From Herpetosiphon geysericola (GTDB taxonomy: Bacteria > Chloroflexota > Chloroflexia > Chloroflexales > Herpetosiphonaceae): a stretch of 64,000 nucleotides of DNA. The position numbers and the translations under genes were made by a program. Each line of letters opens with the position of its first letter. Positions within the stretch are counted from its first letter, which is position 1. Below the pieces are notes generated by a model. It saw only the letters and a program-made list of their open reading frames with translations, had not been told where the DNA came from and did not search any database. The stretch spans positions 248,001 through 312,000 of the forward strand of contig NZ_LGKP01000015.1 of the NCBI RefSeq assembly GCF_001306135.1, in the 5' to 3' direction. This document shows, in pieces, positions 1 through 64,000 of the stretch.

Positions 1-828
1 TTGCTGAGCATCTTTTTGATTGCGCCATTTGGTTTGGCGTTCTATCTCTCGCTGACCGACCAACGTTTGGTGCCAAACCTCAATCTACCAACCCGTTTTG
101 TTGGCTTCAAACATTATTTGGCAATGTGGCAAGACGCCACCTTTGTGCGTGCGTTGCTGAATAATTTCTTGTTTGTGCTCATTGTGGTTCCAGTCCAAAC
201 CAGTTTTGCCCTCTTTTTGGCAGTCTTGGTCAACCAAAAGCTTAAGGCGATCAACTTCTTTCGCACGATCTATTTTATTCCGGTTGTCACGATGATGGCG
301 ATTGTGGCGGTGGTTTGGACCTTTCTCTACAATCCCGATCAGGGCATTATTAACAGCTTTATTCAAACCATCAGTTTTGGCCAGCTTGGCCCATATCGCT
401 GGCTGGAAGACCCAAAATTGGCCTTCCCTGCAATTATGCTGATGTCGATTTGGCAGGGTGTGGGCTTTCAGATGGTGATTTATCTGGCTGGCTTGCAGGA
501 AATTCCTGGCGAATTGTACGAAGCAGCTCAATTGGATGGTGCCAATGGATGGCAACAGTTTCGCTTTGTGACGCTGCCCCAATTGCGCAACACTTCAGTA
601 TTTGTGGTAATTTCGACCACAATTATGGCCTTCAAATTGTTTGATCAAGTTGAGATTATGACCAAAGGCGGCCCTAACGATGCGACGGTTACCGCAATGC
701 TGCATATTGTGAATAGTGGCTTTCGCACCCAAAAAGTTGGCTATGCTTCGGCGCTTTCGGTGGTGTTTTTTGTGATTGTGTTGCTGATTTCGCTTGGCCA
801 ACGCATGGTTAATCGGCCAGAAAGGTAG
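1..828 (+). CDS. Sugar ABC transporter permease, MalF type (5' end cut by window)
   Basis: Inner-membrane permease subunit of a carbohydrate ABC importer. The frame is open from the first base and begins inside a membrane helix (SIFLIAPFGLAFYLSLTD), so about 20 N-terminal residues probably lie upstream of the window. Several hydrophobic helices are visible. The EAA loop that contacts the ATPase lies at about residues 173-194 of the visible part (EAAQLDGANGWQQFRFVTLP), and TKGGPNDAT near the C-terminus is typical of the MalF/UgpA group. It is followed 7 bp later by the partner permease and then by an amylosucrase, so sucrose or a glucan-derived sugar is a reasonable but unproven substrate. The binding protein is presumably upstream; no ATPase gene is visible. 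Confidence 0.92.
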   Translation: MLSIFLIAPFGLAFYLSLTDQRLVPNLNLPTRFVGFKHYLAMWQDATFVRALLNNFLFVLIVVPVQTSFALFLAVLVNQKLKAINFFRTIYFIPVVTMMAIVAVVWTFLYNPDQGIINSFIQTISFGQLGPYRWLEDPKLAFPAIMLMSIWQGVGFQMVIYLAGLQEIPGELYEAAQLDGANGWQQFRFVTLPQLRNTSVFVVISTTIMAFKLFDQVEIMTKGGPNDATVTAMLHIVNSGFRTQKVGYASALSVVFFVIVLLISLGQRMVNRPER

Positions 829-835
829 CTTGTTG

Positions 836-1726
836 ATGCAACGTCCTGCAATTGAACCAACCACACCCTGGCAAAAAAGCCCACGCCGCTTTGGAACTTA
901 TCTGCTAATGACAGTACTTGCCCTATTTAGCCTATTTCCAATTGTATTTATGCTGGTTACAGCGCTTAAAGCCGATGAGGCTCAAATTTTGCGTGAAATG
1001 AGCACATTTGCAGCATTCTTGCCAACTGGCGAGCTTTCATTGCAAAATTTTCACGATGTATTTGCGCGTGTGCCATTTGCTCAATATTTGATCAATTCAG
1101 TAGTGATTGCCCTTGCAATTGTGCTCTTTGGGTTGGTAGTTAATAGCTTAATTGCCTATGCATTGGCCCGAATGCAATTTCGGGGTCAAAAATTGCTATT
1201 GGCAATCATCATAGCCTTGATTATTATTCCATTTCAGGCAGTAGCCGTGCCATTATTGTTGATCGTCAACCAATTGCCGTGGTTTGATGGTCGGATGACC
1301 TGGCTCGATAGCTATCACGTTCAAATTATTCCATTTATTGCCGATGCTTTTTCGATTTTCCTGTTCTATCAGTTTTTCTTGAATATTCCCAAGGATATTG
1401 AGGAAGCGGCGTTGGTCGATGGAGCTAGTCGTTTTCGCATGTATGCCCAAATTATTGTGCCACTTTCCCGACCTGTGTTTGCTACCGTCGCAATTCTGCA
1501 ATTTCTGACCCATTGGGGCGATTTTCTCTGGCCATTGATGGTTGTGCGCAATCCAGCGGTGCGCCCGTTGACCGTTGGTATGCAAGCCTTTTTTGGCCAA
1601 ATGCCGCGCCAATGGGGCGATATTATGGCGTTTGCCACGATGGTAACCCTGCCAGTGTTGTTTATTTTTCTGCTCTTTCAAAAATGGTTTGTGCAATCGG
1701 TGGCTTCATCAGGGGTCAAGGGGTAA
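836..1726 (+). CDS. Sugar ABC transporter permease, MalG type
   Basis: Second membrane subunit of the importer begun by the preceding gene; 296 aa. ATG at 836 is preferred over an in-frame ATG at 794 because GAAAGG (820-825) sits about 10 nt upstream and the earlier start would lie inside the previous gene. N-terminal helix TYLLMTVLALFSLFPIVFML, further helices, and an EAA loop (EEAALVDGASRFRMYAQIIVPLS) near residue 190 are visible. Same operon as the upstream permease and the amylosucrase 29 bp downstream. Confidence 0.92.
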   Translation: MQRPAIEPTTPWQKSPRRFGTYLLMTVLALFSLFPIVFMLVTALKADEAQILREMSTFAAFLPTGELSLQNFHDVFARVPFAQYLINSVVIALAIVLFGLVVNSLIAYALARMQFRGQKLLLAIIIALIIIPFQAVAVPLLLIVNQLPWFDGRMTWLDSYHVQIIPFIADAFSIFLFYQFFLNIPKDIEEAALVDGASRFRMYAQIIVPLSRPVFATVAILQFLTHWGDFLWPLMVVRNPAVRPLTVGMQAFFGQMPRQWGDIMAFATMVTLPVLFIFLLFQKWFVQSVASSGVKG

Positions 1727-1755
1727 TGGGCATAACGCGCAGGAGGAGCTTTGTT

Positions 1756-3735
1756 ATGCAAACGGTTCAATCAAGCCTAACATCCAACCTTAGCGGGCTA
1801 TTCGATACTTTATTAGCCCAACAGCTTGCCAATCCCCGCGATCGTGATATTTTTCGTGTTCGCTGGCAACGGCATTTTAACGATTGTTTTGCAGGATTAC
1901 AGGCTTTGTATGCCCAGCATCCTGCATGGCCCGCCCTGCTTGAACAATTGGCTCAACGTTTGGTGTCAGCCTATGCCCAACGCCGTGATGCGCTGAAAAT
2001 TCACGATTTGGCCCGCGAGATCGAGCCTGATTGGTTTGCCCAAGCACGCATGGTTGGGGGCATCTACTACGTCGATCGCTTGGCTGGCACGTTGCGCGGC
2101 GTAATTGAGCATATTGATTATTTGCAAGATTTGGGCTTGACCTATGTACATTTGATGCCGCTGTTGCAGCCGCGTTATGGCCCCAACGATGGTGGCTATG
2201 CAGTGCAAGATTATCGGGCGATTAATCACGAGCTTGGCTCAATGAGCGATTTTGTTGAATTAAGCGATTTGCTGCGCACTAACGGCATGAGCGTTTGCAT
2301 CGATGTGGTCGTCAATCATACCGCCAAAGAACATGAATGGGCGCTCAAGGCGCGGGCTGGCGATCCAGCCTATTTGGATTATTACCTGACGTTTGCTGAT
2401 CGCAATTTGCCTGATGCCTATGAGCAACATTTGCCCGAAGTATTTCCCGATTTTGCGCCAGGCAATTTTACCTGGTATCCAGAGCTTGGCGAGCATGGGC
2501 GTTGGGTTTGGACGACCTTCAACGAATTTCAATGGGATTTGAACTATGCTAATCCCATGGTTTGGTTGGAGATGCTCGATATTTTGTTACATTTGGCCAA
2601 TTTGGGTGTTGATGTGTTGCGCTTGGATGCTGTGCCATTTATGTGGAAGCGGCTGGGCACGAATTGCCAAAATCAGCCAGAAGTGCTCGATCTGTTGCAG
2701 GCCTGGCGCGCAGCCATGCGGATCGTCTGTCCGGCGACGATTTTTAAGGCCGAGGCCATTGTTGCGCCCGATGATTTGGTGCAATATTTGGGTTTGGGCC
2801 AACGCACGGGCAAACTTTGCGAAATTGCCTATCATAATTCGTTGATGGTGTTGCTGTGGAGTGGCTTAGCCTCGCAGCGCGCCGATCTGCTGACCCAATC
2901 GTTGCTGAATATGCCTGCGACTGCTGGCAATGCCACTTGGATTACCTATGTACGCTGTCACGATGATATTGGCTGGGCGATTACTGACCAAAATGCGGCC
3001 TTGGTTGGCGAAGATGGGCCGTTGCATCGCCAATTTTTGAGCGCTTGGTATAGTGGCGAATTTACTGGCAGCTTCGCCCGTGGTGAGGTTTTTCAATACA
3101 ACCCAATCACCAACGATCGGCGAATTAGTGGCATGACCGCGTCGTTGGCTGGGCTAGAACAAGCCTTAGCAAACGCCGATCCGACGGCGATTGAGTTGGC
3201 AATTCGTCGAATCGGGTTGTTGTATGCGGTGATTTTTGGCTTTGGCGGCATTCCATTAATCTATATGGGCGATGAGCTAGGCATGCTCAATGATCACAGC
3301 TATGTGCACGACCCATGCAAAGCCAACGATAACCGCTGGTTGCATCGTCCGGCCATGAATTGGGCTTTAGCAGCGCAACGCCATGACCCAACCACGCTTG
3401 CTGGACGCTTATGGCAGATGATGCGCAGCTTAATTACCATTCGCCAACAAACTCCCGCCTTGCATAGTGCTGGCCAAACCATCCCGATTTGGACCCAACA
3501 ACGCCATGTTTTAGGGGTGATTCGGGTTCACCCTTTGGGGCGAATTTTAATTCTTGGAAACCTTTCCGCTGAGCCGCAACGGGTGGCGTTAAGCGTTATT
3601 CATGAGGCTGGCTTGGTCAGCAACTTGCATAATTTGTTGGAGCCAGCTCAATTAAATATCGACTTCCAAAGCGCAGAAATTGTGCTTGATAGCTACCAAT
3701 GTTGCTGGCTTTGTGGACAAACAAAAAATTTTTGA
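1756..3735 (+). CDS. Amylosucrase (GH13)
   Basis: Glucosyltransferase of the amylosucrase group (GH13), which transfers glucose from sucrose to an alpha-1,4-glucan and releases fructose. It is 659 aa, close to the roughly 640 aa of the Neisseria polysaccharea enzyme. GH13 signatures in order: DVVVNHT (H188), VLRLDAVPF with nucleophile D291, IFKAEAIV with acid/base E333, and YVRCHDDIGW with transition-state D403. The YVRxHDDIGW and KxEAIV forms separate amylosucrases from ordinary alpha-amylases. ATG at 1756 is chosen because AGGAGG (1741-1746) lies 9 nt upstream; longer in-frame extensions overlap the permease gene. There is no signal peptide, so it is cytoplasmic and probably acts on sugar brought in by the upstream transporter. 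Sucrose phosphorylase is a less likely alternative. Confidence 0.9.
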   Translation: MQTVQSSLTSNLSGLFDTLLAQQLANPRDRDIFRVRWQRHFNDCFAGLQALYAQHPAWPALLEQLAQRLVSAYAQRRDALKIHDLAREIEPDWFAQARMVGGIYYVDRLAGTLRGVIEHIDYLQDLGLTYVHLMPLLQPRYGPNDGGYAVQDYRAINHELGSMSDFVELSDLLRTNGMSVCIDVVVNHTAKEHEWALKARAGDPAYLDYYLTFADRNLPDAYEQHLPEVFPDFAPGNFTWYPELGEHGRWVWTTFNEFQWDLNYANPMVWLEMLDILLHLANLGVDVLRLDAVPFMWKRLGTNCQNQPEVLDLLQAWRAAMRIVCPATIFKAEAIVAPDDLVQYLGLGQRTGKLCEIAYHNSLMVLLWSGLASQRADLLTQSLLNMPATAGNATWITYVRCHDDIGWAITDQNAALVGEDGPLHRQFLSAWYSGEFTGSFARGEVFQYNPITNDRRISGMTASLAGLEQALANADPTAIELAIRRIGLLYAVIFGFGGIPLIYMGDELGMLNDHSYVHDPCKANDNRWLHRPAMNWALAAQRHDPTTLAGRLWQMMRSLITIRQQTPALHSAGQTIPIWTQQRHVLGVIRVHPLGRILILGNLSAEPQRVALSVIHEAGLVSNLHNLLEPAQLNIDFQSAEIVLDSYQCCWLCGQTKNF

Positions 3736-3831
3736 GCCTGCTGGATACGGTTCCGGTAACGATTGCGGCCAAGGCCTGAATCAAGTATAGTTGCATCGAT
3801 TCCCCGTTCTTTTTACAGAAGGAGCGCAACG

Positions 3832-6033
3832 ATGCGAAATGTTCAATTACGCATTCTATTGCTTGTTGGGCTTGTAGCCGGTTTAGGTGGCGGATTAGGA
3901 CTGAGCCGACCAGCAGTTCATGCTCTGCCAAGCGCCACTAGCCAGCTTCAGCCGCCACCATCCAGAGTCGCGGTGACGACCCGCAGTTTTGATAATGCGC
4001 GCACTGGAACGACCGCCGCCGAACAATTGCTTGCGCCCACCAATGTTGTCTCAAATACGTTTGGTAAATTGTTTAGCCGCACAGTTGATGGCCAAATTTA
4101 TGCCCAACCCTTGTATGTGCCCGACCTCACGATGCCTGGGGTTGGGGTGCGCAATGTGGTGTTGGTTGCAACCCAGAAGAATAATGTTTATGCCTTCGAT
4201 GCTGATGATCCGGCTATGAGCCAGCCGTTGTGGTCGCTCAACCTTGGCCAATTTGCCACCAGCAGCCTGCGCGAATTTGGCACGCGCTACAATGGTGGCG
4301 TGTATCAAGATATTAAACCCTATGTTGGGATTACTGGCTCGCCAGTGATTGATCCTGCGACCAATACCCTCTACGTTGTGCCATTTATTCGCTTGGGGGC
4401 GTATCAATATCAGCATCGGATGGTGGCGATTAACATCGTGACTGGCGCGATTATTCAATCGACTACTATTCAAGGCTCGGTGCCAGGCGATGGCAACGAT
4501 GCGAATCCCAACGATGGTTTAGTGGTGTTCGATAGCCGCCAGCATTTGCAACGAGCTTCGTTATTGCTTGATGGCAATCGGGTGTATGTAGCGTTTGCTG
4601 GCTATGCAGATACTGATCCCTACCATGGTTGGGTTTTTGGCTACAACAAAACCACGCTCCAACGCGAATTAATCTACAACACAACGCCGCAAAAAGAAGT
4701 TACCTCGCAACCAAACGCTGCAAACGATGGCGAAGGCGGCATTTGGATGAGCGGCCAAGGCTTAACCAGCGATGGTCAAGGCAATTTGTATCTTTCGATT
4801 GGCAACGGCAGCTGGAATGCCAATTTGCCGAATGGCCGCGATTATGGCTCGTCGGTCAGCAAATTGAATATTACTAACCCACTCACGCCAACTGTTCAAA
4901 CATGGTTTACGCCGTATGATTACAAAACGCTCAACACCAACGATACCGACCTTGGAACCACTGGCGCAATCTTAATTCCCAATACGAATGTGATGATTGC
5001 AGGCAGCAAGGGCGGCAAAATCTATGTCTTCAATCGCAATGATATGGGCGGTTTAGGTGTTCAACAAGGCACAACTGGGTTTGATAAGCCTGTTCCAGGC
5101 AAGTTTTATCAAAGCTTCAAGCCCCATGGTGGCTCTGGCTTTCGCGGGATTTTTGGCTCGCCAGTGGTTTGGGCTGCTGGTGGCTCAACTGGCACGCGCA
5201 TGTTTGTGTGGCCAGTCAATTCGCCCTTGAAAGCCTTTCAATTCAGCACCAGCCAACCCTTGACCCCAAGCTTTATTACCACGCCTGTGGCAACCAGCAC
5301 CTTACAAACTGTTCAAATGCCTGGTGGGGTGATGTCGTTGTCGTGGAATGGCACAAACGCCAATACGGGGATTGTTTGGGCAACTCACTCAACTGGCGGC
5401 AGCGCCAATACGACCACCCAGCCTGGGGTGCTACGGGCGTATAATGCCTTGACCTTGCAAGAAACCTGGAATAGCAACCAAATTGCGAGCCGCGATGCGA
5501 TGGGCAATTTGGCTAAATTTAACACACCGTTGGTTGCCGATGGCAAAGTCATCGTTGGTACCTTCTCGGTTGATAGCATTACCAACACCGATAAATTGGT
5601 GGTTTATGGCCAGTTGGCGCCGCGAATTGTGCGCGAACCAGTTGATACGACCGTTTCGTTTGGCCAAAATGCTAGCGTAAATGTGACCGCAACTGGCGCC
5701 GCCAACTTGAGCTATCAATGGTATAGCGGTGCAACTGGCGATACCAGCAACCCAATTGCTGGCGCAACTGCCCCAACTTTAACCTTAACCAATGTTCAAA
5801 CCAATCGTCAAGTTTGGGTGCGGGTTTCCAATGCCCAAGGCAATGTGGCGAGTATTACTGCTAGCGTGATGGTGACGAATCTTCCAACCAACACACCGAC
5901 CAATACATTAACGCCAACGAATACCAGTACGCCAAGCAACACGCCAACCCCAAGTAACACCCCAACGATTACCAACACGCCAGTGGTGAGCCAATGGCGG
6001 ATTTGGTTGCCAATGACCATTCGAGGCCAATAA
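3832..6033 (+). CDS. Secreted PQQ-type beta-propeller protein with Ig-like domain and C-terminal stalk
   Basis: Exported protein of 733 aa. A signal peptide (MRNVQLRILLLVGLVAG..., ending near a LPSA site) is followed by repeats resembling quinoprotein/BamB propeller blades (VFAFD-like NVYAFDADDP, GSPVIDPATNTLYVVP, GKIYVFNRND). An Ig-like segment follows (about residues 600-685), then a stalk made of NTPT, NTLTPTN and NTPTPSN units, then a tail ending RIWLPMTIRGQ. ATG at 3832 is chosen for AGAAGGAG at 3817-3824. Similar stalk-plus-tail endings occur in two other secreted proteins of this window. No quinone-ligand set could be confirmed, so enzymatic activity is uncertain and it may be a structural or binding protein. 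Confidence 0.8.
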   Translation: MRNVQLRILLLVGLVAGLGGGLGLSRPAVHALPSATSQLQPPPSRVAVTTRSFDNARTGTTAAEQLLAPTNVVSNTFGKLFSRTVDGQIYAQPLYVPDLTMPGVGVRNVVLVATQKNNVYAFDADDPAMSQPLWSLNLGQFATSSLREFGTRYNGGVYQDIKPYVGITGSPVIDPATNTLYVVPFIRLGAYQYQHRMVAINIVTGAIIQSTTIQGSVPGDGNDANPNDGLVVFDSRQHLQRASLLLDGNRVYVAFAGYADTDPYHGWVFGYNKTTLQRELIYNTTPQKEVTSQPNAANDGEGGIWMSGQGLTSDGQGNLYLSIGNGSWNANLPNGRDYGSSVSKLNITNPLTPTVQTWFTPYDYKTLNTNDTDLGTTGAILIPNTNVMIAGSKGGKIYVFNRNDMGGLGVQQGTTGFDKPVPGKFYQSFKPHGGSGFRGIFGSPVVWAAGGSTGTRMFVWPVNSPLKAFQFSTSQPLTPSFITTPVATSTLQTVQMPGGVMSLSWNGTNANTGIVWATHSTGGSANTTTQPGVLRAYNALTLQETWNSNQIASRDAMGNLAKFNTPLVADGKVIVGTFSVDSITNTDKLVVYGQLAPRIVREPVDTTVSFGQNASVNVTATGAANLSYQWYSGATGDTSNPIAGATAPTLTLTNVQTNRQVWVRVSNAQGNVASITASVMVTNLPTNTPTNTLTPTNTSTPSNTPTPSNTPTITNTPVVSQWRIWLPMTIRGQ

Positions 6034-6827
6034 TGTTGATTGATCGTCAATTGGCGGCTCGGCTTGAGGCTGCCGATGCCCATAACTTGCGCCACTACAC
6101 AACCGCAGTTGGCCAGATTGTGCCAGCGAGCAATGCAACAACAGCCTTGATTGGCGATGCAACTGCCTGCTACACTGGCCCCGACTTACCGATTAATCGG
6201 GCGGTTGGGGCTGGCAGTCAACAGCAATGGGATGCTGCGCTTTTTGGCGAATTAGCAGCGTTTTATCATCAACGCCAGCTGCCTGTGAGCCTAGAATTAA
6301 CCCCATTCTGCGACCCTAGCTTGCCAGCACTCTTGGCTTTGGGCAACTATCGAATTATTCGTTGGTGGAGTGTGCTGGCTTTTGACATGCTGCGTTATAC
6401 CCCTTTTAGCTCAAGTAGTGTACAATCGCGCATAATCGCAGCTGAACAACGCCAATGTTGGGTTGAGGCAATAACTGAGCGTGGCCAGAGCAGCCCAATG
6501 GGTATTACCATGGCCAATGCAGCCGCTGCGCGTAGCGATAGCCAGCTTTTTGGGGCTTGGCTTGACGCTGAGTTGATTGGCTGTGGGGCGCTGAGCATTA
6601 ATTCAGAGGTTGCGACGCTGTTTTCGACCTTCGTTAGCCCAACTTGGCGGCGCCGTGGTGCCCAAACCAGCCTCATTGCAGCGCGTTTGGCCTATGCCAA
6701 GGCTCAGGGCTGTCGTTGGGCAACAGTATTGACCATCAGCGGCAGCGATTCGCAACGGATTGTAACGCGAGCTGGCTTTGAGCTTGCCTACAATAAAGTA
6801 ACGCTAGAAGAGCAACGAGGAGCGTAG
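6033..6827 (+). CDS. GNAT-family N-acetyltransferase
   Basis: 264 aa. Its ATG overlaps the stop of the preceding gene (TAATG at 6031-6035), implying translational coupling. The C-terminal part carries the acetyl-CoA-binding motif A (VSPTWRRRGAQTSLIAARL) followed by a typical GNAT end (SGSDSQRIVTRAGFELAY). The N-terminal 130 residues have no motif I recognise, although FDMLRY and the two-lobed length fit bilobal GNAT proteins. The substrate is unknown. Confidence 0.82.
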   Translation: MLIDRQLAARLEAADAHNLRHYTTAVGQIVPASNATTALIGDATACYTGPDLPINRAVGAGSQQQWDAALFGELAAFYHQRQLPVSLELTPFCDPSLPALLALGNYRIIRWWSVLAFDMLRYTPFSSSSVQSRIIAAEQRQCWVEAITERGQSSPMGITMANAAAARSDSQLFGAWLDAELIGCGALSINSEVATLFSTFVSPTWRRRGAQTSLIAARLAYAKAQGCRWATVLTISGSDSQRIVTRAGFELAYNKVTLEEQRGA

Positions 6828-6853
6828 ACAATCTATCTAGGAGGAAGCTGCAC

Positions 6854-7453
6854 ATGTATCGTGTGGAATCGGTAGCGGAACGACAAACCTTGGCCGATCT
6901 TGGGCGAAGCAAATCGCTTGGGCGTGATTTTGCGCTGATTGTCGGGTTTAGTTTGTTTGTTGCCCTCACCGCTCAAATTGCTATTCCGTTGCCTTGGACA
7001 CCCGTGCCAATTACGGGCCAAACCTTGGGCGTGCTGTTGACGGGAGCGATTTTGGGGCCACGGCGTGGCGCTTTGGCAATTTTACTCTATCTGGTCGAAG
7101 GCTTGGCGGGCATGCCTGTGTTTGCTGGCATGACCAGTGGCATGGCAAAGTTGCTTGGCCCAACTGGCGGCTATCTCATGGCTTTGCCATTTGCTGCTAC
7201 CTTGGTTGGTTGGCTGGCCCAACGCGGCTGGGATCGCCGAATTCCAACGGCTTTAGCAATGTTTGGGTTTGGCAATCTGATCATTTATGCAATCGGGGCA
7301 TCATGGCTAAATATTTATAAAGATACTTTTGGCCAAATCAGCGTTATGTGGGCTGGGGTTTATCCCTTCTTGCTGGGCGATGCGCTGAAGATTGTGGTTG
7401 CAGCTTTGGTCTTGCCTGGGGCATGGGCCTTATTTGGGCGTGACAAACGCTAG
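6854..7453 (+). CDS. bioY: BioY biotin transporter (ECF S component)
   Basis: Integral membrane biotin-binding subunit of an energy-coupling-factor transporter; 199 aa, normal length for the family. Visible signature: AQIAIPLPWTPVPITGQTLG, then LTGAILGPRRGALAILLYL, a Gly-rich PVFAGMTSG segment, GPTGGYL and a C-terminal YPFLLGDALK helix. A strong AGGAGG (6839-6844) lies 9 nt before the ATG. No bioM or bioN is adjacent, so it either shares a common ECF module or works alone, as some BioY proteins do. It ends 19 bp before a strong hairpin. Confidence 0.93.
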   Translation: MYRVESVAERQTLADLGRSKSLGRDFALIVGFSLFVALTAQIAIPLPWTPVPITGQTLGVLLTGAILGPRRGALAILLYLVEGLAGMPVFAGMTSGMAKLLGPTGGYLMALPFAATLVGWLAQRGWDRRIPTALAMFGFGNLIIYAIGASWLNIYKDTFGQISVMWAGVYPFLLGDALKIVVAALVLPGAWALFGRDKR

Positions 7454-7472
7454 CATTGAGCAATTTAACAGC

Positions 7473-7501
7473 AAACCGGCTGAATGAACTTCAGCCGGTT
7501 T
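7473..7501. terminator. Bidirectional hairpin between convergent genes
   Basis: Perfect 12-bp inverted repeat, AAACCGGCTGAA (7473-7484) and TTCAGCCGGTTT (7490-7501), with a 5-nt loop. It lies between bioY on the plus strand and the small gene ending at 7507 on the minus strand. It has no clear U-tract on either side. Confidence 0.7.
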
Positions 7502-7506
7502 GGCAT

Positions 7507-7752
7507 TTAACGGCGAAACATGCCGAAAAAGCTGCTTTTTGGTTGGAGCTTGTGCATCAGCATCAGCCGATATTGGCCCCAATCGCCAGGATCACGCTCG
7601 ATGCGCAAATCGTAGTGCTGATTGATATAGACTGGGCCATATTCGTTATTGGCCGATTGGCTCAAGCCACGTTTGGAGCCTTCCTCTTTAAGTCGCTCGA
7701 CGATTGGTGCAAGCTCGACGCCTTGCATCAAGATTTCACGCTTCACGTTCAT
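7507..7752 (-). CDS. Small hypothetical protein, 81 aa
   Basis: I do not recognise a family. It is supported as a gene by an AAGGAG site 8-9 nt before the ATG (reverse complement of 7753-7770), by ending against a strong hairpin, and by a soluble charged composition with a basic C-terminus (FFGMFRR). No membrane segment or cysteine is present. Confidence 0.65.
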   Translation of the reverse strand: MNVKREILMQGVELAPIVERLKEEGSKRGLSQSANNEYGPVYINQHYDLRIERDPGDWGQYRLMLMHKLQPKSSFFGMFRR

Positions 7753-7877
7753 CTCAGGAACTCCTTGGTTATTTGAATATGTAGATATGAATTGAAGAAT
7801 GCCGTTGTAGTTTGTATCCTATCATGGTGTGCAAGAGCTATGCCAGAGCCATGCGTCCTCGCAACGATAGAACGTAG

Positions 7878-8290
7878 TAGAAGGATGAAGGATGAAGTAT
7901 GAGGGATGAGATAAAAATCAGAAGGCAAAAGGCAGAAGTCAAAAAGAGAATAGGGCTATTGGCTGGAGGCTAGAGGCTATCGGGCAATTTGTGGCGAAAA
8001 AGCGGCTCATTGTTAACGCAGAGGCGCAGAGTTGCGAAAGGATGAAGGATGAGGGATGAAGGAACATTATCACAAAAATCTGTGGAATCGGTGGCTAAAA
8101 CGTAGCCTTCGTGCGCTTTGTGGATCAAACCTTTAACGCAGAGGCGCAGAGGAATTATGGCTATGGGCTGAAGGCTTTAGGCTATCGGGCATTTGGGGAT
8201 AACGTCAAAAGCCAATAGCCTCATCTTCGTGCTCTTCGTGGATCAAAATCCTATGTTCTATGTTCTTTGCTCTATGCTCTTTGCTCGTGC
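7878..8290. repeat. Modular intergenic repeat region 1
   Basis: No gene in about 500 bp. The stretch is a mosaic of short degenerate tandem words. GGATGAA/GGATGAG (7-nt units) occurs at 7883-7910 and 8038-8060. AAAAGGC/AGAAGTC units lie at about 7925-7946, and TTGGCTnnAGGCTAT units at about 7958-7982 and 8165-8190. TTAACGCAGAGGCGCAGAG occurs at about 8013-8032 and 8132-8151. CTTCGTGnnCTTTGTGGATCAA lies at about 8108-8130 and 8223-8247. A minus-strand GAACATAGA-type 9-nt array (8250-8290) runs into the 3' end of the DUF779 gene. The same words recur in six other regions. Confidence 0.85.
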
Positions 8291-8673
8291 TGCGGGCCGC
8301 GTGGTGGTGGGCCTGCTGCTTGCAATTCTGCATGTTCTGCATCGCTAAACACTCGTGAACGAGTGAGAAAGCGCACGCCTTCGGGCGCTTCGACCGAAAA
8401 GCCACTACCACGACCTTTGACTACATCAATTGTCAATTGGGTGTGCTGCCAATATTCAAATTGCGGCCCGCTGATATAAAACGGGCAGCCAGCAATCTCA
8501 CCAAGATACACATCGTGCTGACCAACCCGAAATTCTTTGCGCGGATAGCACATTGGCGCGCTACCATCGCAACAGCCACCAGATTGATGAAACATGAGTG
8601 GGCCATGCAATTGGCTGAGTTTGTCAATTAAGGCTGTGGTTTGTTCGGTTGCGAGCACTCGTTCAACGGTCAT
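8272..8673 (-). CDS. DUF779 family protein, partner of aldehyde dehydrogenase
   Basis: 133 aa. Shows the conserved DUF779 core: FHQSGGCCDGSAPMC, then EFRVGQHDVYLGEI, GCPFYISG, YWQHTQLTIDVV, GRGSGFSVE and RFLTRSRVF. DUF779 proteins are typically encoded beside ExaC/AldB-type acetaldehyde dehydrogenases, as here, but their biochemical role is not established; the Cys pair suggests metal or redox chemistry. ATG at 8673 is chosen for AAGGAG just upstream; an in-frame extension to 8715 would run through a hairpin. The last codons (EQRA-stop) are written in intergenic-repeat sequence. Confidence 0.88.
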   Translation of the reverse strand: MTVERVLATEQTTALIDKLSQLHGPLMFHQSGGCCDGSAPMCYPRKEFRVGQHDVYLGEIAGCPFYISGPQFEYWQHTQLTIDVVKGRGSGFSVEAPEGVRFLTRSRVFSDAEHAELQAAGPPPRGPQHEQRA

Positions 8674-8698
8674 GATGCAACTCCTTGTTGCGTTGGCA

Positions 8699-8730
8699 GC
8701 ACTACCGCAAGCCAAAACCTGCGGTAGTGC
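8699..8730. terminator. Hairpin between ALDH and DUF779 genes
   Basis: Perfect 11-bp inverted repeat, GCACTACCGCA (8699-8709) and TGCGGTAGTGC (8720-8730), with a 10-nt loop. It sits in the 69-bp gap of a co-directional pair, so it may be a partial terminator or an mRNA stabiliser that sets the dose of DUF779 relative to ALDH. Confidence 0.6.
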
Positions 8731-8742
8731 GCCGTTTGGGAT

Positions 8743-10281
8743 TTAGAAGAAGCCCATTGGATTGGGATCGTAGCTGACCAACAAATTTTTGACCTGTTGA
8801 TAGTGATTGAGCATCATCTTATGGTTTTCGCGGCCAATCCCTGATTGTTTGTAGCCACCAAAGGCAGCGTGGGCAGGGTACAAGTGATAGCAGTTAGTCC
8901 AGACGCGGCCAGCTTGAATCGCCCGACCCATGCGATAGGCGGTATTCATATCGCGCGTCCACAACCCAGCGCCCAAGCCATACAACGTGTCGTTGGCAAT
9001 ACTCAAGGCATCGTCAAAATCATCGAACGAGGTTACTGAAACTACCGGCCCAAAAATTTCTTCTTGGAAGATGCGCATGCGGTTGTTGCCAGCAAAGATC
9101 GTTGGCTGAATATAATAGCCTTCGGCCAGATCGCCGCTCATTTCAGCTTTAGCTCCACCAGTTAAGATTTTTGCGCCTTCGTCGCGGCCAATCGCCAAGT
9201 AGGATAAGATTTTTTCGTATTGATCGTTTGAGGCTTGGGCACCGACTGTGGTGGCAGGATCAAGTGGATTACCTTGAATACAGCGTTTGGTGCGCTCGAC
9301 GGCGCGTTCTAAAAACTCACCATAAATTGATTTTTGAATTAATGCCCGTGACGGACAGGTACAAACTTCGCCTTGATTGAGCGCAAACATTGTAAAGCCT
9401 TCGAGCGCTTTATCAAAAAAGGCATCTTGTTTGCTCAACACATCCTCAAAGAAGATGTTGGGCGATTTGCCGCCCAGCTCTAGGGTTACGGGAATAATAT
9501 TTTCCGAGGCATATTGCATAATCAAGCGGCCTGTGGTGGTTTCGCCGGTAAAAGCAATTTTGGCAATCCGATTGCTGCTCGCCAAGGGCTTGCCAGCTTC
9601 GATACCAAAGCCATTGACCACATTCACCACGCCTGGTGGCAGCAAATCGCCGATCAATTCCATTAACAAGAGAATTGTGGTGGGCGTTTGCTCGGCGGGC
9701 TTGAGCACAACACAATTGCCAGCAGCCAACGCTGGGGCCAATTTCCAAGTTGCCATCAAAATTGGGAAATTCCAAGGGATGATTTGGCCAACCACGCCCA
9801 ACGGCTCATAAAAATGATAGGCAATCGTATTTTCATCGACGGTGGCGGCGGTGCCTTCTTGGGCGCGAATTGCCCCAGCGAAGTAGCGGAAGTGATCGAT
9901 TGCCAGGGGCATGTCGGCGGCGAGGGTTTCGCGCACTGGCTTGCCATTTTCCCACGTTTCGGCGACTGCCAACATTTCAAGATTGGCTTCCATGCGGTCG
10001 GCAATCTTATTCAGAATGTTGGCTCGTTCTGCTGGTGAGGTTGCACCCCAAGCAGCTTTGGCAGCGTGAGCCGCATCGAGCGCTTTTTCGATGTCTTCGG
10101 CGGTAGAACGCGGAACTTCACAGAACGGCTTGCCATTGACAGGGCTGATGTTTTCGAAATACATGCCTTTGACTGGCTCGACAAACTCGCCATTGATGTA
10201 GTTGCCATAACGCGACTTAAAACTGACCTTACTGCCCGGCTGATTGGGATTGGTGTAGACCACAGTGTCCTCCAATAGCAT
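8743..10281 (-). CDS. NAD-dependent aldehyde dehydrogenase, ExaC/AldB type
   Basis: Soluble enzyme of 512 aa oxidising aldehydes (acetaldehyde likely) to the acid with NAD(P)+. Family motifs: PWNFP (N171), FTGETTTGR (cofactor site), LELGGKSPN with general base E268, and [11 protein letters not shown] with catalytic C307. The C-terminal [12 protein letters not shown] is also present. The [11 protein letters not shown] form is characteristic of the AldB/ExaC subgroup. Co-transcribed with a DUF779 gene downstream. No strong ribosome site precedes the ATG at 10281, but the next Met is at residue 40, inside the conserved fold. Together with acetyl-CoA synthetase at 19157 it could feed acetate into acetyl-CoA (inference). 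Confidence 0.93.
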
Positions 10282-10365
10282 GTTTCAAGCTTGGGCCAAC
10301 ATGGGTGGGGGATGTTCCAAAACCAGAGGTGAAGCGTTTCCAACGTCGTGTTTCTATCATATCAC

Positions 10366-10848
10366 AAAAGGCAGGAGAAAGAACATAGAGCATAGAACAT
10401 AGAACATAGGGAGCAGGGATAGAGAATCGGGATTTAACGCAGCGGCGCAGAACGAATCAAGGATGAAGGATGAGGGATGAGGGATGAGGGCTAAAAGCAG
10501 AAGTGAAAAAATGTAGGCTATGGGCTGTAGGCGTTGGATTTTGAGAACATAATCAAGCAAATCTGTGGCATCTGTGGCTAAAAAATAATCAGTATTCGGG
10601 CAACACATGAATCAATTTATTTAACGCAGAGGCGCAGAGCGAATGAAGGATGAAGGATGAAGGATGAGGGCTAAAAGTCAAAAGTCAAAAGGCAGAAGTG
10701 AAAAAAATGTAGGCTATGGGCTGATGGCATTGGTCTAGCAAAAACTGAATCAACATAATCTGTGCAATCTGTGGCGAAAAAACGTGCTTCGCGCTCTTCG
10801 TGCGCTTCGCGGTTTCCAAACTTACGATGCTCTATGTTCTATGCCCTT
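10366..10848. repeat. Modular intergenic repeat region 2
   Basis: 557 bp without a gene. The same words as region 1 occur: AGAACATAG units (10379-10408), TTTAACGCAGCGGCGCAGA (10434-10452), GGATGAN units (10461-10490) and a GCTATGGGCTGTAGGC array (10515-10535). Further on are ATCTGTGGC 9-nt units (10560-10580), a second TTTAACGCAGAGGCGCAGAG (10620-10640), GGATGAN units (10645-10672) and AAAAGTC units (10673-10705). AATCTGTGC/G units (10757-10776), CTTCGTGCGCTTCGCGG (10797-10813) and ATGTTCTATG (10832-10841) complete it. The last array overlaps the end of the response-regulator gene. Confidence 0.85.
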
Positions 10849-11681
10849 GCTTCGGCTAAAATATGGTAGAGCTGCCTAATTGCCTCTTTGCGGCGACGAT
10901 AATATTCGCTTTTGGAGAGGTGTAAGTGCTCTGCTTGGGCTTGCGGAGCCTGCAAATGCACAAATTCACCCTCCAAAATCGCCAAAGTTTCCAACACATT
11001 CAATTGCAGCGCCTCTCGAATAACGGTGGCAATTTTGGCTTGGGTTTGCAGCCCACGTTGATAATCACTAGTGCTATGCGGAAATAAATATTTAGCCAAA
11101 TGGCTTGCTCCAAGCCCGACCAAGCCTTGCCGATGCAGCTGAAGCAGCGCTTTGGTTAGGTCTTCTTCGCTCAAGGCTGGGCTTGGCGTTGGCGCAAGCA
11201 GCCGCAGGCGCAAAATATTCAGCAAGGCCTGGCTGCCGATTGGCGCTTGTTGGTTGCTTGCTGCTAGCGCTTGCTCGATTCGTTGGGCCAAATCTGGCGT
11301 GGCTGGCTTTTCAAGCACTGCATCGCAACCAAAGGCAATTGCCGTTTGATGAACTTCGCTGGCACTCAACGCAGTCAAGGCCACAATTGCTAGTTGCGGC
11401 AAACTCCCATTGGCGATTTGAATTTGCAATTGCAAAGCCAGGTTTGCTCCCGCCAACGACGATGCAACCACCTGCTGAAGCGCTGGATCGTTGGGCAAAT
11501 TCAGGTCGAGCAGCAACAGAATTTGGCTTGGCTGATAGCTCGTCAAGGCGTGCTGCAATTGCTCGGTCGCTTGTTTGCTCGAACGGGCCAAACTGGTTTG
11601 ATAACCAGCTGCTTGTAAATAGCGCGCTGCCAGTTGGCGATCGACTGCGAGATCATCAACAATAATGCAATACTTGCTCAT
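10839..11681 (-). CDS. Response regulator with C-terminal helix-turn-helix-like domain
   Basis: 280 aa. N-terminal receiver domain with acidic pocket (IIVDDLAVD), phospho-acceptor Asp in LLLLDLNLP, ALTA and VLEKPATP; the stretch between the phospho-Asp and the Lys is longer than usual. The C-terminal part is not a common effector, but the last 35 residues (AEHLHLSKSEYYRRRKEAIR) read as a helix-turn-helix. The start codon overlaps the kinase stop (ATGA at 11678-11681), so it is the cognate regulator of that kinase. Its final codons and TAG stop lie in repeat sequence. Confidence 0.8.
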   Translation of the reverse strand: MSKYCIIVDDLAVDRQLAARYLQAAGYQTSLARSSKQATEQLQHALTSYQPSQILLLLDLNLPNDPALQQVVASSLAGANLALQLQIQIANGSLPQLAIVALTALSASEVHQTAIAFGCDAVLEKPATPDLAQRIEQALAASNQQAPIGSQALLNILRLRLLAPTPSPALSEEDLTKALLQLHRQGLVGLGASHLAKYLFPHSTSDYQRGLQTQAKIATVIREALQLNVLETLAILEGEFVHLQAPQAQAEHLHLSKSEYYRRRKEAIRQLYHILAEARA

Positions 11682-12940
11682 TCAACATCCTGTGGAAACC
11701 GCATATGCAGCGTGCAGCCGATTGCTGAATCGAGCACATGCAAGGTTGCTGTTGCTTGCTTCAGCATTTGTTGCACTTGCTTCAAGCCCAAGCCTTGGCT
11801 GATTGGGCTGAAATCGCCGCGATTCAGCGCGGCGCGTAAATCTGGATGCATTCCAGCGCCATCATCGCTGATTTCGATTACCAAATGGTCGTTGTGCTGA
11901 AAACTGCGAATAACGACCTGCTGTTGGCAACGACTCAAACTATTATCAAGCAGATTAAACAACGCCCGCTCAAATTGCTCACGATCGGCAATAATGCGAC
12001 TGCCAGCGGCGATTTCGAGGCTTACATTGGCGATAGGTTCGGTATAGTAGGCTGCCAAACCGTTGATTGCTGGTTGCAGTTGAGTCAAACATTGCTCAAG
12101 CTCGATGCCGGTCAGGTTGGCGCGTTGGGTTGCCAATTGGTGGCGTGCTTGATCAAGCAAATTGTTGAGTTGGCGCTCGACTCGTTGGGTTGCCGCCAAG
12201 GCTGGCTGGATTGTGGGGCTGGTGAATGGTTGCTCAAAGGCTAAATGGTGGAGCAAGCCTTGGACGCTTTTTAGTGGCTGGCGCAAATCGTGTTTGAGCA
12301 AACTAAGCTGTTGGACATGTTGCTGCAAATCTTGAAGTTGTTGCTGCATGCTACTTTGTTGCTCTACCAGTTGCATTGTTTGGGCATGTTGCTGGCTGGC
12401 GTAGCGTAAGGTTTGGCGCGAAACGAGGCCAATGGCGCTGCACATCAACACAATGCTCAGCACCACAATTATCACCAACAACCATTCGTTGAAGATAATC
12501 GAGTGACCTGCTGCTAGATAATTCAGCCCGATCAAGCCACTGCTGTAGCCCAAAACCTGCCAAAATGGCATGACGACTGCAAAACCACAGACTGCAAATA
12601 ATTCAAAAATAAGCACATTCGGCGACCGCATGGCATACGCCAAGCTTGCATTATGGCTAATTGCAATCAGCATGCTCGCATGCCAAGCCCAATTAATCTG
12701 TTTACGTTGTAGCAACCACCAAACCAGCACCGGATTGAGCAGACTGCGGGCCAGGTGTAAGCCAAAAACCGCCATTGATTGCTGCTGATTGATTACAGCC
12801 AAGCCAAGCACGAGGGTAAATGGCAAAGCCAGCCCACATGCCAGCAGCGTGATGAGCACTATTAGCCGCCGCTTGTGATGCGCAAGCAATTGCTGATAGT
12901 GCTGCTGAATTTGTTGTTCGTCAAGGCTTGGCTGAATCAT
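11678..12940 (-). CDS. Membrane sensor histidine kinase
   Basis: About 420 aa. Roughly six N-terminal membrane helices (residues 25-175) form the sensor with no large extracellular domain. A Gln-rich coiled-coil linker follows, then an H-box (LLKHDLRQPLKS, His near residue 217). The HATPase domain has its N-box (FERALFNLLDNSL), G1 (EISDDGAGM) and G2 (GLGLKQVQQM). ATG at 12940 is preferred; a TTG at 12946 is in frame. The 5' end overlaps the upstream membrane-protein gene by 20 nt and the 3' end overlaps the regulator by 4 nt, so the unit is tightly coupled. Confidence 0.85.
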   Translation of the reverse strand: MIQPSLDEQQIQQHYQQLLAHHKRRLIVLITLLACGLALPFTLVLGLAVINQQQSMAVFGLHLARSLLNPVLVWWLLQRKQINWAWHASMLIAISHNASLAYAMRSPNVLIFELFAVCGFAVVMPFWQVLGYSSGLIGLNYLAAGHSIIFNEWLLVIIVVLSIVLMCSAIGLVSRQTLRYASQQHAQTMQLVEQQSSMQQQLQDLQQHVQQLSLLKHDLRQPLKSVQGLLHHLAFEQPFTSPTIQPALAATQRVERQLNNLLDQARHQLATQRANLTGIELEQCLTQLQPAINGLAAYYTEPIANVSLEIAAGSRIIADREQFERALFNLLDNSLSRCQQQVVIRSFQHNDHLVIEISDDGAGMHPDLRAALNRGDFSPISQGLGLKQVQQMLKQATATLHVLDSAIGCTLHMRFPQDVE

Positions 12941-13238
12941 AACCAATTCGCGATTTAAGCAAGGTTACCATTGCATGATAATCGTAATCAAACAGCCAAC
13001 CAAAACAGCAAAACAACATAAAGCTATTGAGCAAGCTACTTATGATTAATGCTCCTAGCTCAAATGGCAGCAAATAAGCCACAATGCTATGCAAAAAATC
13101 AATGCAGCCCACAATTAATAGCCCAATCAGCCCAAATACGAGCAGCTTGAACAATCCTTGTGGACGAAGATTATATATCAAGATCAACGCAGTTAATAGT
13201 GCAACCACAGCATGAATTAGCCATTGATGACTTAACAT
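12921..13238 (-). CDS. Small membrane protein upstream of a histidine kinase, 105 aa
   Basis: About three hydrophobic helices (residues 5-22, 30-60 and 62-85) with a short C-terminal tail. No family recognised. It overlaps the kinase start and begins 4 bp after the stop of the 40-aa gene, so it belongs to the same unit. A role as accessory membrane partner of the kinase is inferred from position only. Confidence 0.65.
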   Translation of the reverse strand: MLSHQWLIHAVVALLTALILIYNLRPQGLFKLLVFGLIGLLIVGCIDFLHSIVAYLLPFELGALIISSLLNSFMLFCCFGWLFDYDYHAMVTLLKSRIGYDSAKP

Positions 13239-13242
13239 GAGC

Positions 13243-13365
13243 TTACCAACGTTCGATCATTAATTGCAGTACCAAACAGCTAAATAGCCCTAGCCCGCAA
13301 CCTAAGCCAATGATGATCATGGGCCAAAAAAGTCGTTTAGCCTCGCGATCAAACTTCAACACCAT
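13243..13365 (-). CDS. 40-aa single-helix membrane protein
   Basis: Short reading frame beginning MVLKFDREAKRLFWP, followed by one hydrophobic helix (MIIIGLGCGLGLFSCLVL) and ending QLMIERW. A clear GAGGAG lies 6-7 nt before the ATG, and the stop is 4 bp before the next gene, which supports a real first gene in the four-gene unit. The positively charged N-terminus predicts it stays inside. No known family. Confidence 0.6.
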   Translation of the reverse strand: MVLKFDREAKRLFWPMIIIGLGCGLGLFSCLVLQLMIERW

Positions 13366-13459
13366 GCACTCCTCAACTAGCTCCCCAGCGCTTTACTCAA
13401 CCCTAGTTTACTCACGTTTGGTTGAATTGGGTTAAACTTTTTCCCAGCTTTTTCCCAAG

Positions 13460-15550
13460 CTAAATCGCTAAAATGCTGGCTGGGCTAGGCACCAGATCGC
13501 GGCTAACTACCCGCTCGTTAGCCCGGTCGGGGGCTAAAATATCGATCGGTTCTTGAGGTTCGAGCTTATTTTCAGGCCCAGTCGTAAACCACGGCGTGAT
13601 CCGCAAGCGCCAGCCATTCAGGGTTTCATCGACATTAAAGGTCAGCAAGCTTTGCAACAGTGGCGCCCGATCGTGGTTTAGCGCATTGGTGTAGCCAAGA
13701 TTTAAGATGTTTGGCTCTTGGCCAACCAACCAGCGCCGCAAGCCCCAAACTTGATTTTCGACCTCGATTTTGCCGTTGAATTTGGCTCGCAATTGTTGGG
13801 CGGTGGGAAAAACCTCGCGCAACATCACCTGATCAACAATTTCTTGATCATCGTCGCGATAGACAAAGCGCGATTCTAAGGGAGTCATGCCGCTAGGCGT
13901 GTGCCAATGTAAATCAACAGGCTTGCTGAGGTACGCGCCACCACCGCCATTAACAAAGTGGTGGGCAATGTGTTGAGTTCCGCGCAAGGTGATATAGCGC
14001 GATTCGTAGTGTTGGTAGGCATGGGTATCGCCGCCAATAACCACGTGGGTTTCGTAGCGCCGCAACAATTCGTACAACTGCCGCATGCCAGGGTGATCGG
14101 CAAAGGCTCCATTGACATACAATGGCTCGCTGAGCACAACCGCAATGATTTTTTGCTGGTTGAAGGCCGCTAGCAAGCAACTTTCTAACCATTCCAATTG
14201 AATCGGATCGACATTGCCAATGCAGCCTGTATCGACCGCCAACAACACAAATGGCACAGGATCGAAGCTTAATTCAAAAAATGGCAAGCGTTGCTGGGTT
14301 TGCGGTTCGTTGAGGTCGCCGCCAAGCCTTGTAAGGCCATAGCGCTCGCGCAAACTCCGCACTTCGTTCCAGCGGAATTGGCCCCACGGATAGCCATAGC
14401 GTGCCCAAGGCCCCGTTTTGAGCGCTTTGGCCCATTGTTGCAGCTGTGGGTCGCGGCTATCGACGTGGGCAGCAGCATAGCCAAAATTCAGCATCAAGCC
14501 TTTTAAATCGTTGTACCAATCGTGATTCCCAGCTAAGCCATAGATCAAGGGTGGCGTTTCGCTTTGGCTAGCATAAGGTCGATAGAGCGTGCGCTCATAA
14601 TCCATTAACTCGCCAGCTGGGTACACAATATCTGAGCTGAGAATTGTAAAGGTTGGGTAGGCAGGATTGGCCGGGCCTTGTTGGGCAAGGCGGCTATTTT
14701 CGCTGACAATCGGCGGGGCAATTTGCGATTCATCGCCCTCGCCCGGGTCGCCAATCACGGCGAAGGTAAATCCACGTTGCGGGTTTTGCACAGGCTTGAT
14801 TCGCGCAGCTTTGGCCACATCGCGCGCTGCTTTGCTGCCCACAATATGCTCGATATAGGCCATGCGCACAGTATCGGCCAAATCGCTTTCGGCCCATGGC
14901 GGCACGCCCCAACGTGGCATTAACGTATATTTCAAATGTGGCAACAAGGTGCGCCAATTGGGCGGGTCGATCCACGAGAAGCTGCCACTTTTGAGCAAGC
15001 GCCGCACTAGGTAGAAGCCCAAATAATAAATTGTCAGCAAAACAGACAAGGTTGCCAGCAATTCAACCCAATTTTTAATCGCATCGATAAAGCGCGTTTC
15101 GCTATCCAAGATGCGGGCTGGCACCAACAACAGCTCTAAAATAATGGCAATTCCGCTGACCGTGAGCAGCACCATACATAAAAATTGCACTACCAGCAAA
15201 ACCCCACCGATGTAGCTTGATGGTGAGCGATCGCCAGCCCGCAAGCGGCGACGTAGCTCGCGATAGAGCGTCAGCAAGCCCATAATTGCCAACGAGCTAG
15301 CAATCACCGTTCGTAGTTGCGGAAAGGGCAGCAAGGCCAAGGTGAGCATTGTTGTGCTGACCGCAAAGACTTTAATCAGCAACAACGCGGCTCCAGCAAG
15401 CTCCATCATCATAATTCTGCGATGCGCCCAGTGCGAGGTTTCGATCCAAATTAAACTAAGCACTAAGATGGTTGTGATGATCAAATAGGTGCGGGCCGAG
15501 CTGGGCATGCCCAACGCCACCAGATAATCAGCAATTGTTCCAAGTAGCAT
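13460..15550 (-). CDS. Membrane-anchored metallophosphoesterase
   Basis: 696 aa. The N-terminal 190 residues hold about five membrane helices. The rest is a calcineurin-like phosphoesterase: FAVIGDPGEGDES near residue 265, an ILSSDIVYPAGE segment replacing the usual GDxx block, YGLAGNHDWYND (GNHD/E motif) and VVIGGDTHAYQHYE (GGDTH near the C-terminal metal site). The start is supported by GAGGTGA upstream. The substrate is unknown; a phosphodiesterase acting at the membrane face is the family expectation. Monocistronic and separated from the next gene by a strong hairpin. Confidence 0.85.
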   Translation of the reverse strand: MLLGTIADYLVALGMPSSARTYLIITTILVLSLIWIETSHWAHRRIMMMELAGAALLLIKVFAVSTTMLTLALLPFPQLRTVIASSLAIMGLLTLYRELRRRLRAGDRSPSSYIGGVLLVVQFLCMVLLTVSGIAIILELLLVPARILDSETRFIDAIKNWVELLATLSVLLTIYYLGFYLVRRLLKSGSFSWIDPPNWRTLLPHLKYTLMPRWGVPPWAESDLADTVRMAYIEHIVGSKAARDVAKAARIKPVQNPQRGFTFAVIGDPGEGDESQIAPPIVSENSRLAQQGPANPAYPTFTILSSDIVYPAGELMDYERTLYRPYASQSETPPLIYGLAGNHDWYNDLKGLMLNFGYAAAHVDSRDPQLQQWAKALKTGPWARYGYPWGQFRWNEVRSLRERYGLTRLGGDLNEPQTQQRLPFFELSFDPVPFVLLAVDTGCIGNVDPIQLEWLESCLLAAFNQQKIIAVVLSEPLYVNGAFADHPGMRQLYELLRRYETHVVIGGDTHAYQHYESRYITLRGTQHIAHHFVNGGGGAYLSKPVDLHWHTPSGMTPLESRFVYRDDDQEIVDQVMLREVFPTAQQLRAKFNGKIEVENQVWGLRRWLVGQEPNILNLGYTNALNHDRAPLLQSLLTFNVDETLNGWRLRITPWFTTGPENKLEPQEPIDILAPDRANERVVSRDLVPSPASILAI

Positions 15551-15599
15551 AATTCACCTCATCACAACATGTTTGGGGAAAGCTTCGATTGATTCAAGT

Positions 15600-15633
15600 A
15601 TCCCTGCTTGGGCTGATTTTTCCAAGCAGGGAT
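15600..15633 (-). terminator. Hairpin terminator of the 15655-17447 unit
   Basis: Perfect 12-bp inverted repeat, ATCCCTGCTTGG (15600-15611) and CCAAGCAGGGAT (15622-15633), with a 10-nt loop. It is 22 bp after the stop of the minus-strand gene at 15655. It lacks a strong U-tract on the minus strand. Confidence 0.65.
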
Positions 15634-15654
15634 GATTGCAATTGACTAACAAAC

Positions 15655-15948
15655 TTAGCGCGATTGTTGTTTGGCGAGGCGTTCGTTGCCACGTTTGAAG
15701 TTGCCAGTGATTTTGGCCATCACCAGTTGGGCAGCCTCGCCTTCAAGCTCGGCGATGTTGGCGAGAAAACGTTGGGCTTTGGGGCCGCTCAAAATCATCA
15801 CTTGTTTGCCATACCAGCTAATAAAAACTTTGCCAGCTTTGCTGACTGAATAATCGAAGGCTTCGGCTTCGACGGCGTTGAGTTTGCGTGGGGCTGGTTC
15901 TTCGTTCGGTTCTTCATCAACGGTTTCAGGCTCGATTGGTTCGCTCAA
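15655..15948 (-). CDS. Small conserved-looking hypothetical protein, 97 aa
   Basis: Start is TTG at 15948 with AAGGAG 9-12 nt upstream. An acidic Pro/Glu-rich N-terminus (MSEPIEPETVDEEPNEEPAP) is followed by a compact domain containing KVFISWYGKQVMILSGPKA. The tail is basic. No family recognised. Third gene of a unit with the RuvC-fold protein 24 bp upstream. Confidence 0.65.
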   Translation of the reverse strand: MSEPIEPETVDEEPNEEPAPRKLNAVEAEAFDYSVSKAGKVFISWYGKQVMILSGPKAQRFLANIAELEGEAAQLVMAKITGNFKRGNERLAKQQSR

Positions 15949-15972
15949 GGTTGGCGACTCCTTCGCAAAAAA

Positions 15973-16440
15973 TTAGCGTCGGCGCACTTCGGGCGGAATT
16001 GCCGCAAGCCAGCCAAGCTGAACCACTGCCCATAAGCCCAATAGAATTGCTTCGGCTGCATCGTGACGCAATGAGGTGGGGCGTGGTGCATCCGACCATT
16101 CGATAACGCGGCGGGCTAGTTCATCGGCAACAGCTTTGGCTTGCTCTCCAGTGCGTTGTTCACGAGCATATAACAAGGTTGCGCGCCAAACCTCAGCACT
16201 TGTACGGATCAATTCTAGGTCGCGGCGGGTAGCTTCGCGCTCCCAAACATCAGCAATTTGGCCGCCGCCTTCGAGCACCAACACGCTTAAATCGCTAATT
16301 TCGGCCAATTGGCCACTGCTGCCCTTGCGCAAACGTGCCAACGAGCCATAGTTATGCGAACGATACCACACCAGTTTGCCTGCGCGGTTGTAGCATGCAA
16401 ATCCGGTGCGAATGCCTAAATCAACCGCGAGTAAACTCAT
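15973..16440 (-). CDS. RuvC/RNase H-fold protein (putative nuclease)
   Basis: 155 aa. The pattern fits the RuvC-like nuclease fold: first strand LLAVDLGIRTGFA with D7, a strand VLVLEGGGQIA with E57, and a C-terminal helix RHDAAEAILLGLWA with D127 and E130. Length is close to RuvC (about 170 aa), but the sequence is not canonical RuvC and no ruvA or ruvB is nearby. Its ATG overlaps the stop of the TPR gene (TAATG at 16438-16442), so the two are translated together. The acidic residues are in the right order for two-metal catalysis. Activity is inferred, and an inactive structural role is possible. Confidence 0.6.
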   Translation of the reverse strand: MSLLAVDLGIRTGFACYNRAGKLVWYRSHNYGSLARLRKGSSGQLAEISDLSVLVLEGGGQIADVWEREATRRDLELIRTSAEVWRATLLYAREQRTGEQAKAVADELARRVIEWSDAPRPTSLRHDAAEAILLGLWAVVQLGWLAAIPPEVRRR

Positions 16441-17447
16441 TAGCGTTCTCCAAAACTATCGCCGCGTTGCTGGTTGCTCAGCTCTTGATTGTAGGCATCG
16501 AGGCCACCAATCGCTCGTTGCAGATGACCATCGGCTTCTTGCAAGCGCAAAGCTGCGCGGTTCGCAATTGCCACGTTATAGTTGGTATAGTATTCCAAAA
16601 TATCATCAAACGCCGCTTGTTCTAATTGCAGGCCTTGTTTGTATTCATCGTGAATTTCGGCCAAAATATCGGGTGCTTTGATGCGCTCTAAATCGGTGTA
16701 GGCTTGGCGCACAACATCGCGATAGCGTTTGGCAGCCTCAATTTGCTCGGTGGCCACGGTCGAGCGATCGCTGGTTTCGCGATAGCTGGTCGCTGCTTGA
16801 TCGAGGCGCTGGCGAATTTCGCCAACTTGGCTTAAATAGCGCAACAGCTCTGCTTGATTAATTTCCGAGGCCGCAACTACCGCCTGTGCATCAGGCTGAT
16901 TAGGGTTGGCGAGTTCGAGCATTGGCGGCACTTCTGGCAAGGGCTGGCCTTTGGCCACCGCCAGCATCACCCCAGTAAAGCTAATTGCCAGAATCAAGGC
17001 AACCAAGGATGCGACGCGCACAATTTTGCCGCTGCGCTCAGAATCGCGCCATTCTTGCCACCACGCTTTTTCAACCGCCGGAGCCGCTTCTGCAGCTCGC
17101 TCCTCGATGGTGGGAATGCTAATTTGTTGCAAGGCGCTTGGCGGCTTGGGCGTGGTAATGCTGGCAGCTTTGGTTTGTTGTTGCTGCTGAATCCAGACTA
17201 ACCCTTTGCGAGCTTGTTGATTATCGGGGTTGATTTTGAGCGCAGATTGCAAACAAAATTCGATGTCACGCTGCTCGTCGAGCACTCCGCTTAGCCAAAG
17301 CCAAGCCTGCTCATGGCGTGGATCAAGCTGAACTGCCTTGGTCAACAAACCAGCAGCAATTCGGCGTTGACCGCCGCGCGCCGCCGCCAAACCACGCTCA
17401 TACAAGCGCTGCGCCTCAACACTGTAGGTTGTAATGCCTTGTTCCAT
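16440..17447 (-). CDS. TPR-containing single-pass membrane protein
   Basis: 335 aa. Two tetratricopeptide-like units (about residues 9-75, with AQRLYERGLAAARGGQ and AVQLDPRHEQAWLWLSG) come first. A Pro/Glu linker leads to one membrane helix near residues 143-165 (IVRVASLVALILAISFTGVML). The extracytoplasmic part (about residues 190-335) is helical and may form a coiled coil. No enzyme motif. It heads the unit with the RuvC-fold protein. The ATG is only about 10 nt downstream of an AAAAGGC-type repeat array and lacks a good ribosome site. Confidence 0.75.
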   Translation of the reverse strand: MEQGITTYSVEAQRLYERGLAAARGGQRRIAAGLLTKAVQLDPRHEQAWLWLSGVLDEQRDIEFCLQSALKINPDNQQARKGLVWIQQQQQTKAASITTPKPPSALQQISIPTIEERAAEAAPAVEKAWWQEWRDSERSGKIVRVASLVALILAISFTGVMLAVAKGQPLPEVPPMLELANPNQPDAQAVVAASEINQAELLRYLSQVGEIRQRLDQAATSYRETSDRSTVATEQIEAAKRYRDVVRQAYTDLERIKAPDILAEIHDEYKQGLQLEQAAFDDILEYYTNYNVAIANRAALRLQEADGHLQRAIGGLDAYNQELSNQQRGDSFGER

Positions 17448-17457
17448 ATGTATAACT

Positions 17458-17538
17458 CAAAAGGCAAAAAGCAGAAGTCAAAATCACCAAGCTATGAATA
17501 AGAATTTTGCCTTTTGCCCTTTGCCTTCTGCCTTTCTG
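17458..17538. repeat. Inverted pair of AAAAGGC-type repeat arrays (region 3)
   Basis: The 92-bp gap between two minus-strand genes is almost entirely repeat. AAAAGGC-AAAAAGC-AGAAGTC units (17458-17482) face a TTTTGCC-TTTTGCC-CTTTGCC-TTCTGCC array (17509-17537). The two halves are complementary enough to fold into an imperfect hairpin over the whole gap. The array starts directly after the stop of the GH18 gene. Confidence 0.8.
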
Positions 17539-17539
17539 A

Positions 17540-18796
17540 TTAATGGCCTGGAATATAGCGATTGATTGAGCGTTGCACGATCAACGGATCTTGCTTTAAC
17601 GATTCGCGAATGTAAGTCCAGTTTTGGGGATCTTCGCTGCCCAAGCGCCAAATCGCAATCCCAGCTAAATCGTTTTCGCGAATCATCTCCATTTTGGCGG
17701 TCAGCGAGCGATAATTCGAAAACCAGACTGTTCGTCCCGCGTAGCTAAATGTGGATTCTTGCACTTGCTGGCCGCCATCTTCTTCGACCAAGCGAATTTG
17801 GGGCTGATAGGCTGCCTTAATTTCTTCGACCTCGGTATAGGTGCGGGCGATCCCGAAGCCGCCATTATTTGGCCAATCGTAGGCATAAAACGAAATGCCA
17901 ATTTGAATCTTGCTGGGGTCGACTTGGGTTTTGGCATATTCGGCAACTGCCTTGACCCAGAACATTGGTGCAATTGGGCCTGGTTCTGAGCCACGCCAGC
18001 TATAATCGTAGGTCATAATCCGCAAGCGATCGACCACTTTGCCCAAATCTGCATAGTTTTGGTAATCGGGACGGCCTGTGTGGGCATGCACAGCCACGGT
18101 CAGCAATTTATTTTCTGCATGCAGCGCTGCGCCTAATTCAGTCATAAAGGCGGTAAATTCATCTTCATAATCAAGCGAAAGCGATTCATAATCAATGTCG
18201 ATGCCATCGTAGCCATAGGTGCGCACTTCTTCCATAATAATTTTAATATGGTTGGTGCGGCTTTCTGGCGTAGCCAAGGCCACTGAAGCAGCTTCCAAAT
18301 CTTCAATATTATGAATGGTTGGAATGATCAGAACATTATTTTCTTTGGCAATCTGCACCAATTCTGCATCACGCGAGCCAATATCGGCGATCAGCGTGCC
18401 ATCGGGTCGTACACCATACCAAAATGGGCTGACCTCATCGAGAATATCTTTATTGGCCTCGAAGGTAGCGCGGGCGGCTTCTGCATCAAACGAGGTTGGT
18501 AGCCAAGCAGCGACATAGCGCCCAGTTTTAGGGTGCACGCCGCGCACATCGTTGGCGCTCGCAGGCAGCTCAGAGCCACCTTGGCCATCGGCAACCGTGT
18601 TTGGCAACGGCTGCAAGGTTGGCGCAACGAAGGTCGGCATCGGCAAGGCGGTTGAGGTTGGGCGAGGTAGCAGGGCTTGGGCGGCGGCATCAGCGGCGCG
18701 GCTATGTTTGATTCGTAAATCGATAAACTGCCAGAGAAACACGATCCAAACCAAAATTCCGATTGCCACAGCCCCACGAAAAAGATGACGAAACAT
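17540..18796 (-). CDS. GH18-family glycoside hydrolase, membrane-anchored
   Basis: 418 aa. An N-terminal membrane anchor (residues 8-24) and a Pro/Thr-rich linker precede a GH18 TIM barrel. The catalytic DxxDxDxE motif is intact as YGYDGIDIDYE (D197, D200, D202, E204). RLRIMTYDYSWRG and GIAIWRLGSEDPQ are typical of the YaaH/spore-cortex-type and chitinase-like GH18 group. The likely substrate is N-acetylglucosamine polymer (peptidoglycan or chitin-like); which one cannot be decided. It acts outside the membrane. Confidence 0.87.
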   Translation of the reverse strand: MFRHLFRGAVAIGILVWIVFLWQFIDLRIKHSRAADAAAQALLPRPTSTALPMPTFVAPTLQPLPNTVADGQGGSELPASANDVRGVHPKTGRYVAAWLPTSFDAEAARATFEANKDILDEVSPFWYGVRPDGTLIADIGSRDAELVQIAKENNVLIIPTIHNIEDLEAASVALATPESRTNHIKIIMEEVRTYGYDGIDIDYESLSLDYEDEFTAFMTELGAALHAENKLLTVAVHAHTGRPDYQNYADLGKVVDRLRIMTYDYSWRGSEPGPIAPMFWVKAVAEYAKTQVDPSKIQIGISFYAYDWPNNGGFGIARTYTEVEEIKAAYQPQIRLVEEDGGQQVQESTFSYAGRTVWFSNYRSLTAKMEMIRENDLAGIAIWRLGSEDPQNWTYIRESLKQDPLIVQRSINRYIPGH

Positions 18797-18889
18797 AACA
18801 ATTCACTCGATCAAAGAAATGCTTAGCAAAAGACCACCCAAAGTATAACCGATTAAACATGGCTTTCCAAGAAAAGCTAGATTAAAGGC

Positions 18890-19058
18890 AGAAGAACAGA
18901 GAACAAAGAGCATAGAACATAGCGCATAGCCAAAATCAAAAGGCAGAAGGCAAAAGTCAAAAAAGGCTATTAGCTGATGACTATAGGCTATAGGCGAGCG
19001 GAACTAGGTTGTGGAGGCTCAAGATAGCCCAAAGCCCAAAGCCAATAGCCTATAGACC
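18890..19058. repeat. Modular intergenic repeat region 4
   Basis: In the 360-bp gap before acsA. AGAACATAG-type units (about 18893-18928), AAAAGGC/AGAAGGC units (18936-18962) and ATAGGCT-type units (18966-18994) occur. AAAGCCCAAAGCCAATAGCCTATAG (19031-19055) is a 7-nt array in the opposite orientation. The acsA promoter follows immediately. Confidence 0.8.
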
Positions 19059-19069
19059 CCTCGTTGATT

Positions 19070-19099
19070 TTGACACGAACCGATCATCAAGGCTACAAT
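19070..19099 (+). promoter_or_regulatory. acsA promoter
   Basis: TTGACA (19070-19075), an 18-bp spacer and TACAAT (19094-19099). The predicted transcript start is near 19106, giving a 50-nt leader with AGGAGG before the ATG. Confidence 0.7.
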
Positions 19100-19156
19100 T
19101 GAAGCAGACCTCGCACTTGTCCCGCCGCTTGTGAGTAATAATTAGGAGGCATCTCA

Positions 19157-21118
19157 ATGACTGAGAATGCTGCACCAACAACTGTTGGGCAATTTTCGGC
19201 AAGCAACGCCGCTGAATCAGCACTCTACTACCCACCTGCTGCCTTAGTTGAAAACTCGAACGTGATGGCCTACGCCCGCGAAAAAGGCTTCGCCGATGTC
19301 GAAACCATGCGTCAATGGTCGATTGAAAACTATCAGGAATTCTGGGCCGACATGGCAACTCGCCTCGTCGATTGGTATGTGCCATTTAGCAAGGTGCTCG
19401 ACGATAGCAAAGCCCCATTCTATCAATGGTTCAACGATGGCAAAATCAACATCGCCCACAATGCGCTTGATCGCCACGTTAAAACTTGGCGCAAAAACAA
19501 GTTGGCCTTGATTTGGGAAAGCGAAAAGGGCGATAACAAAACCTATAGCTATTGGCAATTGTTCAAGCGCGTGAACAAATTTGCTAATGTGCTCAAATCA
19601 ATGGGCGTTAAAAAAGGCGATAGGGTCACAATTTATCTGCCACGGATTCCCGAAATTGTGATTGCAATGCTGGCATGTGCCAAAATTGGCGCGATGCATA
19701 GCGTCGTTTATGGCGGGTTTAGCGTCGAAGCCCTGCAAACCCGCATCCAAGATGCCCAATCGCGAGTTGTGATTACTGCCGACGGCGGTTATATGAACGG
19801 CAAAGTGATTGAGCTGAAGAAGATTACCGATGATGCGATTAAGCACTCGCCAGTTGTCGAAATTGTGATTGTGGTCAAGCGCACTGACCACGAGGTCGAA
19901 ATGCAGCAAGGCCGCGATTTGTGGTACGAGGAATTGATGGCGCTGCCAATCGCCTCGCCCAAATGCGAAACCGAGCAACTTGATGCAGAACATCCTTTGT
20001 ATATGCTCTATACCTCGGGCACGACCGGCACGCCCAAGGGCTTGGTGCATAGCCATGGTGGCTATCAAGTTGGGGTGGCAACCACGCTCCACTTTAATCT
20101 TGACATAAAAGAAGATGATGTATATTGGTGTGCCGCTGATCCTGGTTGGGTGACTGGCCACTCCTACATTGTTTATGGCCCGCTGATGCTTGGCGCAACC
20201 CAAGTGATGTACGAAGGCGCGCCAACCTTTCCCTTCCCCAATCGCTGGTGGAATATCGTCGAGCGCTATGGCGTGACTGTACTCTACACCGCGCCAACTG
20301 CGATTCGCGGCTTGATGCGCTTTGGCGAAGCTTGGCCCAATCGTCACGATCTGAGTTCGTTGCGCTTGCTTGGCTCAGTGGGCGAGCCGATTAATCCCGA
20401 AGCATGGCGCTGGTATCATCGGGTAATTGGCCGCAACAATTGCCCAATTATGGATACGTGGTGGCAAACAGAAACTGGCAGTATGATGATTACGCCCAAT
20501 CCAACCACGCCACTCAAGCCAGGCTCCGGCACCCGTTCATCGTTTGGCATCGATGCTGATGTGGTCAACGAACAAGGCGAACATGCTAGCGATGATGAAG
20601 ATGGCTTGTTGATTATTCGCAATCCATGGCCTTCGATGTTGCGCACCATCTACAACAATCCTGATCGCTATATCGAACAATATTGGAGCCGGATTCCAGG
20701 CGTCTACACTGCTGGCGATTCTGCGCGCAAAGACGAAGATGGCTATTTCTGGGTCATTGGCCGGATCGACGATGTGATCAAGGTTTCGGGCTATCGGCTT
20801 GGCACTGCTGAAGTCGAATCGGCCTTGGTTTCGCATCCATCAGTTGCCGAAGCTGCCGCGATTGGCCTGCCGCACGAAGTTAAGGGCAATGCCATCCACA
20901 CCTACGTGATTCTCAAAAATGGCTATGAAGCCAACCAAGATCTCGAAGATACCTTAATTGCGCACGTTGGCAAGATGATGGGGCCAATTGCGCGGCCCGA
21001 AAATGTGCAATTTGTGGCCAGCTTGCCCAAAACCCGCTCAGGCAAGATTATGCGCCGCGTGCTCAAAGCCCGAGCCTTGGGCTTGCCCGAAGGCGATTTA
21101 AGCACCCTCGAACAATAA
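19157..21118 (+). CDS. acsA: Acetyl-CoA synthetase (AMP-forming)
   Basis: 653 aa, standard length for ACS. Converts acetate, ATP and CoA to acetyl-CoA via acetyl-AMP. Motifs: phosphate loop YTSGTTGTPKGLVHSHGG, MDTWWQTETGS (acetyl pocket Trp), YTAGDSARKDEDGYFWVIGRIDD with the hinge, VSGYRLGTAEVES, and the regulatory/catalytic Lys in PKTRSGKIMRR. AGGAGG (19144-19149) lies 7 nt before the ATG. Single-gene unit with its own promoter and terminator. Lysine acetylation control is known for the family, but no acetylase/deacetylase gene is adjacent. Confidence 0.96.
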   Translation: MTENAAPTTVGQFSASNAAESALYYPPAALVENSNVMAYAREKGFADVETMRQWSIENYQEFWADMATRLVDWYVPFSKVLDDSKAPFYQWFNDGKINIAHNALDRHVKTWRKNKLALIWESEKGDNKTYSYWQLFKRVNKFANVLKSMGVKKGDRVTIYLPRIPEIVIAMLACAKIGAMHSVVYGGFSVEALQTRIQDAQSRVVITADGGYMNGKVIELKKITDDAIKHSPVVEIVIVVKRTDHEVEMQQGRDLWYEELMALPIASPKCETEQLDAEHPLYMLYTSGTTGTPKGLVHSHGGYQVGVATTLHFNLDIKEDDVYWCAADPGWVTGHSYIVYGPLMLGATQVMYEGAPTFPFPNRWWNIVERYGVTVLYTAPTAIRGLMRFGEAWPNRHDLSSLRLLGSVGEPINPEAWRWYHRVIGRNNCPIMDTWWQTETGSMMITPNPTTPLKPGSGTRSSFGIDADVVNEQGEHASDDEDGLLIIRNPWPSMLRTIYNNPDRYIEQYWSRIPGVYTAGDSARKDEDGYFWVIGRIDDVIKVSGYRLGTAEVESALVSHPSVAEAAAIGLPHEVKGNAIHTYVILKNGYEANQDLEDTLIAHVGKMMGPIARPENVQFVASLPKTRSGKIMRRVLKARALGLPEGDLSTLEQ

Positions 21119-21126
21119 AAAATAAA

Positions 21127-21157
21127 CCAGCCCGTGATCAAGAGAATCACGGGCTGG
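21127..21157. terminator. acsA terminator, bidirectional
   Basis: Perfect 12-bp inverted repeat, CCAGCCCGTGAT (21127-21138) and ATCACGGGCTGG (21146-21157), with a 7-nt loop. It is followed by a T-rich CCTCTTGTGTGTT. It separates acsA from the convergent DUF4397 gene. Confidence 0.8.
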
Positions 21158-21191
21158 CCTCTTGTGTGTTGGTAAGAACCCCGCTGAAGGC

Positions 21192-21866
21192 TTATTTCAC
21201 CATATCGACGCGTGATTGAACCCAGAAGTTTTTGCTAGCAAAGCCGCTTGCGACCAAGCTATAGCCCCAACCTGATTCAAAGCGCAAGGCTGGTGTGGTA
21301 AACAAGACAGTTGAGCTGCCTGCTGGGCTAATATCAAAGCTATAGCTGCCTGCTGGCACTTCTAAGGTAGCTGCATCGCCGAATTTAGCGCCCTTGACGA
21401 CGACATTTTGCGTGCCTGCAATTTTAATATCGACTGCTGGTGCATCTGGTGAGCCGTGAATAACCCGCACGCGGCTCATGCCTGGTTTGGTCATCGAGAA
21501 ATCATCATCATAGACATTGACATCAAAATTACCCAAACCTAAGCTACCAACTGCGGCAACCGTACCAGTATAGCCGCCTTCAACTGTTAATTTGGTTTCG
21601 AATACTGAAGCTGCAACACCTGCGCCGGCTGGAGCAATATCAATGGTATAGGTTCCATCTGGTAATGCCAATTGGCCGCTCAGCGCAAAAAATGGTACGC
21701 TGGTTAACACTGCTTTGCCATCGACAAAAATATCGACCGCTGGTGCATCTGGTGAGGCGTGCATAACCCGAACATAGTTCATCGTCGCAGCTTTGGTTGC
21801 TTGCGGGGTGCTTACGCCAAGAATTGCCAACAGTGCCAATGCGATAACCATACATCGTCGTAACAT
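21192..21866 (-). CDS. Secreted DUF4397 protein
   Basis: 224 aa. A signal peptide (MLRRCMVIALALLAILGVS, cleavage near TKAA) is followed by two repeats of the DUF4397 motif, VRVMHASPDAPAVDIFVDG and VRVIHGSPDAPAVDI. Each starts a beta-rich half. The family is extracytoplasmic with unknown function. ATG at 21866 is chosen for GGAGGA upstream; a longer frame to 21890 would overlap that ribosome site. Confidence 0.88.
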   Translation of the reverse strand: MLRRCMVIALALLAILGVSTPQATKAATMNYVRVMHASPDAPAVDIFVDGKAVLTSVPFFALSGQLALPDGTYTIDIAPAGAGVAASVFETKLTVEGGYTGTVAAVGSLGLGNFDVNVYDDDFSMTKPGMSRVRVIHGSPDAPAVDIKIAGTQNVVVKGAKFGDAATLEVPAGSYSFDISPAGSSTVLFTTPALRFESGWGYSLVASGFASKNFWVQSRVDMVK

Positions 21867-22115
21867 TCGAGAATCCTCCAGAAACAACAATCTTCAATGA
21901 AACTGTTTTTACCTTGGCTCATCTCAACTCGTTATAGCGCTATTGTCTTGTTCTACGCGACGTGGTTTTGAATGGATGTATTGAAGATGGCTAAAATTTG
22001 AGCAATTTTGCAAATTGGCAAAAATTGATTTCATTAAACTTGGCATATCCACATTTGTGCAATACACCATACGCTATGCTAGGCCCAAGCATTTTGAGTT
22101 AGAAAGGGAATCGCA

Positions 22116-22556
22116 ATGAACTATCAACCACCAACCGTAATTATCCACAATGGCACTAGTGGGCCGGGCTGTCTGATTCGCGGCCTCTGGTTTATTTGTG
22201 TGGGCTTGTGGTTGGGGGCATTGGTGACAGGGTTGGCGTGGTTCTTAATTCTCAGCGTCATTGGCTTGCCGTTGGGCTTGATGTTGCTCAATCGGTTGCC
22301 TCAAATCATGACTTTGCGCCCCAACCCTGCCAATGCGCCGCTGATTGTGGTTGCACATGGTCATGTTGTGGTTGGCCAAGCTCGCCCTCAACAAGCGTTT
22401 CTTGTGCGTGCAATCTATTTTGTGTTGGTTGGTTGGTGGCTAAGCGGCATTTGGCTGGGCGCTGCATGGGCGATTGCTGGGTTTACGTTTGGCTTGGGCT
22501 TGCCAATTGCCTTTTGGATGTTCAATCGCGTGCCCGCCATCACGACCCTCGGCTAA
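22116..22556 (+). CDS. YccF-family membrane protein
   Basis: 146 aa with two copies of the YccF domain. Each is a Gly/Trp-rich helix pair ending in NRLP or NRVP (LIRGLWFICVGLWLG...MLLNRLPQIMTL and RAIYFVLVGWWLSG...MFNRVPAITTL). Integral membrane protein of unknown function. AAGGGA precedes the ATG. Its stop codon overlaps that of the convergent gene at 22553. Confidence 0.8.
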   Translation: MNYQPPTVIIHNGTSGPGCLIRGLWFICVGLWLGALVTGLAWFLILSVIGLPLGLMLLNRLPQIMTLRPNPANAPLIVVAHGHVVVGQARPQQAFLVRAIYFVLVGWWLSGIWLGAAWAIAGFTFGLGLPIAFWMFNRVPAITTLG

Positions 22557-22765
22557 GCTCGCCCAACCAATGGTTTGAGATTTGCCCGCGTCACCTCAAG
22601 CTGTGGCGTGGGCAAGTTGTGTTGGAGGCAATAGCTTTGCAATGCTGCTATTGCTGCATCAAGTGCCGCACCAGCGCTTGTACCATAGCCAACAATTCCC
22701 GCAATTTGCGGACAGATCGCGCGAAATTGGCCGGCTTCGGCTCGAACGACAATTTCATAGTGCAT
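22553..22765 (-). CDS. HicB-like small protein (orphan)
   Basis: 70 aa. MHYEIVVRAEAGQFRAICPQI followed by GYGTSAGAALDAAIAAL matches the beta-beta-alpha pattern of the HicB_lk antitoxin/DUF1902 fold. There is no DNA-binding tail and no adjacent HicA toxin, so it is an orphan. ATG at 22765 is chosen for AAGGAG 7 nt upstream; the frame also extends to 22831 without a better start. Confidence 0.6.
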   Translation of the reverse strand: MHYEIVVRAEAGQFRAICPQIAGIVGYGTSAGAALDAAIAALQSYCLQHNLPTPQLEVTRANLKPLVGRA

Positions 22766-22956
22766 TGAATAGCTCCTTAAACCATCAGTCAACAAATTCT
22801 CAAAATAGCTGGTTAGCTTCTCATTCGTCATTGGGAGTAGCAGCTTATTATTGTTTACCCCTCGTGTAACGGTAGCCCCAAAGCCTATGCAACAACTCTG
22901 GAGTAACCAAAAATCGTCGGCAGCGTATGTTGTGGTAGTAAAAGAGTGTGAGGATT

Positions 22957-23337
22957 ATGATGCAAAGCGACCATTCAACCGCAAATTCGCTGCCTTTGGC
23001 CCTTCGATTAATTAGTTGGCGCTCCTATCTAACCGCTGCAATGCTTATTTATACAACTATTATTGAGCATTCTAGCGCTGATTTTGGTACCCAATTATTT
23101 ATCTGGCTGGTGTTTGGAGCGATAGCATGGCTCTTTGGTTGGGTTGGCAAGCACTTAATTCGGCGAAAAGCCGAAGCACGGCGCACAGCAGTGTTGTTTG
23201 AATCGCTACGCATTGTTACCTATGGATTGAGCTTTTTCGTAGGCTGGACAATTTTTGGTCTCGTGGATTGTGGGCTGGCGATTATCAGCCTTTGGTATCT
23301 GACCCGCCATGAGATTATAGCACTTTGCAACCATTAA
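22957..23337 (+). CDS. Small four-helix membrane protein, array member 1
   Basis: About 126 aa with four hydrophobic segments. An FESLRIVTYGLSFFV motif and an IISLWYLTRHE C-terminus match the pattern of the next three genes. Start ATG 22957 or 22960; GAGG at 22950-22953 fits 22960 slightly better. No named family. Confidence 0.65.
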   Translation: MMQSDHSTANSLPLALRLISWRSYLTAAMLIYTTIIEHSSADFGTQLFIWLVFGAIAWLFGWVGKHLIRRKAEARRTAVLFESLRIVTYGLSFFVGWTIFGLVDCGLAIISLWYLTRHEIIALCNH

Positions 23338-23387
23338 CCAGCTTCCACGTATCCTGTCTATGAAGATTTTGAACTACTGGAGAGAGT

Positions 23388-23789
23388 ATGTATAGCGTTC
23401 CCGCAAATCAGACTAAATTACCCGCCCCGATTGCCCTCAAGCTGATTGGTGTACGCTATGGCTTAGGATCGCTATTGCTGGGATTCATAACCAGCGTATC
23501 GGTTTATCGGCTACTACCGTGGTTTGGCTCAATATCCTTGATTACGTTGCTGAAATTAGGATTGTATTTTGTCATGGCAGTGTTATACGCCATTATGACA
23601 TGGGGCATTTTCAAGCAACGTGAGCGCATCCGCCGACTGGGAGTTGGGCTTGAATCGGTTTCGGTGGTAGTTTTGGGCTTGACGCTGTTTATCGAGAGCT
23701 TTGATCTATCAGATTGGCTTTCGCTTGGCCTTAGTGTTGTGATTATTTGGTATTTACGCCGTAGCGCAACCTTAGATTATTTCTACTAA
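23388..23789 (+). CDS. Small four-helix membrane protein, array member 2
   Basis: 133 aa, four hydrophobic segments, basic loop QRERIRRLG before GLESVSVVVLGLTLFIES, and a VIIWYLRRSATLDYF end. GGAGAGAG precedes the ATG. Separated by 50 bp from member 1. Confidence 0.7.
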   Translation: MYSVPANQTKLPAPIALKLIGVRYGLGSLLLGFITSVSVYRLLPWFGSISLITLLKLGLYFVMAVLYAIMTWGIFKQRERIRRLGVGLESVSVVVLGLTLFIESFDLSDWLSLGLSVVIIWYLRRSATLDYFY

Positions 23790-23825
23790 ACCTCATCGAT
23801 CATCAATTTAGAGAGTGAGACCACG

Positions 23826-24287
23826 ATGCAAGCGTTATTTGTACCATCATTAAAGCCAACTCCATTGCCAGTAAAACTGATTGCTGGCTATCAATTTGCG
23901 ACGGCCCTCTTTGGTTGCTATGCCTTATTTTGGGCTTTACAACAAGGTTCAGGCGTGATTGATCCGCTTGGGGCTAGCAGTACAGGCTTGGATTTGCTGC
24001 AACATTGGATTCAAACTCGCCATTGGTTAGCATTGGTATTTATCGGAGCTATTGTGGTTGCCACTGTTATCCATACGTTGCTTGGCATTGGCTTGCTTAA
24101 AAAATATCCGTTTGCGCGAACTGCAACAATTTGGTGGGATTGGACAGTAATTGGGTTGGCTGGATTGAGTATTGCTCAATTCGCTTGGTATTTTTGGATC
24201 GAGGCGGTGGTGATTGCACTGAGTTATGTAATTATTTATTATTTGCAACAGCCAGAAACGATAGATGTATTTCAGCCTGAATATTAA
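23826..24287 (+). CDS. Small four-helix membrane protein, array member 3
   Basis: 153 aa, the longest and most diverged of the four. An enlarged first periplasmic loop (about residues 40-65) is followed by GIGLLKKYPFARTATIWWDW and the shared YVIIYYLQQPETIDVF end. GAGAGTGAG precedes the ATG. 36 bp after member 2. Confidence 0.7.
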   Translation: MQALFVPSLKPTPLPVKLIAGYQFATALFGCYALFWALQQGSGVIDPLGASSTGLDLLQHWIQTRHWLALVFIGAIVVATVIHTLLGIGLLKKYPFARTATIWWDWTVIGLAGLSIAQFAWYFWIEAVVIALSYVIIYYLQQPETIDVFQPEY

Positions 24288-24330
24288 GCAACGAATCGAA
24301 TATTGACCAAAATAAGAAGGAAATACAACC

Positions 24331-24744
24331 ATGCAACAGATTCAACAAATACGCTATGGTAAAAAGCCGCTGGGATTAGTTTTGATTGGCTTTATGTTTG
24401 CAGGCCGCGGCGCTTTGGCGGGAATGATGATGTTTATTTATGGGTTGCGGCTTTTGGATATGGAGCGTGCGTATTTCGTACAAACGGTGGTTATGCTACC
24501 GCTTTTTGTAGTTGCTACGGTTTTTCATTTCAAAATTGCACAAGGGTTGTTTAATTTGCGTGAGAAAGCACGCAAGTGGGCAGTCATTGTTGAAGCTATT
24601 ATTTTGGTTTGCTATGGCATCTATTTGCGGTTTTTTGCCGAGTATATAACCCTATGGACGATTATTGCTGCTTTGCTCACAATGTTAATTATTTGGTATT
24701 TATCACGCGATAAAACCCGGGCGTGGTTTGCACCAAGCAAATAA
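24331..24744 (+). CDS. Small four-helix membrane protein, array member 4
   Basis: 137 aa. FNLREKARKWAVIVEAIILVCYGIYL and MLIIWYLSRDKTRAWF give the clearest form of the array signature. AGAAGGA precedes the ATG. 43 bp after member 3. No family name is assigned; the layout resembles DUF2127-like membrane proteins. Confidence 0.7.
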   Translation: MQQIQQIRYGKKPLGLVLIGFMFAGRGALAGMMMFIYGLRLLDMERAYFVQTVVMLPLFVVATVFHFKIAQGLFNLREKARKWAVIVEAIILVCYGIYLRFFAEYITLWTIIAALLTMLIIWYLSRDKTRAWFAPSK

Positions 24745-24786
24745 TTCATATTAGTGAATATAGTTCCATGATACTTGAAATCGATC

Positions 24787-24855
24787 ACCACCCCTCCGCC
24801 CCGCCTCAAGGCGGGGAACGCAGGAGGGTTTTCATCCCCCTGCACTCCCTAAATA
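24787..24855. repeat. Dispersed palindromic repeat, copy A
   Basis: Begins CACCACCCCTCCGCCCC; its centre CCCCGCCT-CAAGGCGGGG forms a short hairpin. After that come GAACGC, TTTTCATCCCCCTGC and CTCCCTAAATA. It aligns over about 66 bp with copy B at 36581. The surrounding 24745-24995 gap shows no gene. Confidence 0.7.
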
Positions 24856-24995
24856 ACAATCGATGGCAAACAGCAATTCAGCGCTGAACTTGCCATGCTT
24901 TGGTACGGAGTCGAGAAATGCTGAGGACGAGAATGCGTAGCGCTTCTCGTCCTTGAATAAGTGACAGGTACGTAAACAGTAAGCTGATTAACTCC

Positions 24996-26036
24996 TTAAT
25001 TTGAGCCAAATAAGGCGCGGCGATAGACAGCCTCAAGCTTACGGGCTAGCACAGCGTAGCCAAAATTGCTGGCTACGCGTTCGCGCGCTGCTTGGCCCAT
25101 CTGCAAGCGGCGGGCTGGGTCTTCGCCTAGCTCCTGAATGGCTTGGACAAAGGCTTGAACGTTATCCAATTCGCAGAGCAAGCCAGTTTCGCCATGGTTG
25201 ACGACTTCGGGTAAGGCCGAAGCGTTGGTGGTGATGACGGGCCTGCCACAGGCTCCTGCCTCTGCCGCGACAATGCCAAAGCCTTCAACCCGCGCTGGAA
25301 ACAGCAACATATCGCACGAACGATAGGCGGCGATCAAGCCATCGCGGTCGGGTGTGCCGATGCGCACCATCTGCGGATGCGGCGGCGCTGCTTGCACCCC
25401 TTGAAACGATTCGGTGTAATACAGCACATATTGCGGCCCAAGTTGATCCATAATTTTGGGCAATAGGTCAAATCCTTTGCGCCGCGTGCGATTGCCCACA
25501 AACAACAAACGAATTGGCACTGGATGCGCAGGCAAATCGTTTGTTCGCTCAAAATCAGGTGCTGGCGTAAACGCTTCGGTGTCGATCCCATCGTAAATCA
25601 CGGTTGTCGGGCGGTCGCCGTAGGTGCGGCGGGTTTGCTCCTGGGTGTAGCGGCTGACGCAAATTACCTCATCGGCCAAGCGCACCGACAAGCCATCGTA
25701 GGTTTTTTCGACCAAGCGATAGAACAAGCGTTGTTGTGGCGAGCTGTAGGGTTGCAGCAAGGGGTCAGTCACAATATGATGCACAGTGGTAACGAGCGGC
25801 AAACCTGGTGCGCGCAAGGCCCAAGCGCAGCGTGAACGACCCTGAACCAAATCATGGCCTTGCCACCAATTGCGGCCTAGGGCTAATTTTGCCGCCATGG
25901 GAGCAAAATTAAATAGGTGCGATAAACGGCGTAAACTTGGCTGATGTCCAGCCCGTTGCATGGCACGGGTGATATTTTGAATGCCAATATCAACGCCGCC
26001 CTTGCCGAGCGGCGAGATGTACAGTGGCTTTAGCAT
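24996..26036 (-). CDS. Glycosyltransferase family 4
   Basis: 346 aa retaining GT-B glycosyltransferase. The C-terminal nucleotide-sugar site is clear: RLLFVGNRTRRKGFDLLP and the EGFGIVAAEAGACGRPVI motif with its E-x7-E spacing. ALPEVVNHGETG follows. The N-terminal Gly-rich SPLGKGGVDIG loop binds acceptor. Its gene follows the Ser/Thr kinase gene by 24 bp on the same strand. Donor and acceptor sugars are unknown. Confidence 0.88.
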   Translation of the reverse strand: MLKPLYISPLGKGGVDIGIQNITRAMQRAGHQPSLRRLSHLFNFAPMAAKLALGRNWWQGHDLVQGRSRCAWALRAPGLPLVTTVHHIVTDPLLQPYSSPQQRLFYRLVEKTYDGLSVRLADEVICVSRYTQEQTRRTYGDRPTTVIYDGIDTEAFTPAPDFERTNDLPAHPVPIRLLFVGNRTRRKGFDLLPKIMDQLGPQYVLYYTESFQGVQAAPPHPQMVRIGTPDRDGLIAAYRSCDMLLFPARVEGFGIVAAEAGACGRPVITTNASALPEVVNHGETGLLCELDNVQAFVQAIQELGEDPARRLQMGQAARERVASNFGYAVLARKLEAVYRRALFGSN

Positions 26037-26060
26037 AATGTTTGTAATTCCTATCGCTGT

Positions 26061-27509
26061 TTAGGGCTTAGGAATGGCAACCGAGGCTCGAATGGTCACT
26101 TCATAGCGGATGCCACTAGCATCGGTGCCGATATTGCGTGGATTTCCGCCCACAAAGGTCAGCGATGCCTCGTTGATTTTAGCAGCATTGCTAAATTCGG
26201 CAACTACTGTTTGACGATATTGCTGCTTGAGTTGGTTGGCAATCTCTGCATCTGATGTACCTTCAGCGACACTGACCACAATATTTTTCTCGACCCAGCG
26301 ATTACTAGCCGCTTGTGGAATTGGCGTGACGCTGGCGGTTGGGCTAGCGTTGAACAAATTAAGGATCTTTTGATCCATGCCTGGAATGCCGAGTGCTAAC
26401 AAGGCTCCGACAACCATCAAGGTCAAAAGCGGAATCCATGGGCGGAAGCGTTTTTGGGTCTTGGCATTAAGCTTGGTGGGCAAGGGTTGGCTTTTGGGCT
26501 TTGGTTTTGGCTTGGTACTGCTGGTTGGGGCAGCTTTTTGCGGCTGCGGAATTGAGCCTACGCTGGCGGCCATAGCTGGTTTTTGTGGTTTTTGCTCCAG
26601 AATAACGGTTGGCTGTGGTTTTGGCTTGGGCTTGGGTTTATGCAACGATTCCAAGGGCAAGGCTGCGCGAAAGGCCGCTGCGCTCTTCCAACGCTTGCTA
26701 ATTTCCATCTCCAAGGCCACGCTAATGGCTTGCGCGGTGGCAACCGAAACCTTAGGCGCTAAATCGCGCACTGGCGGAAACGAAAATGGCGCTTCATCAC
26801 GTGGGTCGCGGCCAGTTAAAAGATGATGCAAGGTTGCGCCCAAAGCGTAAATATCCGATTGGGGCGTGGCTTGGCCTTGATATTGCTCAGGTGGCGAATA
26901 GCCAGGCGTGCCAATCAGCGTGCCACGTTCGTTGGGCTGAAACAATTTGGCGATGCCAAAATCGACAACTTTAACATTGCCAGTTTTGCGCTCGATCATA
27001 ATATTCGAGGGCTTCACATCGCGGTAAATCAAGCGTCGTTCGTGCAAATAATCGAGCACATTGGCAATTTGCTCGGCCCAGCGCAAAACAGTTGGTTCAT
27101 CGAATTGCTCGTTGGGCTGTTGGCGCTGCAAATCTTCTAAATCGTCGCCTTCGACAAAATCCATCGCGAGGTAATAGCGCCCACCATGTAAAAAATTGCC
27201 ATAAACATGGGGAATTTGCGGGTGTTTTAATTCGCGCAGAATCGAGGCTTCTTCTTTAAAGCGTTCAATCGCCTCGTCGCGCTCAGCTTTATCGTTGAAA
27301 CGATCGATCAACGATTTGAGCGCATAGCGTTTGCCGCTCTGATCGGTTGCTGCATAAACCGCGCCCATCCCGCCTTCTTTGATGGCACGGGTGATGCGGT
27401 AACGATTGTTGAGAACTATATTATTGCCACATTGTTGGCAGAATTTGGCATCATTGCGATTATCGGTGCCACAGATTGGACACAACGTTCGCTCGTTTTC
27501 TATACTCAT
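26061..27509 (-). CDS. Ser/Thr protein kinase with N-terminal zinc ribbon
   Basis: 482 aa. A zinc ribbon (CPICGTDNRNDAKFCQQCG, residues 9-27) precedes a Hanks-type kinase domain: Gly loop KEGGMGAVYAATD, ALKSL Lys, catalytic YRDVKPSN, metal-binding VVDFGIAKLF and GTPGYSPPEQ activation-loop end. The Pro/Lys-rich linker (about 290-360) leads to one membrane helix (WIPLLTLMVVGALLALGIP). An extracytoplasmic domain of about 100 aa with no PASTA repeats follows. A membrane signalling kinase; its target is unknown, though the coupled glycosyltransferase is a candidate. Confidence 0.92.
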   Translation of the reverse strand: MSIENERTLCPICGTDNRNDAKFCQQCGNNIVLNNRYRITRAIKEGGMGAVYAATDQSGKRYALKSLIDRFNDKAERDEAIERFKEEASILRELKHPQIPHVYGNFLHGGRYYLAMDFVEGDDLEDLQRQQPNEQFDEPTVLRWAEQIANVLDYLHERRLIYRDVKPSNIMIERKTGNVKVVDFGIAKLFQPNERGTLIGTPGYSPPEQYQGQATPQSDIYALGATLHHLLTGRDPRDEAPFSFPPVRDLAPKVSVATAQAISVALEMEISKRWKSAAAFRAALPLESLHKPKPKPKPQPTVILEQKPQKPAMAASVGSIPQPQKAAPTSSTKPKPKPKSQPLPTKLNAKTQKRFRPWIPLLTLMVVGALLALGIPGMDQKILNLFNASPTASVTPIPQAASNRWVEKNIVVSVAEGTSDAEIANQLKQQYRQTVVAEFSNAAKINEASLTFVGGNPRNIGTDASGIRYEVTIRASVAIPKP

Positions 27510-27648
27510 ATCGATGGTTCCTTAGGCTCAGCACCCTTCCCTGTTGTATGCTACGCTATGCTGTGGGCAACTGTTGCAAGTCTAACACAGAAGTTCCAGC
27601 GATGGCAGCCTTGCCCGATTAATAGTTGATTGGTTATGGAGGTGAATG

Positions 27649-27840
27649 ATGGCTCTATCAATTGATCACGTTTATGATTATGCAGAAGCCCTAATTGCCC
27701 GCAAAACGCTTGATGGCGGCCAAATTGAGCTACGTCAGATGCAGCGTTTGTGTGAATTTTTGGCCGCGCTGGCCCAACAAGCTGGCGATGCAGCCAATGC
27801 CCAACGCTTTACCCATTTAGCTCAATCCAGTCAAGCCTAA
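27649..27840 (+). CDS. Tiny helical protein, 63 aa
   Basis: All-helical, soluble, with YDYAEALIARKTLDGGQIEL and a Gln/Ala-rich second half. GGAGG (27638-27642) favours ATG 27649 over ATG 27646. First gene of a three-gene unit with the next tiny protein and the hydrolase. No family recognised. Confidence 0.6.
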   Translation: MALSIDHVYDYAEALIARKTLDGGQIELRQMQRLCEFLAALAQQAGDAANAQRFTHLAQSSQA

Positions 27841-27851
27841 GGAGCATAACA

Positions 27852-28070
27852 ATGTTAACAATTGAATTGATTCAACAGCATATTCGCGAGGCAATTGCCC
27901 AAGCAATTGCCGCCAAAAACCCTGCCGAATTGGCCCATTTGCAACAAATGGCTGGCCTGATGATGAAACCTGCGCATTTGCATAACGATCAGGAAACCGA
28001 ATATGCTTTTCGGGTGCTGGCTGCCAAAGCTGCCAATGCCCGTGAAGTTTTGCTGCAAAAAGAGGATTAG
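27852..28070 (+). CDS. Tiny helical protein, 72 aa
   Basis: Predicted helical and soluble (MLTIELIQQHIREAIAQAIA, then AFRVLAAKAANAREVLL). AAGGAG (27839-27844) overlaps the stop of the preceding gene, and its own stop is 2 bp before the hydrolase start, so it is translated in a coupled unit. No family recognised. Confidence 0.6.
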   Translation: MLTIELIQQHIREAIAQAIAAKNPAELAHLQQMAGLMMKPAHLHNDQETEYAFRVLAAKAANAREVLLQKED

Positions 28071-28072
28071 GC

Positions 28073-28942
28073 ATGAGCGAGCTTGAACATGCAACAGCTC
28101 TGATTAATGGCCTCAATTTGCATTATGTGCGAGCTGGTAGCGGGCCATTGGTGGTGCTTTTGCACGGCTTTCCTGAGTTTTGGTATTCGTGGCGACACCA
28201 AATCCCAGCCTTGGCCAAAACCCATACCGTGGTTGCGCTCGATCAACGGGGCTACAACCTCTCGGATAAACCAGCGTTATGGCAGCATTACACAATTGAT
28301 CTTTTAGTTGATGATGTGCGGGCATTAATCGAGCATTTGGGCTTTGAGCGGGCGACGATTGTTGGCCACGATTGGGGCGGGGCGGTGGCGTGGACATTTG
28401 CCATGCGCTATCACGGCTATCTTGAGCGCTTGGTAGTGATGAATTTGCCCCATCCCAAGCTGATGATCAAAAATCTTTGGACGAATCCACGCCAAATTCT
28501 GCGTTCGTGGTATATCTTTATGTTTCAACTACCTGGTTTGCCAGAGTGGTTTGCCAAACGCAATAATTTTGAGTTCTTGACTAAAGCCTTGACCAGCGCA
28601 GTGCAACGACCTGGCGTGTTTAGCGCCGACGATATTCAAGCTTATCATCAGGCTTGGCGCCAGCCTGGGGCATTAACTGCGATGATTAATTGGTATCGGG
28701 CGTATGTGCGGCAGGGATTGAAACATTTAAATCAATTAAGCACGCATTTGGTGCATGCGCCAACCTTGCTGATTTGGGGCACTGCCGATGGAGCGCTTGG
28801 CCAAGAATTAACCTACGGCACTGAGCGCTATGCTACCGACCTGCGGATTCGCTATTTAACTGATGTGAGCCATTGGGTTCAGCAAGAGGCTCCCAACGAA
28901 GTCAATGCCGTCTTGATCCCATTTGTACGGGGCGAGGGGTAG
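28073..28942 (+). CDS. Alpha/beta hydrolase, epoxide hydrolase/haloalkane dehalogenase type
   Basis: 289 aa. Oxyanion motif HGFPEFWYSW (residues 31-40), DQRGYNLSDKP, and the nucleophile elbow GHDWGG with Asp100. The Asp nucleophile places it among epoxide hydrolases and dehalogenases rather than esterases. The acid lies in the WGTADGALG region and catalytic His in DVSHWVQQEAP. The HGFPE form favours epoxide hydrolase. Cytoplasmic; the natural substrate is unknown. Confidence 0.87.
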   Translation: MSELEHATALINGLNLHYVRAGSGPLVVLLHGFPEFWYSWRHQIPALAKTHTVVALDQRGYNLSDKPALWQHYTIDLLVDDVRALIEHLGFERATIVGHDWGGAVAWTFAMRYHGYLERLVVMNLPHPKLMIKNLWTNPRQILRSWYIFMFQLPGLPEWFAKRNNFEFLTKALTSAVQRPGVFSADDIQAYHQAWRQPGALTAMINWYRAYVRQGLKHLNQLSTHLVHAPTLLIWGTADGALGQELTYGTERYATDLRIRYLTDVSHWVQQEAPNEVNAVLIPFVRGEG

Positions 28943-29015
28943 GCCATGGTGGATTTCGCTAGACCAGATGTCTACCCCTCAAATGAGACACTAGTCATCG
29001 TGACGAACCTGTGAA

Positions 29016-29061
29016 GCCTTGTTATGATCTGCCTTGCCCAGTTGGCTGATCATAACAAGGC
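29016..29061. promoter_or_regulatory. 14-bp perfect inverted repeat before the PAS kinase gene
   Basis: GCCTTGTTATGATC (29016-29029) and GATCATAACAAGGC (29048-29061) flank an 18-nt loop. The right arm contains the only ribosome-site-like sequence (AAGGCGG) before ATG 29071. It could be an operator, or an RNA hairpin hiding the ribosome site. Confidence 0.6.
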
Positions 29062-29070
29062 GGTGCTGGT

Positions 29071-31689
29071 ATGGGTTTTCTGCAACAATCTGATTCTAAT
29101 CCATTACCAACGCTGCCGATTGAACAGCAAGCGACGGCTTGGAATAACGCATTAACCCAGTTTGTGAGCTGGATTGCCAATGAAAGCCTCGCTTGCGAAA
29201 GCCTTGTGTCCTATTTCAAACCGTGGCTGAGCAACCTTACCTCATGGCTTTTATTCCTGCCGACCGATCCGAAAACCCTGCTGCAAAGCTTCGTCATTGG
29301 CCAGCACGAACTATACCAAGTAGTACCTCAATCAATTCGTTTGGCTTGGCTCGAAACCCATTATTTTAATGCAGCCCACGCGTTGCAAACGCCGCAACGC
29401 TTGGCGAATCCTGCTGAAGCTGGTTTGCTGTTGCCGCCGAGCACTGCGCCAATTTGGTTGATTCCACTTCAAGCCTATGGCCGTTTATGGGGCATTGTGT
29501 TGCTGGAAGTTGCTGAGGCTAGCCCACCGCGCCAACATCCTCTCTATACGATGCTTGCCCAAGCAATTGCTAACCTTAGTTTGCACCTTGATGCCCGTTA
29601 TGCTCGCGAGTATGAAGTCCAAGCCTACCAACGGATGCATATGATGAGCGCATCGTCGCATATTTTGGCCCATACTGGCTTGAATTTGGATCGCATGCTT
29701 TTGGCGTTGAGCAAGCATTTATGCGAGCATTTTAGCGATGGCTGTATGCTGCAAATTTTGAGTATGGGCGAGACCAGTCATATTCAGCAAGAGATGTTTT
29801 ATCATCAACAAGCCGATTATCGAACCCAGTTGTATCGAATGTCAGCGGAGTGGGCAAATCATTTAGCTGCTGATTCGTTGCGCAATCAGGTATTAATTTC
29901 CAATCAAGCTTTAGCATTAAATATTTACGAACATCAAACAATTTTACAAGCTAGTGAGTTTCAATCGCTGCTTGGTACATATCAACTCAACAGTGTTTTA
30001 ATTGTAGGCTTATATTGGAATGATCATCCAGTTGGTGTATTAACCTTATTGCGTACCCATATCAATTTACCATTTATGCAAGAAGATTTGGATATTGCGC
30101 GTGATATTGGTACTCGTTTTGTAGAAGCGCTTGAACAAACCAGGTTATATACCGAATTGCATGAACAAGAGCAAGCATTAATGTTGATGGTACGTCGTTT
30201 AGAAGAACAGGTTGAAGAACGCACCAATGCCTTATCAACAACCAATGTCCAGCTCAATCGTGAACTAGATCGCCGGCGCAATACCGAAAAAGCCTTAGTC
30301 GAAAGCCAAGCGCTATTACGTAGCTTTTACGAAAGCACGCCAGTGATGATGGGTGTGGTAGAAATTACGCCTGAAGCTGATTTAGTGTTGCTGGCAGCAA
30401 ATACCATGACAATTAAACAATGGTGTTTGGCAGCTAATTATTGTGAAATGACGATGAGCGAGCTAGGGATTCCGCGAAGCGATATTGATCGCTGGATTCA
30501 ATTTTTTCAGCGCAGTCGCACCAAAGGCCAACCAGAACATTTTGATTATGCAGATCCATTTGATTCAACGATTATGTATAAAGCAACCTTAAGCCCAGTT
30601 GTCACAAGCTCGCCAATTGATCAGCGTTTTTGTTTTGTGCTCGACGATATTACTGAAAGCCGAAATTTACAACAATCGTTGGAAGAAAGCAAACGTTTGG
30701 TCGAGCAAATTAATAATTCAATTCCATGTATTGTCTATATGTATGATGTGCGAATTAATCAAGTTACCTATATCAATCGTTCATTGAGTTCGATGCTTGG
30801 CTATGAAATAGATGAAATGGTGGGAATGGAAGAAATGGATTTGCGTAGTTTAATTCATCCTGATGATTTGATTGAAATTGATGCCTATCTGCCAAGTCTC
30901 TATAATTCAAAACCTGGCACGATTATCCAAAATCGCTTTCGGATTAAGCATCGTGATGGTCAATGGCATTGGATTGTGAGCTATGATACAGTATTTGAAA
31001 GTGATGAAACTGGTTATGCAACCTCAGTTTTATCTGCTTTGCAAGATGTAACTGAACTCTATTTGCATCGTGAACAATTGCAAGCATCGTTGCAAGAAAA
31101 AATGGTGCTGCTGCAAGAGATTCACCATCGAGTTAAAAATAATTTGCAAATTGTTTCTAGTTTGCTTAATTTGCAAGCACGTCAGATTAGCGATGTATCT
31201 ACTCGTGATCGCTTTTTGGAAAGCCAAAGCCGCATTCATGCCATGGCGTTAGTTCACGAACAGCTATATCGTTCATCAGATTTGCGTTCGATTGATTTGG
31301 CTGAATATATTAAACACTTAGTGCAATTTTTTCGCCGTTCGCATACTAATCGGCCTACAATTTCAGTTCAGGTTATGCTTGAACCAATTACGCTTAATAC
31401 TGATACAACCATTCAAATAGGATTAATTATCAATGAACTCTTGACGAACAGTTTTAAACATGCTTTTATTGCGCGAGCAAGCGGCACGATTTGGCTCAAA
31501 GGAACTAGTAATCAACAGCATGTTGAGCTTGAAATTGGCGATGATGGGATTGGACTTCCAGCCGATCGTGCAACCTCGAACTCCATGGGGCTTGAATTGG
31601 TCTATGCCCTGATTCGACAGTTGGGTGCCACAATCCAGCAACTTTCAACGTCTGGCACAGTCTTTAAGTTAACAATTCCATACAAATAA
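29071..31689 (+). CDS. Multi-PAS/GAF sensor histidine kinase, HisKA_2 type
   Basis: 872 aa, no obvious membrane helices, so probably cytoplasmic. Two GAF-like regions come first (about 1-170 and 190-355), then a coiled coil (about 365-420). PAS domains lie at about 425-535 and 545-670, the second with HRDGQWHWIV and a PAC-like VTELYLHREQLQ. The phosphotransfer helix is LLQEIHHRVKNNLQI with H685. The HATPase has NELLTNSFKHAF, EIGDDGIGLP and SMGLELVYAL. This His-kinase class usually pairs with unlinked or single-domain regulators. Here the receiver-GGDEF-EAL gene starts 13 bp downstream and is the likely partner. Confidence 0.92.
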   Translation: MGFLQQSDSNPLPTLPIEQQATAWNNALTQFVSWIANESLACESLVSYFKPWLSNLTSWLLFLPTDPKTLLQSFVIGQHELYQVVPQSIRLAWLETHYFNAAHALQTPQRLANPAEAGLLLPPSTAPIWLIPLQAYGRLWGIVLLEVAEASPPRQHPLYTMLAQAIANLSLHLDARYAREYEVQAYQRMHMMSASSHILAHTGLNLDRMLLALSKHLCEHFSDGCMLQILSMGETSHIQQEMFYHQQADYRTQLYRMSAEWANHLAADSLRNQVLISNQALALNIYEHQTILQASEFQSLLGTYQLNSVLIVGLYWNDHPVGVLTLLRTHINLPFMQEDLDIARDIGTRFVEALEQTRLYTELHEQEQALMLMVRRLEEQVEERTNALSTTNVQLNRELDRRRNTEKALVESQALLRSFYESTPVMMGVVEITPEADLVLLAANTMTIKQWCLAANYCEMTMSELGIPRSDIDRWIQFFQRSRTKGQPEHFDYADPFDSTIMYKATLSPVVTSSPIDQRFCFVLDDITESRNLQQSLEESKRLVEQINNSIPCIVYMYDVRINQVTYINRSLSSMLGYEIDEMVGMEEMDLRSLIHPDDLIEIDAYLPSLYNSKPGTIIQNRFRIKHRDGQWHWIVSYDTVFESDETGYATSVLSALQDVTELYLHREQLQASLQEKMVLLQEIHHRVKNNLQIVSSLLNLQARQISDVSTRDRFLESQSRIHAMALVHEQLYRSSDLRSIDLAEYIKHLVQFFRRSHTNRPTISVQVMLEPITLNTDTTIQIGLIINELLTNSFKHAFIARASGTIWLKGTSNQQHVELEIGDDGIGLPADRATSNSMGLELVYALIRQLGATIQQLSTSGTVFKLTIPYK

Positions 31690-31702
31690 AGGATTTTGCG
31701 CA

Positions 31703-33811
31703 ATGAGTAAAGCAAGTATTGTGATAGTTGAAGATGAAGTGATTGTGGCCTTGGATATGCAGCAGGCGCTCAGGGCGGCTGGCTACAATGTGATTGGCAG
31801 CTTTAGCCGTGGCGAAGATGCGCTGGATTTTATTGCCCAACAATGCCCTGATTTGGTTGTGATGGATATTCATTTGCAGGGCAAGCTTGATGGAATTAGC
31901 ACCGCCGAGCAGTTGCAAAAAGTTTATGGCCTGCCGATTATTTATCTGACCGCCTATTCCGATTCGGAAACCTTGGGCCGTGCCAAAGCAACCGAGCCAT
32001 ATGCCTACTTGGTCAAGCCGTTTGAAGATCGTGATTTGCTGAGCGCAATCGAGATGGGCTTATATCGCCATCGGGTTGATCAGCGCTTGCGGCGGATGGA
32101 GCGGTTGTATTCAAGCACCTTGAATAGTGTTGATGATGCAATTATTACAACCGATATTGAAGGCTTGATCAAATTTGCTAACCCGACTGCGAGCAACTTA
32201 CTCCGCGTGCCGAACGATGCGTTAGTGGGGCAATTTATTGGCGATGTGGTAAAACTCCTTGATCGTGAAAGCCAAATGATCTATCAATTTGATCTCGAAT
32301 CCTTAATTCAGCAACCAAATCATCATCTTCTATTACCTCGTCAAATGTTGGTGAACGATCAAGAACAATTGATGGTTGCTCCAAGTATTTCGCAAATTCG
32401 CGAAGAAGATGATCGGATTGCTGGGATCGTCTTGGTATTGCGTGATATGCGCGATCTTGATGCTGCTGAAGAGCATATTCGCCATCAGGCAATGCACGAT
32501 GCCCTAACTGGCTTATCAAATCGAAATGTGTTTATCAATCGCTTGCAATATATTCTTGATCATTATCATTTGCAACATCATCACGCTGTGCTGTTTATCG
32601 ATCTTGATCGTTTTAAAGTTATCAACGATAGCTTAGGCCATATTGTTGGCGATAAATTACTCATTCAAGTTGGTCAACGTTTAGAACGTTGTATTCGCTC
32701 GCATGATTTAGTTGCGCGCTTAGGTGGCGATGAATTTACGATTTTGCTCGATGGAATTAATGATCTACACGATGTATTGCGCATAACCGATCGTTTATTA
32801 ACCGTTGTTGCCGAGCCATATCATATTGATGGCTATAAAGTATTTACTGCGGCCAGCATTGGGATTGTGGTGATCGACGATCATTACAAGCATTATCACG
32901 AAGTATTGCGCGACGTAGATAGCGCAATGTATCGGGCGAAATCGCAGGGCCGTGGTTGTCGGGCAGTGTTCGATGCTGAAATGCATGTTGAGGCCTTGCG
33001 CACGTTGCAGGTTGAGGTTGAATTGCGGCGTGCGGTTGAGCGTAACGAATTGTGCTTGCACTATCAGCCAATTATCAAGCTGGCAACTGGCGAATTGTCG
33101 GGCTTTGAAGCTTTGTTGCGTTGGAATCACCCAACCCAAGGCGTGATTGGCCCAGCCTCGTTTTTTGCAATTGCCGAAGAAACTGGCATTTTGGCCCAAA
33201 TTGGCTGGAAGCTGTTGCGCGAATCGTGCGAGCAAGTTTGGGCTTGGCAAACCGAGTTTCAGTTTCATCCGCCCTTGGAATTAAGCGTTAACTTTACCCA
33301 TCGCCAATTTTTTCAGGCCAATTTAATTCAACAAGTGCACACTATTTTGGCTGAAACTGGCATGCCCGCTCGGCATTTATGCGCCGAAATTACCGAAGGT
33401 GTGATGATGCAAAGCAATCGGGCGGTTGAGGTGATGCGCGAATTGCATGAGATGGGCGTGCAAGTGCATATCGACGATTTTGGCACGGGCTATGCTTCGC
33501 TGAGCTTGTTGCATGGCGCGCCAATCGATGTTTTAAAAATCGATCGAGCTTTTATTCATAGCGAAGGTGGGGCCAGTAACCATTCAATTGCCCAATTGAT
33601 TAGCTTGGTGGCGCGTTCATTGGGCTGTGCTGTGGTTGCTGAAGGTGTTGAAGATGCCAAAACTGCCCAAATGTTGATTGAAATGGGCTGTGATTTTGGC
33701 CAAGGCTGGTGGTATTCCAAGGCGTTGCCGCCAGAAGAAGCCCACGCGTTAATTAGCCGTTTTGCTCAAGGCCATGTGATGGTTCCGCTCAATGCCAATG
33801 TTGCTCAATAG
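31703..33811 (+). CDS. Receiver-PAS-GGDEF-EAL cyclic-di-GMP protein
   Basis: 702 aa. Receiver domain (residues 1-125; VEDE pocket, DLVVMDIHLQG phospho-site, LTAYS, YLVKPF), a PAS segment (about 131-250), GGDEF domain with intact ARLGGDEFTI (341-345), and EAL domain. The EAL domain keeps GFEALLRWNHP, CAEITEGVM, HIDDFGTGYASL and DVLKIDRAF. Both catalytic sites look intact, so it could make or break c-di-GMP, with phosphorylation by the upstream kinase deciding the balance. AAAGGA precedes the ATG. Confidence 0.93.
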   Translation: MSKASIVIVEDEVIVALDMQQALRAAGYNVIGSFSRGEDALDFIAQQCPDLVVMDIHLQGKLDGISTAEQLQKVYGLPIIYLTAYSDSETLGRAKATEPYAYLVKPFEDRDLLSAIEMGLYRHRVDQRLRRMERLYSSTLNSVDDAIITTDIEGLIKFANPTASNLLRVPNDALVGQFIGDVVKLLDRESQMIYQFDLESLIQQPNHHLLLPRQMLVNDQEQLMVAPSISQIREEDDRIAGIVLVLRDMRDLDAAEEHIRHQAMHDALTGLSNRNVFINRLQYILDHYHLQHHHAVLFIDLDRFKVINDSLGHIVGDKLLIQVGQRLERCIRSHDLVARLGGDEFTILLDGINDLHDVLRITDRLLTVVAEPYHIDGYKVFTAASIGIVVIDDHYKHYHEVLRDVDSAMYRAKSQGRGCRAVFDAEMHVEALRTLQVEVELRRAVERNELCLHYQPIIKLATGELSGFEALLRWNHPTQGVIGPASFFAIAEETGILAQIGWKLLRESCEQVWAWQTEFQFHPPLELSVNFTHRQFFQANLIQQVHTILAETGMPARHLCAEITEGVMMQSNRAVEVMRELHEMGVQVHIDDFGTGYASLSLLHGAPIDVLKIDRAFIHSEGGASNHSIAQLISLVARSLGCAVVAEGVEDAKTAQMLIEMGCDFGQGWWYSKALPPEEAHALISRFAQGHVMVPLNANVAQ

Positions 33812-34041
33812 GAGATTTTTCAATCCAAAAGGGTATATTGACATAACAGTGTGGTGGTTTGAGTTCTCAGTGGGGAGCAATTCGGTAATATTGGGCGGCA
33901 ATTGCACAGATTGATGATTGATTGGCTGCTACAAAAAGAGGTTGAATTTTGCTTATGCTGTTATGTTAGTGCTACGATAGCACTAGAATAATGGCTGTCA
34001 AATTTCCCTTCTTGCCTTCAACTCTCTTCTCATAACCTAAA
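33812..34041. other. Convergent intergenic stretch with a small palindrome
   Basis: 230 bp between convergent genes. The only clear element is TAGTGCTA (33967-33974) and TAGCACTA (33978-33985) with a 3-nt loop. No gene or strong terminator is visible. Confidence 0.5.
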
Positions 34042-34683
34042 TTACGGTTCGATCATGCCGCGGCGAATAGCATATTTAACCAAGTCGGTGCGATCGTGGA
34101 GGTCGAGTTTTTCCATAATATTGGTGCGATGGCTTTGCACAGTTTTGACGCTAATGACCAATTGGGCAGCAATTTGGCGGTTGGTCAAGCCTTCGGCGAC
34201 CAATTTCAACACCTCTAATTCACGCTCGGTCAAATCGGCAAACTTTACGGTATCGCTATCGCCCAACTGGTTGAGTTTGGCAATCAAGGCGGGGTCGAGA
34301 TACGAATCGCCACGTTGCACAGCGCGAATTGCCGAAACCAGCTCGGTAGCGGCGGCGCGTTTAAGCACATAGCCAGTTGCGCCAGCTCGCAGCGCCTCCT
34401 TGAGATATTCTTCGCCTTCGTGCATGCTCAAAAAGATGACTTTGGTTTCTGGCGAGCGCGAACGAATTTCGCGAGCTGCGGCAAGGCCGTTCATGCCAGG
34501 CATGGCAATATCCAAAACAGCCAAATCGGGGTGCAAGGCATCGGCCAAATCGACAGCTTCAGTTCCATCGTTGGCGGTGCCTACGACCCGAAAATCGGGT
34601 TGGGCTTCCAAGACCATGCGCACGCCATCGCGCATGACAGCGTGATCGTCGGCCAATAAAATTGTTATTTCGGCAATTGCCAT
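34042..34683 (-). CDS. NarL/FixJ-family response regulator
   Basis: 213 aa. Receiver domain with LADDHAVMRDG, phospho-Asp in DLAVLDIAMPGMNG, FLSMH and YVLKRAA. A LuxR-type HTH follows (LTERELEVLKLVAEGLTNRQIAAQLVISVKTVQSHR, split here by position about 148-185). AAAGGA lies before the ATG. The kinase gene ends 11 bp upstream, so the two form a classical NarL-type two-component system. Confidence 0.94.
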   Translation of the reverse strand: MAIAEITILLADDHAVMRDGVRMVLEAQPDFRVVGTANDGTEAVDLADALHPDLAVLDIAMPGMNGLAAAREIRSRSPETKVIFLSMHEGEEYLKEALRAGATGYVLKRAAATELVSAIRAVQRGDSYLDPALIAKLNQLGDSDTVKFADLTERELEVLKLVAEGLTNRQIAAQLVISVKTVQSHRTNIMEKLDLHDRTDLVKYAIRRGMIEP

Positions 34684-34694
34684 AGCACAATCCT

Positions 34695-35735
34695 TTAGGC
34701 GGCGCTGGCTTGGGTAACTGGCTCTAGGGGAACGGTAATTGTCAATTCGGTGCCAATGCTTGGGGCACTATCAATCACCATTGTTCCGCCGAGCAGGTTA
34801 ATCCGCTCATACATCCCGAACATGCCGACCCCACGGCCATCACGCTCGGGATTGATTGTATTGGGATCGAAGCCAACGCCATTATCTTCAACCCTAGCCC
34901 GTACAATTTGGGGATTGGTGAGGTCAATATCGACCTCAACATACGAGGCTTGAGCGTGTTTTACAATATTGCTGAATGCTTCTTGGAGCATGCGATAGAG
35001 TGCAGTTTCGACGGCTGAGGGCAAGCGCCGTTCCTCTCCACGCACCTGCACATCAACCCGAATGCCGCGATGGGCTAGACGTTCTGCTGCTTGGGCGCGC
35101 ACGGCGGCAGCCAAGCCAAGGTCGTCAAGCTGCGATGGACGTAAATCGGCAATAATCGTGCGCACGCCTTCGAGTGTATTTCCCGCCAAATCGCGTAGGC
35201 CGATCAGCCGTTCACGAACTGCTTGCGCTTGTGGATTCTGGGCGGCAGTTTCTGCATAGATCACCAAGGTTGCTAGTGATTGAGCCGTGTCGTCGTGCAA
35301 TTCACGGGCGATCCGTCGCCGTTCTTCTTCTTGAGCATTGATCACCTGCTGGGTTAGGCGCTCGGTCAAGGCACGTGAACGCTCGATTGCCCGTGTGTCG
35401 TCCTCAACTTGATCAAGCATTGCATTGAAGGCTTGCGAAAGTTGGGCAATTTGGGTATCGCCAGCGCTGGTTTGGGGCACGCGCACGCTCAAATCGCCGT
35501 CGGTAACCCGTTCGGCAGCAATTTGCAGATTGGTGAGTGGGCCTAAGGCTACTCGCAAAACCACATAATTGACCGCCACGCTTAGTACGACTCCGATCAA
35601 CGAAAAAACAACCGTCAAGGTCAGGCCTTCGGTTGTTGCTAAGCGGCGCGTGATTGCGGTGCCAGCGATTGCGCCTAAACAAACTATTGCACTATTGCCA
35701 ATTAAAATCTGGTAAATCAGTGGTATCCGTCGCAT
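34695..35735 (-). CDS. Membrane sensor histidine kinase, HisKA_3 type
   Basis: 346 aa. Two N-terminal membrane helices (residues 8-27 and 38-60) are separated by only a short loop, so there is no large external sensor. A HAMP domain follows (LGPLTNLQIAAERVTDGDL). The HisKA_3 phospho-helix is RRRIARELHDDTAQSL. The HATPase has MLQEAFSNIVKHA, VEDNGVGFDP and GRGVGMFGMYER. Partner of the downstream NarL-type regulator. A TACAAT box lies only 6 bp upstream of the ATG, suggesting a leaderless message. Confidence 0.92.
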   Translation of the reverse strand: MRRIPLIYQILIGNSAIVCLGAIAGTAITRRLATTEGLTLTVVFSLIGVVLSVAVNYVVLRVALGPLTNLQIAAERVTDGDLSVRVPQTSAGDTQIAQLSQAFNAMLDQVEDDTRAIERSRALTERLTQQVINAQEEERRRIARELHDDTAQSLATLVIYAETAAQNPQAQAVRERLIGLRDLAGNTLEGVRTIIADLRPSQLDDLGLAAAVRAQAAERLAHRGIRVDVQVRGEERRLPSAVETALYRMLQEAFSNIVKHAQASYVEVDIDLTNPQIVRARVEDNGVGFDPNTINPERDGRGVGMFGMYERINLLGGTMVIDSAPSIGTELTITVPLEPVTQASAA

Positions 35736-35741
35736 AGCTGT

Positions 35742-35747
35742 ATTGTA
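35742..35747 (-). promoter_or_regulatory. -10 box of the histidine kinase gene
   Basis: TACAAT on the minus strand. A start about 7 nt downstream would fall at or near the ATG (35735). An A/T-rich -35 candidate lies at 35765-35770, inside an 8-bp inverted repeat TCAATCTT/AAGATTGA (35758-35780). Confidence 0.45.
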
Positions 35748-35790
35748 TCATCAACCATCAATCTTTTAAATCAAGATTGAGCCCTAGATT

Positions 35791-36126
35791 TTAGCCCAAT
35801 AGAATCAGCAGAACAACCCCAATGCCAGCGGCGCAGCCAAGCAAGACCAAGGCATAGGCCAAACGCGCAAAGTGCCATGGCATCCAGCTAAAGCGCAGGC
35901 TCAGCAAATCACGCAGGCTGCGCCGATAGCGATGATGGTGATTTGGCGTTCGTTGCACTGCTAAAGCATAGACCGCGATTAATCCAGCCACGCAACTATG
36001 CACAATTGTTTGCAAGATCAAAGCCCATGAAAATGGCTGCCAAAACACGTTAATCACGGCTGCGCTGGCGATCAAGGCAGCAGCAAGCCAAAATAGCGTA
36101 ACAAAGCGGATTTTTGTTCGTAGCAC
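35791..36126 (-). CDS. Small membrane protein, 111 aa
   Basis: GTG start with GAGGATGAT upstream. About three to four hydrophobic segments, with a basic central loop (QRTPNHHHRYRRSLRDLL) and FSWMPWHFARLAYALVLL. No family recognised. It lies between the tRNA genes and the two-component pair on the same strand. Confidence 0.65.
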   Translation of the reverse strand: MLRTKIRFVTLFWLAAALIASAAVINVFWQPFSWALILQTIVHSCVAGLIAVYALAVQRTPNHHHRYRRSLRDLLSLRFSWMPWHFARLAYALVLLGCAAGIGVVLLILLG

Positions 36127-36141
36127 ATCATCCTCGCAGTG

Positions 36142-36181
36142 CTAAAACAAAATACGGACGTAGAGTGTTCTACGTCCGTAT
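36142..36181 (-). terminator. Intrinsic terminator of the tRNA-Asp pair
   Basis: 13-bp perfect stem, ATACGGACGTAGA (36152-36164) and TCTACGTCCGTAT (36169-36181), with a GTGT loop. On the minus strand it is followed by TTTTGTTTTAG. It lies 4 bp past the second tRNA. Confidence 0.88.
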
Positions 36182-36185
36182 CGTC

Positions 36186-36262
36186 TGGCGGGCCCGAGGG
36201 GATTCGAACCCCCGATCTCCACTGTGACAGAGTGGCATGTTAGGCCGCTACACCACGAGCCC
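36186..36262 (-). tRNA. tRNA-Asp (GTC), copy 2
   Basis: 77 nt with encoded CCA. Acceptor stem GGGCTCG pairs with CGGGCCC. The anticodon arm CCACT-CTGTCAC-AGTGG gives anticodon GTC, and the T-loop is GGTTCGAATCC. Identical to the copy at 36297. Confidence 0.96.
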
Positions 36263-36296
36263 CGATCAGGTTGTTGTTGCGCTGGCAGATAAAAAT

Positions 36297-36373
36297 TGGC
36301 GGGCCCGAGGGGATTCGAACCCCCGATCTCCACTGTGACAGAGTGGCATGTTAGGCCGCTACACCACGAGCCC
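36297..36373 (-). tRNA. tRNA-Asp (GTC), copy 1
   Basis: 77 nt with encoded CCA, identical to the copy at 36186 and separated from it by 34 bp. Transcribed first from the promoter at 36405-36433. Confidence 0.96.
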
Positions 36374-36404
36374 GCGTTTTTGCTTGCCTCGCGACAACGG
36401 GGAT

Positions 36405-36433
36405 ATACTACCACAGACTCGTTTTTTTTGCAA
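36405..36433 (-). promoter_or_regulatory. Promoter of the tRNA-Asp pair
   Basis: Minus strand: -35 TTGCAA (36428-36433), a 17-bp spacer and -10 TAGTAT (36405-36410). The predicted start is about 25 nt before the first tRNA. Confidence 0.65.
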
Positions 36434-36580
36434 ATGGAATGAATCAGTCAGAACCTAAGCCTTAAAATCGCTAGCGATTTCTCGTCACATTAAAAAAGGA
36501 TTCTAGCCTTACTTTTGCTGTAGCTTGGGAAGTTAAGATTGCGATTGCTGGATTGCTAATGGGCGGATTTCAAGGTTGTT

Positions 36581-36649
36581 TCGCCACCCTTCCGTCCCGC
36601 CCCGGCGGGAAACGCCGGGGATTTTCATCCTCCTGCCCCCCAAATAGCT
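36581..36649. repeat. Dispersed palindromic repeat, copy B
   Basis: Begins TCGCCACCCTTCCGTCCCG and contains overlapping palindromes CCCGCC/GGCGGG and CCCCGGCG-GGAAA-CGCCGGGG. TTTTCATCCTCCTGC and CCCCCCAAATAG follow. Shares about 66 bp with copy A at 24787. The 36434-36744 gap holds no convincing gene. Confidence 0.7.
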
Positions 36650-36744
36650 GTTTTGTGGATTATTTGGGGTGATTCTAATTCCCAATGCTGTGATTTTACC
36701 TAGTTCTTTAGCTCGTGTGATGAGGGTATAAGCAATATTGAATA

Positions 36745-37662
36745 TCAATTAATCGGTTCGTGATTAACCCGATCTAAGCCTTCATCATCCCAAGCGGCTG
36801 GGTCTTCGAGTGGTTCGAGATGGGTGATTGCATGGCTATCGGGCAGCGCTGCGGCAATCGCCAACTCGATTGTTTCACAAACATCATGGCCCTTTTGCAC
36901 GCTCCACGAGCCTGGTACAAGCACATGCAACGAAACAAAGCGCCGTGGACCGGCCACGCGAGTGCGCAGCGCATGAAATTCTAAGCCCCGTTGGCGATAA
37001 CGCGCCAGAATATCTTCAATCACTGCTTGATCTTCGTCGGATAGGGCGCTATCAAGCAAGCCGTATCCCGATTCGCGCAGAATTCGAAAGCCAATCCAGA
37101 TAATATGCAAGGCCACAGCGATGGCAATCAATGGGTCAAGTACGAGCCAGCCAGTTATTTTGGTCAGTAAAATCCCACCAATTACGCCAACCGTTGTCCA
37201 TACGTCGGTAAATAAGTGATGCGCATCAGCTTGGAGGGTAATGGAGCGTAGGCGTTTGCCAGCCCGCATAATAATCCAAGCAACGCCACCATTGATTGCA
37301 GTGGCCAAAATCGAAAGCCCTAAGCCAAGATCGAGCCGTGTGATCTCGGTTGGATTTAAAACGCGGGGCCAGGCTGTCCAGATGATGCTGCCCGCAGCGA
37401 GCATAATCAACATGCCTTCTAGGCCGCTAGCAAAATATTCAGCTTTGGTGTGGCCGAAGGCATGGTCGTGGTCGGGCGGGCGCATGGCGATGGTCAACAT
37501 CCACAAGGCCATCATGGCGGCAATTAAATTAACAACTGATTCAGCAGCATCCGAAAAAAGCCCGATTGATCCAGTCAAAAGATACGCGCCAAACTTCAAC
37601 CCAATCGTGATGCATGCAGCAGCAATTGATAATAAAGCATAGCGCTGTTTTCCACTTAACAT
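36745..37662 (-). CDS. Cation diffusion facilitator (CDF) transporter
   Basis: 305 aa; six membrane helices plus a cytoplasmic C-terminal domain. It exports divalent metal in exchange for protons. The metal site is visible in helix 2 (GLFSDAAESVVN) and helix 5 (DAHHLFTDVWTT, HxxxD). A His-rich motif DHDHAFGHTKAEYF lies in the loop before helix 3. The C-terminal domain has SLHVLVPGSWSVQKGHDVCE. The site favours zinc, iron or manganese; which is not decidable. It starts 3 bp after the DUF1992 gene stop. Confidence 0.93.
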   Translation of the reverse strand: MLSGKQRYALLSIAAACITIGLKFGAYLLTGSIGLFSDAAESVVNLIAAMMALWMLTIAMRPPDHDHAFGHTKAEYFASGLEGMLIMLAAGSIIWTAWPRVLNPTEITRLDLGLGLSILATAINGGVAWIIMRAGKRLRSITLQADAHHLFTDVWTTVGVIGGILLTKITGWLVLDPLIAIAVALHIIWIGFRILRESGYGLLDSALSDEDQAVIEDILARYRQRGLEFHALRTRVAGPRRFVSLHVLVPGSWSVQKGHDVCETIELAIAAALPDSHAITHLEPLEDPAAWDDEGLDRVNHEPIN

Positions 37663-37665
37663 AAC

Positions 37666-38214
37666 TTATAGGGCGCTTTCTAAGGCCCGCAATTCGCGTT
37701 CATAGACAACAAGCCCAACCCGCAACTTGTCGTTGGGCACCATTGCATTGAGCTGATGAATGATCGTATTGAGATCACGCACCCAAATATGCAACTCTTG
37801 GCGTAGCCGTTCTTGCTCGTTGAAGCTGGTCGTTGCCCATGTTTCACGATTATTGCGCAACCAAATTTGGTAGCGATTCATGTGGTTATTATAATCGTGT
37901 TGGGCAGAACCCCATGGCGAGCCTTGCTCATTGCCTTTCATCACCCGAAAAGCCATACGCATGTCGGCGGGAATATACATATCGTCGTTTAAATCGATTG
38001 GCTGGCCTTCGCCGGGCAAATTATCAAACATGCCATCTTCCATGGCTGCTTGAATGCGCTGTTCGGCAATTGAGCCAGCGCGTTGAGCGGTGAGCGATGG
38101 GCCGCGTTTCGGTTTTTCTGCTTCGCTCAGCGTTTCGCTTGGTGTTTGTGGTTTGGTTTTGCCTAAAGTACGGCTTTGCTCACGGAATCGGTCAAGAAAT
38201 GGATTGTCGCTCAT
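37666..38214 (-). CDS. DUF1992 (DnaJC28-like) protein
   Basis: 182 aa. The conserved block AEQRIQAAMEDGMFDNLPGEGQP-IDLNDDMYIPADMRMAFRVMK (split) defines DUF1992, also found in DnaJ homologue subfamily C member 28; no J domain is present. The N-terminus is low in complexity and charged. ATG at 38214 is chosen for AAGGGGG upstream; the frame also runs to 38364. Function unknown. Coupled to the CDF gene. Confidence 0.85.
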   Translation of the reverse strand: MSDNPFLDRFREQSRTLGKTKPQTPSETLSEAEKPKRGPSLTAQRAGSIAEQRIQAAMEDGMFDNLPGEGQPIDLNDDMYIPADMRMAFRVMKGNEQGSPWGSAQHDYNNHMNRYQIWLRNNRETWATTSFNEQERLRQELHIWVRDLNTIIHQLNAMVPNDKLRVGLVVYERELRALESAL

Positions 38215-38351
38215 GCTAAAACCCCCTTGTGACGCTGCTTGCCAGTTCAATTGCCCCATGCGCTTGCCCTTGCTACAGCATATGTGCAGAATATCACAAA
38301 GATTTGCGAAAGACAAGGTTATCAACAAGCCTACTGTTTTGAGAAATTTGC

Positions 38352-38357
38352 TACAAT
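38352..38357 (+). promoter_or_regulatory. Extended -10 box before the thioesterase gene
   Basis: TGC-TACAAT, 42 bp before the ATG at 38399. No convincing -35 box. Confidence 0.45.
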
Positions 38358-38398
38358 GATCCAAATTAGATGCCTATTTGGCTAGTTGGAGGCTATCG

Positions 38399-38794
38399 AT
38401 GGCGTTTGAATATCCAATTGAAGTGCGTTTTCGCGATTTGGATGGGCTTGGGCATGTCAATAATGCTGTCTATTTGACCTATTTTGAAACCCTGCGTTTA
38501 CAGTTTGCAATTGAATTATTGGGCGCGGTAGAGTTGGCCGATGTGCCGTTTATTTTGGGCGAGGCAACGGTGCGCTACCTTAAGCCAGTCTTCTTTGGCA
38601 ACCAATTACAGGGCAGGGTGGAAGTTTCGCGAATTGGCACCAAAAGCTTTACGCTGCTGTATACCCTCAAGCGCGGCAACGAAATTGTGACCCAAGGCTC
38701 GACCGAATTGATTTGGTTTGATTTCAAAACCCAGCGTTCGGTGCCAATTCCCGATTCGTTTCGCCAGCAGGTTGCCAACTATCAAGGCGCTTAA
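38399..38794 (+). CDS. Acyl-CoA thioesterase, hot-dog fold (4HBT)
   Basis: 131 aa, typical of the YbgC/FcbC type. The active-site region FRDLDGLGHVNNAVYLTYFE carries the Asp and HVNN motif of 4-hydroxybenzoyl-CoA-thioesterase-like enzymes. The rest is the beta-sheet core. GGAGG (38388-38392) fixes ATG 38399. Cytoplasmic; the acyl chain cannot be told. Confidence 0.9.
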   Translation: MAFEYPIEVRFRDLDGLGHVNNAVYLTYFETLRLQFAIELLGAVELADVPFILGEATVRYLKPVFFGNQLQGRVEVSRIGTKSFTLLYTLKRGNEIVTQGSTELIWFDFKTQRSVPIPDSFRQQVANYQGA

Positions 38795-38884
38795 ATCTCG
38801 GTCGTATGTCCGATTGTGGTTCGTTGCATCTGCGCTAGACTAGCCCTAACCCCAACATCGATTTTTGATTGATGAGAGAGTTTT

Positions 38885-40135
38885 ATGCAGCAACAAGCAT
38901 GTCCCCAGTGCCATCGTCAGCTTGCGCTCAACGCCGCCTATTTGCCATGGTGTGAATGTGGCTGGAATATCAAGCCTCATTCACTGCCCGAAAGCTATGG
39001 CATGTTCGAAAAAATCTATACCAATGTAAGCAAGCGCTTGGGTAGGCAAATGCTGCATCAAATGCGCTCACTGAATGATTTACAGCCCCGCTGGACGATC
39101 AATAAAATACTTGTTGGGCTGATGGCCTGTGTTATTCATGGGTTTACCCTGCTAATTCTTGGTTTAGGCTTGCTGCTGCTGATCGATGGCTGGCCGAATC
39201 CGTTTGCGCTGGTTTTTGGGGTTGTATTGTTGGGCATGGTCTGGATTTTGCGGCCAACATGGGGCACGTTTGCAGGCGATGAATTGATTTTAACTCCGAA
39301 AGAAGCGCCAAACTTATTTGCATTGCTTAATCAGATGACGACTAGGCTTGGGGCCAAGCCGATTGAAGTAGTGGTGATTAACGAGGACTTTAATGCGTTC
39401 TTTGGGCGTTTGGGTTGGCGGCGCACTCACGTTCTAGGCTTAGGTTTGCCCTTATGGTTGGCCTTGAGTAACCAAGAACGGATTGCCGTGATTGCCCATG
39501 AAATTGGCCATAGTATCAACAATGATAGCAATCGATCATTGTTAATTTCTTCAGCGATTAACGCCTTAGCTACTTGGATTACAACAATCTATCCACCGCG
39601 CTTAGTGGTGCCTGAGTTGGGCTTGAAGGGCTTTTTGATCGCCCCATTTAATCTTTTGCTGCGCGGTTTTTGTCTGATTCTGCTGGGGTGGCTGAAGCTG
39701 ATGGTGCTTTTGGCAGGCCGTGAGCGTCAGCGAGCCGAATATTTGGCCGATTATAAAGCCGCCGAATTGGCTGGCAGCAGCGCAGCGATTGGCCTTTTGG
39801 ATCGGCTGCATTTGGATGATTCATGTCATTTGGCGATTCAACGGGCTGTGCTTAGCCCAGCCAAACCGCATATTTTGCAGAGTATGGCTGAGCATGTGGC
39901 GACAATTCCTACCCATGAACGTGAGCGCTTGCGCCGAGTAGCGCGCTTGGAAGGTTCATTGCTTGATGCTTCGCATCCGCCAACCGCGCATCGAATTGAA
40001 TTTCTGAGTACGATTGCGCCACGCCAAGCTTTGATTCAGGCTGAGCCAAATGCTATGGCCTCGATTACCCGTGAATTATTGGGCTATGAAGCCCAAGTTA
40101 TGCAGCGTTTACGCAGCCAATGGATTAAGCAATAG
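38885..40135 (+). CDS. M48-family membrane zinc metallopeptidase with N-terminal zinc ribbon
   Basis: 416 aa. N-terminal Cys pairs CPQC and CEC (residues 6-25) look like a zinc ribbon. Two membrane helices follow (about 74-125), then the peptidase domain with AHEIGHS (H205, E206, H209). The third ligand Glu is in RQRAEYLADYKAAELAG (about residue 285). Similar to HtpX/Ste24-type proteases for membrane-protein quality control. The GAGAGAG site fits ATG 38885. Confidence 0.88.
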   Translation: MQQQACPQCHRQLALNAAYLPWCECGWNIKPHSLPESYGMFEKIYTNVSKRLGRQMLHQMRSLNDLQPRWTINKILVGLMACVIHGFTLLILGLGLLLLIDGWPNPFALVFGVVLLGMVWILRPTWGTFAGDELILTPKEAPNLFALLNQMTTRLGAKPIEVVVINEDFNAFFGRLGWRRTHVLGLGLPLWLALSNQERIAVIAHEIGHSINNDSNRSLLISSAINALATWITTIYPPRLVVPELGLKGFLIAPFNLLLRGFCLILLGWLKLMVLLAGRERQRAEYLADYKAAELAGSSAAIGLLDRLHLDDSCHLAIQRAVLSPAKPHILQSMAEHVATIPTHERERLRRVARLEGSLLDASHPPTAHRIEFLSTIAPRQALIQAEPNAMASITRELLGYEAQVMQRLRSQWIKQ

Positions 40136-40140
40136 CTGAA

Positions 40141-40170
40141 TTGCTTGAATTGCTGCGGATATGCTACGAT
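40141..40170 (+). promoter_or_regulatory. Promoter of the membrane glycosyltransferase gene
   Basis: TTGCTT (40141-40146), an 18-bp spacer and TACGAT (40165-40170). The predicted start is about 30 nt before the GTG. Confidence 0.5.
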
Positions 40171-40208
40171 GGGCCTGAACTGGTTTAGGTGACAAGGATT
40201 GGCCAATC

Positions 40209-42161
40209 GTGCAGCGTAGAATTATTCAAATCAGCAGCTTTCTGGCTATTTTAGGCCTTTGTTTAGCAATAACCTTGGTTTGGGTGCTGCAACGCAGCCC
40301 GGCCCAAATTACGATTGGCGGCAAAACCGATTCGCCATGGTTGGTTGAAGGTTTTCAAACCAAAGAACGTTCAGAATTGGGCGCCTATCGCTGGACCAAC
40401 GGCCAGGCCATTATTGGTTCGCCAGCCACGCATACCAGCTATCTGCTTGGTTTGACGCTTGTTTCGCCAGTAACCACAACTCTTGTGCAGCTGAATGCTG
40501 CTGGCCATGAAGTGTTGAATCTGCCGATTAGCAATGCGCCGCGCTATTATCAAATTTTCTGGCAACCAGATGCGTCGTTGAATTGGCTGCGTTGGGCGAG
40601 CGATCAGCAACTGAGCCTCAGTAGCGAGTTGCAAGTGCTTGAAGGCAGCGATCAACGCGAATTAGGTGTGGTTGTGCAAAATCTTAGTTGGGCGCCAGCT
40701 GGCCGTCTATCGCTGTTGCCATTTGCTTGGATTACGGCCTTGGTAGTGAGTTTAACAGCTTTGATCAGGCCGCAACAGCGCAAAGCATGGCTGTGGTTGG
40801 CCGCGACAGCGCTTGGGGCGAGCTTAATACTGGGCGGTTTGACCTGGTTGGCCAATGATCAGGCGGTGTGGTGGCCAATTCGCTTTGCGCCAAGTTTGTT
40901 GATTTTGCCGTTGGCGGCGTTGGCATTGTTGCGTTGGCCTTGGCAAGGTTGGCAGCAAGCGCTGCCAGTGCTAAGTTTAATTGGCATTGCCGCAATCGTC
41001 ATGCTGCTTTCGCGTAGGTGGTGGCTGGTGCAAGGGCCTGATTTTGGCTGGCACTCGAATCATGGTAGCTCAGCAGCCTCAGTTTTTCGGGCGCATCCCT
41101 TTTATCCGCTTGGCTTTCCGCTGATTTTGTGGCTTGGCCTGCTCTGGGATGGCGATCAGTTAGCGATTGGTCAGACGGCTGGTTTTATCAGCATCATTTT
41201 AACCTTGCTCCTCACGGCGCTAATTGCTTACCGTATTTTGGCCTTACGTGGCGCACTGTTGGCCTTGGTATTGGCCTTGGCGACCCCGTTATTGCTGGCG
41301 TTTGGCGTGGTTGCAAGCAGCGATAGTGTGCAATTGCCAGCCTATTTGGCAGCCTTGCTGGTGTTGCTCTGGCAGCCAGCGCTAAGCAAACGCCGGGTTG
41401 CGCTCGCTGGTTTGCTCTTGGGCGTAGCCTACTTATTCCGTTTTCAATCGATTGTGATGATGGTGTTGGTGTTGCCTTGGTTGTGGCTGCAAGCATTGCC
41501 TGTGCCGGAGCGTTGGCCGCAGCGTTTGGGTCGTTTCTTTGGCCCAATTCTGCTGGTGATGGGATTTGTGCTTGGCTCTGCGCCGCAGTGGGTGCTTGAT
41601 ATTCGTGATACAGGACGACCCTTCTTCTCGCAACAATATGAAAATATTTGGCAGGCCGCCTACAATCGGGTTGATCCGGTGGTGGCTGCTGATAGCCCAG
41701 ATGCGATTGCAACGACCGCCAGCGAAACCGGGCTGTATGATATTGTGGCCTTTGATCCTTATGGCTTGTTTGGCCATTGGCAAGCGAATTTAAGCCAATT
41801 TTTCAGCTTCACCTTGCACACGATTTTTATCTGGCCTTTTGGCTTATTGATGCTCTTGGGCTTGGGCTTGGCGCTGCTAAAACGCGCTGATGCCCGCTTG
41901 AGCTTATTGGCATGGCTGAGCTTGTGCTACATTCTCATTATTGCCCTGACCTGGAACAAAGATCGCTTTTATTTGCCGATTGTGCCGTTGTTGTTGGTAT
42001 TGGGCGCTTATTGGCTGGAGTGGTTGCGTGGGCAGGCATGGCGCTGGCCGCGTGGCAGTCGTTGGTTGGCTGAGGCAGCCCAAGCTGTCTGTTTGGCATG
42101 GGCCTTGAGCCACCTCAGTGCAATCGATCCAATTTTACGGGTTTATGGCAGCTTAAAGTAA
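40209..42161 (+). CDS. Polytopic membrane glycosyltransferase-like protein (ArnT/PMT clan)
   Basis: 650 aa, GTG start with AAGGA upstream. One N-terminal helix, a beta-rich extracytoplasmic segment (about 35-155), then around ten hydrophobic helices. The family cues are the loop with HSNHGSSAASVFRAHPFYPLGFP after helix 4 and the repeated LLALVLALATPLLLAF helices. These suggest a lipid-linked-sugar-dependent GT-C enzyme. The exact donor is unknown, and no clear DE/DD motif was pinned down. The 3' end overlaps the convergent GIDE gene by 9 bp. Confidence 0.65.
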   Translation: MQRRIIQISSFLAILGLCLAITLVWVLQRSPAQITIGGKTDSPWLVEGFQTKERSELGAYRWTNGQAIIGSPATHTSYLLGLTLVSPVTTTLVQLNAAGHEVLNLPISNAPRYYQIFWQPDASLNWLRWASDQQLSLSSELQVLEGSDQRELGVVVQNLSWAPAGRLSLLPFAWITALVVSLTALIRPQQRKAWLWLAATALGASLILGGLTWLANDQAVWWPIRFAPSLLILPLAALALLRWPWQGWQQALPVLSLIGIAAIVMLLSRRWWLVQGPDFGWHSNHGSSAASVFRAHPFYPLGFPLILWLGLLWDGDQLAIGQTAGFISIILTLLLTALIAYRILALRGALLALVLALATPLLLAFGVVASSDSVQLPAYLAALLVLLWQPALSKRRVALAGLLLGVAYLFRFQSIVMMVLVLPWLWLQALPVPERWPQRLGRFFGPILLVMGFVLGSAPQWVLDIRDTGRPFFSQQYENIWQAAYNRVDPVVAADSPDAIATTASETGLYDIVAFDPYGLFGHWQANLSQFFSFTLHTIFIWPFGLLMLLGLGLALLKRADARLSLLAWLSLCYILIIALTWNKDRFYLPIVPLLLVLGAYWLEWLRGQAWRWPRGSRWLAEAAQAVCLAWALSHLSAIDPILRVYGSLK

Positions 42162-42944
42162 ACCCATTACGGTGAAAATGATGCCAGCGATGGCTGTGCC
42201 AGCAGCACCATAATACAAGTTGCGTGACCATCCGGCGGCGCTTTTGGCCAGCTCGCGTTCAGTTTGGCGGCTGATAATCATGCGTTTAAGCTTCTTATCG
42301 CGATAAGCGATCGTTGGTTCACCCTCGTCATCAACTACACAGCCAAGGATATACGCTCGTCCATCATCGGTAAACAGCTCTTCTTGCGCACGATAGCCGG
42401 TCGTGCGGCGAGCGCCTTTGTTTGAGGCTGGGGCAGCGAATTCAAAATCGCCAAATTGCAGAATCGAAGCTTTATCAGGCGAAGGCAGCAAAATATTTTG
42501 ACCTGCTACATACTCAATTTCAGCATCAGTTGGATCAACCCAGGCCTTGCCAAAATTATCGTTGATCCAGAAATAGGCGCATTCTTCCTCGGTTTTAATC
42601 GTTTCGCTGCCCGTTTGGGTACGGGTGCGTTTACGGCCTTCGCTATCAGTATCGTGGACAACCTCACTATATTCGCGGGTTAATGAAAAGCGATAGGCAA
42701 TACAGGTTTTGCCAGAAATCGGGGCGACTAATGGATTATCGCAACTGACGGTTCCTTCGATTTCGCAGGGTTCGGCAAGTGCTTCAGCCCCGAGCGTTTC
42801 AACAACCTTTTTGTGCAGGTCATGCAGCATTGTGGTGGTGTAAGTGTCGGTGGCATTCAGATCGGCCAGTTTGTTGGATTGACTGCGAGCGAAGAAGAAG
42901 CAGATGACAGCAGCGATCAGCAAGATGATCCCAAAGAACACCAT
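42153..42944 (-). CDS. GIDE-domain membrane protein
   Basis: 263 aa with one helix at each end (residues 2-19 and about 240-262). Between them the central domain resembles GIDE, the membrane part of the mitochondrial MULAN E3 ligase: EIEGTVSCDNPLVAPISGKTC, then AYRFSLTREY. There is no RING finger, as in other bacterial members. Start at ATG 42944 with GGAGGAT; the frame extends to 43010. Function unknown; a role in the cell envelope is assumed. Confidence 0.75.
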   Translation of the reverse strand: MVFFGIILLIAAVICFFFARSQSNKLADLNATDTYTTTMLHDLHKKVVETLGAEALAEPCEIEGTVSCDNPLVAPISGKTCIAYRFSLTREYSEVVHDTDSEGRKRTRTQTGSETIKTEEECAYFWINDNFGKAWVDPTDAEIEYVAGQNILLPSPDKASILQFGDFEFAAPASNKGARRTTGYRAQEELFTDDGRAYILGCVVDDEGEPTIAYRDKKLKRMIISRQTERELAKSAAGWSRNLYYGAAGTAIAGIIFTVMGLL

Positions 42945-43042
42945 ATCAGCGATCCTCCCAAAGGCTAGTAAGCTAAATATAAAGGTCATGCATCGGCTAT
43001 GCAATGACACTCAATTCTTACTTTCAACACCTTTGGGGGGAT

Positions 43043-43303
43043 TTAACGGCTCAAGCTTGATTCAGTAGTGAGTGTGCCATCAGCTACCACAGTGATTGCG
43101 AGATAATGCACGCCGCTGGTTTCAAGCTATGCCCAAAATTGATCCTGTGTTCCCAAGGCTGTTGCGTGAACATTGGGCGCAACAAAATCGCGTTCGGCAA
43201 AGTCGCTGGGTTGGGTTAAATGTGAGGTGAAAAATAGCGTATAGCTCAACGCACTTTCAATTGCGCGGCTATACGCTATAAATTGGGTAGAATAGTTGGA
43301 GCT
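43043..43303 (-). pseudogene. Decayed coding remnant in frame behind the M23 peptidase gene
   Basis: Reading on past the M23 stop (TAA at 43304-43306) in the same frame gives 58 sense codons (including YSRAIESALSYTLFFTSH and FVAPNVHATALGTQ). A TAG follows at 43127-43129, then 27 more codons (LETSGVHYLAITVVADG, ending SSLSR) to TAA at 43043-43045. The composition looks like real protein with beta-strand-like phrases. It could be the lost C-terminus of the peptidase or a fragment of another secreted protein. Confidence 0.5.
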
Positions 43304-44434
43304 TTAGTTAATTTGCACGGTTTGCAGGGTTGTCCATTCGCTGAAATTATGGGCATTATCTTCGCTACGAATGCGGAAATAATACAAGCCCGGTTCGCGT
43401 AGGCCAACATCAACTTGTTGCTCGGCGACAAACCACTCGCCCGTGCCTTGCGGATCGGTGCCGAAATAGATTTGGTAGCCGCGCAGGCCCGAATCTGCAT
43501 CGCTAGCAGCTTGCCAATTGAGCACCAAACTGCTTTGGCTGCCGTTGAGCGTCAGACTCTCGGTGACCGTGGTCGTTGGCAGGCTGGGCGCGGTTGGATC
43601 AAACCAAATTTCGCGCTGGAAGCTTGCAGTATTGCCAGCAGCATCCCAAGCCGTAACATTGGCGATATGTTGACCTGCGATCAGATCAAGGTAGCCTGTT
43701 TCGGCGGCAAATTGGGGTTTGTCGCTGGCTGCTGGGGCATCCCAGTTTTGGCTAAAGCCTTGGATGCTTTGATTATCGCTCAAGTGCCAATCGAGCCGCC
43801 CGCTATTAACCCATGTGCGTTCGGCTGGGCCAGACCACTCTAAGGTTGGAGCGATCGTATCGGCCTCGCCATTGGCGGTTAATAAACTCCCAGCATATTG
43901 ATTACAGCCACCGTTATCCGGGAAGTTATAGCCTTCAGCAAAGGCCAAAGCGACCGGTTGGCGATTGTAGGCATATGGGCCATCGCCACGGAATACGGTA
44001 AAGTGTAAATGGGGAACTGTGGGTGAGGGATTCGTAGCACCTGCATTACCAATATACTGACCGCGTTTGACCGAAGTACCAGTTGGTGCTTCGATCCACG
44101 ATGACAAGTGGGAGTACATCGTGTAGTAGCCATCGCCGTGTGAGAGAATCAGCGAGCCAGAGCGGCCTGTCCAGAAAAAGATTGTGCCATCTGCTGCTGC
44201 ATAGATGGGTGCTCCGTAGGTATCGCCTTCGGTATTGACCAAATCGAACGAGAGCCGCCCCCAACTATCGTGTGTTCCGCAGTTATAGCCTTGAATAACT
44301 TCCCATGTTTGACCAGGTGGGGTTGGTAGATAGAACGTTGGCTTGCCTTCGGCCTGTGCCGATTGGGCGAACCCCAGTAACACCGCGACCCCGATAAACC
44401 CAAACAACACCGAGCGCAGTGTCCGCTTCACCAT
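43304..44434 (-). CDS. Secreted M23 (LytM) peptidase with fibronectin-like tail
   Basis: 376 aa. A signal peptide (MVKRTLRSVLFGFIGVAVLLGF...AQA) is followed by a LytM domain. Its metal motif has HDSWGRLSFDL early and HLHF (PTVPHLHFTVF) late, with SHGDGYYTMYSHLS between. From about residue 215 there are Ig/fibronectin-III-like segments. It presumably cuts peptidoglycan crosslinks or, for a predator, foreign wall. ATG 44434 is chosen for TGGAGG upstream rather than 44548. A decayed in-frame remnant follows the stop. Confidence 0.88.
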   Translation of the reverse strand: MVKRTLRSVLFGFIGVAVLLGFAQSAQAEGKPTFYLPTPPGQTWEVIQGYNCGTHDSWGRLSFDLVNTEGDTYGAPIYAAADGTIFFWTGRSGSLILSHGDGYYTMYSHLSSWIEAPTGTSVKRGQYIGNAGATNPSPTVPHLHFTVFRGDGPYAYNRQPVALAFAEGYNFPDNGGCNQYAGSLLTANGEADTIAPTLEWSGPAERTWVNSGRLDWHLSDNQSIQGFSQNWDAPAASDKPQFAAETGYLDLIAGQHIANVTAWDAAGNTASFQREIWFDPTAPSLPTTTVTESLTLNGSQSSLVLNWQAASDADSGLRGYQIYFGTDPQGTGEWFVAEQQVDVGLREPGLYYFRIRSEDNAHNFSEWTTLQTVQIN

Positions 44435-44722
44435 GGAACCTCCAGAAAACAGGCTCAACATGGAGCCACCATCGAGACAAGGATGCAATACACAATGCAT
44501 GGTGTATCGGCGAGGGAGAATACCAAGGCTTGCAGATCTCGTCAACATAATTCGGGGCCAGAAAGATTAAAAAATAGCTACGATTTGGCCTAGTTGATGG
44601 CCATTTTTTCTCATAATTGATTTTGAAACCGCTCCTAGAGCGTATGCTGCTTCTCATCAAATATTTAGCTTTTATTAGCCAAGATAACCCAAATTTAACC
44701 CCTAATTAAAGTTTTCTAACAG

Positions 44723-44750
44723 TTGCTCTGCTATTAAGATCGAGTACAAT
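44723..44750 (+). promoter_or_regulatory. Candidate promoter of the 5'-nucleotidase gene
   Basis: TTGCTC (44723-44728), a 16-bp spacer and TACAAT (44745-44750), in the 416-bp gap between divergent genes. The rest of the gap shows nothing else. Confidence 0.4.
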
Positions 44751-44813
44751 AGACTGAGTCAGATCAGCCAAAACGCTCATTGAGATCATTGTCGCTCCAC
44801 GAAAGGGGGAACG

Positions 44814-44918
44814 ATGACAAAGGTGCCAAACCTCTGTCATCCCATGGCCTATGACGAAACGAAAACTACTTGTCCTTGTTGCTCTCTGCGCCATCTTGAG
44901 TGCGCTTGTTCCGCTTAG
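44814..44918 (+). other. Possible 34-codon upstream ORF overlapping the nucleotidase start
   Basis: ATG at 44814 follows a good AAGGGGGA site and runs out of frame with the nucleotidase to TAG at 44916-44918. The nucleotidase start at 44851 has no ribosome site of its own, so translation of this small frame may feed ribosomes to it. Cys-rich peptide; no known family. Confidence 0.35.
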
Positions 44919-47436
44919 CTCAACCTTGACCAGTGCCGCGCCGGTTGCTATCGTCGACATTCAACTCTTGAATGTTTCCGATTGGCACGGGCAACTCGAC
45001 CCAAGTGGTACGCCAGCGGCTGGGGGCGCTTCCACGATTGCAACCTATTGGAATGCTGATCGCACTGCGAACCCCAACACCATTACCTTAACTGCTGGTG
45101 ATGATTTTGGGGCTACGCCGCCACTTTCGGGGATGTTTGACGAAGTGCCAGCAGTCTTGGCCCAACGCATGATGGGTATTCAGGTGAATACCTTTGGCAA
45201 CCACAACTTCGACCGCGGCGTTGGCCACTTGCAACAGATGATCGAATTGGCTGGCTCGCCAACCGCCCCATTAACGCCTGGCTCAAGCTACAACAATGGG
45301 ATTCCCTTCCAGTATGTAGCTGCCAACTTGATCAACACCACTGGCGTGTTGACGGGCGTAGCACCCTATAAAATTTTCGAATTCCAAGGCGTGCAAGTGG
45401 CGGTGATTGGCTTGGTAAACGAAGAAGCTCCAAGCTTGGTCAAGCCAGGCAACTTTGGGCCAATTCAAATTACCGATTCGGTAGATGCAGCGATGAATGC
45501 CAAGGCCCAAGCCGAAGCAGCAGGCGCTGATGTATTTGTGGTCATCACCCACAAAGGGATTACCGCGCCAAATCAAGGGCCATTGATCGATTTTGCTAAC
45601 GGCGTGACTGGCTTTGACTTGATCTTAGGCGATCACACCGACTTAAACTTCCAAAATACGATCAACGGCGCCTTGGTTACCGAAAATAAGAGCAAAGGTT
45701 TGCAGTATCTGAAGGTTAATTTGACCTACGATACCACCACCGAAACGGTAACCAACAAGAGCGCTACCTTTGTAACGCCAACCGCGAATGTGCCCAAAGA
45801 TGCGGCCATCGAAGCGATGTTGGTGCCTTACCGCGCTCAATTGGCCCAACAATTTGACACGCCAATTGGTTTGAGCCATGGTTTCTACACCCGTGGCAAC
45901 AACGTCGAACGGGTAGCTGAAGTGCCGTTAGGCAATTTGGTGACCGATGCAATGCGCGAGAAATACGGCACGCAAATCGCCTTTACCAACGGCGGTGGCT
46001 TGCGCGATACCTTGCCATCATCGTATACCCCAATGAACCGCAACTTGCGCCGCGCTAGCGTTGGCTACCCAGCTGGCCCAAGCTACGATTTGGTGTTGGG
46101 CGATATTTACGCAGTGCTGCCATTTGGCAATACCGTCGTAACCCGCACCGTCACTGGTGGCCAATTGTGGCAAGTGATGGAATTTGGCTTGGGTGCTTTG
46201 CCTGGCGCAAATGGGCGCTTCCCCCAAGTTTCGGGCTTCAAAGTAACCTTTGATTCATCGAAAGCAATTGGTCAGCAAGTCCAATCGATCACGTTGAATG
46301 ATGGCACGCAGGTGCTTTCAAACACAACCTCGATCTATACCTTGGCAACCAACGACTTTACCAACGCTGGTGGCGACGGCTATACCATGTTGAACGATGG
46401 TAAAGGCACAACCTTGGCAGTTATGGCCGATGTGGTTTTGGAATACATTAATGCCCATCAGCCAATTATGCCAAGCATCGAAGATCGCTTGCTTGACGTA
46501 ACCCAAATCGACGATATTCCAGATTCGGTTATTGTCGAAAATGGCACGACTGGGCCGATCAGTTTCCAAATTGTCGACCCACGCTTCGTCACCAACCCTA
46601 ATACAACGACGGTCACATTGGCTGCAACCTCATCGAACGTAACCTTGGTGCCAAATGCCAATATTTCGATTACTGGCACGGGCACGACGCGGAACATCAC
46701 GGTTACGCCTGCTGCTGGCCGCTATGGCACGGCAACGATTCAGGTGCGGGTCACTGGCCAAGGCTCAGCTAGCGATACCTTTGTGGTTGTGGTCAACGAC
46801 AAGCCAAACGCTACTGGCAACATAACCAGCGTAACCACCGATGAAGATACCCCAGTCACGGTTCAGGTTGGGGCGATCGACAACGATACCGCTGCTAGCG
46901 ATATTACGATTACAGCCGTTTCTGGCGACCAAGATTTGGTTGCTGATGGCGATATTGTGGTGACTGCTGGCACTGATGCCTACACCCGTACCTTCACCAT
47001 TGCTCCAGCCTTGAATACCTCGGGCAACACTAGCCTGACCTTCACGATTGGCGATGGCTTGAGCACGGTAACGCGCACGGTGCAATTGACGGTCAATGCG
47101 GTCAATGATGCTCCTGAGCTTTCAAGCTTCGTTGATGAAACGATTAACATCAATTCAACCCTTGGCCCAATTTTGTTTACCTTGGCCGATGTTGATGATA
47201 GCGTCAATAACCTGACAGTTAGCGCTGAATCATCAAACACGGCTTTGGTACCAAATGCCAATATCACGCTTGAGGGCACTGGCGCTGAACGGACGTTGAG
47301 CTTGACTCCCGCCGCAGGCCAAACTGGCACAACCACCATCACCGTAACGGTTGATGATGGCGAAGATAGCTTCGAGCAAACCTTCGTGGTGACCGTGGTC
47401 AACAATAAGCTGTATCTGCCAGTCGTCGGCAAATAA
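44851..47436 (+). CDS. Secreted 5'-nucleotidase/cyclic phosphodiesterase with Ig-like repeats
   Basis: 861 aa. A signal peptide (MTKRKLLVLVALCAIL, cleavage near TSAAP) precedes the metallophosphatase domain. Its motifs are LLNVSDWHGQL (D,H), TAGDDFG, FGNHNFDRG and ITHKG. The C-terminal nucleotidase domain follows (LGNLVTDAMRE, FTNGGGLRDTL, NDFTNAGGDGY). From about residue 550 there are two or three Ig/cadherin-like repeats (PNANISITGTGTTRNITVTPAAG and PNANITLEGTGAERTLSLTPAAG are near-duplicates). The tail ends NKLYLPVVGK. It removes phosphate from external nucleotides for scavenging. Confidence 0.92.
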   Translation: MTKRKLLVLVALCAILSALVPLSSTLTSAAPVAIVDIQLLNVSDWHGQLDPSGTPAAGGASTIATYWNADRTANPNTITLTAGDDFGATPPLSGMFDEVPAVLAQRMMGIQVNTFGNHNFDRGVGHLQQMIELAGSPTAPLTPGSSYNNGIPFQYVAANLINTTGVLTGVAPYKIFEFQGVQVAVIGLVNEEAPSLVKPGNFGPIQITDSVDAAMNAKAQAEAAGADVFVVITHKGITAPNQGPLIDFANGVTGFDLILGDHTDLNFQNTINGALVTENKSKGLQYLKVNLTYDTTTETVTNKSATFVTPTANVPKDAAIEAMLVPYRAQLAQQFDTPIGLSHGFYTRGNNVERVAEVPLGNLVTDAMREKYGTQIAFTNGGGLRDTLPSSYTPMNRNLRRASVGYPAGPSYDLVLGDIYAVLPFGNTVVTRTVTGGQLWQVMEFGLGALPGANGRFPQVSGFKVTFDSSKAIGQQVQSITLNDGTQVLSNTTSIYTLATNDFTNAGGDGYTMLNDGKGTTLAVMADVVLEYINAHQPIMPSIEDRLLDVTQIDDIPDSVIVENGTTGPISFQIVDPRFVTNPNTTTVTLAATSSNVTLVPNANISITGTGTTRNITVTPAAGRYGTATIQVRVTGQGSASDTFVVVVNDKPNATGNITSVTTDEDTPVTVQVGAIDNDTAASDITITAVSGDQDLVADGDIVVTAGTDAYTRTFTIAPALNTSGNTSLTFTIGDGLSTVTRTVQLTVNAVNDAPELSSFVDETININSTLGPILFTLADVDDSVNNLTVSAESSNTALVPNANITLEGTGAERTLSLTPAAGQTGTTTITVTVDDGEDSFEQTFVVTVVNNKLYLPVVGK

Positions 47437-47461
47437 AGCTTTTGGCAAAACGCGTTACAAT

Positions 47462-47495
47462 ACCGCTGAGTGGTTAACACTCAGCGGTTTGTTTT
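47462..47495 (+). terminator. Terminator of the nucleotidase gene
   Basis: 11-bp perfect stem, ACCGCTGAGTG (47462-47472) and CACTCAGCGGT (47478-47488), loop GTTAA, followed by TTGTTTT. Confidence 0.85.
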
Positions 47496-47503
47496 AATAT
47501 AAT
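47474..47503 (+). promoter_or_regulatory. Promoter of the propeller lipoprotein gene, nested in the terminator
   Basis: TTAACA (47474-47479) lies in the terminator loop; an 18-bp spacer leads to a perfect TATAAT (47498-47503). The predicted start near 47510 leaves almost no leader before ATG 47514, which also lacks a ribosome site. Confidence 0.55.
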
Positions 47504-47513
47504 GGCATACTCT

Positions 47514-48587
47514 ATGAAAAAACAGCTTTTAAGTATTGGCTTGATGATGAGTTTAGTTGGCTGTGGCGCAGCCTCGAACAGCGTCACACCTGCAGCGCAA
47601 GCCCCAGCTAGCATTGATACGGCGGATCTCGCAGGCTATTGTATTGATACTGAGCCAATTAACAAACCAGTTATTGTTGGCCTCGAAGGCAATATTTGGA
47701 CGCTCAATCGCGATGGTAGCGACATGAGCCAACTCACCACAGCTAAGGAGCGCACGCTCATTCGCGATGCTGCTTGGTCGCACGATCGCAAAACCTTGGC
47801 CTATTCCTTAATGTTGCCACCGATTGATTTGGCAATTCCTTGGTTGCAATCAGGCATTATTTGCGGCCTTGATGCTGCAAGCGGCAAGGGTCGGCTTTTA
47901 GCCTATGGCGAATTCGGCGATGCGCTGAGCGAACCAAGCTGGGCTGGCGATGATCAATCGCTCTATTTAACCCGCCGTCGTACCTTCCTGAATGAAAAAA
48001 ATCAGTTTCTGCGCGAAGAAGCTGCAATTGTGCAATATGGATTAGGCAGTAACCAAGCAACAGTTGTGGTCGATGGCAGCACCACGCCTGCGGTCTCGCC
48101 CGATGGCAAGCAGCTGGTGTATGTGCAACCAAATGTTGATATTGGCTTTCCTTCGTTGATGATTGCCAAGCTTGATGGTAGCAACCCGCAACCGCTGGGC
48201 CAGCCTGATCCACCGTTTAAATCGATCATTGCCCCGCGCTGGTCGCCAGATGGCAGCACAGTTGTGGTGACGGTGAACGGCGGGCCGGGTGCGATTGGCG
48301 GCGGCGCAGAGCCAGAATTAGCGTGGTGGGAACACTTGCTGGGCGTCGAAGTGGCGAGCGCTCACGGCGAACCAGTTTCTTTGTGGCAGATTACTGTTAG
48401 CGATGGGGCAATGAAGCCACTGGCCCAAAATATTGATGATGGTCGGATTAGCTGGAATCCAGATGGCAAGCAATTTTTGTTTATCCATGGCTACGATGGC
48501 TTGATGGAATACACCTTGGCAACTGGCGAGGAACGCGCTTTAACCCCGATGCAAGTCTATTGGTTTGTTGAATGGGGTAGCCACTAA
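47514..48587 (+). CDS. Lipoprotein with TolB-like beta-propeller
   Basis: 357 aa. Lipoprotein signal with lipobox LVGC (MKKQLLSIGLMMSLVGCGAA), so it is anchored at the outer face of the membrane. Repeats of the PD40/TolB type follow: NIWTLNRDGSDMSQLT, DAAWSHDRKTLAYS, PAVSPDGKQLVYV, APRWSPDGSTVVVT and SWNPDGKQFLFI. ATG 47514 is chosen because the signal peptide begins there. Function unknown; likely ligand or protein binding. Confidence 0.85.
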   Translation: MKKQLLSIGLMMSLVGCGAASNSVTPAAQAPASIDTADLAGYCIDTEPINKPVIVGLEGNIWTLNRDGSDMSQLTTAKERTLIRDAAWSHDRKTLAYSLMLPPIDLAIPWLQSGIICGLDAASGKGRLLAYGEFGDALSEPSWAGDDQSLYLTRRRTFLNEKNQFLREEAAIVQYGLGSNQATVVVDGSTTPAVSPDGKQLVYVQPNVDIGFPSLMIAKLDGSNPQPLGQPDPPFKSIIAPRWSPDGSTVVVTVNGGPGAIGGGAEPELAWWEHLLGVEVASAHGEPVSLWQITVSDGAMKPLAQNIDDGRISWNPDGKQFLFIHGYDGLMEYTLATGEERALTPMQVYWFVEWGSH

Positions 48588-48713
48588 ATCTAGCTAGCTA
48601 AATATCGGGTACAATAACGCTCAATGCATCCACATAAATCCCAAAAGCATTAGATCTGTGCATGATTTGGCAAAAATGCAGGTTCATGGCTAGAGTCTTG
48701 CCCATGGGCGTGC

Positions 48714-48719
48714 TATAAT
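48714..48719 (+). promoter_or_regulatory. Extended -10 box before the DksA-like gene
   Basis: TGC-TATAAT (48711-48719), a perfect extended -10. The predicted start is about 25 nt before ATG 48751. No good -35 box. Confidence 0.55.
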
Positions 48720-48750
48720 CCTGGCTTAAAAATTTGTGTGGGAGTACCAG

Positions 48751-49104
48751 ATGACTTTATCGAAAACCCAGTTAGGCTATTTCAAAGAGCGCTTGCACGA
48801 TATACATACCCATTTGAACGAAGAAATCAAGCGTTTGGAAGAAGCGACCGACCAATTGAATCAAGATGCCGAGTTTGGGGTCAGTAACCATATTGCCGAT
48901 GATGCCTCGGATATTTTTGAGCGCGAAAAGAATTTTGCCTTAATTGAAGATCGCCAGCGCTTGATTGGCGAAGTCGAAGCAGCGCTTGATCGAATCGAGC
49001 ATGGCACGTATGGCATTTGTCTCAAAACTGGCAAGCCGATTCCAGTTGAACGCCTAGAGGTCTTGCCCTATGCAGCACTTTCAATTGAGGCTGCCAATAG
49101 TTAA
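48751..49104 (+). CDS. DksA/TraR-like protein with degenerate zinc finger
   Basis: 117 aa. N-terminal coiled coil (residues 4-85, with NHIADDASDIFEREKNFAL resembling the DksA/YteA tip) and a C-terminal RIEHGTYGIC-LKTGKPIPVERLEVLPYA. Only one Cys (C90) of the usual four remains, so zinc is probably not bound. Family members act on RNA polymerase through the secondary channel. GGGAG at 48740-48744 fits ATG 48751. It lies 23 bp before the pseudouridine synthase gene. Confidence 0.87.
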   Translation: MTLSKTQLGYFKERLHDIHTHLNEEIKRLEEATDQLNQDAEFGVSNHIADDASDIFEREKNFALIEDRQRLIGEVEAALDRIEHGTYGICLKTGKPIPVERLEVLPYAALSIEAANS

Positions 49105-49127
49105 CCAGTACAGGAGAGGCTAGAGCG

Positions 49128-50099
49128 ATGGAGCAAACTGACAATTTAACGACCCTTCAGGTAAACGAAGCAGAAGCAGGCCAACGCCTCGATCGGCTTG
49201 TTTCTGCTAGTATGCCTGATTTATCGCGGACGTATGTGCAACAATTAATCACCGATTTGCATATTCGGGTCAATGGGCGCGGTGCAAAAGCCAGTTTGCC
49301 AGTCCAAATTGGCGATCAGATTGAAATTTATTTGCCCTTGGCCAAGCCAACCGATATTGTGGCCGAAGATTTGCCACTCGATGTTGTGTATGAAGATGAC
49401 GATGTATTGCTGGTGAACAAGGCCGCGGGCATGGTCGTGCACCCTGCGCCGGGTCATACTAATGGCACATTAGTCAATGCCTTGCTTTATCGCTACCCTC
49501 ATTTGACCACCAGTGGCGATTTGCGGCCTGGAATTGTGCATCGGCTGGATAAAGATACCTCGGGCTTGTTGGTTATTGCCAAGCATGATCAAGCGCGCAT
49601 GGTGCTGACTGAGCAGCAGATGGCGCGGCGCATGCATAAAAAATATTTGGCCTTGGTTGAAGGCCACTGGCGCGAGCCAACAGGCACGATCGATGCGCCG
49701 ATTGGGCGTAATCCCAATAATCGTTTGCGTATGATGGTCACGCCTGAAGGCCGTTATGCAGTGACCCACTATCAAGTGCTCGAGGTGCTTGGGCCATATT
49801 CGTTAGTGCGCGCCACCTTGGAAACAGGCAGGACGCATCAAATTCGGGTGCATTTTTCCTATCGCAATCGGCCAATTTTAAATGATGCGTTGTATGGGCA
49901 TCGCAAGCCCAAAGAAACCTTTGGCATCGAACGCCACTTTTTGCATGCCTACCATTTGGGTTTTCGCTTGCCCAGCAATGGCGAATGGCGCTCGTGGGAA
50001 GTGCCGTTGCCAGCAGAATTAGAGAAAATTCTGACGACCTTGCGCACCCGTTATGAAACAATTGTTTATCCTGATCCCGAGATTGAACCGCTAGTATGA
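49128..50099 (+). CDS. Pseudouridine synthase, RluD/RluA family
   Basis: 323 aa. An S4 RNA-binding domain (about residues 18-75) precedes the catalytic domain with GIVHRLDKDTSG (catalytic D141). YLALVEG, LETGRTHQIRVH and NDALYG follow. It modifies uridine in 23S rRNA (RluD-like) or other RNA. It overlaps the next gene by 4 bp (ATGA at 50096). Confidence 0.94.
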   Translation: MEQTDNLTTLQVNEAEAGQRLDRLVSASMPDLSRTYVQQLITDLHIRVNGRGAKASLPVQIGDQIEIYLPLAKPTDIVAEDLPLDVVYEDDDVLLVNKAAGMVVHPAPGHTNGTLVNALLYRYPHLTTSGDLRPGIVHRLDKDTSGLLVIAKHDQARMVLTEQQMARRMHKKYLALVEGHWREPTGTIDAPIGRNPNNRLRMMVTPEGRYAVTHYQVLEVLGPYSLVRATLETGRTHQIRVHFSYRNRPILNDALYGHRKPKETFGIERHFLHAYHLGFRLPSNGEWRSWEVPLPAELEKILTTLRTRYETIVYPDPEIEPLV

Positions 50100-50905
50100 G
50101 CCGATCCACACCGTTTGCAAGCCGCATTTTAGTCTTGGTAACCAGTCTGGTTGGGCTGGTTGCCTTTTTTTATCCATTTTTCTTGAGCGAAGTTGCTGCT
50201 GGCGATAATCATGCAGCCGATGCGCCAATCATTATGCTGATGTTGGGGCCGCTGCTGCTGGGCATTATTTTGACCGATATTAATAGCCATGCCATGAATT
50301 CGCGAGTAGTGGCGGCCTTGGGAATGTTGGTGGCGATCAATGCGGTGTTGCGCTTGCCTGCTGGCCCTGGCGATAGCCCAAGCTTTTTCTTTTTGGTAAT
50401 TTTGGCGGGCTATGTGTATGGTGGGCGCTTTGGCTTTTTGCTGGGCAGCCTCAGTTTAGCGGTTTCGGCCTTGTTAGTGGCGGGGATCGGCCCGTGGATG
50501 CCGTTTCAGATGTTGGCGATGGGCTGGCTGGGCCTGACGACCAGTTTGTTACAACCAATTAAACGCTGGTTGAACATCGCTGATGGCAGTTGGTGGGAAG
50601 TCGCATTGCTGGCGGCGTTTGGCTGGCTTTGGGGCTTGCTCTTTGGCGCATTGATGAATCTGACGTTTTGGCCCTTTAGCACTGGCGAAAGCGCAATTTC
50701 GTGGCAACCTGGCTTAGGGCTTGGGCCAACCTTGGATCGCTACTGGGCGTTTTATCTGCTGACCTCGCTGGGCTGGGATGCCGCCCGCGCTTTGTTCAAT
50801 CTGCTATTAATTGTGGCCTTTGGTAAGCCGATTTTGGCAGTGTTGCGGCGTTTTCAGCTGCGCCTGAATTGGCAATCAACCGAGAACATAGATCAAAGAA
50901 CATAG
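50096..50905 (+). CDS. ECF transporter S-component-like membrane protein
   Basis: 269 aa with about six hydrophobic segments. The layout VLAGYVYGGRFGFLLGSLSLAVSALL and PFQMLAMGWLGLTTSL matches substrate-specific S components of energy-coupling-factor transporters (cobalamin- or vitamin-type). The substrate is unknown and no ECF ATPase is adjacent. The C-terminal residues TENIDQRT and the TAG stop are encoded by AGAACATAG-type repeat sequence, so the original end may have been replaced. Confidence 0.75.
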   Translation: MSRSTPFASRILVLVTSLVGLVAFFYPFFLSEVAAGDNHAADAPIIMLMLGPLLLGIILTDINSHAMNSRVVAALGMLVAINAVLRLPAGPGDSPSFFFLVILAGYVYGGRFGFLLGSLSLAVSALLVAGIGPWMPFQMLAMGWLGLTTSLLQPIKRWLNIADGSWWEVALLAAFGWLWGLLFGALMNLTFWPFSTGESAISWQPGLGLGPTLDRYWAFYLLTSLGWDAARALFNLLLIVAFGKPILAVLRRFQLRLNWQSTENIDQRT

Positions 50906-51352
50906 GCGTAGGGATCAGGGGTCGGGGGTCGGTAGACGAGGGCAAACGCAGCATTTGTGCACTTCGTGTCCTTCGTGGATCAATTTTTTAACACAGAGGC
51001 GCAGAGCGACCGAAGGATGAAGAATGAATTATGAGGGATGAAGTTGAGAACATAGAGCAAAGAACAGAGAACATAGGAAGGGATGAAGTCAAAAGTCAAA
51101 AATCAAAGTAGAATGCACATTTAACGCAGCGGCGCAGAGGTACATGGCTATTGGCTATAGGCTTTGGGCTATCGGAACATTGTTCGTGTAATTCGTGCAA
51201 TTCGTGGCAAAAAACTTAATTTTCGTGTCCTTCGTGGTTTCATTGCTTCGTGCAATTCGTGTGCTTTGTAAACTTCCTATTCTTCCTGAATTCATGTCTG
51301 CATGCTCCTTTTCATCCTTCATAATTCATCCCTCATCCTTCATATTTCATCG
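50882..51352. repeat. Modular intergenic repeat region 5
   Basis: 522 bp without a gene. AGAACATAG-type units (50882-50906, 51046-51078), CTTCGTGTCCTTCGTGGATCAA (50961-50985) and TTTAACACAGAGGCGCAGAG (50986-51007) come first. GGATGAA/GGATGAA-type units (51014-51044), AAAAGTC/AAAAATC units (51086-51105), TTTAACGCAGCGGCGCAGAG (51120-51139) and GGCTATTGGCTATAGGC (51144-51170) follow. AATTCGTGC 9-nt arrays (51184-51212, 51222-51238, 51246-51264) and an opposite-strand TCATCCTTCATAATTCATCC array (51311-51350) complete it. Confidence 0.85.
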
Positions 51353-51427
51353 TTCTTAAGACCTTTAAAGTGTATAGATATCTCTGCTAAGATATGCCAT
51401 CTCTTTTTGTAGCGAGGATGCACTGCC

Positions 51428-52411
51428 TTGAGCCAAACGATTAAGGTTGATACATTGATCAAAACGTTTCAGGTACCTGAACGTGAGGCGGGCTTGAAAG
51501 CAGCAGTTGGCAGCTTGTTCAAGCGCAAATATCGCGAAGTCGAAGCAGTCAAAAAGATTAGTTTTGGCATCGACGCTGGCGAGATTGTTGGGTTTCTGGG
51601 GCCAAATGGCGCTGGCAAAACCACGACCCTCAAAATGCTGGCTGGCTTGCTGTTTCCTACCAGTGGCCAGATCGATGTGCTGGGCTACGAGCCACAGCGC
51701 CGCGAAAAAGAGCTGCTGCGCCAAATTACGATTGTCATGGGCCAGCGCAATCAGCTGATGTGGGATATTCCAGCGCTTGATTCATTTGAGTTGCAACGCG
51801 CCATCTACCAAATTCCCGAGGGCGAGTTTCGGCGCATGCGCGATGAATTGATCGATTTGCTGAATATGGGCGATTTGGTTAAAAAGCCAGTCCGCAACTT
51901 GTCGTTGGGTGAGCGTATGAAGGCCGAATTTATCTCGGCGTTGTTGCATCGTCCCAAGGTATTGTTTTTGGATGAGCCGACGATTGGCTTGGATGTGACG
52001 GCGCAACGTTTGATTCGCGAGTTTGTGGCCGCCTACAACCAGCGTTATCAAGCGAGCGTGATGCTGACCAGCCACTATATGGCCGATGTCCAAGCCTTGT
52101 GTAAACGGGTGATTGTGATTCACCACGGCCAATTGCTCTACGATGGTGGCTTAGCTGGCTTGGTCGAAAAATTTGCCGCCTACAAAACTATAGGCGTAAC
52201 CCTAAATGACCCCGACCTTGATTTGAGCGAGTATGGCGAGATTATTAGCAATAGCAAGGGTCAAGTCAATTTGCGGGTTCCCAAAAGCGCGACGGCCCAA
52301 ATTACCACCCGTTTGTTGAATGAAGTTGCGATTAGCGACCTGACAATTGAAGATCCAGCGATCGATTCGATTATTGAGCAGGTGTTTCAACAGGAGGCGC
52401 AAGTTGTATGA
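51428..52411 (+). CDS. ABC-2 exporter ATP-binding protein
   Basis: 327 aa with TTG start and GAGGAT upstream. Walker A GPNGAGKTT, Q-loop MGQRNQLMWD, signature LSLGERMKAE, Walker B VLFLDEPTIGLD and switch His in LTSHYM. The long N-terminal lead and the two downstream permeases match the COG4586/COG4587/COG3694 type of exporter. The cargo is unknown. Overlaps the next gene by 4 bp. Confidence 0.92.
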   Translation: MSQTIKVDTLIKTFQVPEREAGLKAAVGSLFKRKYREVEAVKKISFGIDAGEIVGFLGPNGAGKTTTLKMLAGLLFPTSGQIDVLGYEPQRREKELLRQITIVMGQRNQLMWDIPALDSFELQRAIYQIPEGEFRRMRDELIDLLNMGDLVKKPVRNLSLGERMKAEFISALLHRPKVLFLDEPTIGLDVTAQRLIREFVAAYNQRYQASVMLTSHYMADVQALCKRVIVIHHGQLLYDGGLAGLVEKFAAYKTIGVTLNDPDLDLSEYGEIISNSKGQVNLRVPKSATAQITTRLLNEVAISDLTIEDPAIDSIIEQVFQQEAQVV

Positions 52412-53214
52412 AGCAGCACCTTGATTTATACCTGACCTTGCTCAAAACATCGATTATTAGCCAATTTCAATACCGAGTGGCGCATCTGTTTTGGCTCTTG
52501 GCAATGATGGTTGAGCCAGTTGTCTATTTGGTCGTTTGGGGCACAATTGCCACTTCGCAAGGCGGCAACGTCGCGGGCTATACCGCTGGCACCTTTGCCG
52601 CCTACTACATTACATGGACGTTGGTGCGCCAGATGAATATTGCACTCACGCCGTATGCCTTTGAAAATCGGATTCGTAAGGGTCGGCTTTCCAACGAACT
52701 GATGCGGCCAATTCACCCGATTCATTTTGATATGAGCTACTTTATGAGCCTCAAAGTGGTGACGATTGTGCTGTGGCTGCCGATCGCTGGGCTTTTATGG
52801 TGGGTTTTCCAGCCCGTGTTTACGTTCACGGCGTGGTGGCAAATTCCGGCCTTTATTCTGGCCTTGTTAGGTGGCTTTGTTACGCGCTTTTTGTGTTTGT
52901 GGGCGCTTGGTTTAGTGACATTTTGGGTCACTAAAGTGAGTGCAGTATTCGAGTTGTACTTTACGATCGAATTATTGCTTTCTGGGCGTTTGGTGCCGCT
53001 GGCAATTATGCCTGCTTGGGTGCGCGACATTTCGCAATGGTTGCCTTTTCAATGGACATTTGGCTTTCCAATTGACGTGGCGGTTGGCACGTTAACTGGG
53101 CCGCAAGTGGCTTGGGGCTTGGCAATGCAAGCAGTTTGGATGCTGATTGCAGGTGGGATTTTGGCCTTGGTTTGGCCGCATGCGGTGCGGCGCTACTCGG
53201 CAGTGGGAGCTTAA
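52408..53214 (+). CDS. ABC-2 exporter permease 1
   Basis: 268 aa with six hydrophobic segments. It begins with a cytoplasmic amphipathic stretch (LLKTSIISQFQYRVAHLFW) as usual for this family. FENRIRKGRLSNELMRP is the conserved loop, also seen in the second permease as EDIQEGTLDFALTKP. Confidence 0.88.
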   Translation: MKQHLDLYLTLLKTSIISQFQYRVAHLFWLLAMMVEPVVYLVVWGTIATSQGGNVAGYTAGTFAAYYITWTLVRQMNIALTPYAFENRIRKGRLSNELMRPIHPIHFDMSYFMSLKVVTIVLWLPIAGLLWWVFQPVFTFTAWWQIPAFILALLGGFVTRFLCLWALGLVTFWVTKVSAVFELYFTIELLLSGRLVPLAIMPAWVRDISQWLPFQWTFGFPIDVAVGTLTGPQVAWGLAMQAVWMLIAGGILALVWPHAVRRYSAVGA

Positions 53215-53215
53215 C

Positions 53216-54001
53216 ATGGTGTATTTACGATTGTTCTGGATCTTTCTGCGGGTTAGCGTCATTAGCGAATTTCAATATCGAGTCAATTTTTTTGTGCAAC
53301 TGTTTCAATCGGCCTTGGCCTTGGGCACGGGCTTGGTTGCTATGAGCTTGGTCTTTAGCTATACCCAAAACTTGGCTGGTTGGACGCAGCCAGAACTGTT
53401 GGCGGTGATGGGCGTACACATTATTGTTGGCGGGCTGATCAAAACCGTCATTCAGCCAAATATGAACCGCTTGATTGAAGATATTCAAGAAGGCACGTTG
53501 GATTTTGCCCTGACGAAGCCTGCCGATGCCCAAGCAATTATCAGTGTGCGCGAATTTCGAATTTGGCAATTGATCGATTTGGTGCTTGGCAGCGTAGTTT
53601 TGGGCTATGCAATTAGCCAATTAAGCACCAGTTTGGGCTGGCTGAGCGCGCTTGCGTTTGCGGCGGCGGTGCTGCTTGGCGGCCTGATGATCTACAGCGT
53701 TTGGTTGATGCTCAGCGTTGGCGCATTTTGGATTATTCGCGCCGACAACTTTTTGGAAATTTTTGATAGCTTGTATCAGGCAGGCCGTTGGCCAGTGAGT
53801 ATTTACCCTGGCTGGTTGAAACATACCTTGACCTTTGTGCTGCCGATTGCGTTTGCAGTAACCCTACCTGCTGAAACCTTGGCGCGCCAGTTGAACGGCC
53901 AGAATTTGTTGTTTGCGCTGGGCCTGACGGTCTTGTTATTAGTCGTTTCACGCCTATTTTGGCGCTTTGGCTTGCGCCATTATACTGGAGCCTCAGCTTA
54001 G
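53216..54001 (+). CDS. ABC-2 exporter permease 2
   Basis: 261 aa. ATG 53216 is chosen because GGGAG precedes it and it starts just after the previous stop; an in-frame start at 53147 would overlap. The same layout as permease 1 suggests a heterodimer. Contains IIVGGLIKTVIQPNMNRLIEDIQEGTL (split) and a PVSIYPGWLKHTLTFVLPIAF loop. Confidence 0.88.
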   Translation: MVYLRLFWIFLRVSVISEFQYRVNFFVQLFQSALALGTGLVAMSLVFSYTQNLAGWTQPELLAVMGVHIIVGGLIKTVIQPNMNRLIEDIQEGTLDFALTKPADAQAIISVREFRIWQLIDLVLGSVVLGYAISQLSTSLGWLSALAFAAAVLLGGLMIYSVWLMLSVGAFWIIRADNFLEIFDSLYQAGRWPVSIYPGWLKHTLTFVLPIAFAVTLPAETLARQLNGQNLLFALGLTVLLLVVSRLFWRFGLRHYTGASA

Positions 54002-54317
54002 AATTAGATTCCCTTGCTCAGATATCAAGGATAGGTTTTTACAATTGGTCTGCTGAACACCCCCTAAAATTTAGGTTTTGGATTGTTGCTATGGATTCTG
54101 AATCCCCATCCTTTGTGATCTTCGCGGTTTTGCTGGTTGGATTGAGCGAAGGTTTGTTTTGCTTAATTGCATATGCGCAAGGCTGCATTATAAATACTTA
54201 AAAATGATAAAATAGAGCCTCAATGAAGAGCAGGTATTCCCCAAAAACTTCCCTAGCGCAACAATCGAAGGAGATTCTGGCACGGCGCTAGGCTCGCACT
54301 GTGTGGAGGTCGTTTGT
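54002..54317. other. Intergenic stretch with a degenerate repeat word
   Basis: 316 bp between the exporter and the M14 gene. CCTTTGTGATCTTCGCGGTTT (about 54109-54129) resembles a worn CTTCGTG-type module. No gene is supported. Confidence 0.45.
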
Positions 54318-57300
54318 ATGGACCGTCTGAGGCATCGTTGGTCGTTAATTGGAACAATCCTGGCCCTGATTGGGGTTTGGAGTAGTTTGGTGGTGGTTTC
54401 GCTGCCAAAACGCACTGAGGCCCAGCTTGCTGTCGAAGAACAACGGGTTGTGGCGCGGATTCAGGCCAAAGATCGGACTGAATCATTGGCCCTAAGCGCC
54501 CGTGGGCTTGATTTGTTGGAAATGCGCGATAAGGACGATTTGTTTGCCTTAATTACGCCAAGCGAATTGGCCAAATTGCAACAAGAGGGCTTTACGGCAC
54601 AAATTGATCAAGAACAAACTGATTTGCTGCAAAGGCCTTCAATCTTGCCAGTTCAAGGTGGCTTTCGCACGGTGGAAGAAGGCTATGCCTTGCTTGATCA
54701 ATGGCATGCTACCTATCCCAATCTGACTGGGTTATTTACCTATGGTGCTTCGTGGGATAAAGTGAACGCTGGTGGGCCAGCAGGCTACGATTTGCGTGGG
54801 ATTACGATCACCAATTCGTTGATTCCTGGGCCAAAACCAACCTTCTTCTTGATGTCGGCGATTCACGCGCGCGAAATGTCAACCGCTGAATTGACCTTGC
54901 GCTACACCGAGTATTTGCTCTCGCGCTATGCGACCGACCCTGATGTGCATTGGTTGCTTGATGAGCACACGATTGTGATTGTGCCCTTCGTCAACCCCGA
55001 TGGACGTAAGATTGCCGAGCAAGGCTCATCGTTTCCTCAACGCAAAAACCGTAATACGGTTGATACGGCATGTGAAGATAATGTGGATATAGGGGTTGAC
55101 CTTAACCGCAACTCATCGTTCCACTGGGGCGAGGTTGATAGACCAACTGAGCCGCGTTGTGGGCAAACATGGCCTGGGCTTTCAGCTGCCTCTGAGCCAG
55201 AAGTTGCTACCTTGCAACAATGGATGCGTGGGGTGTTTGCTGATCGCCGTGGCCCAGCAGATACCGATCCTGCGCCAGATGATACCGCAGGCGTCTATAT
55301 CTCGATTCACTCGTATAGCGATTTGGTCTTGTGGCCTTATGGTCACTCAGCCCAACTTGCGCCAAACGATGCAGATTTGCGTGGCTTGGGCAAGAAATTT
55401 GCCAGCTACAATGGCTACACGCCACAAAAGTCCGACGAATTGTATCCAACCAGCGGCACGACCGATGATTGGGCCTATGGCGAATTGGGGGTTGCCTCGT
55501 ACACCTTTGAAGTTGGGCCAGAATCAGGCTCTTGTAGTGGTTTCTTCCCGAACTTCACCTGTTTAGATGGTCAAGCTCAAGGCAACTTCTGGGGCCGCAA
55601 CTTGCCAGCGTTCTTGTATGCCTCGAAAGTGGCGCGCTCGCCTTATTTGTTGCAGCGTGGCCCTGATGCCTTGAACGTTACCACCCAATCGGCGAGCAAT
55701 GGCTACAAATTGTCGGCAACGATCAATGATGTTAACAATGGTGCTCAAACGATTGCTGCTGCTGAAGCCTATATTGATACTCCACCATGGCGGGCTGGCG
55801 CAACCGCGATTAGCCTGAACGCCAGCGATGGAAGTTTCAATGGTGTTCAAGAAGCGGTAAATGCGACGATTCCCCAAACGTTGAGCAATGGTCGCCATTT
55901 GGTCTACTTCCGGGGCCGCGATACTGCTGGCAACTGGGGAGCAGTGAGCGCTCAATGGCTCGATGTTGCGCCGCAAGGCTTAACTGGGGTTGTGCGTGCG
56001 AGCGATAACAACCAGCCAATTGCCAATGCTACAATCGTGGCAACAACTGGCAGCTTTACCAGCACCACCACCAGCGCCAGCGATGGCAGCTATCGCTTGG
56101 AATTGCCAGTTGGCAGCTATAGTGTCAAAGTAAGCGGCACGGGCTTAACGCCAGCAAGCTACAATTTGACGGTTAGCAGCAACAGCTTTACCAATCAAGA
56201 TCTACTACTTGCCCAATTGGCTGCTTTGACAACCACCCCAAACGCCTTGAATTTCAATGTGAGCGATGGCAGCCAAGAGCGTACCTTGGTGATTGGCAAT
56301 GCTGGCGGTACCAGTTTTAATGCAAATATCACGCTGGCGCCAATGGGCTACGAAGTGAAGAGCAGCGACGATGTTGGTGGCCCAAGCTATAATTGGAATG
56401 ACATCAGCAGCACTGGCTCACGGCTCAATTTGGGCGATGATGCCTGTGTGATTGTGAATTTGCCACGCAATTTCATGTACTATGGAACAGCCTATAGCAA
56501 GTTGATTGTCAATAGCAACGGCTTTATCAGCCCAACCAATGCTACGACCTGTAGTGCTTCGGGTACATCGACCAACGGCGTAGTCCCTGGCACAACCGCG
56601 CCGAATAATGTAATTGCTGCCTTGTGGGATGACCTTGACCCCTCTGGTTTGAGTGGGAGCAATGGGATCTTTACCTATGCTGATAGCGCCAATGATCAAT
56701 TTATTGTTGAATTTAGTGGCGTACCACACTGGGCCAGCGGTGGCAGCTTCAGCCCTGAAGATTTCCAATTTGTGCTCGACTTAACCAGTGGCGATATTAC
56801 CTTGCAATATCAAACGGTTGATACCCAAAATAGCGTTAGTGTTGGCATCGAAGATAGCACTGGCGCCTCGGGCTTCCAATGGGTCTACAACAGCACTGGC
56901 CGTTTGCACGATAATTTGGCCCTGCAATTTGTTGCCTATGCTGGTAGCGCCTCGTGGCTGAGCTGGACTCCAGCTTCAGTTGATGTAGCAGCGCGTGGCT
57001 CGGCAAACATTCAAGTAACCGCCAACAGCAATGGGATTGCTAATGGTACCTATCGCGCGCGCTTGCGGGTCAACGCAGGAGCCAACACGCTCAATGGCGA
57101 TCAAACGGTGCCGGTTGTGTTTACGATTGGCAATTCAACCGTGCATGATGTGGCAGTGCAGGCTCCTCAAGCTGCCTTGAGCGGCGTTGTTGGCTCGACA
57201 TTGACCTATACGTTAAACATTACCAACACCGGCAATGTGAGCGATAGCTTTAATCTGAGCTTGAGTGGCAATGCATGGCCAACCAGTTTGAGCCAAACCA

Positions 57301-57503
57301 GTGTAAGCTTGGCCGCAGGTGCAAGCACGACCGTTCAAGTTGTGGTGGCGATTCCAGCCAATGCAACCGGAACTGATAGCGTAGCCGTAACCGCAACTTC
57401 AAGCGCTGATAGTGGGGCAAGCAATAGCATTAGCTTAGTTTCAACCGCAATTAGTGCACCGATCAGTCAATATAAGGTCTTTATGCCGTATGTTGTGAAG
57501 TAG
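54318..57503 (+). CDS. Secreted M14 zinc carboxypeptidase with beta-sandwich tail
   Basis: 1061 aa. Signal peptide or anchor (residues 8-28), then an M14 catalytic domain with zinc ligands SAIHAREMSTAE (H183, E186) and ISIHSYSDLVLWPYG (H331). The general base is in TFEVGPESG (E398), and the R/N site is VDLNRNSSFHW. A CarboxypepD-regulatory-like domain follows (LTGVVRASDNNQPIANATIV), then a NHL/LTD-like segment with the FMYYGTAYSKLIVNSNGFI pattern. BACON-like and NEW3-like domains precede a tail ending QYKVFMPYVVK. TGGAGG at 54304-54309 fits ATG 54318. Confidence 0.92.
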   Translation: MDRLRHRWSLIGTILALIGVWSSLVVVSLPKRTEAQLAVEEQRVVARIQAKDRTESLALSARGLDLLEMRDKDDLFALITPSELAKLQQEGFTAQIDQEQTDLLQRPSILPVQGGFRTVEEGYALLDQWHATYPNLTGLFTYGASWDKVNAGGPAGYDLRGITITNSLIPGPKPTFFLMSAIHAREMSTAELTLRYTEYLLSRYATDPDVHWLLDEHTIVIVPFVNPDGRKIAEQGSSFPQRKNRNTVDTACEDNVDIGVDLNRNSSFHWGEVDRPTEPRCGQTWPGLSAASEPEVATLQQWMRGVFADRRGPADTDPAPDDTAGVYISIHSYSDLVLWPYGHSAQLAPNDADLRGLGKKFASYNGYTPQKSDELYPTSGTTDDWAYGELGVASYTFEVGPESGSCSGFFPNFTCLDGQAQGNFWGRNLPAFLYASKVARSPYLLQRGPDALNVTTQSASNGYKLSATINDVNNGAQTIAAAEAYIDTPPWRAGATAISLNASDGSFNGVQEAVNATIPQTLSNGRHLVYFRGRDTAGNWGAVSAQWLDVAPQGLTGVVRASDNNQPIANATIVATTGSFTSTTTSASDGSYRLELPVGSYSVKVSGTGLTPASYNLTVSSNSFTNQDLLLAQLAALTTTPNALNFNVSDGSQERTLVIGNAGGTSFNANITLAPMGYEVKSSDDVGGPSYNWNDISSTGSRLNLGDDACVIVNLPRNFMYYGTAYSKLIVNSNGFISPTNATTCSASGTSTNGVVPGTTAPNNVIAALWDDLDPSGLSGSNGIFTYADSANDQFIVEFSGVPHWASGGSFSPEDFQFVLDLTSGDITLQYQTVDTQNSVSVGIEDSTGASGFQWVYNSTGRLHDNLALQFVAYAGSASWLSWTPASVDVAARGSANIQVTANSNGIANGTYRARLRVNAGANTLNGDQTVPVVFTIGNSTVHDVAVQAPQAALSGVVGSTLTYTLNITNTGNVSDSFNLSLSGNAWPTSLSQTSVSLAAGASTTVQVVVAIPANATGTDSVAVTATSSADSGASNSISLVSTAISAPISQYKVFMPYVVK

Positions 57504-57529
57504 AGCTGGGGATTGAGGGTTGGTTGGTG

Positions 57530-57565
57530 GGGATCGGTAACAAGTTTGTTATCGATCCCTTTTTT
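57530..57565 (+). terminator. Terminator of the M14 gene
   Basis: GGGATCGGTAACAA (57530-57543) pairs with TTGTTATCGATCCC (57546-57559) with one G-U pair, followed by a run of six T. Confidence 0.88.
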
Positions 57566-57903
57566 GATCCACGAAGGGCACGAAGAGCACGAAGGTTGGG
57601 AACCACGAAGGACGCGAAGAGCACGAAGGTTAATTTAGCCACAGATTGCCCAGATATATTTGATTATTATTCTTATAGCCCATAGCCTCCAGCCGATAGC
57701 CTCATTTTTTGCCTTTTGCCTTTTGCCTTCATCCCTCATCCTTCATAATTTCGTGGCTCTGCGCTGCTGCGTTAAATAAATCACTTTCCCTTATGTTCTA
57801 TTGCCCCTATGTTCTTTGCTCTATGTTCTATGTTCTATTCTTAATGCTGACCCTATTCTGACTTTTGACTTTTGCCTTCTGACTTTCTGCCTGACCCCTA
57901 CTT
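57566..57903. repeat. Modular intergenic repeat region 6 (mostly opposite orientation)
   Basis: 593-bp gap. GATCCACGAAGGGCACGAAGAGCACGAAGG (57566-57595, 57601-57629) is a CTTCGTG-type array read backwards, followed by TAGCCACAGATTGCCCAGAT. Next come ATAGCCCATAGCCTCCAG and GATAGCCTC units (57676-57703) and TTTTGCC 7-nt units (57706-57730). TTCATCCCTCATCCTTCATAA (57729-57750), TGGCTCTGCGCTGCTGCGTTAAAT (57754-57777) and ATGTTCTAT 9-nt units (57793-57839) follow. TTTTGACTTTTGCCTTCTGAC (57863-57884) closes it. A promoter for the next gene lies after it. Confidence 0.85.
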
Positions 57904-58038
57904 ATCATTTATCGGATAAAATAGCATTGGATTCAGGAATAGTCGCATGTTGGTATTATGAGAAGCGCTGAGACGCTGCCAAAATCAGACTATTCTTGTT
58001 ACCTAAGGCTCAGCCTTTTGCGCCACGCAAAGCTGCGC

Positions 58039-58067
58039 TTGACAAATTGAGCCGCTTGTGGGATACT
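58039..58067 (+). promoter_or_regulatory. Promoter of the ROK repressor gene
   Basis: TTGACA (58039-58044), a 17-bp spacer and GATACT (58062-58067). The predicted start is about 23 nt before ATG 58097. Confidence 0.65.
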
Positions 58068-58096
58068 CTCACTTAGTAAATTCATTGGAATAAGTT

Positions 58097-59257
58097 ATGC
58101 AGGGACTGCCCAAGAAAGCCAGTCGGGAGCAAAGCAAGCTTCACAACTACCGACTTGTCTTCAAAGCCATCTACGATGGTGGTGCGATTAGTCGGGTAGA
58201 TGTGGCCCGCTTAACCAACCTCACGCCAACCACAGTTTCGAGTAACGTCGCGATTTTGCTTGATGAAGGTTTGGTGCAAGAAGTCGGGTTAGCGCCCTCT
58301 GGTGGTGGAAAGCCAGCGACATTGCTGAGCGTATTGGATGATGGTCGTCACTTGATTGGTTTGGATGTTGCGGGACACGAACTGCGAGGCACGATCATCA
58401 ACTTACGCGGGGCAATTCGCCAACGTCAAACCTTGGCGCTGAATGGGGGCAATGTTCTTGAACAATTGTATCAACTAATTGATCAATTGCTTGCGAACAC
58501 CCACAACCCAGTGCTGGGCATTGGCATTGGCGCACCAGGAGTGATTAACACCACTGCTGGGGTTGTCCAACAAGCGGTTAACCTTGGTTGGCACAATCTC
58601 GCATTGCGCGATTTGCTGGGCAAGCGCTATGGGCTACCAGTCTATTTGGCCAACGATAGTCATGTAACGGCGATTGCTGAACACACGTTTGGCAGCCAGC
58701 GCAATGCACCCAATTTGGTGGTGATCAACATTGGGCTTGGCATCGGCGCAGGCATTTTTATCAATGGTCGGATTGTTGGTGGTGACGCTTGGGGAGCTGG
58801 TGAGATCGGTCACGTGGTTGTGCAACCAAATGGAATTCTCTGCCGCTGTGGCCATTACGGCTGCCTCGAAACTGTGGCGAGCACCAGTGCCTTGTTGACC
58901 AAACTCGATGCAACTTTGCCGCAAGCAGAACCATGGACAATTGCCGCGATTCAAGCCGCTTTGGCCAACAACGAGCCGACTGTGCGCGCGATTATTGACG
59001 AAGCAGCCCACTACCTTGGCATCGCCATTGCTAATGTGGTTGGCCTACTCAACGCTCAATTCGTGATTCTTGCTGGGTCACTAGCCCAACTTGGCAATGA
59101 TTTACTCCAACCGTTACGCCGTTCGCTAGCCCACCATGCGTTGCAAACCCTGGTTGCAGCCACCGATGTGCAAGTCAGCACCCTCGGCAGCGATATCGTA
59201 ACCCTAGGCGCAGCAGCGCTGTTACTAGCCAATGAGCTAGGCATTGTTCGGGATTAA
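58097..59257 (+). CDS. ROK-family transcriptional repressor (NagC/XylR type)
   Basis: 386 aa. A winged-helix N-terminus (about 15-75; ISRVDVARLTNLTPTTVSS) is followed by the ROK fold with GLDVAGHEL and GIGAPGVI. LANDSHVTAIAEH and the zinc motif CRCGHYGCLETV come later. The first phosphate loop is DVAGHE rather than DxGGT, so it senses sugar rather than phosphorylating it. It probably regulates the sugar-uptake genes that follow. Confidence 0.92.
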   Translation: MQGLPKKASREQSKLHNYRLVFKAIYDGGAISRVDVARLTNLTPTTVSSNVAILLDEGLVQEVGLAPSGGGKPATLLSVLDDGRHLIGLDVAGHELRGTIINLRGAIRQRQTLALNGGNVLEQLYQLIDQLLANTHNPVLGIGIGAPGVINTTAGVVQQAVNLGWHNLALRDLLGKRYGLPVYLANDSHVTAIAEHTFGSQRNAPNLVVINIGLGIGAGIFINGRIVGGDAWGAGEIGHVVVQPNGILCRCGHYGCLETVASTSALLTKLDATLPQAEPWTIAAIQAALANNEPTVRAIIDEAAHYLGIAIANVVGLLNAQFVILAGSLAQLGNDLLQPLRRSLAHHALQTLVAATDVQVSTLGSDIVTLGAAALLLANELGIVRD

Positions 59258-59318
59258 CGTTCCAGCAAACCACCCCCCGACGAGCTTAGCCACTTAGTTC
59301 CTTGTATAGGGGGTTTGC

Positions 59319-60329
59319 GTGGATCAACGACAGCGCCGGAACGCCAATGGCTGGCGGTTAGGAGTCGATGTGGGGGGCACAAAAATTGCGACCCTGCTCG
59401 TCGATGACGATAATCGGGTTTGGGCCAGCGTCCAACGCCCAACCGATACCCGAACCCCAGACCATGCCCTCCAGTCTCTTGCCGATGCGATTTGGGAAAC
59501 CCTGAAACAAGCTGATCTACCGATTCGGCTCCTTGCAGGAATTGGGATTGGCATTCCCGGCCAAGTCGATACGCAGAGCGGGATTGTACGGCATGCCGTC
59601 AATCTTGGCTGGCAATCAGTTGATCTGCGTGGCTTCATCAACGCCACTTTTGGCACAGCGTGCGTGATTGAAAACGACGTCCGGGCCGCAGCGCTTGGCA
59701 TTCAACGCTATTGGCTGGCAGGTTCGATCGATTCGATTTTATATGTTAGTATAGGCACGGGCATAGCCGCTGGCATGATTCTTGATGGAGCAGTCTACCG
59801 TGGTAGTCACGGGATGGCGGGCGAAATCGGTCATGCACGCTTTGGTTCATCAACAATTCGCTGTCGCTGTGGCAATTATGGCTGTCTTGAAGCCGTTGTT
59901 GCAGGCCCAGCAATTGCCAACTATGCGCAATCTCTGCTCTCTACATTCCCGCATAGCCAACTTCAGCACCAAACTTCGATAACCACTTCAGCAGTGTATA
60001 CCGCTGCCGAGGCTGGTGATGAATTAGGGTTGGCTGTTGCCCACATGGTTGGCGACCAACTTGCTCAGGCGCTTTATACAATGGTGCTTGCCTACGATTG
60101 TGATCATATTGTGCTGGGGGGCGGTGTTAGCCGCGCAGGCTCAGCCTTCTTCAGCCCAATTGAACAAGCACTCGATGGCTTACGTCAGCAAAGTTCGCTC
60201 GCAGCATCGTTGCTTCCTGCAGGGCGGGTCAAGCTCTTAGATCGCGATTTTGCTGCTGGTGCATGGGGCGGAATCGCCTTGCTCGATAGCCAAGCGTTGG
60301 CGCGGGTTGCGCAGGCGCAATTGGCCTAA
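59319..60329 (+). CDS. ROK-family sugar kinase (glucokinase-like)
   Basis: 336 aa with GTG start and AGGGGG upstream. ATP loop GVDVGGTKIATLLVD, GIGIPGQVDTQSG, catalytic VIENDVRAAALG, and zinc motif CRCGNYGCLEAV. Unlike the repressor it has no HTH and keeps the DxGGTK loop, so it is a true kinase for glucose, N-acetylglucosamine or a similar sugar. It probably phosphorylates the sugar imported by the transporter encoded downstream. Confidence 0.92.
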   Translation: MDQRQRRNANGWRLGVDVGGTKIATLLVDDDNRVWASVQRPTDTRTPDHALQSLADAIWETLKQADLPIRLLAGIGIGIPGQVDTQSGIVRHAVNLGWQSVDLRGFINATFGTACVIENDVRAAALGIQRYWLAGSIDSILYVSIGTGIAAGMILDGAVYRGSHGMAGEIGHARFGSSTIRCRCGNYGCLEAVVAGPAIANYAQSLLSTFPHSQLQHQTSITTSAVYTAAEAGDELGLAVAHMVGDQLAQALYTMVLAYDCDHIVLGGGVSRAGSAFFSPIEQALDGLRQQSSLAASLLPAGRVKLLDRDFAAGAWGGIALLDSQALARVAQAQLA

Positions 60330-60345
60330 GCTCCGCCACGAGATA

Positions 60346-60392
60346 AACCTAACATCTCATGGCAAACCATACCAGGCCCACATCGTTAGGTT
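60346..60392. promoter_or_regulatory. Inverted repeat before the binding-protein gene
   Basis: AACCTAAC (60346-60353) and GTTAGGTT (60385-60392), 31 nt apart, in the 137-bp gap before the lipoprotein gene. A possible operator or RNA hairpin. Confidence 0.35.
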
Positions 60393-60466
60393 GGATTTGG
60401 GGAAACGCCACGGGGTATGAGTCACGCATATCTCAGGATTTCCCGCATTAGTGAGGAACAGTCTAG

Positions 60467-61942
60467 ATGAAACATCGCAGTTTCCTGTTGTTACTGCTGA
60501 TCAGCATGCTGATCGCCGCATGTGGTGGTAGCACAACACCTACGACCGCACCAACCACTGCTTCTGCAGCAACGGCCACAACCGAAACCGCCGCTGCAAC
60601 TGAAGTCCCAGCAGCAACCGAAGTTGTTGCAACCGAAGCAATCACCGGAACCGAAGCCCCAGCAGCAACCAAAACTACAGATAGCACTGGCAGCATTCCA
60701 GCTGTCAACCCAAACTATGCTGAATTAGTTCGCGCCGAAGCTGGCGAATTCAAGGGCACCAAAGTCAGCATCTTCGGTTTGTGGGTTGAAGCAGAAGATG
60801 CAGCCTTCAACCAAACCTTGGCTGCCTTCGAAGCCCGCACTGGCATCGATGTTCAATATGAAGGCTCGAAAGATTTCGAAACCTTGATTCCTGTTCGCGC
60901 CGAAGGCGGTAACGCCCCTGACATCGCTGGTTTCTCACAACCAGGCTTGATGGCAACCTTGGCTCGCAAGAACAAGTTGGTCGACATCTCAAGCTTCATC
61001 AAACCAGAAGATTTGCAAAAAGATTACATCCAATCATGGATTGATCTTGGCTCAGTTGATAACACCCTTTACGGTGTGTTCTTCCGCGCCAGCACCAAGA
61101 GCATCGTCTGGTATCCAGTTCCAGCCTTCGAAGAAGCTGGCTATACCATTCCTCAAACTTGGGATGAAATGACCGCTTTGAGCGACAAGATGGTTGCTGA
61201 TGGCAACACTCCATGGTGTATCGGCTTGGAACACGGCAACGTGACCGGCTGGGTCGCTACCGACTGGATGGAAGACATCATGTTGCGGACCGCTGGTGCT
61301 GAAACCTACGACAAGTGGGTCAACCACGAAATCCCATTCAACGACCCAAGCGTTAAAAACGCCGCTGAAGTTATGGGCAAAATCTGGTTCAACGAACAAT
61401 ACGTTGCCGGTGGCCGTGAAGGTATCTTGACCACCGCCGTGGCCGATACCCAAACCCCAATGTTCAACGCCGACAAACCAGGCTGCTGGTTGCACCGCCA
61501 AGCTGGCTGGATTCCATCATTCTTCCCAGAAGGCAAGAAAGCTGGCACCGATAGCAACTTCTTCTACTTGCCACCAATTGATCCAGCATTAGGCAAGCCT
61601 GTGTTGGGTGGCGGCGACGTGTTCGCTATGTTCAACGACCGCCCAGAAGTGCGCGCCGTGTTGCAATATTTGGCTAGCCCAGAATCAGCTAAAGGCTGGG
61701 TCGAAGCTGGTGGCTTTATCTCACCAAACCAAAACGTCGACTTGGCTTGGTATGGTAACGACATCGACCGCCGCCAAGCTGAAATCATCAAGGACGCGAC
61801 CGTATTCCGCTTCGACGCTTCCGACTTGATGCCAGCTGAAGTTGGCGTTGGGACCTTCTGGAAAGGTATGGTCGATTACGTGAACAACACCGATATCGAC
61901 ACCGTCTTGACCACCATCGAAGAAAGCTGGCCACAAAACTAG
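60467..61942 (+). CDS. Sugar-binding lipoprotein of an ABC importer
   Basis: 491 aa. Lipobox MLIAACGG (Cys about residue 19) follows the signal helix. A low-complexity Ala/Thr/Glu/Pro linker (residues 22-70) leads to a family-1 substrate-binding fold: KVSIFGLWVEAEDAAFNQTLAAFE, GIDVQYEGSKDFETLI and GNAPDIAGFSQPGLM. An IPQTWDEMTALSDKM hinge follows. Anchored to the outer face of the cytoplasmic membrane. GAGGAAC precedes the ATG. The substrate is probably an alpha-glucoside or glucosaminide, not provable here. Confidence 0.94.
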   Translation: MKHRSFLLLLLISMLIAACGGSTTPTTAPTTASAATATTETAAATEVPAATEVVATEAITGTEAPAATKTTDSTGSIPAVNPNYAELVRAEAGEFKGTKVSIFGLWVEAEDAAFNQTLAAFEARTGIDVQYEGSKDFETLIPVRAEGGNAPDIAGFSQPGLMATLARKNKLVDISSFIKPEDLQKDYIQSWIDLGSVDNTLYGVFFRASTKSIVWYPVPAFEEAGYTIPQTWDEMTALSDKMVADGNTPWCIGLEHGNVTGWVATDWMEDIMLRTAGAETYDKWVNHEIPFNDPSVKNAAEVMGKIWFNEQYVAGGREGILTTAVADTQTPMFNADKPGCWLHRQAGWIPSFFPEGKKAGTDSNFFYLPPIDPALGKPVLGGGDVFAMFNDRPEVRAVLQYLASPESAKGWVEAGGFISPNQNVDLAWYGNDIDRRQAEIIKDATVFRFDASDLMPAEVGVGTFWKGMVDYVNNTDIDTVLTTIEESWPQN

Positions 61943-61982
61943 TCAGCCTCCCTCGATGACGATGCGCTGCATCGAAACTCTG

Positions 61983-62013
61983 CGCGAGGTAGGTAGCTTA
62001 TGCCTACCTCGCG
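61983..62013. terminator. Hairpin after the binding-protein gene
   Basis: 11-bp perfect stem, CGCGAGGTAGG (61983-61993) and CCTACCTCGCG (62003-62013), with a 9-nt loop and a weak T-rich tail. In this position it likely raises binding-protein levels over the permeases. Confidence 0.7.
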
Positions 62014-62026
62014 TTGTATAGTAAGC

Positions 62027-62225
62027 AGAACAGAGAGCAAAGAACATAGAACATAGGATGAAAAGTCAGAAGTCAAAGGTCAAAGGTCAGAAGTCAAAAG
62101 GTAAAGCGGGGTCAGGATAAAGATGAGGGATGAAATTAAATCATTCGTGTAATTCGTGTCCTTCGTGGATCAAAACATAGCGCAGAGAACAGCGGAATCG
62201 CTCAATTCATTTGTTCTCTGGACTC
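62027..62225. repeat. Modular intergenic repeat region 7 (inside an operon)
   Basis: AGAACAGAGAGCAAAGAACATAGAACATAGG (62027-62057), an AAAAGTCAGAAGTCAAAGGTC 7-nt array (62060-62102) and GATGAGGGATGA (62122-62134) come first. TTCGTGTAATTCGTGTCCTTCGTGGATCAA (62145-62173) and AGCGCAGAGAACAGC (62178-62192) follow. They occupy the 340-bp gap between binding protein and permease. Confidence 0.8.
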
Positions 62226-62282
62226 TGTTCTCGGTATTCAGGCAGTGCTGCTTGGCACTGTTCCTCAGCAAGGAGTTGTGGC

Positions 62283-63380
62283 ATGTCATCACAACCACAA
62301 ACTAGCACTGGGCCACGCTCACGTAGTAACGTCGAGACTGTGCGCTTGTTGCTGGTTCCTCTCGCATTAATTATTTCAATCTTGGTCGGGCGTTGGAGCC
62401 TTGGCGTTATGAAAGACGCTGAAGCTCCACGGTTGTTGGTGGTTGGGGTGGCCTTGCTCGTCGGGGTCTTTGGCATTTGGATTGCCTACTGGCTCTGTAA
62501 CGAAGTGCTCAATCTGATTCCCTCTGAAACACTGCGCGAGAGGATTCGCCCAGTGATTTTTGTTGGCCCAGCCTTGGCCTTGCTCATTATCTACTTGGTC
62601 TATCCAACCGTGATGACGGCCTACTACAGCGTGCTCGATAAAAATAGCGAGGCCTTTGTTGGGCTGGATAACTTTAAGTTTGCCTTTACCAATCGCACAA
62701 TCCAAATTGCGCTGCGCAATAATGTCTACTGGATTGTTGGCGTAACCTCGTTTAGCGTCATTGGCGGCCTGATTATGGCCGTGCTGTTCGATAAAGTGCG
62801 CTATGAAGCTGTTGCCAAATCGATGATCTTCTTGCCAATGATTATCTCGTTTGTTGGTGCAGGCGTGATTTGGCGCTTTATGTATGCCAGCAATCCACCA
62901 GGCGTTGGCTTGTTGAATGCCTTTATTGGCAATTTCGACTTCAAGCCTGTTGCTTGGTTGATCAATAAGAGCGTCAATAATATTGCCTTGATTGTGATTA
63001 TGATTTGGCTGCAAACTGGCTTTTGTCTGGTGATTCTCTCGGCGGCGCTCAAGGCGATTCCCGCCGATATTATCGATGCAGCCCGCGTCGATGGCGCAGG
63101 CGAGCTTGATATCTTCTGGCGAATTATCATTCCTTCGCTCAAAACCACGATTTTGACCGTGGTTACGACCGTGGTGATCGCGGTCTTGAAGGTGTTTGAC
63201 ATTGTGTTTGTGATGACCAACGGGAATTATGAAACCGAGGTGATTGCTAACCGCATGTTTACCGAGTTCTTCCGAAATCAAAACTATGGCCTCAGTAGCG
63301 CTTTGACCATGATTTTGGTGATCGCCGTGCTGCCAGTGATGATTATTAACGTGCGGAATGCCCGCCGTCAGCGAGGGTAA
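62283..63380 (+). CDS. Sugar ABC transporter permease, MalF type
   Basis: 365 aa. ATG 62283 is chosen for AAGGAG (62270-62275); the frame extends to 62211 within repeat sequence. Two N-terminal helices (about 25-75) before the usual six. EAA loop DAARVDGAGELDIFWRIIIPSL near residue 285, then FDIVFVMTNGNYETEVI. Pairs with the next permease; no ATPase gene in view. Confidence 0.92.
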   Translation: MSSQPQTSTGPRSRSNVETVRLLLVPLALIISILVGRWSLGVMKDAEAPRLLVVGVALLVGVFGIWIAYWLCNEVLNLIPSETLRERIRPVIFVGPALALLIIYLVYPTVMTAYYSVLDKNSEAFVGLDNFKFAFTNRTIQIALRNNVYWIVGVTSFSVIGGLIMAVLFDKVRYEAVAKSMIFLPMIISFVGAGVIWRFMYASNPPGVGLLNAFIGNFDFKPVAWLINKSVNNIALIVIMIWLQTGFCLVILSAALKAIPADIIDAARVDGAGELDIFWRIIIPSLKTTILTVVTTVVIAVLKVFDIVFVMTNGNYETEVIANRMFTEFFRNQNYGLSSALTMILVIAVLPVMIINVRNARRQRG

Positions 63381-63382
63381 TC

Positions 63383-64000
63383 ATGCGTATCCAACGTTTT
63401 GTCTCACGTTCATTCGTTCACTTTGCAGTTATTTTGATTGCCTTCCTGTGGACGTTGCCAACCGTCGGCGTGTTGGTTAGCTCGTTCCGCCCCGAAAATG
63501 ATGTAAAAAATTCTGGCTGGTGGAATGCGCTCAAACATCCATTCGAAGAATCAGTTTGGACTTTCAAAAACTATGCAGATGTGATTAGCGCTAACGGCCT
63601 TGGCGAAGCCTTTGTCAATACCTTGGTCGTAACGATTCCGGCCACGATTCTGCCAATTACAGTCGCCGCTTTTGCCGCCTACGCCTTTGCGTGGATGCGC
63701 TTCCCTGGCCGTGATTGGCTGTTTGCGATGGTGATTGGCTTGATGGTGGTGCCATTGCAAGTGGCCTTGATTCCAATTTTGCGCTTGTATACCCAAACAG
63801 GTATTGCTGGTACCTTCCTTGGCTTGTGGCTGGCGCACACCGGTTTTGGCTTGCCACTGGCAATTTATCTGCTCTACAACTACATTTCGCAACTTCCAGG
63901 CGACCTCATTGAATCGGCCAAAATCGACGGTGCTTCCGATTTCACCGTCTTTATGCGGATTGTGCTGCCACTTTCGACCCCAGCCATTGCCTCATTTGCA
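63383..64000 (+). CDS. Sugar ABC transporter permease, MalG type (3' end cut by window)
   Basis: ATG 63383 follows the previous stop by 2 bp. The visible 206 codons show an N-terminal helix (HFAVILIAFLWTLPTVGVLV) and WNALKHPFEES. Further helices follow, and the EAA loop begins at ESAKIDGASDFTVFMRIVLP. It completes the importer with the lipoprotein and the MalF-type permease. The frame is open to the window edge. Confidence 0.92.
   Translation, partial: MRIQRFVSRSFVHFAVILIAFLWTLPTVGVLVSSFRPENDVKNSGWWNALKHPFEESVWTFKNYADVISANGLGEAFVNTLVVTIPATILPITVAAFAAYAFAWMRFPGRDWLFAMVIGLMVVPLQVALIPILRLYTQTGIAGTFLGLWLAHTGFGLPLAIYLLYNYISQLPGDLIESAKIDGASDFTVFMRIVLPLSTPAIASFA

What the first reader, a model, noticed from the sequence alone, without database searches (positions are those of the whole stretch)
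15655..17447. RuvC-fold protein coupled to a TPR membrane protein
A compact RuvC-like protein with D7, E57, D127 and E130 in order is translated by TAATG overlap from a single-pass TPR protein and followed by an acidic small protein. No recombination genes are near. The combination does not match a known defence or repair module that I can name.
Basis: partly seen in the sequence, partly recalled or inferred. Interest (0 to 1): 0.55.

Follow-up and report, generated by a model that had tools for sequence, protein, structure and literature searches.

The report
Third RuvC-type nuclease, short DNA-probing loop
This bacterium carries, besides its two usual RuvC-fold proteins, an uncatalogued small protein that looks like an enzyme for cutting branched DNA; relatives occur in scattered species of several phyla, while the membrane and acidic proteins next to it appear to be only local neighbours.

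Summary
The 155-aa ORF (15973-16440, minus) is a real gene under purifying selection. D7, E57, D127 and E130 are kept in the 38 homologues compared, and the predicted fold matches Holliday-junction resolvases better than YqgF. It overlaps the upstream TPR membrane gene by TAATG. The proposed three-protein module is not supported: TPR adjacency occurs in 8 of 8 carriers of the window's own family but 0 of 22 carriers elsewhere in the order; the TPR gene pairs with an upstream GH18 gene even in genomes lacking the nuclease; small-protein homologues lie apart from the nuclease in three carriers.

The nuclease belongs to a sparsely distributed bacterial family without a Pfam or NCBIfam match, coexisting with canonical RuvC and RuvX. 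It lacks RuvC's aromatic junction-probing loop: the Glu is followed by Gly-rich EGGG or EGDR, and the Glu-to-basic-residue segment is about 12 residues shorter. Closest structural parallels are poxvirus resolvases, whose short loop goes with cutting many branched DNAs, and MOC1. Best reading: a stand-alone, RuvAB-independent, metal-dependent endonuclease for branched DNA with relaxed specificity. Activity and substrate are inferred, not shown.

The parts
15973..16440 (-). RuvC-fold nuclease-like gene, 155 aa; predicted catalytic D7, E57, D127, E130; invariant R86 and R93, near-invariant K102; Gly-rich EGGG turn after E57
16440..17447 (-). TPR protein with one putative membrane segment (335 aa); stop overlaps the nuclease start (TAATG); neighbour, not a conserved partner
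15655..15948 (-). small acidic protein (97 aa, TTG start preceded by AAGGAG); neighbour within the window's family only
17540..18796 (-). GH18-type protein; neighbour of the TPR gene also in genomes without the nuclease
15600..15633 (.). perfect inverted repeat (12-base arms, 10-base loop) just downstream of the small gene; possible 3' end of the GH18-TPR-nuclease-small gene run
   Evidence: not reported by the terminator scan

Best explanation
The gene encodes a stand-alone member of the RuvC-type (RNase H-fold) Holliday-junction-resolvase superfamily. Inferred mechanism: it dimerises through the helix after E57, as RuvC does; D7, E57, D127 and E130 bind metal ions (Mg2+/Mn2+); conserved R86, R93 and K102 hold the DNA backbone; and it nicks strands at branch points. 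Because the aromatic probing loop of RuvC is replaced by a short Gly-rich turn and the loop/helix segment is about 12 residues shorter, the DNA-binding face should be flat, as in fowlpox resolvase. I therefore predict relaxed sequence and branch specificity and independence from RuvAB: a back-up or clean-up enzyme acting beside canonical RuvC. Shown: gene reality, fold (predicted model), conserved tetrad, missing loop, coexistence with RuvC and RuvX, no neighbour shared across lineages in the loci read. Inferred: nuclease activity, substrate, dimer, cellular role.
For: AlphaFold2 model: mean pLDDT 90.9, pTM 0.89, from 7 sequences. PDB second look: fowlpox resolvase Z 15.8 (rmsd 2.2, 132 aligned), canarypox 14.7, MOC1 15.3-14.0, RuvC and phage RuvC 14.7-11.9, against YqgF/RuvX 10.2 and 9.8. 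Foldseek's first 13 PDB hits are RuvC or MOC1; many of the named viral hits are annotated as RuvC-type resolvases. Tetrad conserved. A local profile alignment places K102, D127 and E130 on the canonical Lys, Asp, Asp, and R86 on the VK lysine (P 0.0007, but probability only 26%). phrog_1770 (HJ resolvase) matches 15 of 22 members, best E 6e-5. Wedge consensus E(X)2-4[YF]: 0 of 38 here; the equivalent E[EQD][LIV][FY] is present in 14 of 14 canonical RuvC. Glu-to-basic spacing 29-30 against 41-42. 28 of 30 carriers also have canonical RuvC and 29 of 30 have RuvX. The fowlpox study ties its short loop and helix to promiscuous cutting (PMC6962361, passages).
Against: No biochemistry. No Pfam PF02075 or NCBIfam match and no PDB sequence match by profile at E up to 10. 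The global profile alignment to canonical RuvC is poor (probability 3%). The transcription factor TEFM scores Z 11.8, level with the lowest RuvC row, so the fold alone does not prove a nuclease (that TEFM is not a resolvase is taken from the entry titles and recall). Losing the junction-opening aromatic could equally mean a non-junction or RNA substrate; fowlpox resolvase itself keeps F64 in its loop. No recombination gene was seen adjacent in the loci read, apart from the repair gene endonuclease V in one lineage. The family is sparse (11 of 301, 14 of 345 and 2 of 246 sampled genomes). Absence of PF02075 does not predict presence: 2 of 4 genomes without it carry the gene.
Confidence: 0.6

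Rival explanations
1. It is an RNA or RNA:DNA nuclease with a RuvC/YqgF-like fold (ribosome or RNA metabolism), not a branched-DNA enzyme.
For: DrYqgF, a relative in fold, is reported to be an RNase (PMC9601230, passages). Some family members sit beside translation or transcription genes: PrmA in 3 loci, NusA divergent in 5 loci of one genus. The junction-probing aromatic is missing.
Against: Beta-4 carries the Glu as in HJ resolvases; YqgF and Tex are reported to have moved it (PMC3985635, passages). YqgF Z is about 10 against 12-16 for resolvases. RuvX is already present. Neighbours differ between lineages.
Confidence: 0.17
2. It is a RuvC-equivalent strict Holliday-junction resolvase that works with RuvAB and duplicates canonical RuvC.
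For: Same fold and tetrad; conserved basic residues align with RuvC lysines.
Against: RuvC wedge aromatic missing in 38 of 38 and segment shortened; canonical RuvC is already present in 28 of 30 carriers. No ruvA or ruvB was among the neighbours identified, but only some neighbours were identified and ruvAB was not searched for.
Confidence: 0.1
3. The TPR membrane protein, nuclease and small acidic protein form one functional complex (membrane-tethered nuclease with a regulator).
For: TAATG overlap; same strand; adjacency in all 8 carriers of the window's family for the TPR gene and in 7 of 8 for the small gene.
Against: Neither gene found beside the nuclease in 22 of 22 carriers outside that family; each occurs without the nuclease.
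Confidence: 0.06
4. It is part of an anti-phage or mobile-element function (defence nuclease or prophage remnant).
For: Sparse, cross-phylum distribution; weak kinship with phage resolvases.
Against: No PADLOC match for 5 proteins; no match in the phage, plasmid or viral-contig collections; same gene order in 6 of 6 Herpetosiphon genomes; dN/dS low.
Confidence: 0.05

Closest known systems
Bacterial RuvC (PF02075)
   Same: RNase H fold with beta-4 Glu and two acids three residues apart in the last helix; basic residues align in a weak profile alignment; Z 11.9-14.7
   Different: No PF02075 match; lacks the E-x-x-F wedge loop; segment after Glu about 12 residues shorter; coexists with RuvC
Poxvirus resolvases (fowlpox, canarypox)
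   Same: Highest Z (15.8; canarypox 14.7; tied with MOC1); compact; short loop and helix after the catalytic Glu; acids D7, E60, D132, D135 in fowlpox (PMC6962361)
   Different: 13-18% identity on the structural alignment; fowlpox keeps F64 in its loop, absent here; bacterial chromosomal gene with no viral relative found
Chloroplast resolvase MOC1
   Same: Z 15.3-14.0; same fold; one of its four catalytic acids is Glu E258, near the C-terminal end, as E130 is here (PMC7078210; equivalence not tested)
   Different: MOC1 has the aromatic Y180 and D183 base-recognition loop; this family has none
Phage HJ resolvases (phrog_1770; bIL67 RuvC)
   Same: Best sequence link: 15 of 22 members match phrog_1770; bIL67 RuvC Z 14.0
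   Different: The window protein itself has no phrog match; no phage record holds a close relative
RuvX/YqgF (PF03652)
   Same: RNase H fold
   Different: No Pfam match; lower Z; Glu at the end of beta-4; separate RuvX gene in 59 of 60 genomes

Membership tests
RuvC-type Holliday-junction resolvase superfamily (broad) | RNase H fold closest to HJ resolvases | tested here: met
   predicted model
RuvC-type Holliday-junction resolvase superfamily (broad) | acid on beta-1, Glu on beta-4, two acids three residues apart in the C-terminal helix | tested here: met
   D7, E57, D127, E130 conserved; strands and helices; the extra acid as an HJR trait from PMC3985635. Spatial clustering was not measured
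Canonical RuvC (PF02075) | match to the family profile over its cut-off | tested here: not met
Canonical RuvC (PF02075) | aromatic junction-probing loop after the catalytic Glu | tested here: not met
   0 of 38 against 14 of 14 canonical
Canonical RuvC (PF02075) | works with RuvAB; dimer; cuts HJ symmetrically | not testable with these tools
   needs biochemistry
Poxvirus resolvase | similar fold with short loop and helix after Glu | tested here: met
   Z 15.8; helix 60-72; segment shorter than RuvC. Works like, not member
Poxvirus resolvase | sequence kinship | tested here: inconclusive
   17-18% identity to fowlpox resolvase on structural alignment; no PDB sequence match by profile
RuvX/YqgF | match to PF03652 | tested here: not met
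RuvX/YqgF | beta-4 acid relocated (as reported in PMC3985635) | tested here: not met
   E57 at the end of beta-4, 38 of 38
phrog_1770 phage HJ resolvase | profile match | tested here: inconclusive
   15 of 22 family members match at E up to 1, best 6e-5; window protein does not
Known defence system | match to PADLOC models | tested here: not met
   0 matches for 5 proteins

The most novel reading that the evidence does not exclude
A previously uncatalogued, chromosomal bacterial family of wedge-less RuvC-type nucleases, a cellular analogue of the promiscuous poxvirus resolvases, forms a third branched-DNA-cutting line next to RuvC and RuvX in scattered Chloroflexota, Thermodesulfobacteriota, Planctomycetota and Gemmatimonadota.
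Probability: 0.4. Interest if true: 0.6.

Novelty: new variant of a known kind. Interest (0 to 1): 0.42.

Why it matters
The loop after the catalytic Glu is thought to help set what RuvC-type enzymes cut. A natural bacterial family that lacks it in all 38 members examined is a clean test of that idea. If active, it would also show that some bacteria with RuvC and RuvX keep a third, RuvAB-independent branched-DNA nuclease, which would matter when interpreting ruvC mutants in Chloroflexota and Thermodesulfobacteriota. If inactive on junctions, it would point to a new substrate for the resolvase fold.

Tried and rejected
Trio as a module: rejected from distribution. Defence island: no PADLOC match. 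Phage or plasmid origin: no close relatives found. Shared partner elsewhere: none found. Endonuclease V lies downstream in 7 related f3 loci (5 as a called cluster, 2 read in frame; one confirmed by Pfam), PrmA in 3 loci (2 of the 3 confirmed by Pfam), NusA and M20 on either side in the 5 fetched g6 loci (one confirmed), FKBP upstream in 2 (one confirmed). These are separate syntenic blocks, so I do not read them as function; most other neighbours were clustered but not named. Replacement of missing RuvC: rejected, since 28 of 30 carriers and 28 of 30 non-carriers have PF02075. Family tree: 15 of 35 inner branches under support 80, only 10 well supported, rows of different phyla interleave; no claim of direction or transfer is made. 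Small protein: model weak (pLDDT 70, pTM 0.52), no fold search made. Profile search of solved-structure sequences: no match. TEFM (Z 11.8-9.9), IS110-type recombinases (11.3), IscB, Tex, SPT6 and MutS-type rows (about 10-11) were taken as the shared fold only; TEFM overlaps the lowest RuvC row.

Literature: seven searches; no title or abstract start listed there describes this family. Of six papers I saw only passages returned by the find function (PMC3864405, PMC3985635, PMC7078210, PMC9601230, PMC6962361, PMC3834835). Absence from print is not established beyond these searches of an open-licence library.

Corrections made on the way: one search read loci in the wrong orientation, replaced; one search replaced; row L067 was cut to the wrong stretch and L056 began after D7 (rechecked; the tree was not rebuilt); one search picked wrong frames, replaced, where 14 of 15 canonical RuvC were recovered; mis-picked 3 of those 14, replaced. 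In one search, two of the canonical Glu-to-Lys distances hit the neighbouring Lys; I quote the other measure. The 38 rows leave out G535 and G412 (contig-edge fragments), L101 and L097 (same genes as L034 and L035), and 9 of the 30 carriers (five close g6 genomes, four Herpetosiphon).

Full report
What is there. Four minus-strand genes lie in a row: GH18-type (17540-18796), TPR protein (16440-17447), RuvC-like (15973-16440) and a small acidic protein (15655-15948). The TPR stop and the RuvC-like ATG overlap as TAATG, with GGAG upstream. The small gene has a TTG start preceded by AAGGAG. A perfect 12-base inverted repeat follows it at 15600-15633. The window is G000:C39 of a Herpetosiphon-like genome; H. 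llansteffanensis and H. giganteus carry 100% and 98% identical proteins. Substitution ratios between Herpetosiphon species show purifying selection on all three genes, weakest on the small one.

The RuvC-like family. The protein has relatives in 30 of 60 related genomes, 11 of 301 genomes of the phylum (10 of the 11 are among those already counted), 14 of 345 of the phylum of Geobacter sp. OR-1 and 2 of 246 of the phylum of a Phycisphaerales MAG. Named carriers outside Herpetosiphon are Geobacter sp. OR-1, a Desulfohalobiaceae MAG, a Phycisphaerales MAG and a Gemmatimonadetes MAG at 52-56% identity. No relatives appeared in phages, plasmids or viral contigs. In 22 aligned members 28 columns are invariant, among them D7, E57, G58-G60, W66, W85, R86, R93, G98, K102, D127 and E130. 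In a wider set of 38, E57, G58, W66, W85, R86, R93, D127 and E130 are kept in 38 of 38, D7 in 37 with one start-codon artefact, K102 in 37 (one Arg), G98 in 37, and G59/G60 in 36.

Fold. A model from seven sequences has mean pLDDT 90.9 and pTM 0.89. Strands 2-7, 11-18, 23-30, 51-57 and 76-80 and helices 34-46, 60-72, 82-89, 98-115 and 126-141 give the RNase H order, with D7 and E57 at strand ends and D127/E130 at the start of the last helix. Foldseek's first 13 PDB hits are RuvC or MOC1. The second aligner ranks fowlpox resolvase (Z 15.8), MOC1 (15.3-14.0) and RuvC (14.7-11.9) above YqgF (10.2, 9.8); differences under 1 are ties, so poxvirus and MOC1 are not separated, and the transcription factor TEFM (11.8) is level with the lowest RuvC row. 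By sequence the link is weak: no Pfam or NCBIfam match, no PDB sequence match, 15 of 22 members match phrog_1770, an HJ-resolvase family, best E 6e-5, and a local profile alignment with 14 canonical RuvC sequences pairs R86, K102, D127 and E130 with RuvC Lys, Lys, Asp and Asp (probability only 26%, P 0.0007; the global alignment 3%).

What differs. In RuvC, MOC1 and Ydc2 the catalytic Glu is followed by a loop E(X)2-4Y/F, and the aromatic stacks at the junction in MOC1 and E. coli RuvC (PMC7078210, passages; F73 of T. thermophilus RuvC in PMC3834835, passages). Here 0 of 38 members fit and none has an aromatic or His within six residues; the segment is EGGG (36) or EGDR (2), with Trp nine residues after the Glu in each. 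All 14 canonical RuvC sequences recovered from carriers and relatives keep E[EQD][LIV][FY]. From the Glu to the aligned basic residue there are 29-30 residues here and 41-42 in canonical RuvC. In fowlpox resolvase a shorter loop and helix at this place make a flat surface, and swapping in the RuvC loop made the enzyme more junction-selective (PMC6962361, passages). By analogy I expect relaxed branch specificity. That is inference; fowlpox resolvase still has F64 in its loop, and this family has no aromatic there.

Company it keeps. Canonical RuvC is present elsewhere in the window's genome and in 56 of 60 genomes searched; RuvX in 59 of 60. Carriers and non-carriers have PF02075 equally often (28 of 30 each). 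So this is an additional protein, not a substitute. The TPR gene is next to the nuclease in 8 of 8 carriers of family f1 and in 0 of 22 carriers of other families (pieces of 2.3-3.5 kb; larger regions of 17 of the 22). The small gene is next to it in 7 of 8. In four loci fetched from genomes that lack the nuclease (chosen among good TPR matches) the TPR gene sits beside GH18 in 4 of 4. Elsewhere the nuclease has other neighbours: endonuclease V, PrmA, NusA, M20 peptidase, FKBP, cupin, fatty-acid desaturase. It therefore behaves as a free-standing gene that lies behind the GH18-TPR pair in Herpetosiphonaceae; translational coupling there may set its level but does not define its function.

Verdict. 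Observation confirmed; module interpretation not supported; protein most likely an uncatalogued short-loop variant of the RuvC-type resolvase superfamily that cuts branched DNA without RuvAB (0.6). Main doubt: substrate, since loss of the junction-probing residue could also mean RNA or another DNA form.

Noticed in passing
17540-18796 and 16440-17447 (minus): GH18-type gene and TPR membrane gene form a pair kept in 4 of 4 loci fetched from genomes of two other families that lack the nuclease.
   Followed up: partly
36186-36262 and 36297-36373 (minus): Two tandem tRNA-Asp (GTC) genes; the ORF called at 36142-36414 is only a read-through of them.
   Followed up: yes
10839-13238 (minus): Response regulator and histidine kinase overlapping by 4 bases, preceded by a small ORF with hydrophobic stretches (by eye); kept in H. 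aurantiacus.
   Followed up: no
L052:7457-8137 (-) and six related f3 loci: Endonuclease V lies just downstream of the RuvC-like gene in one Chloroflexota lineage.
   Followed up: partly
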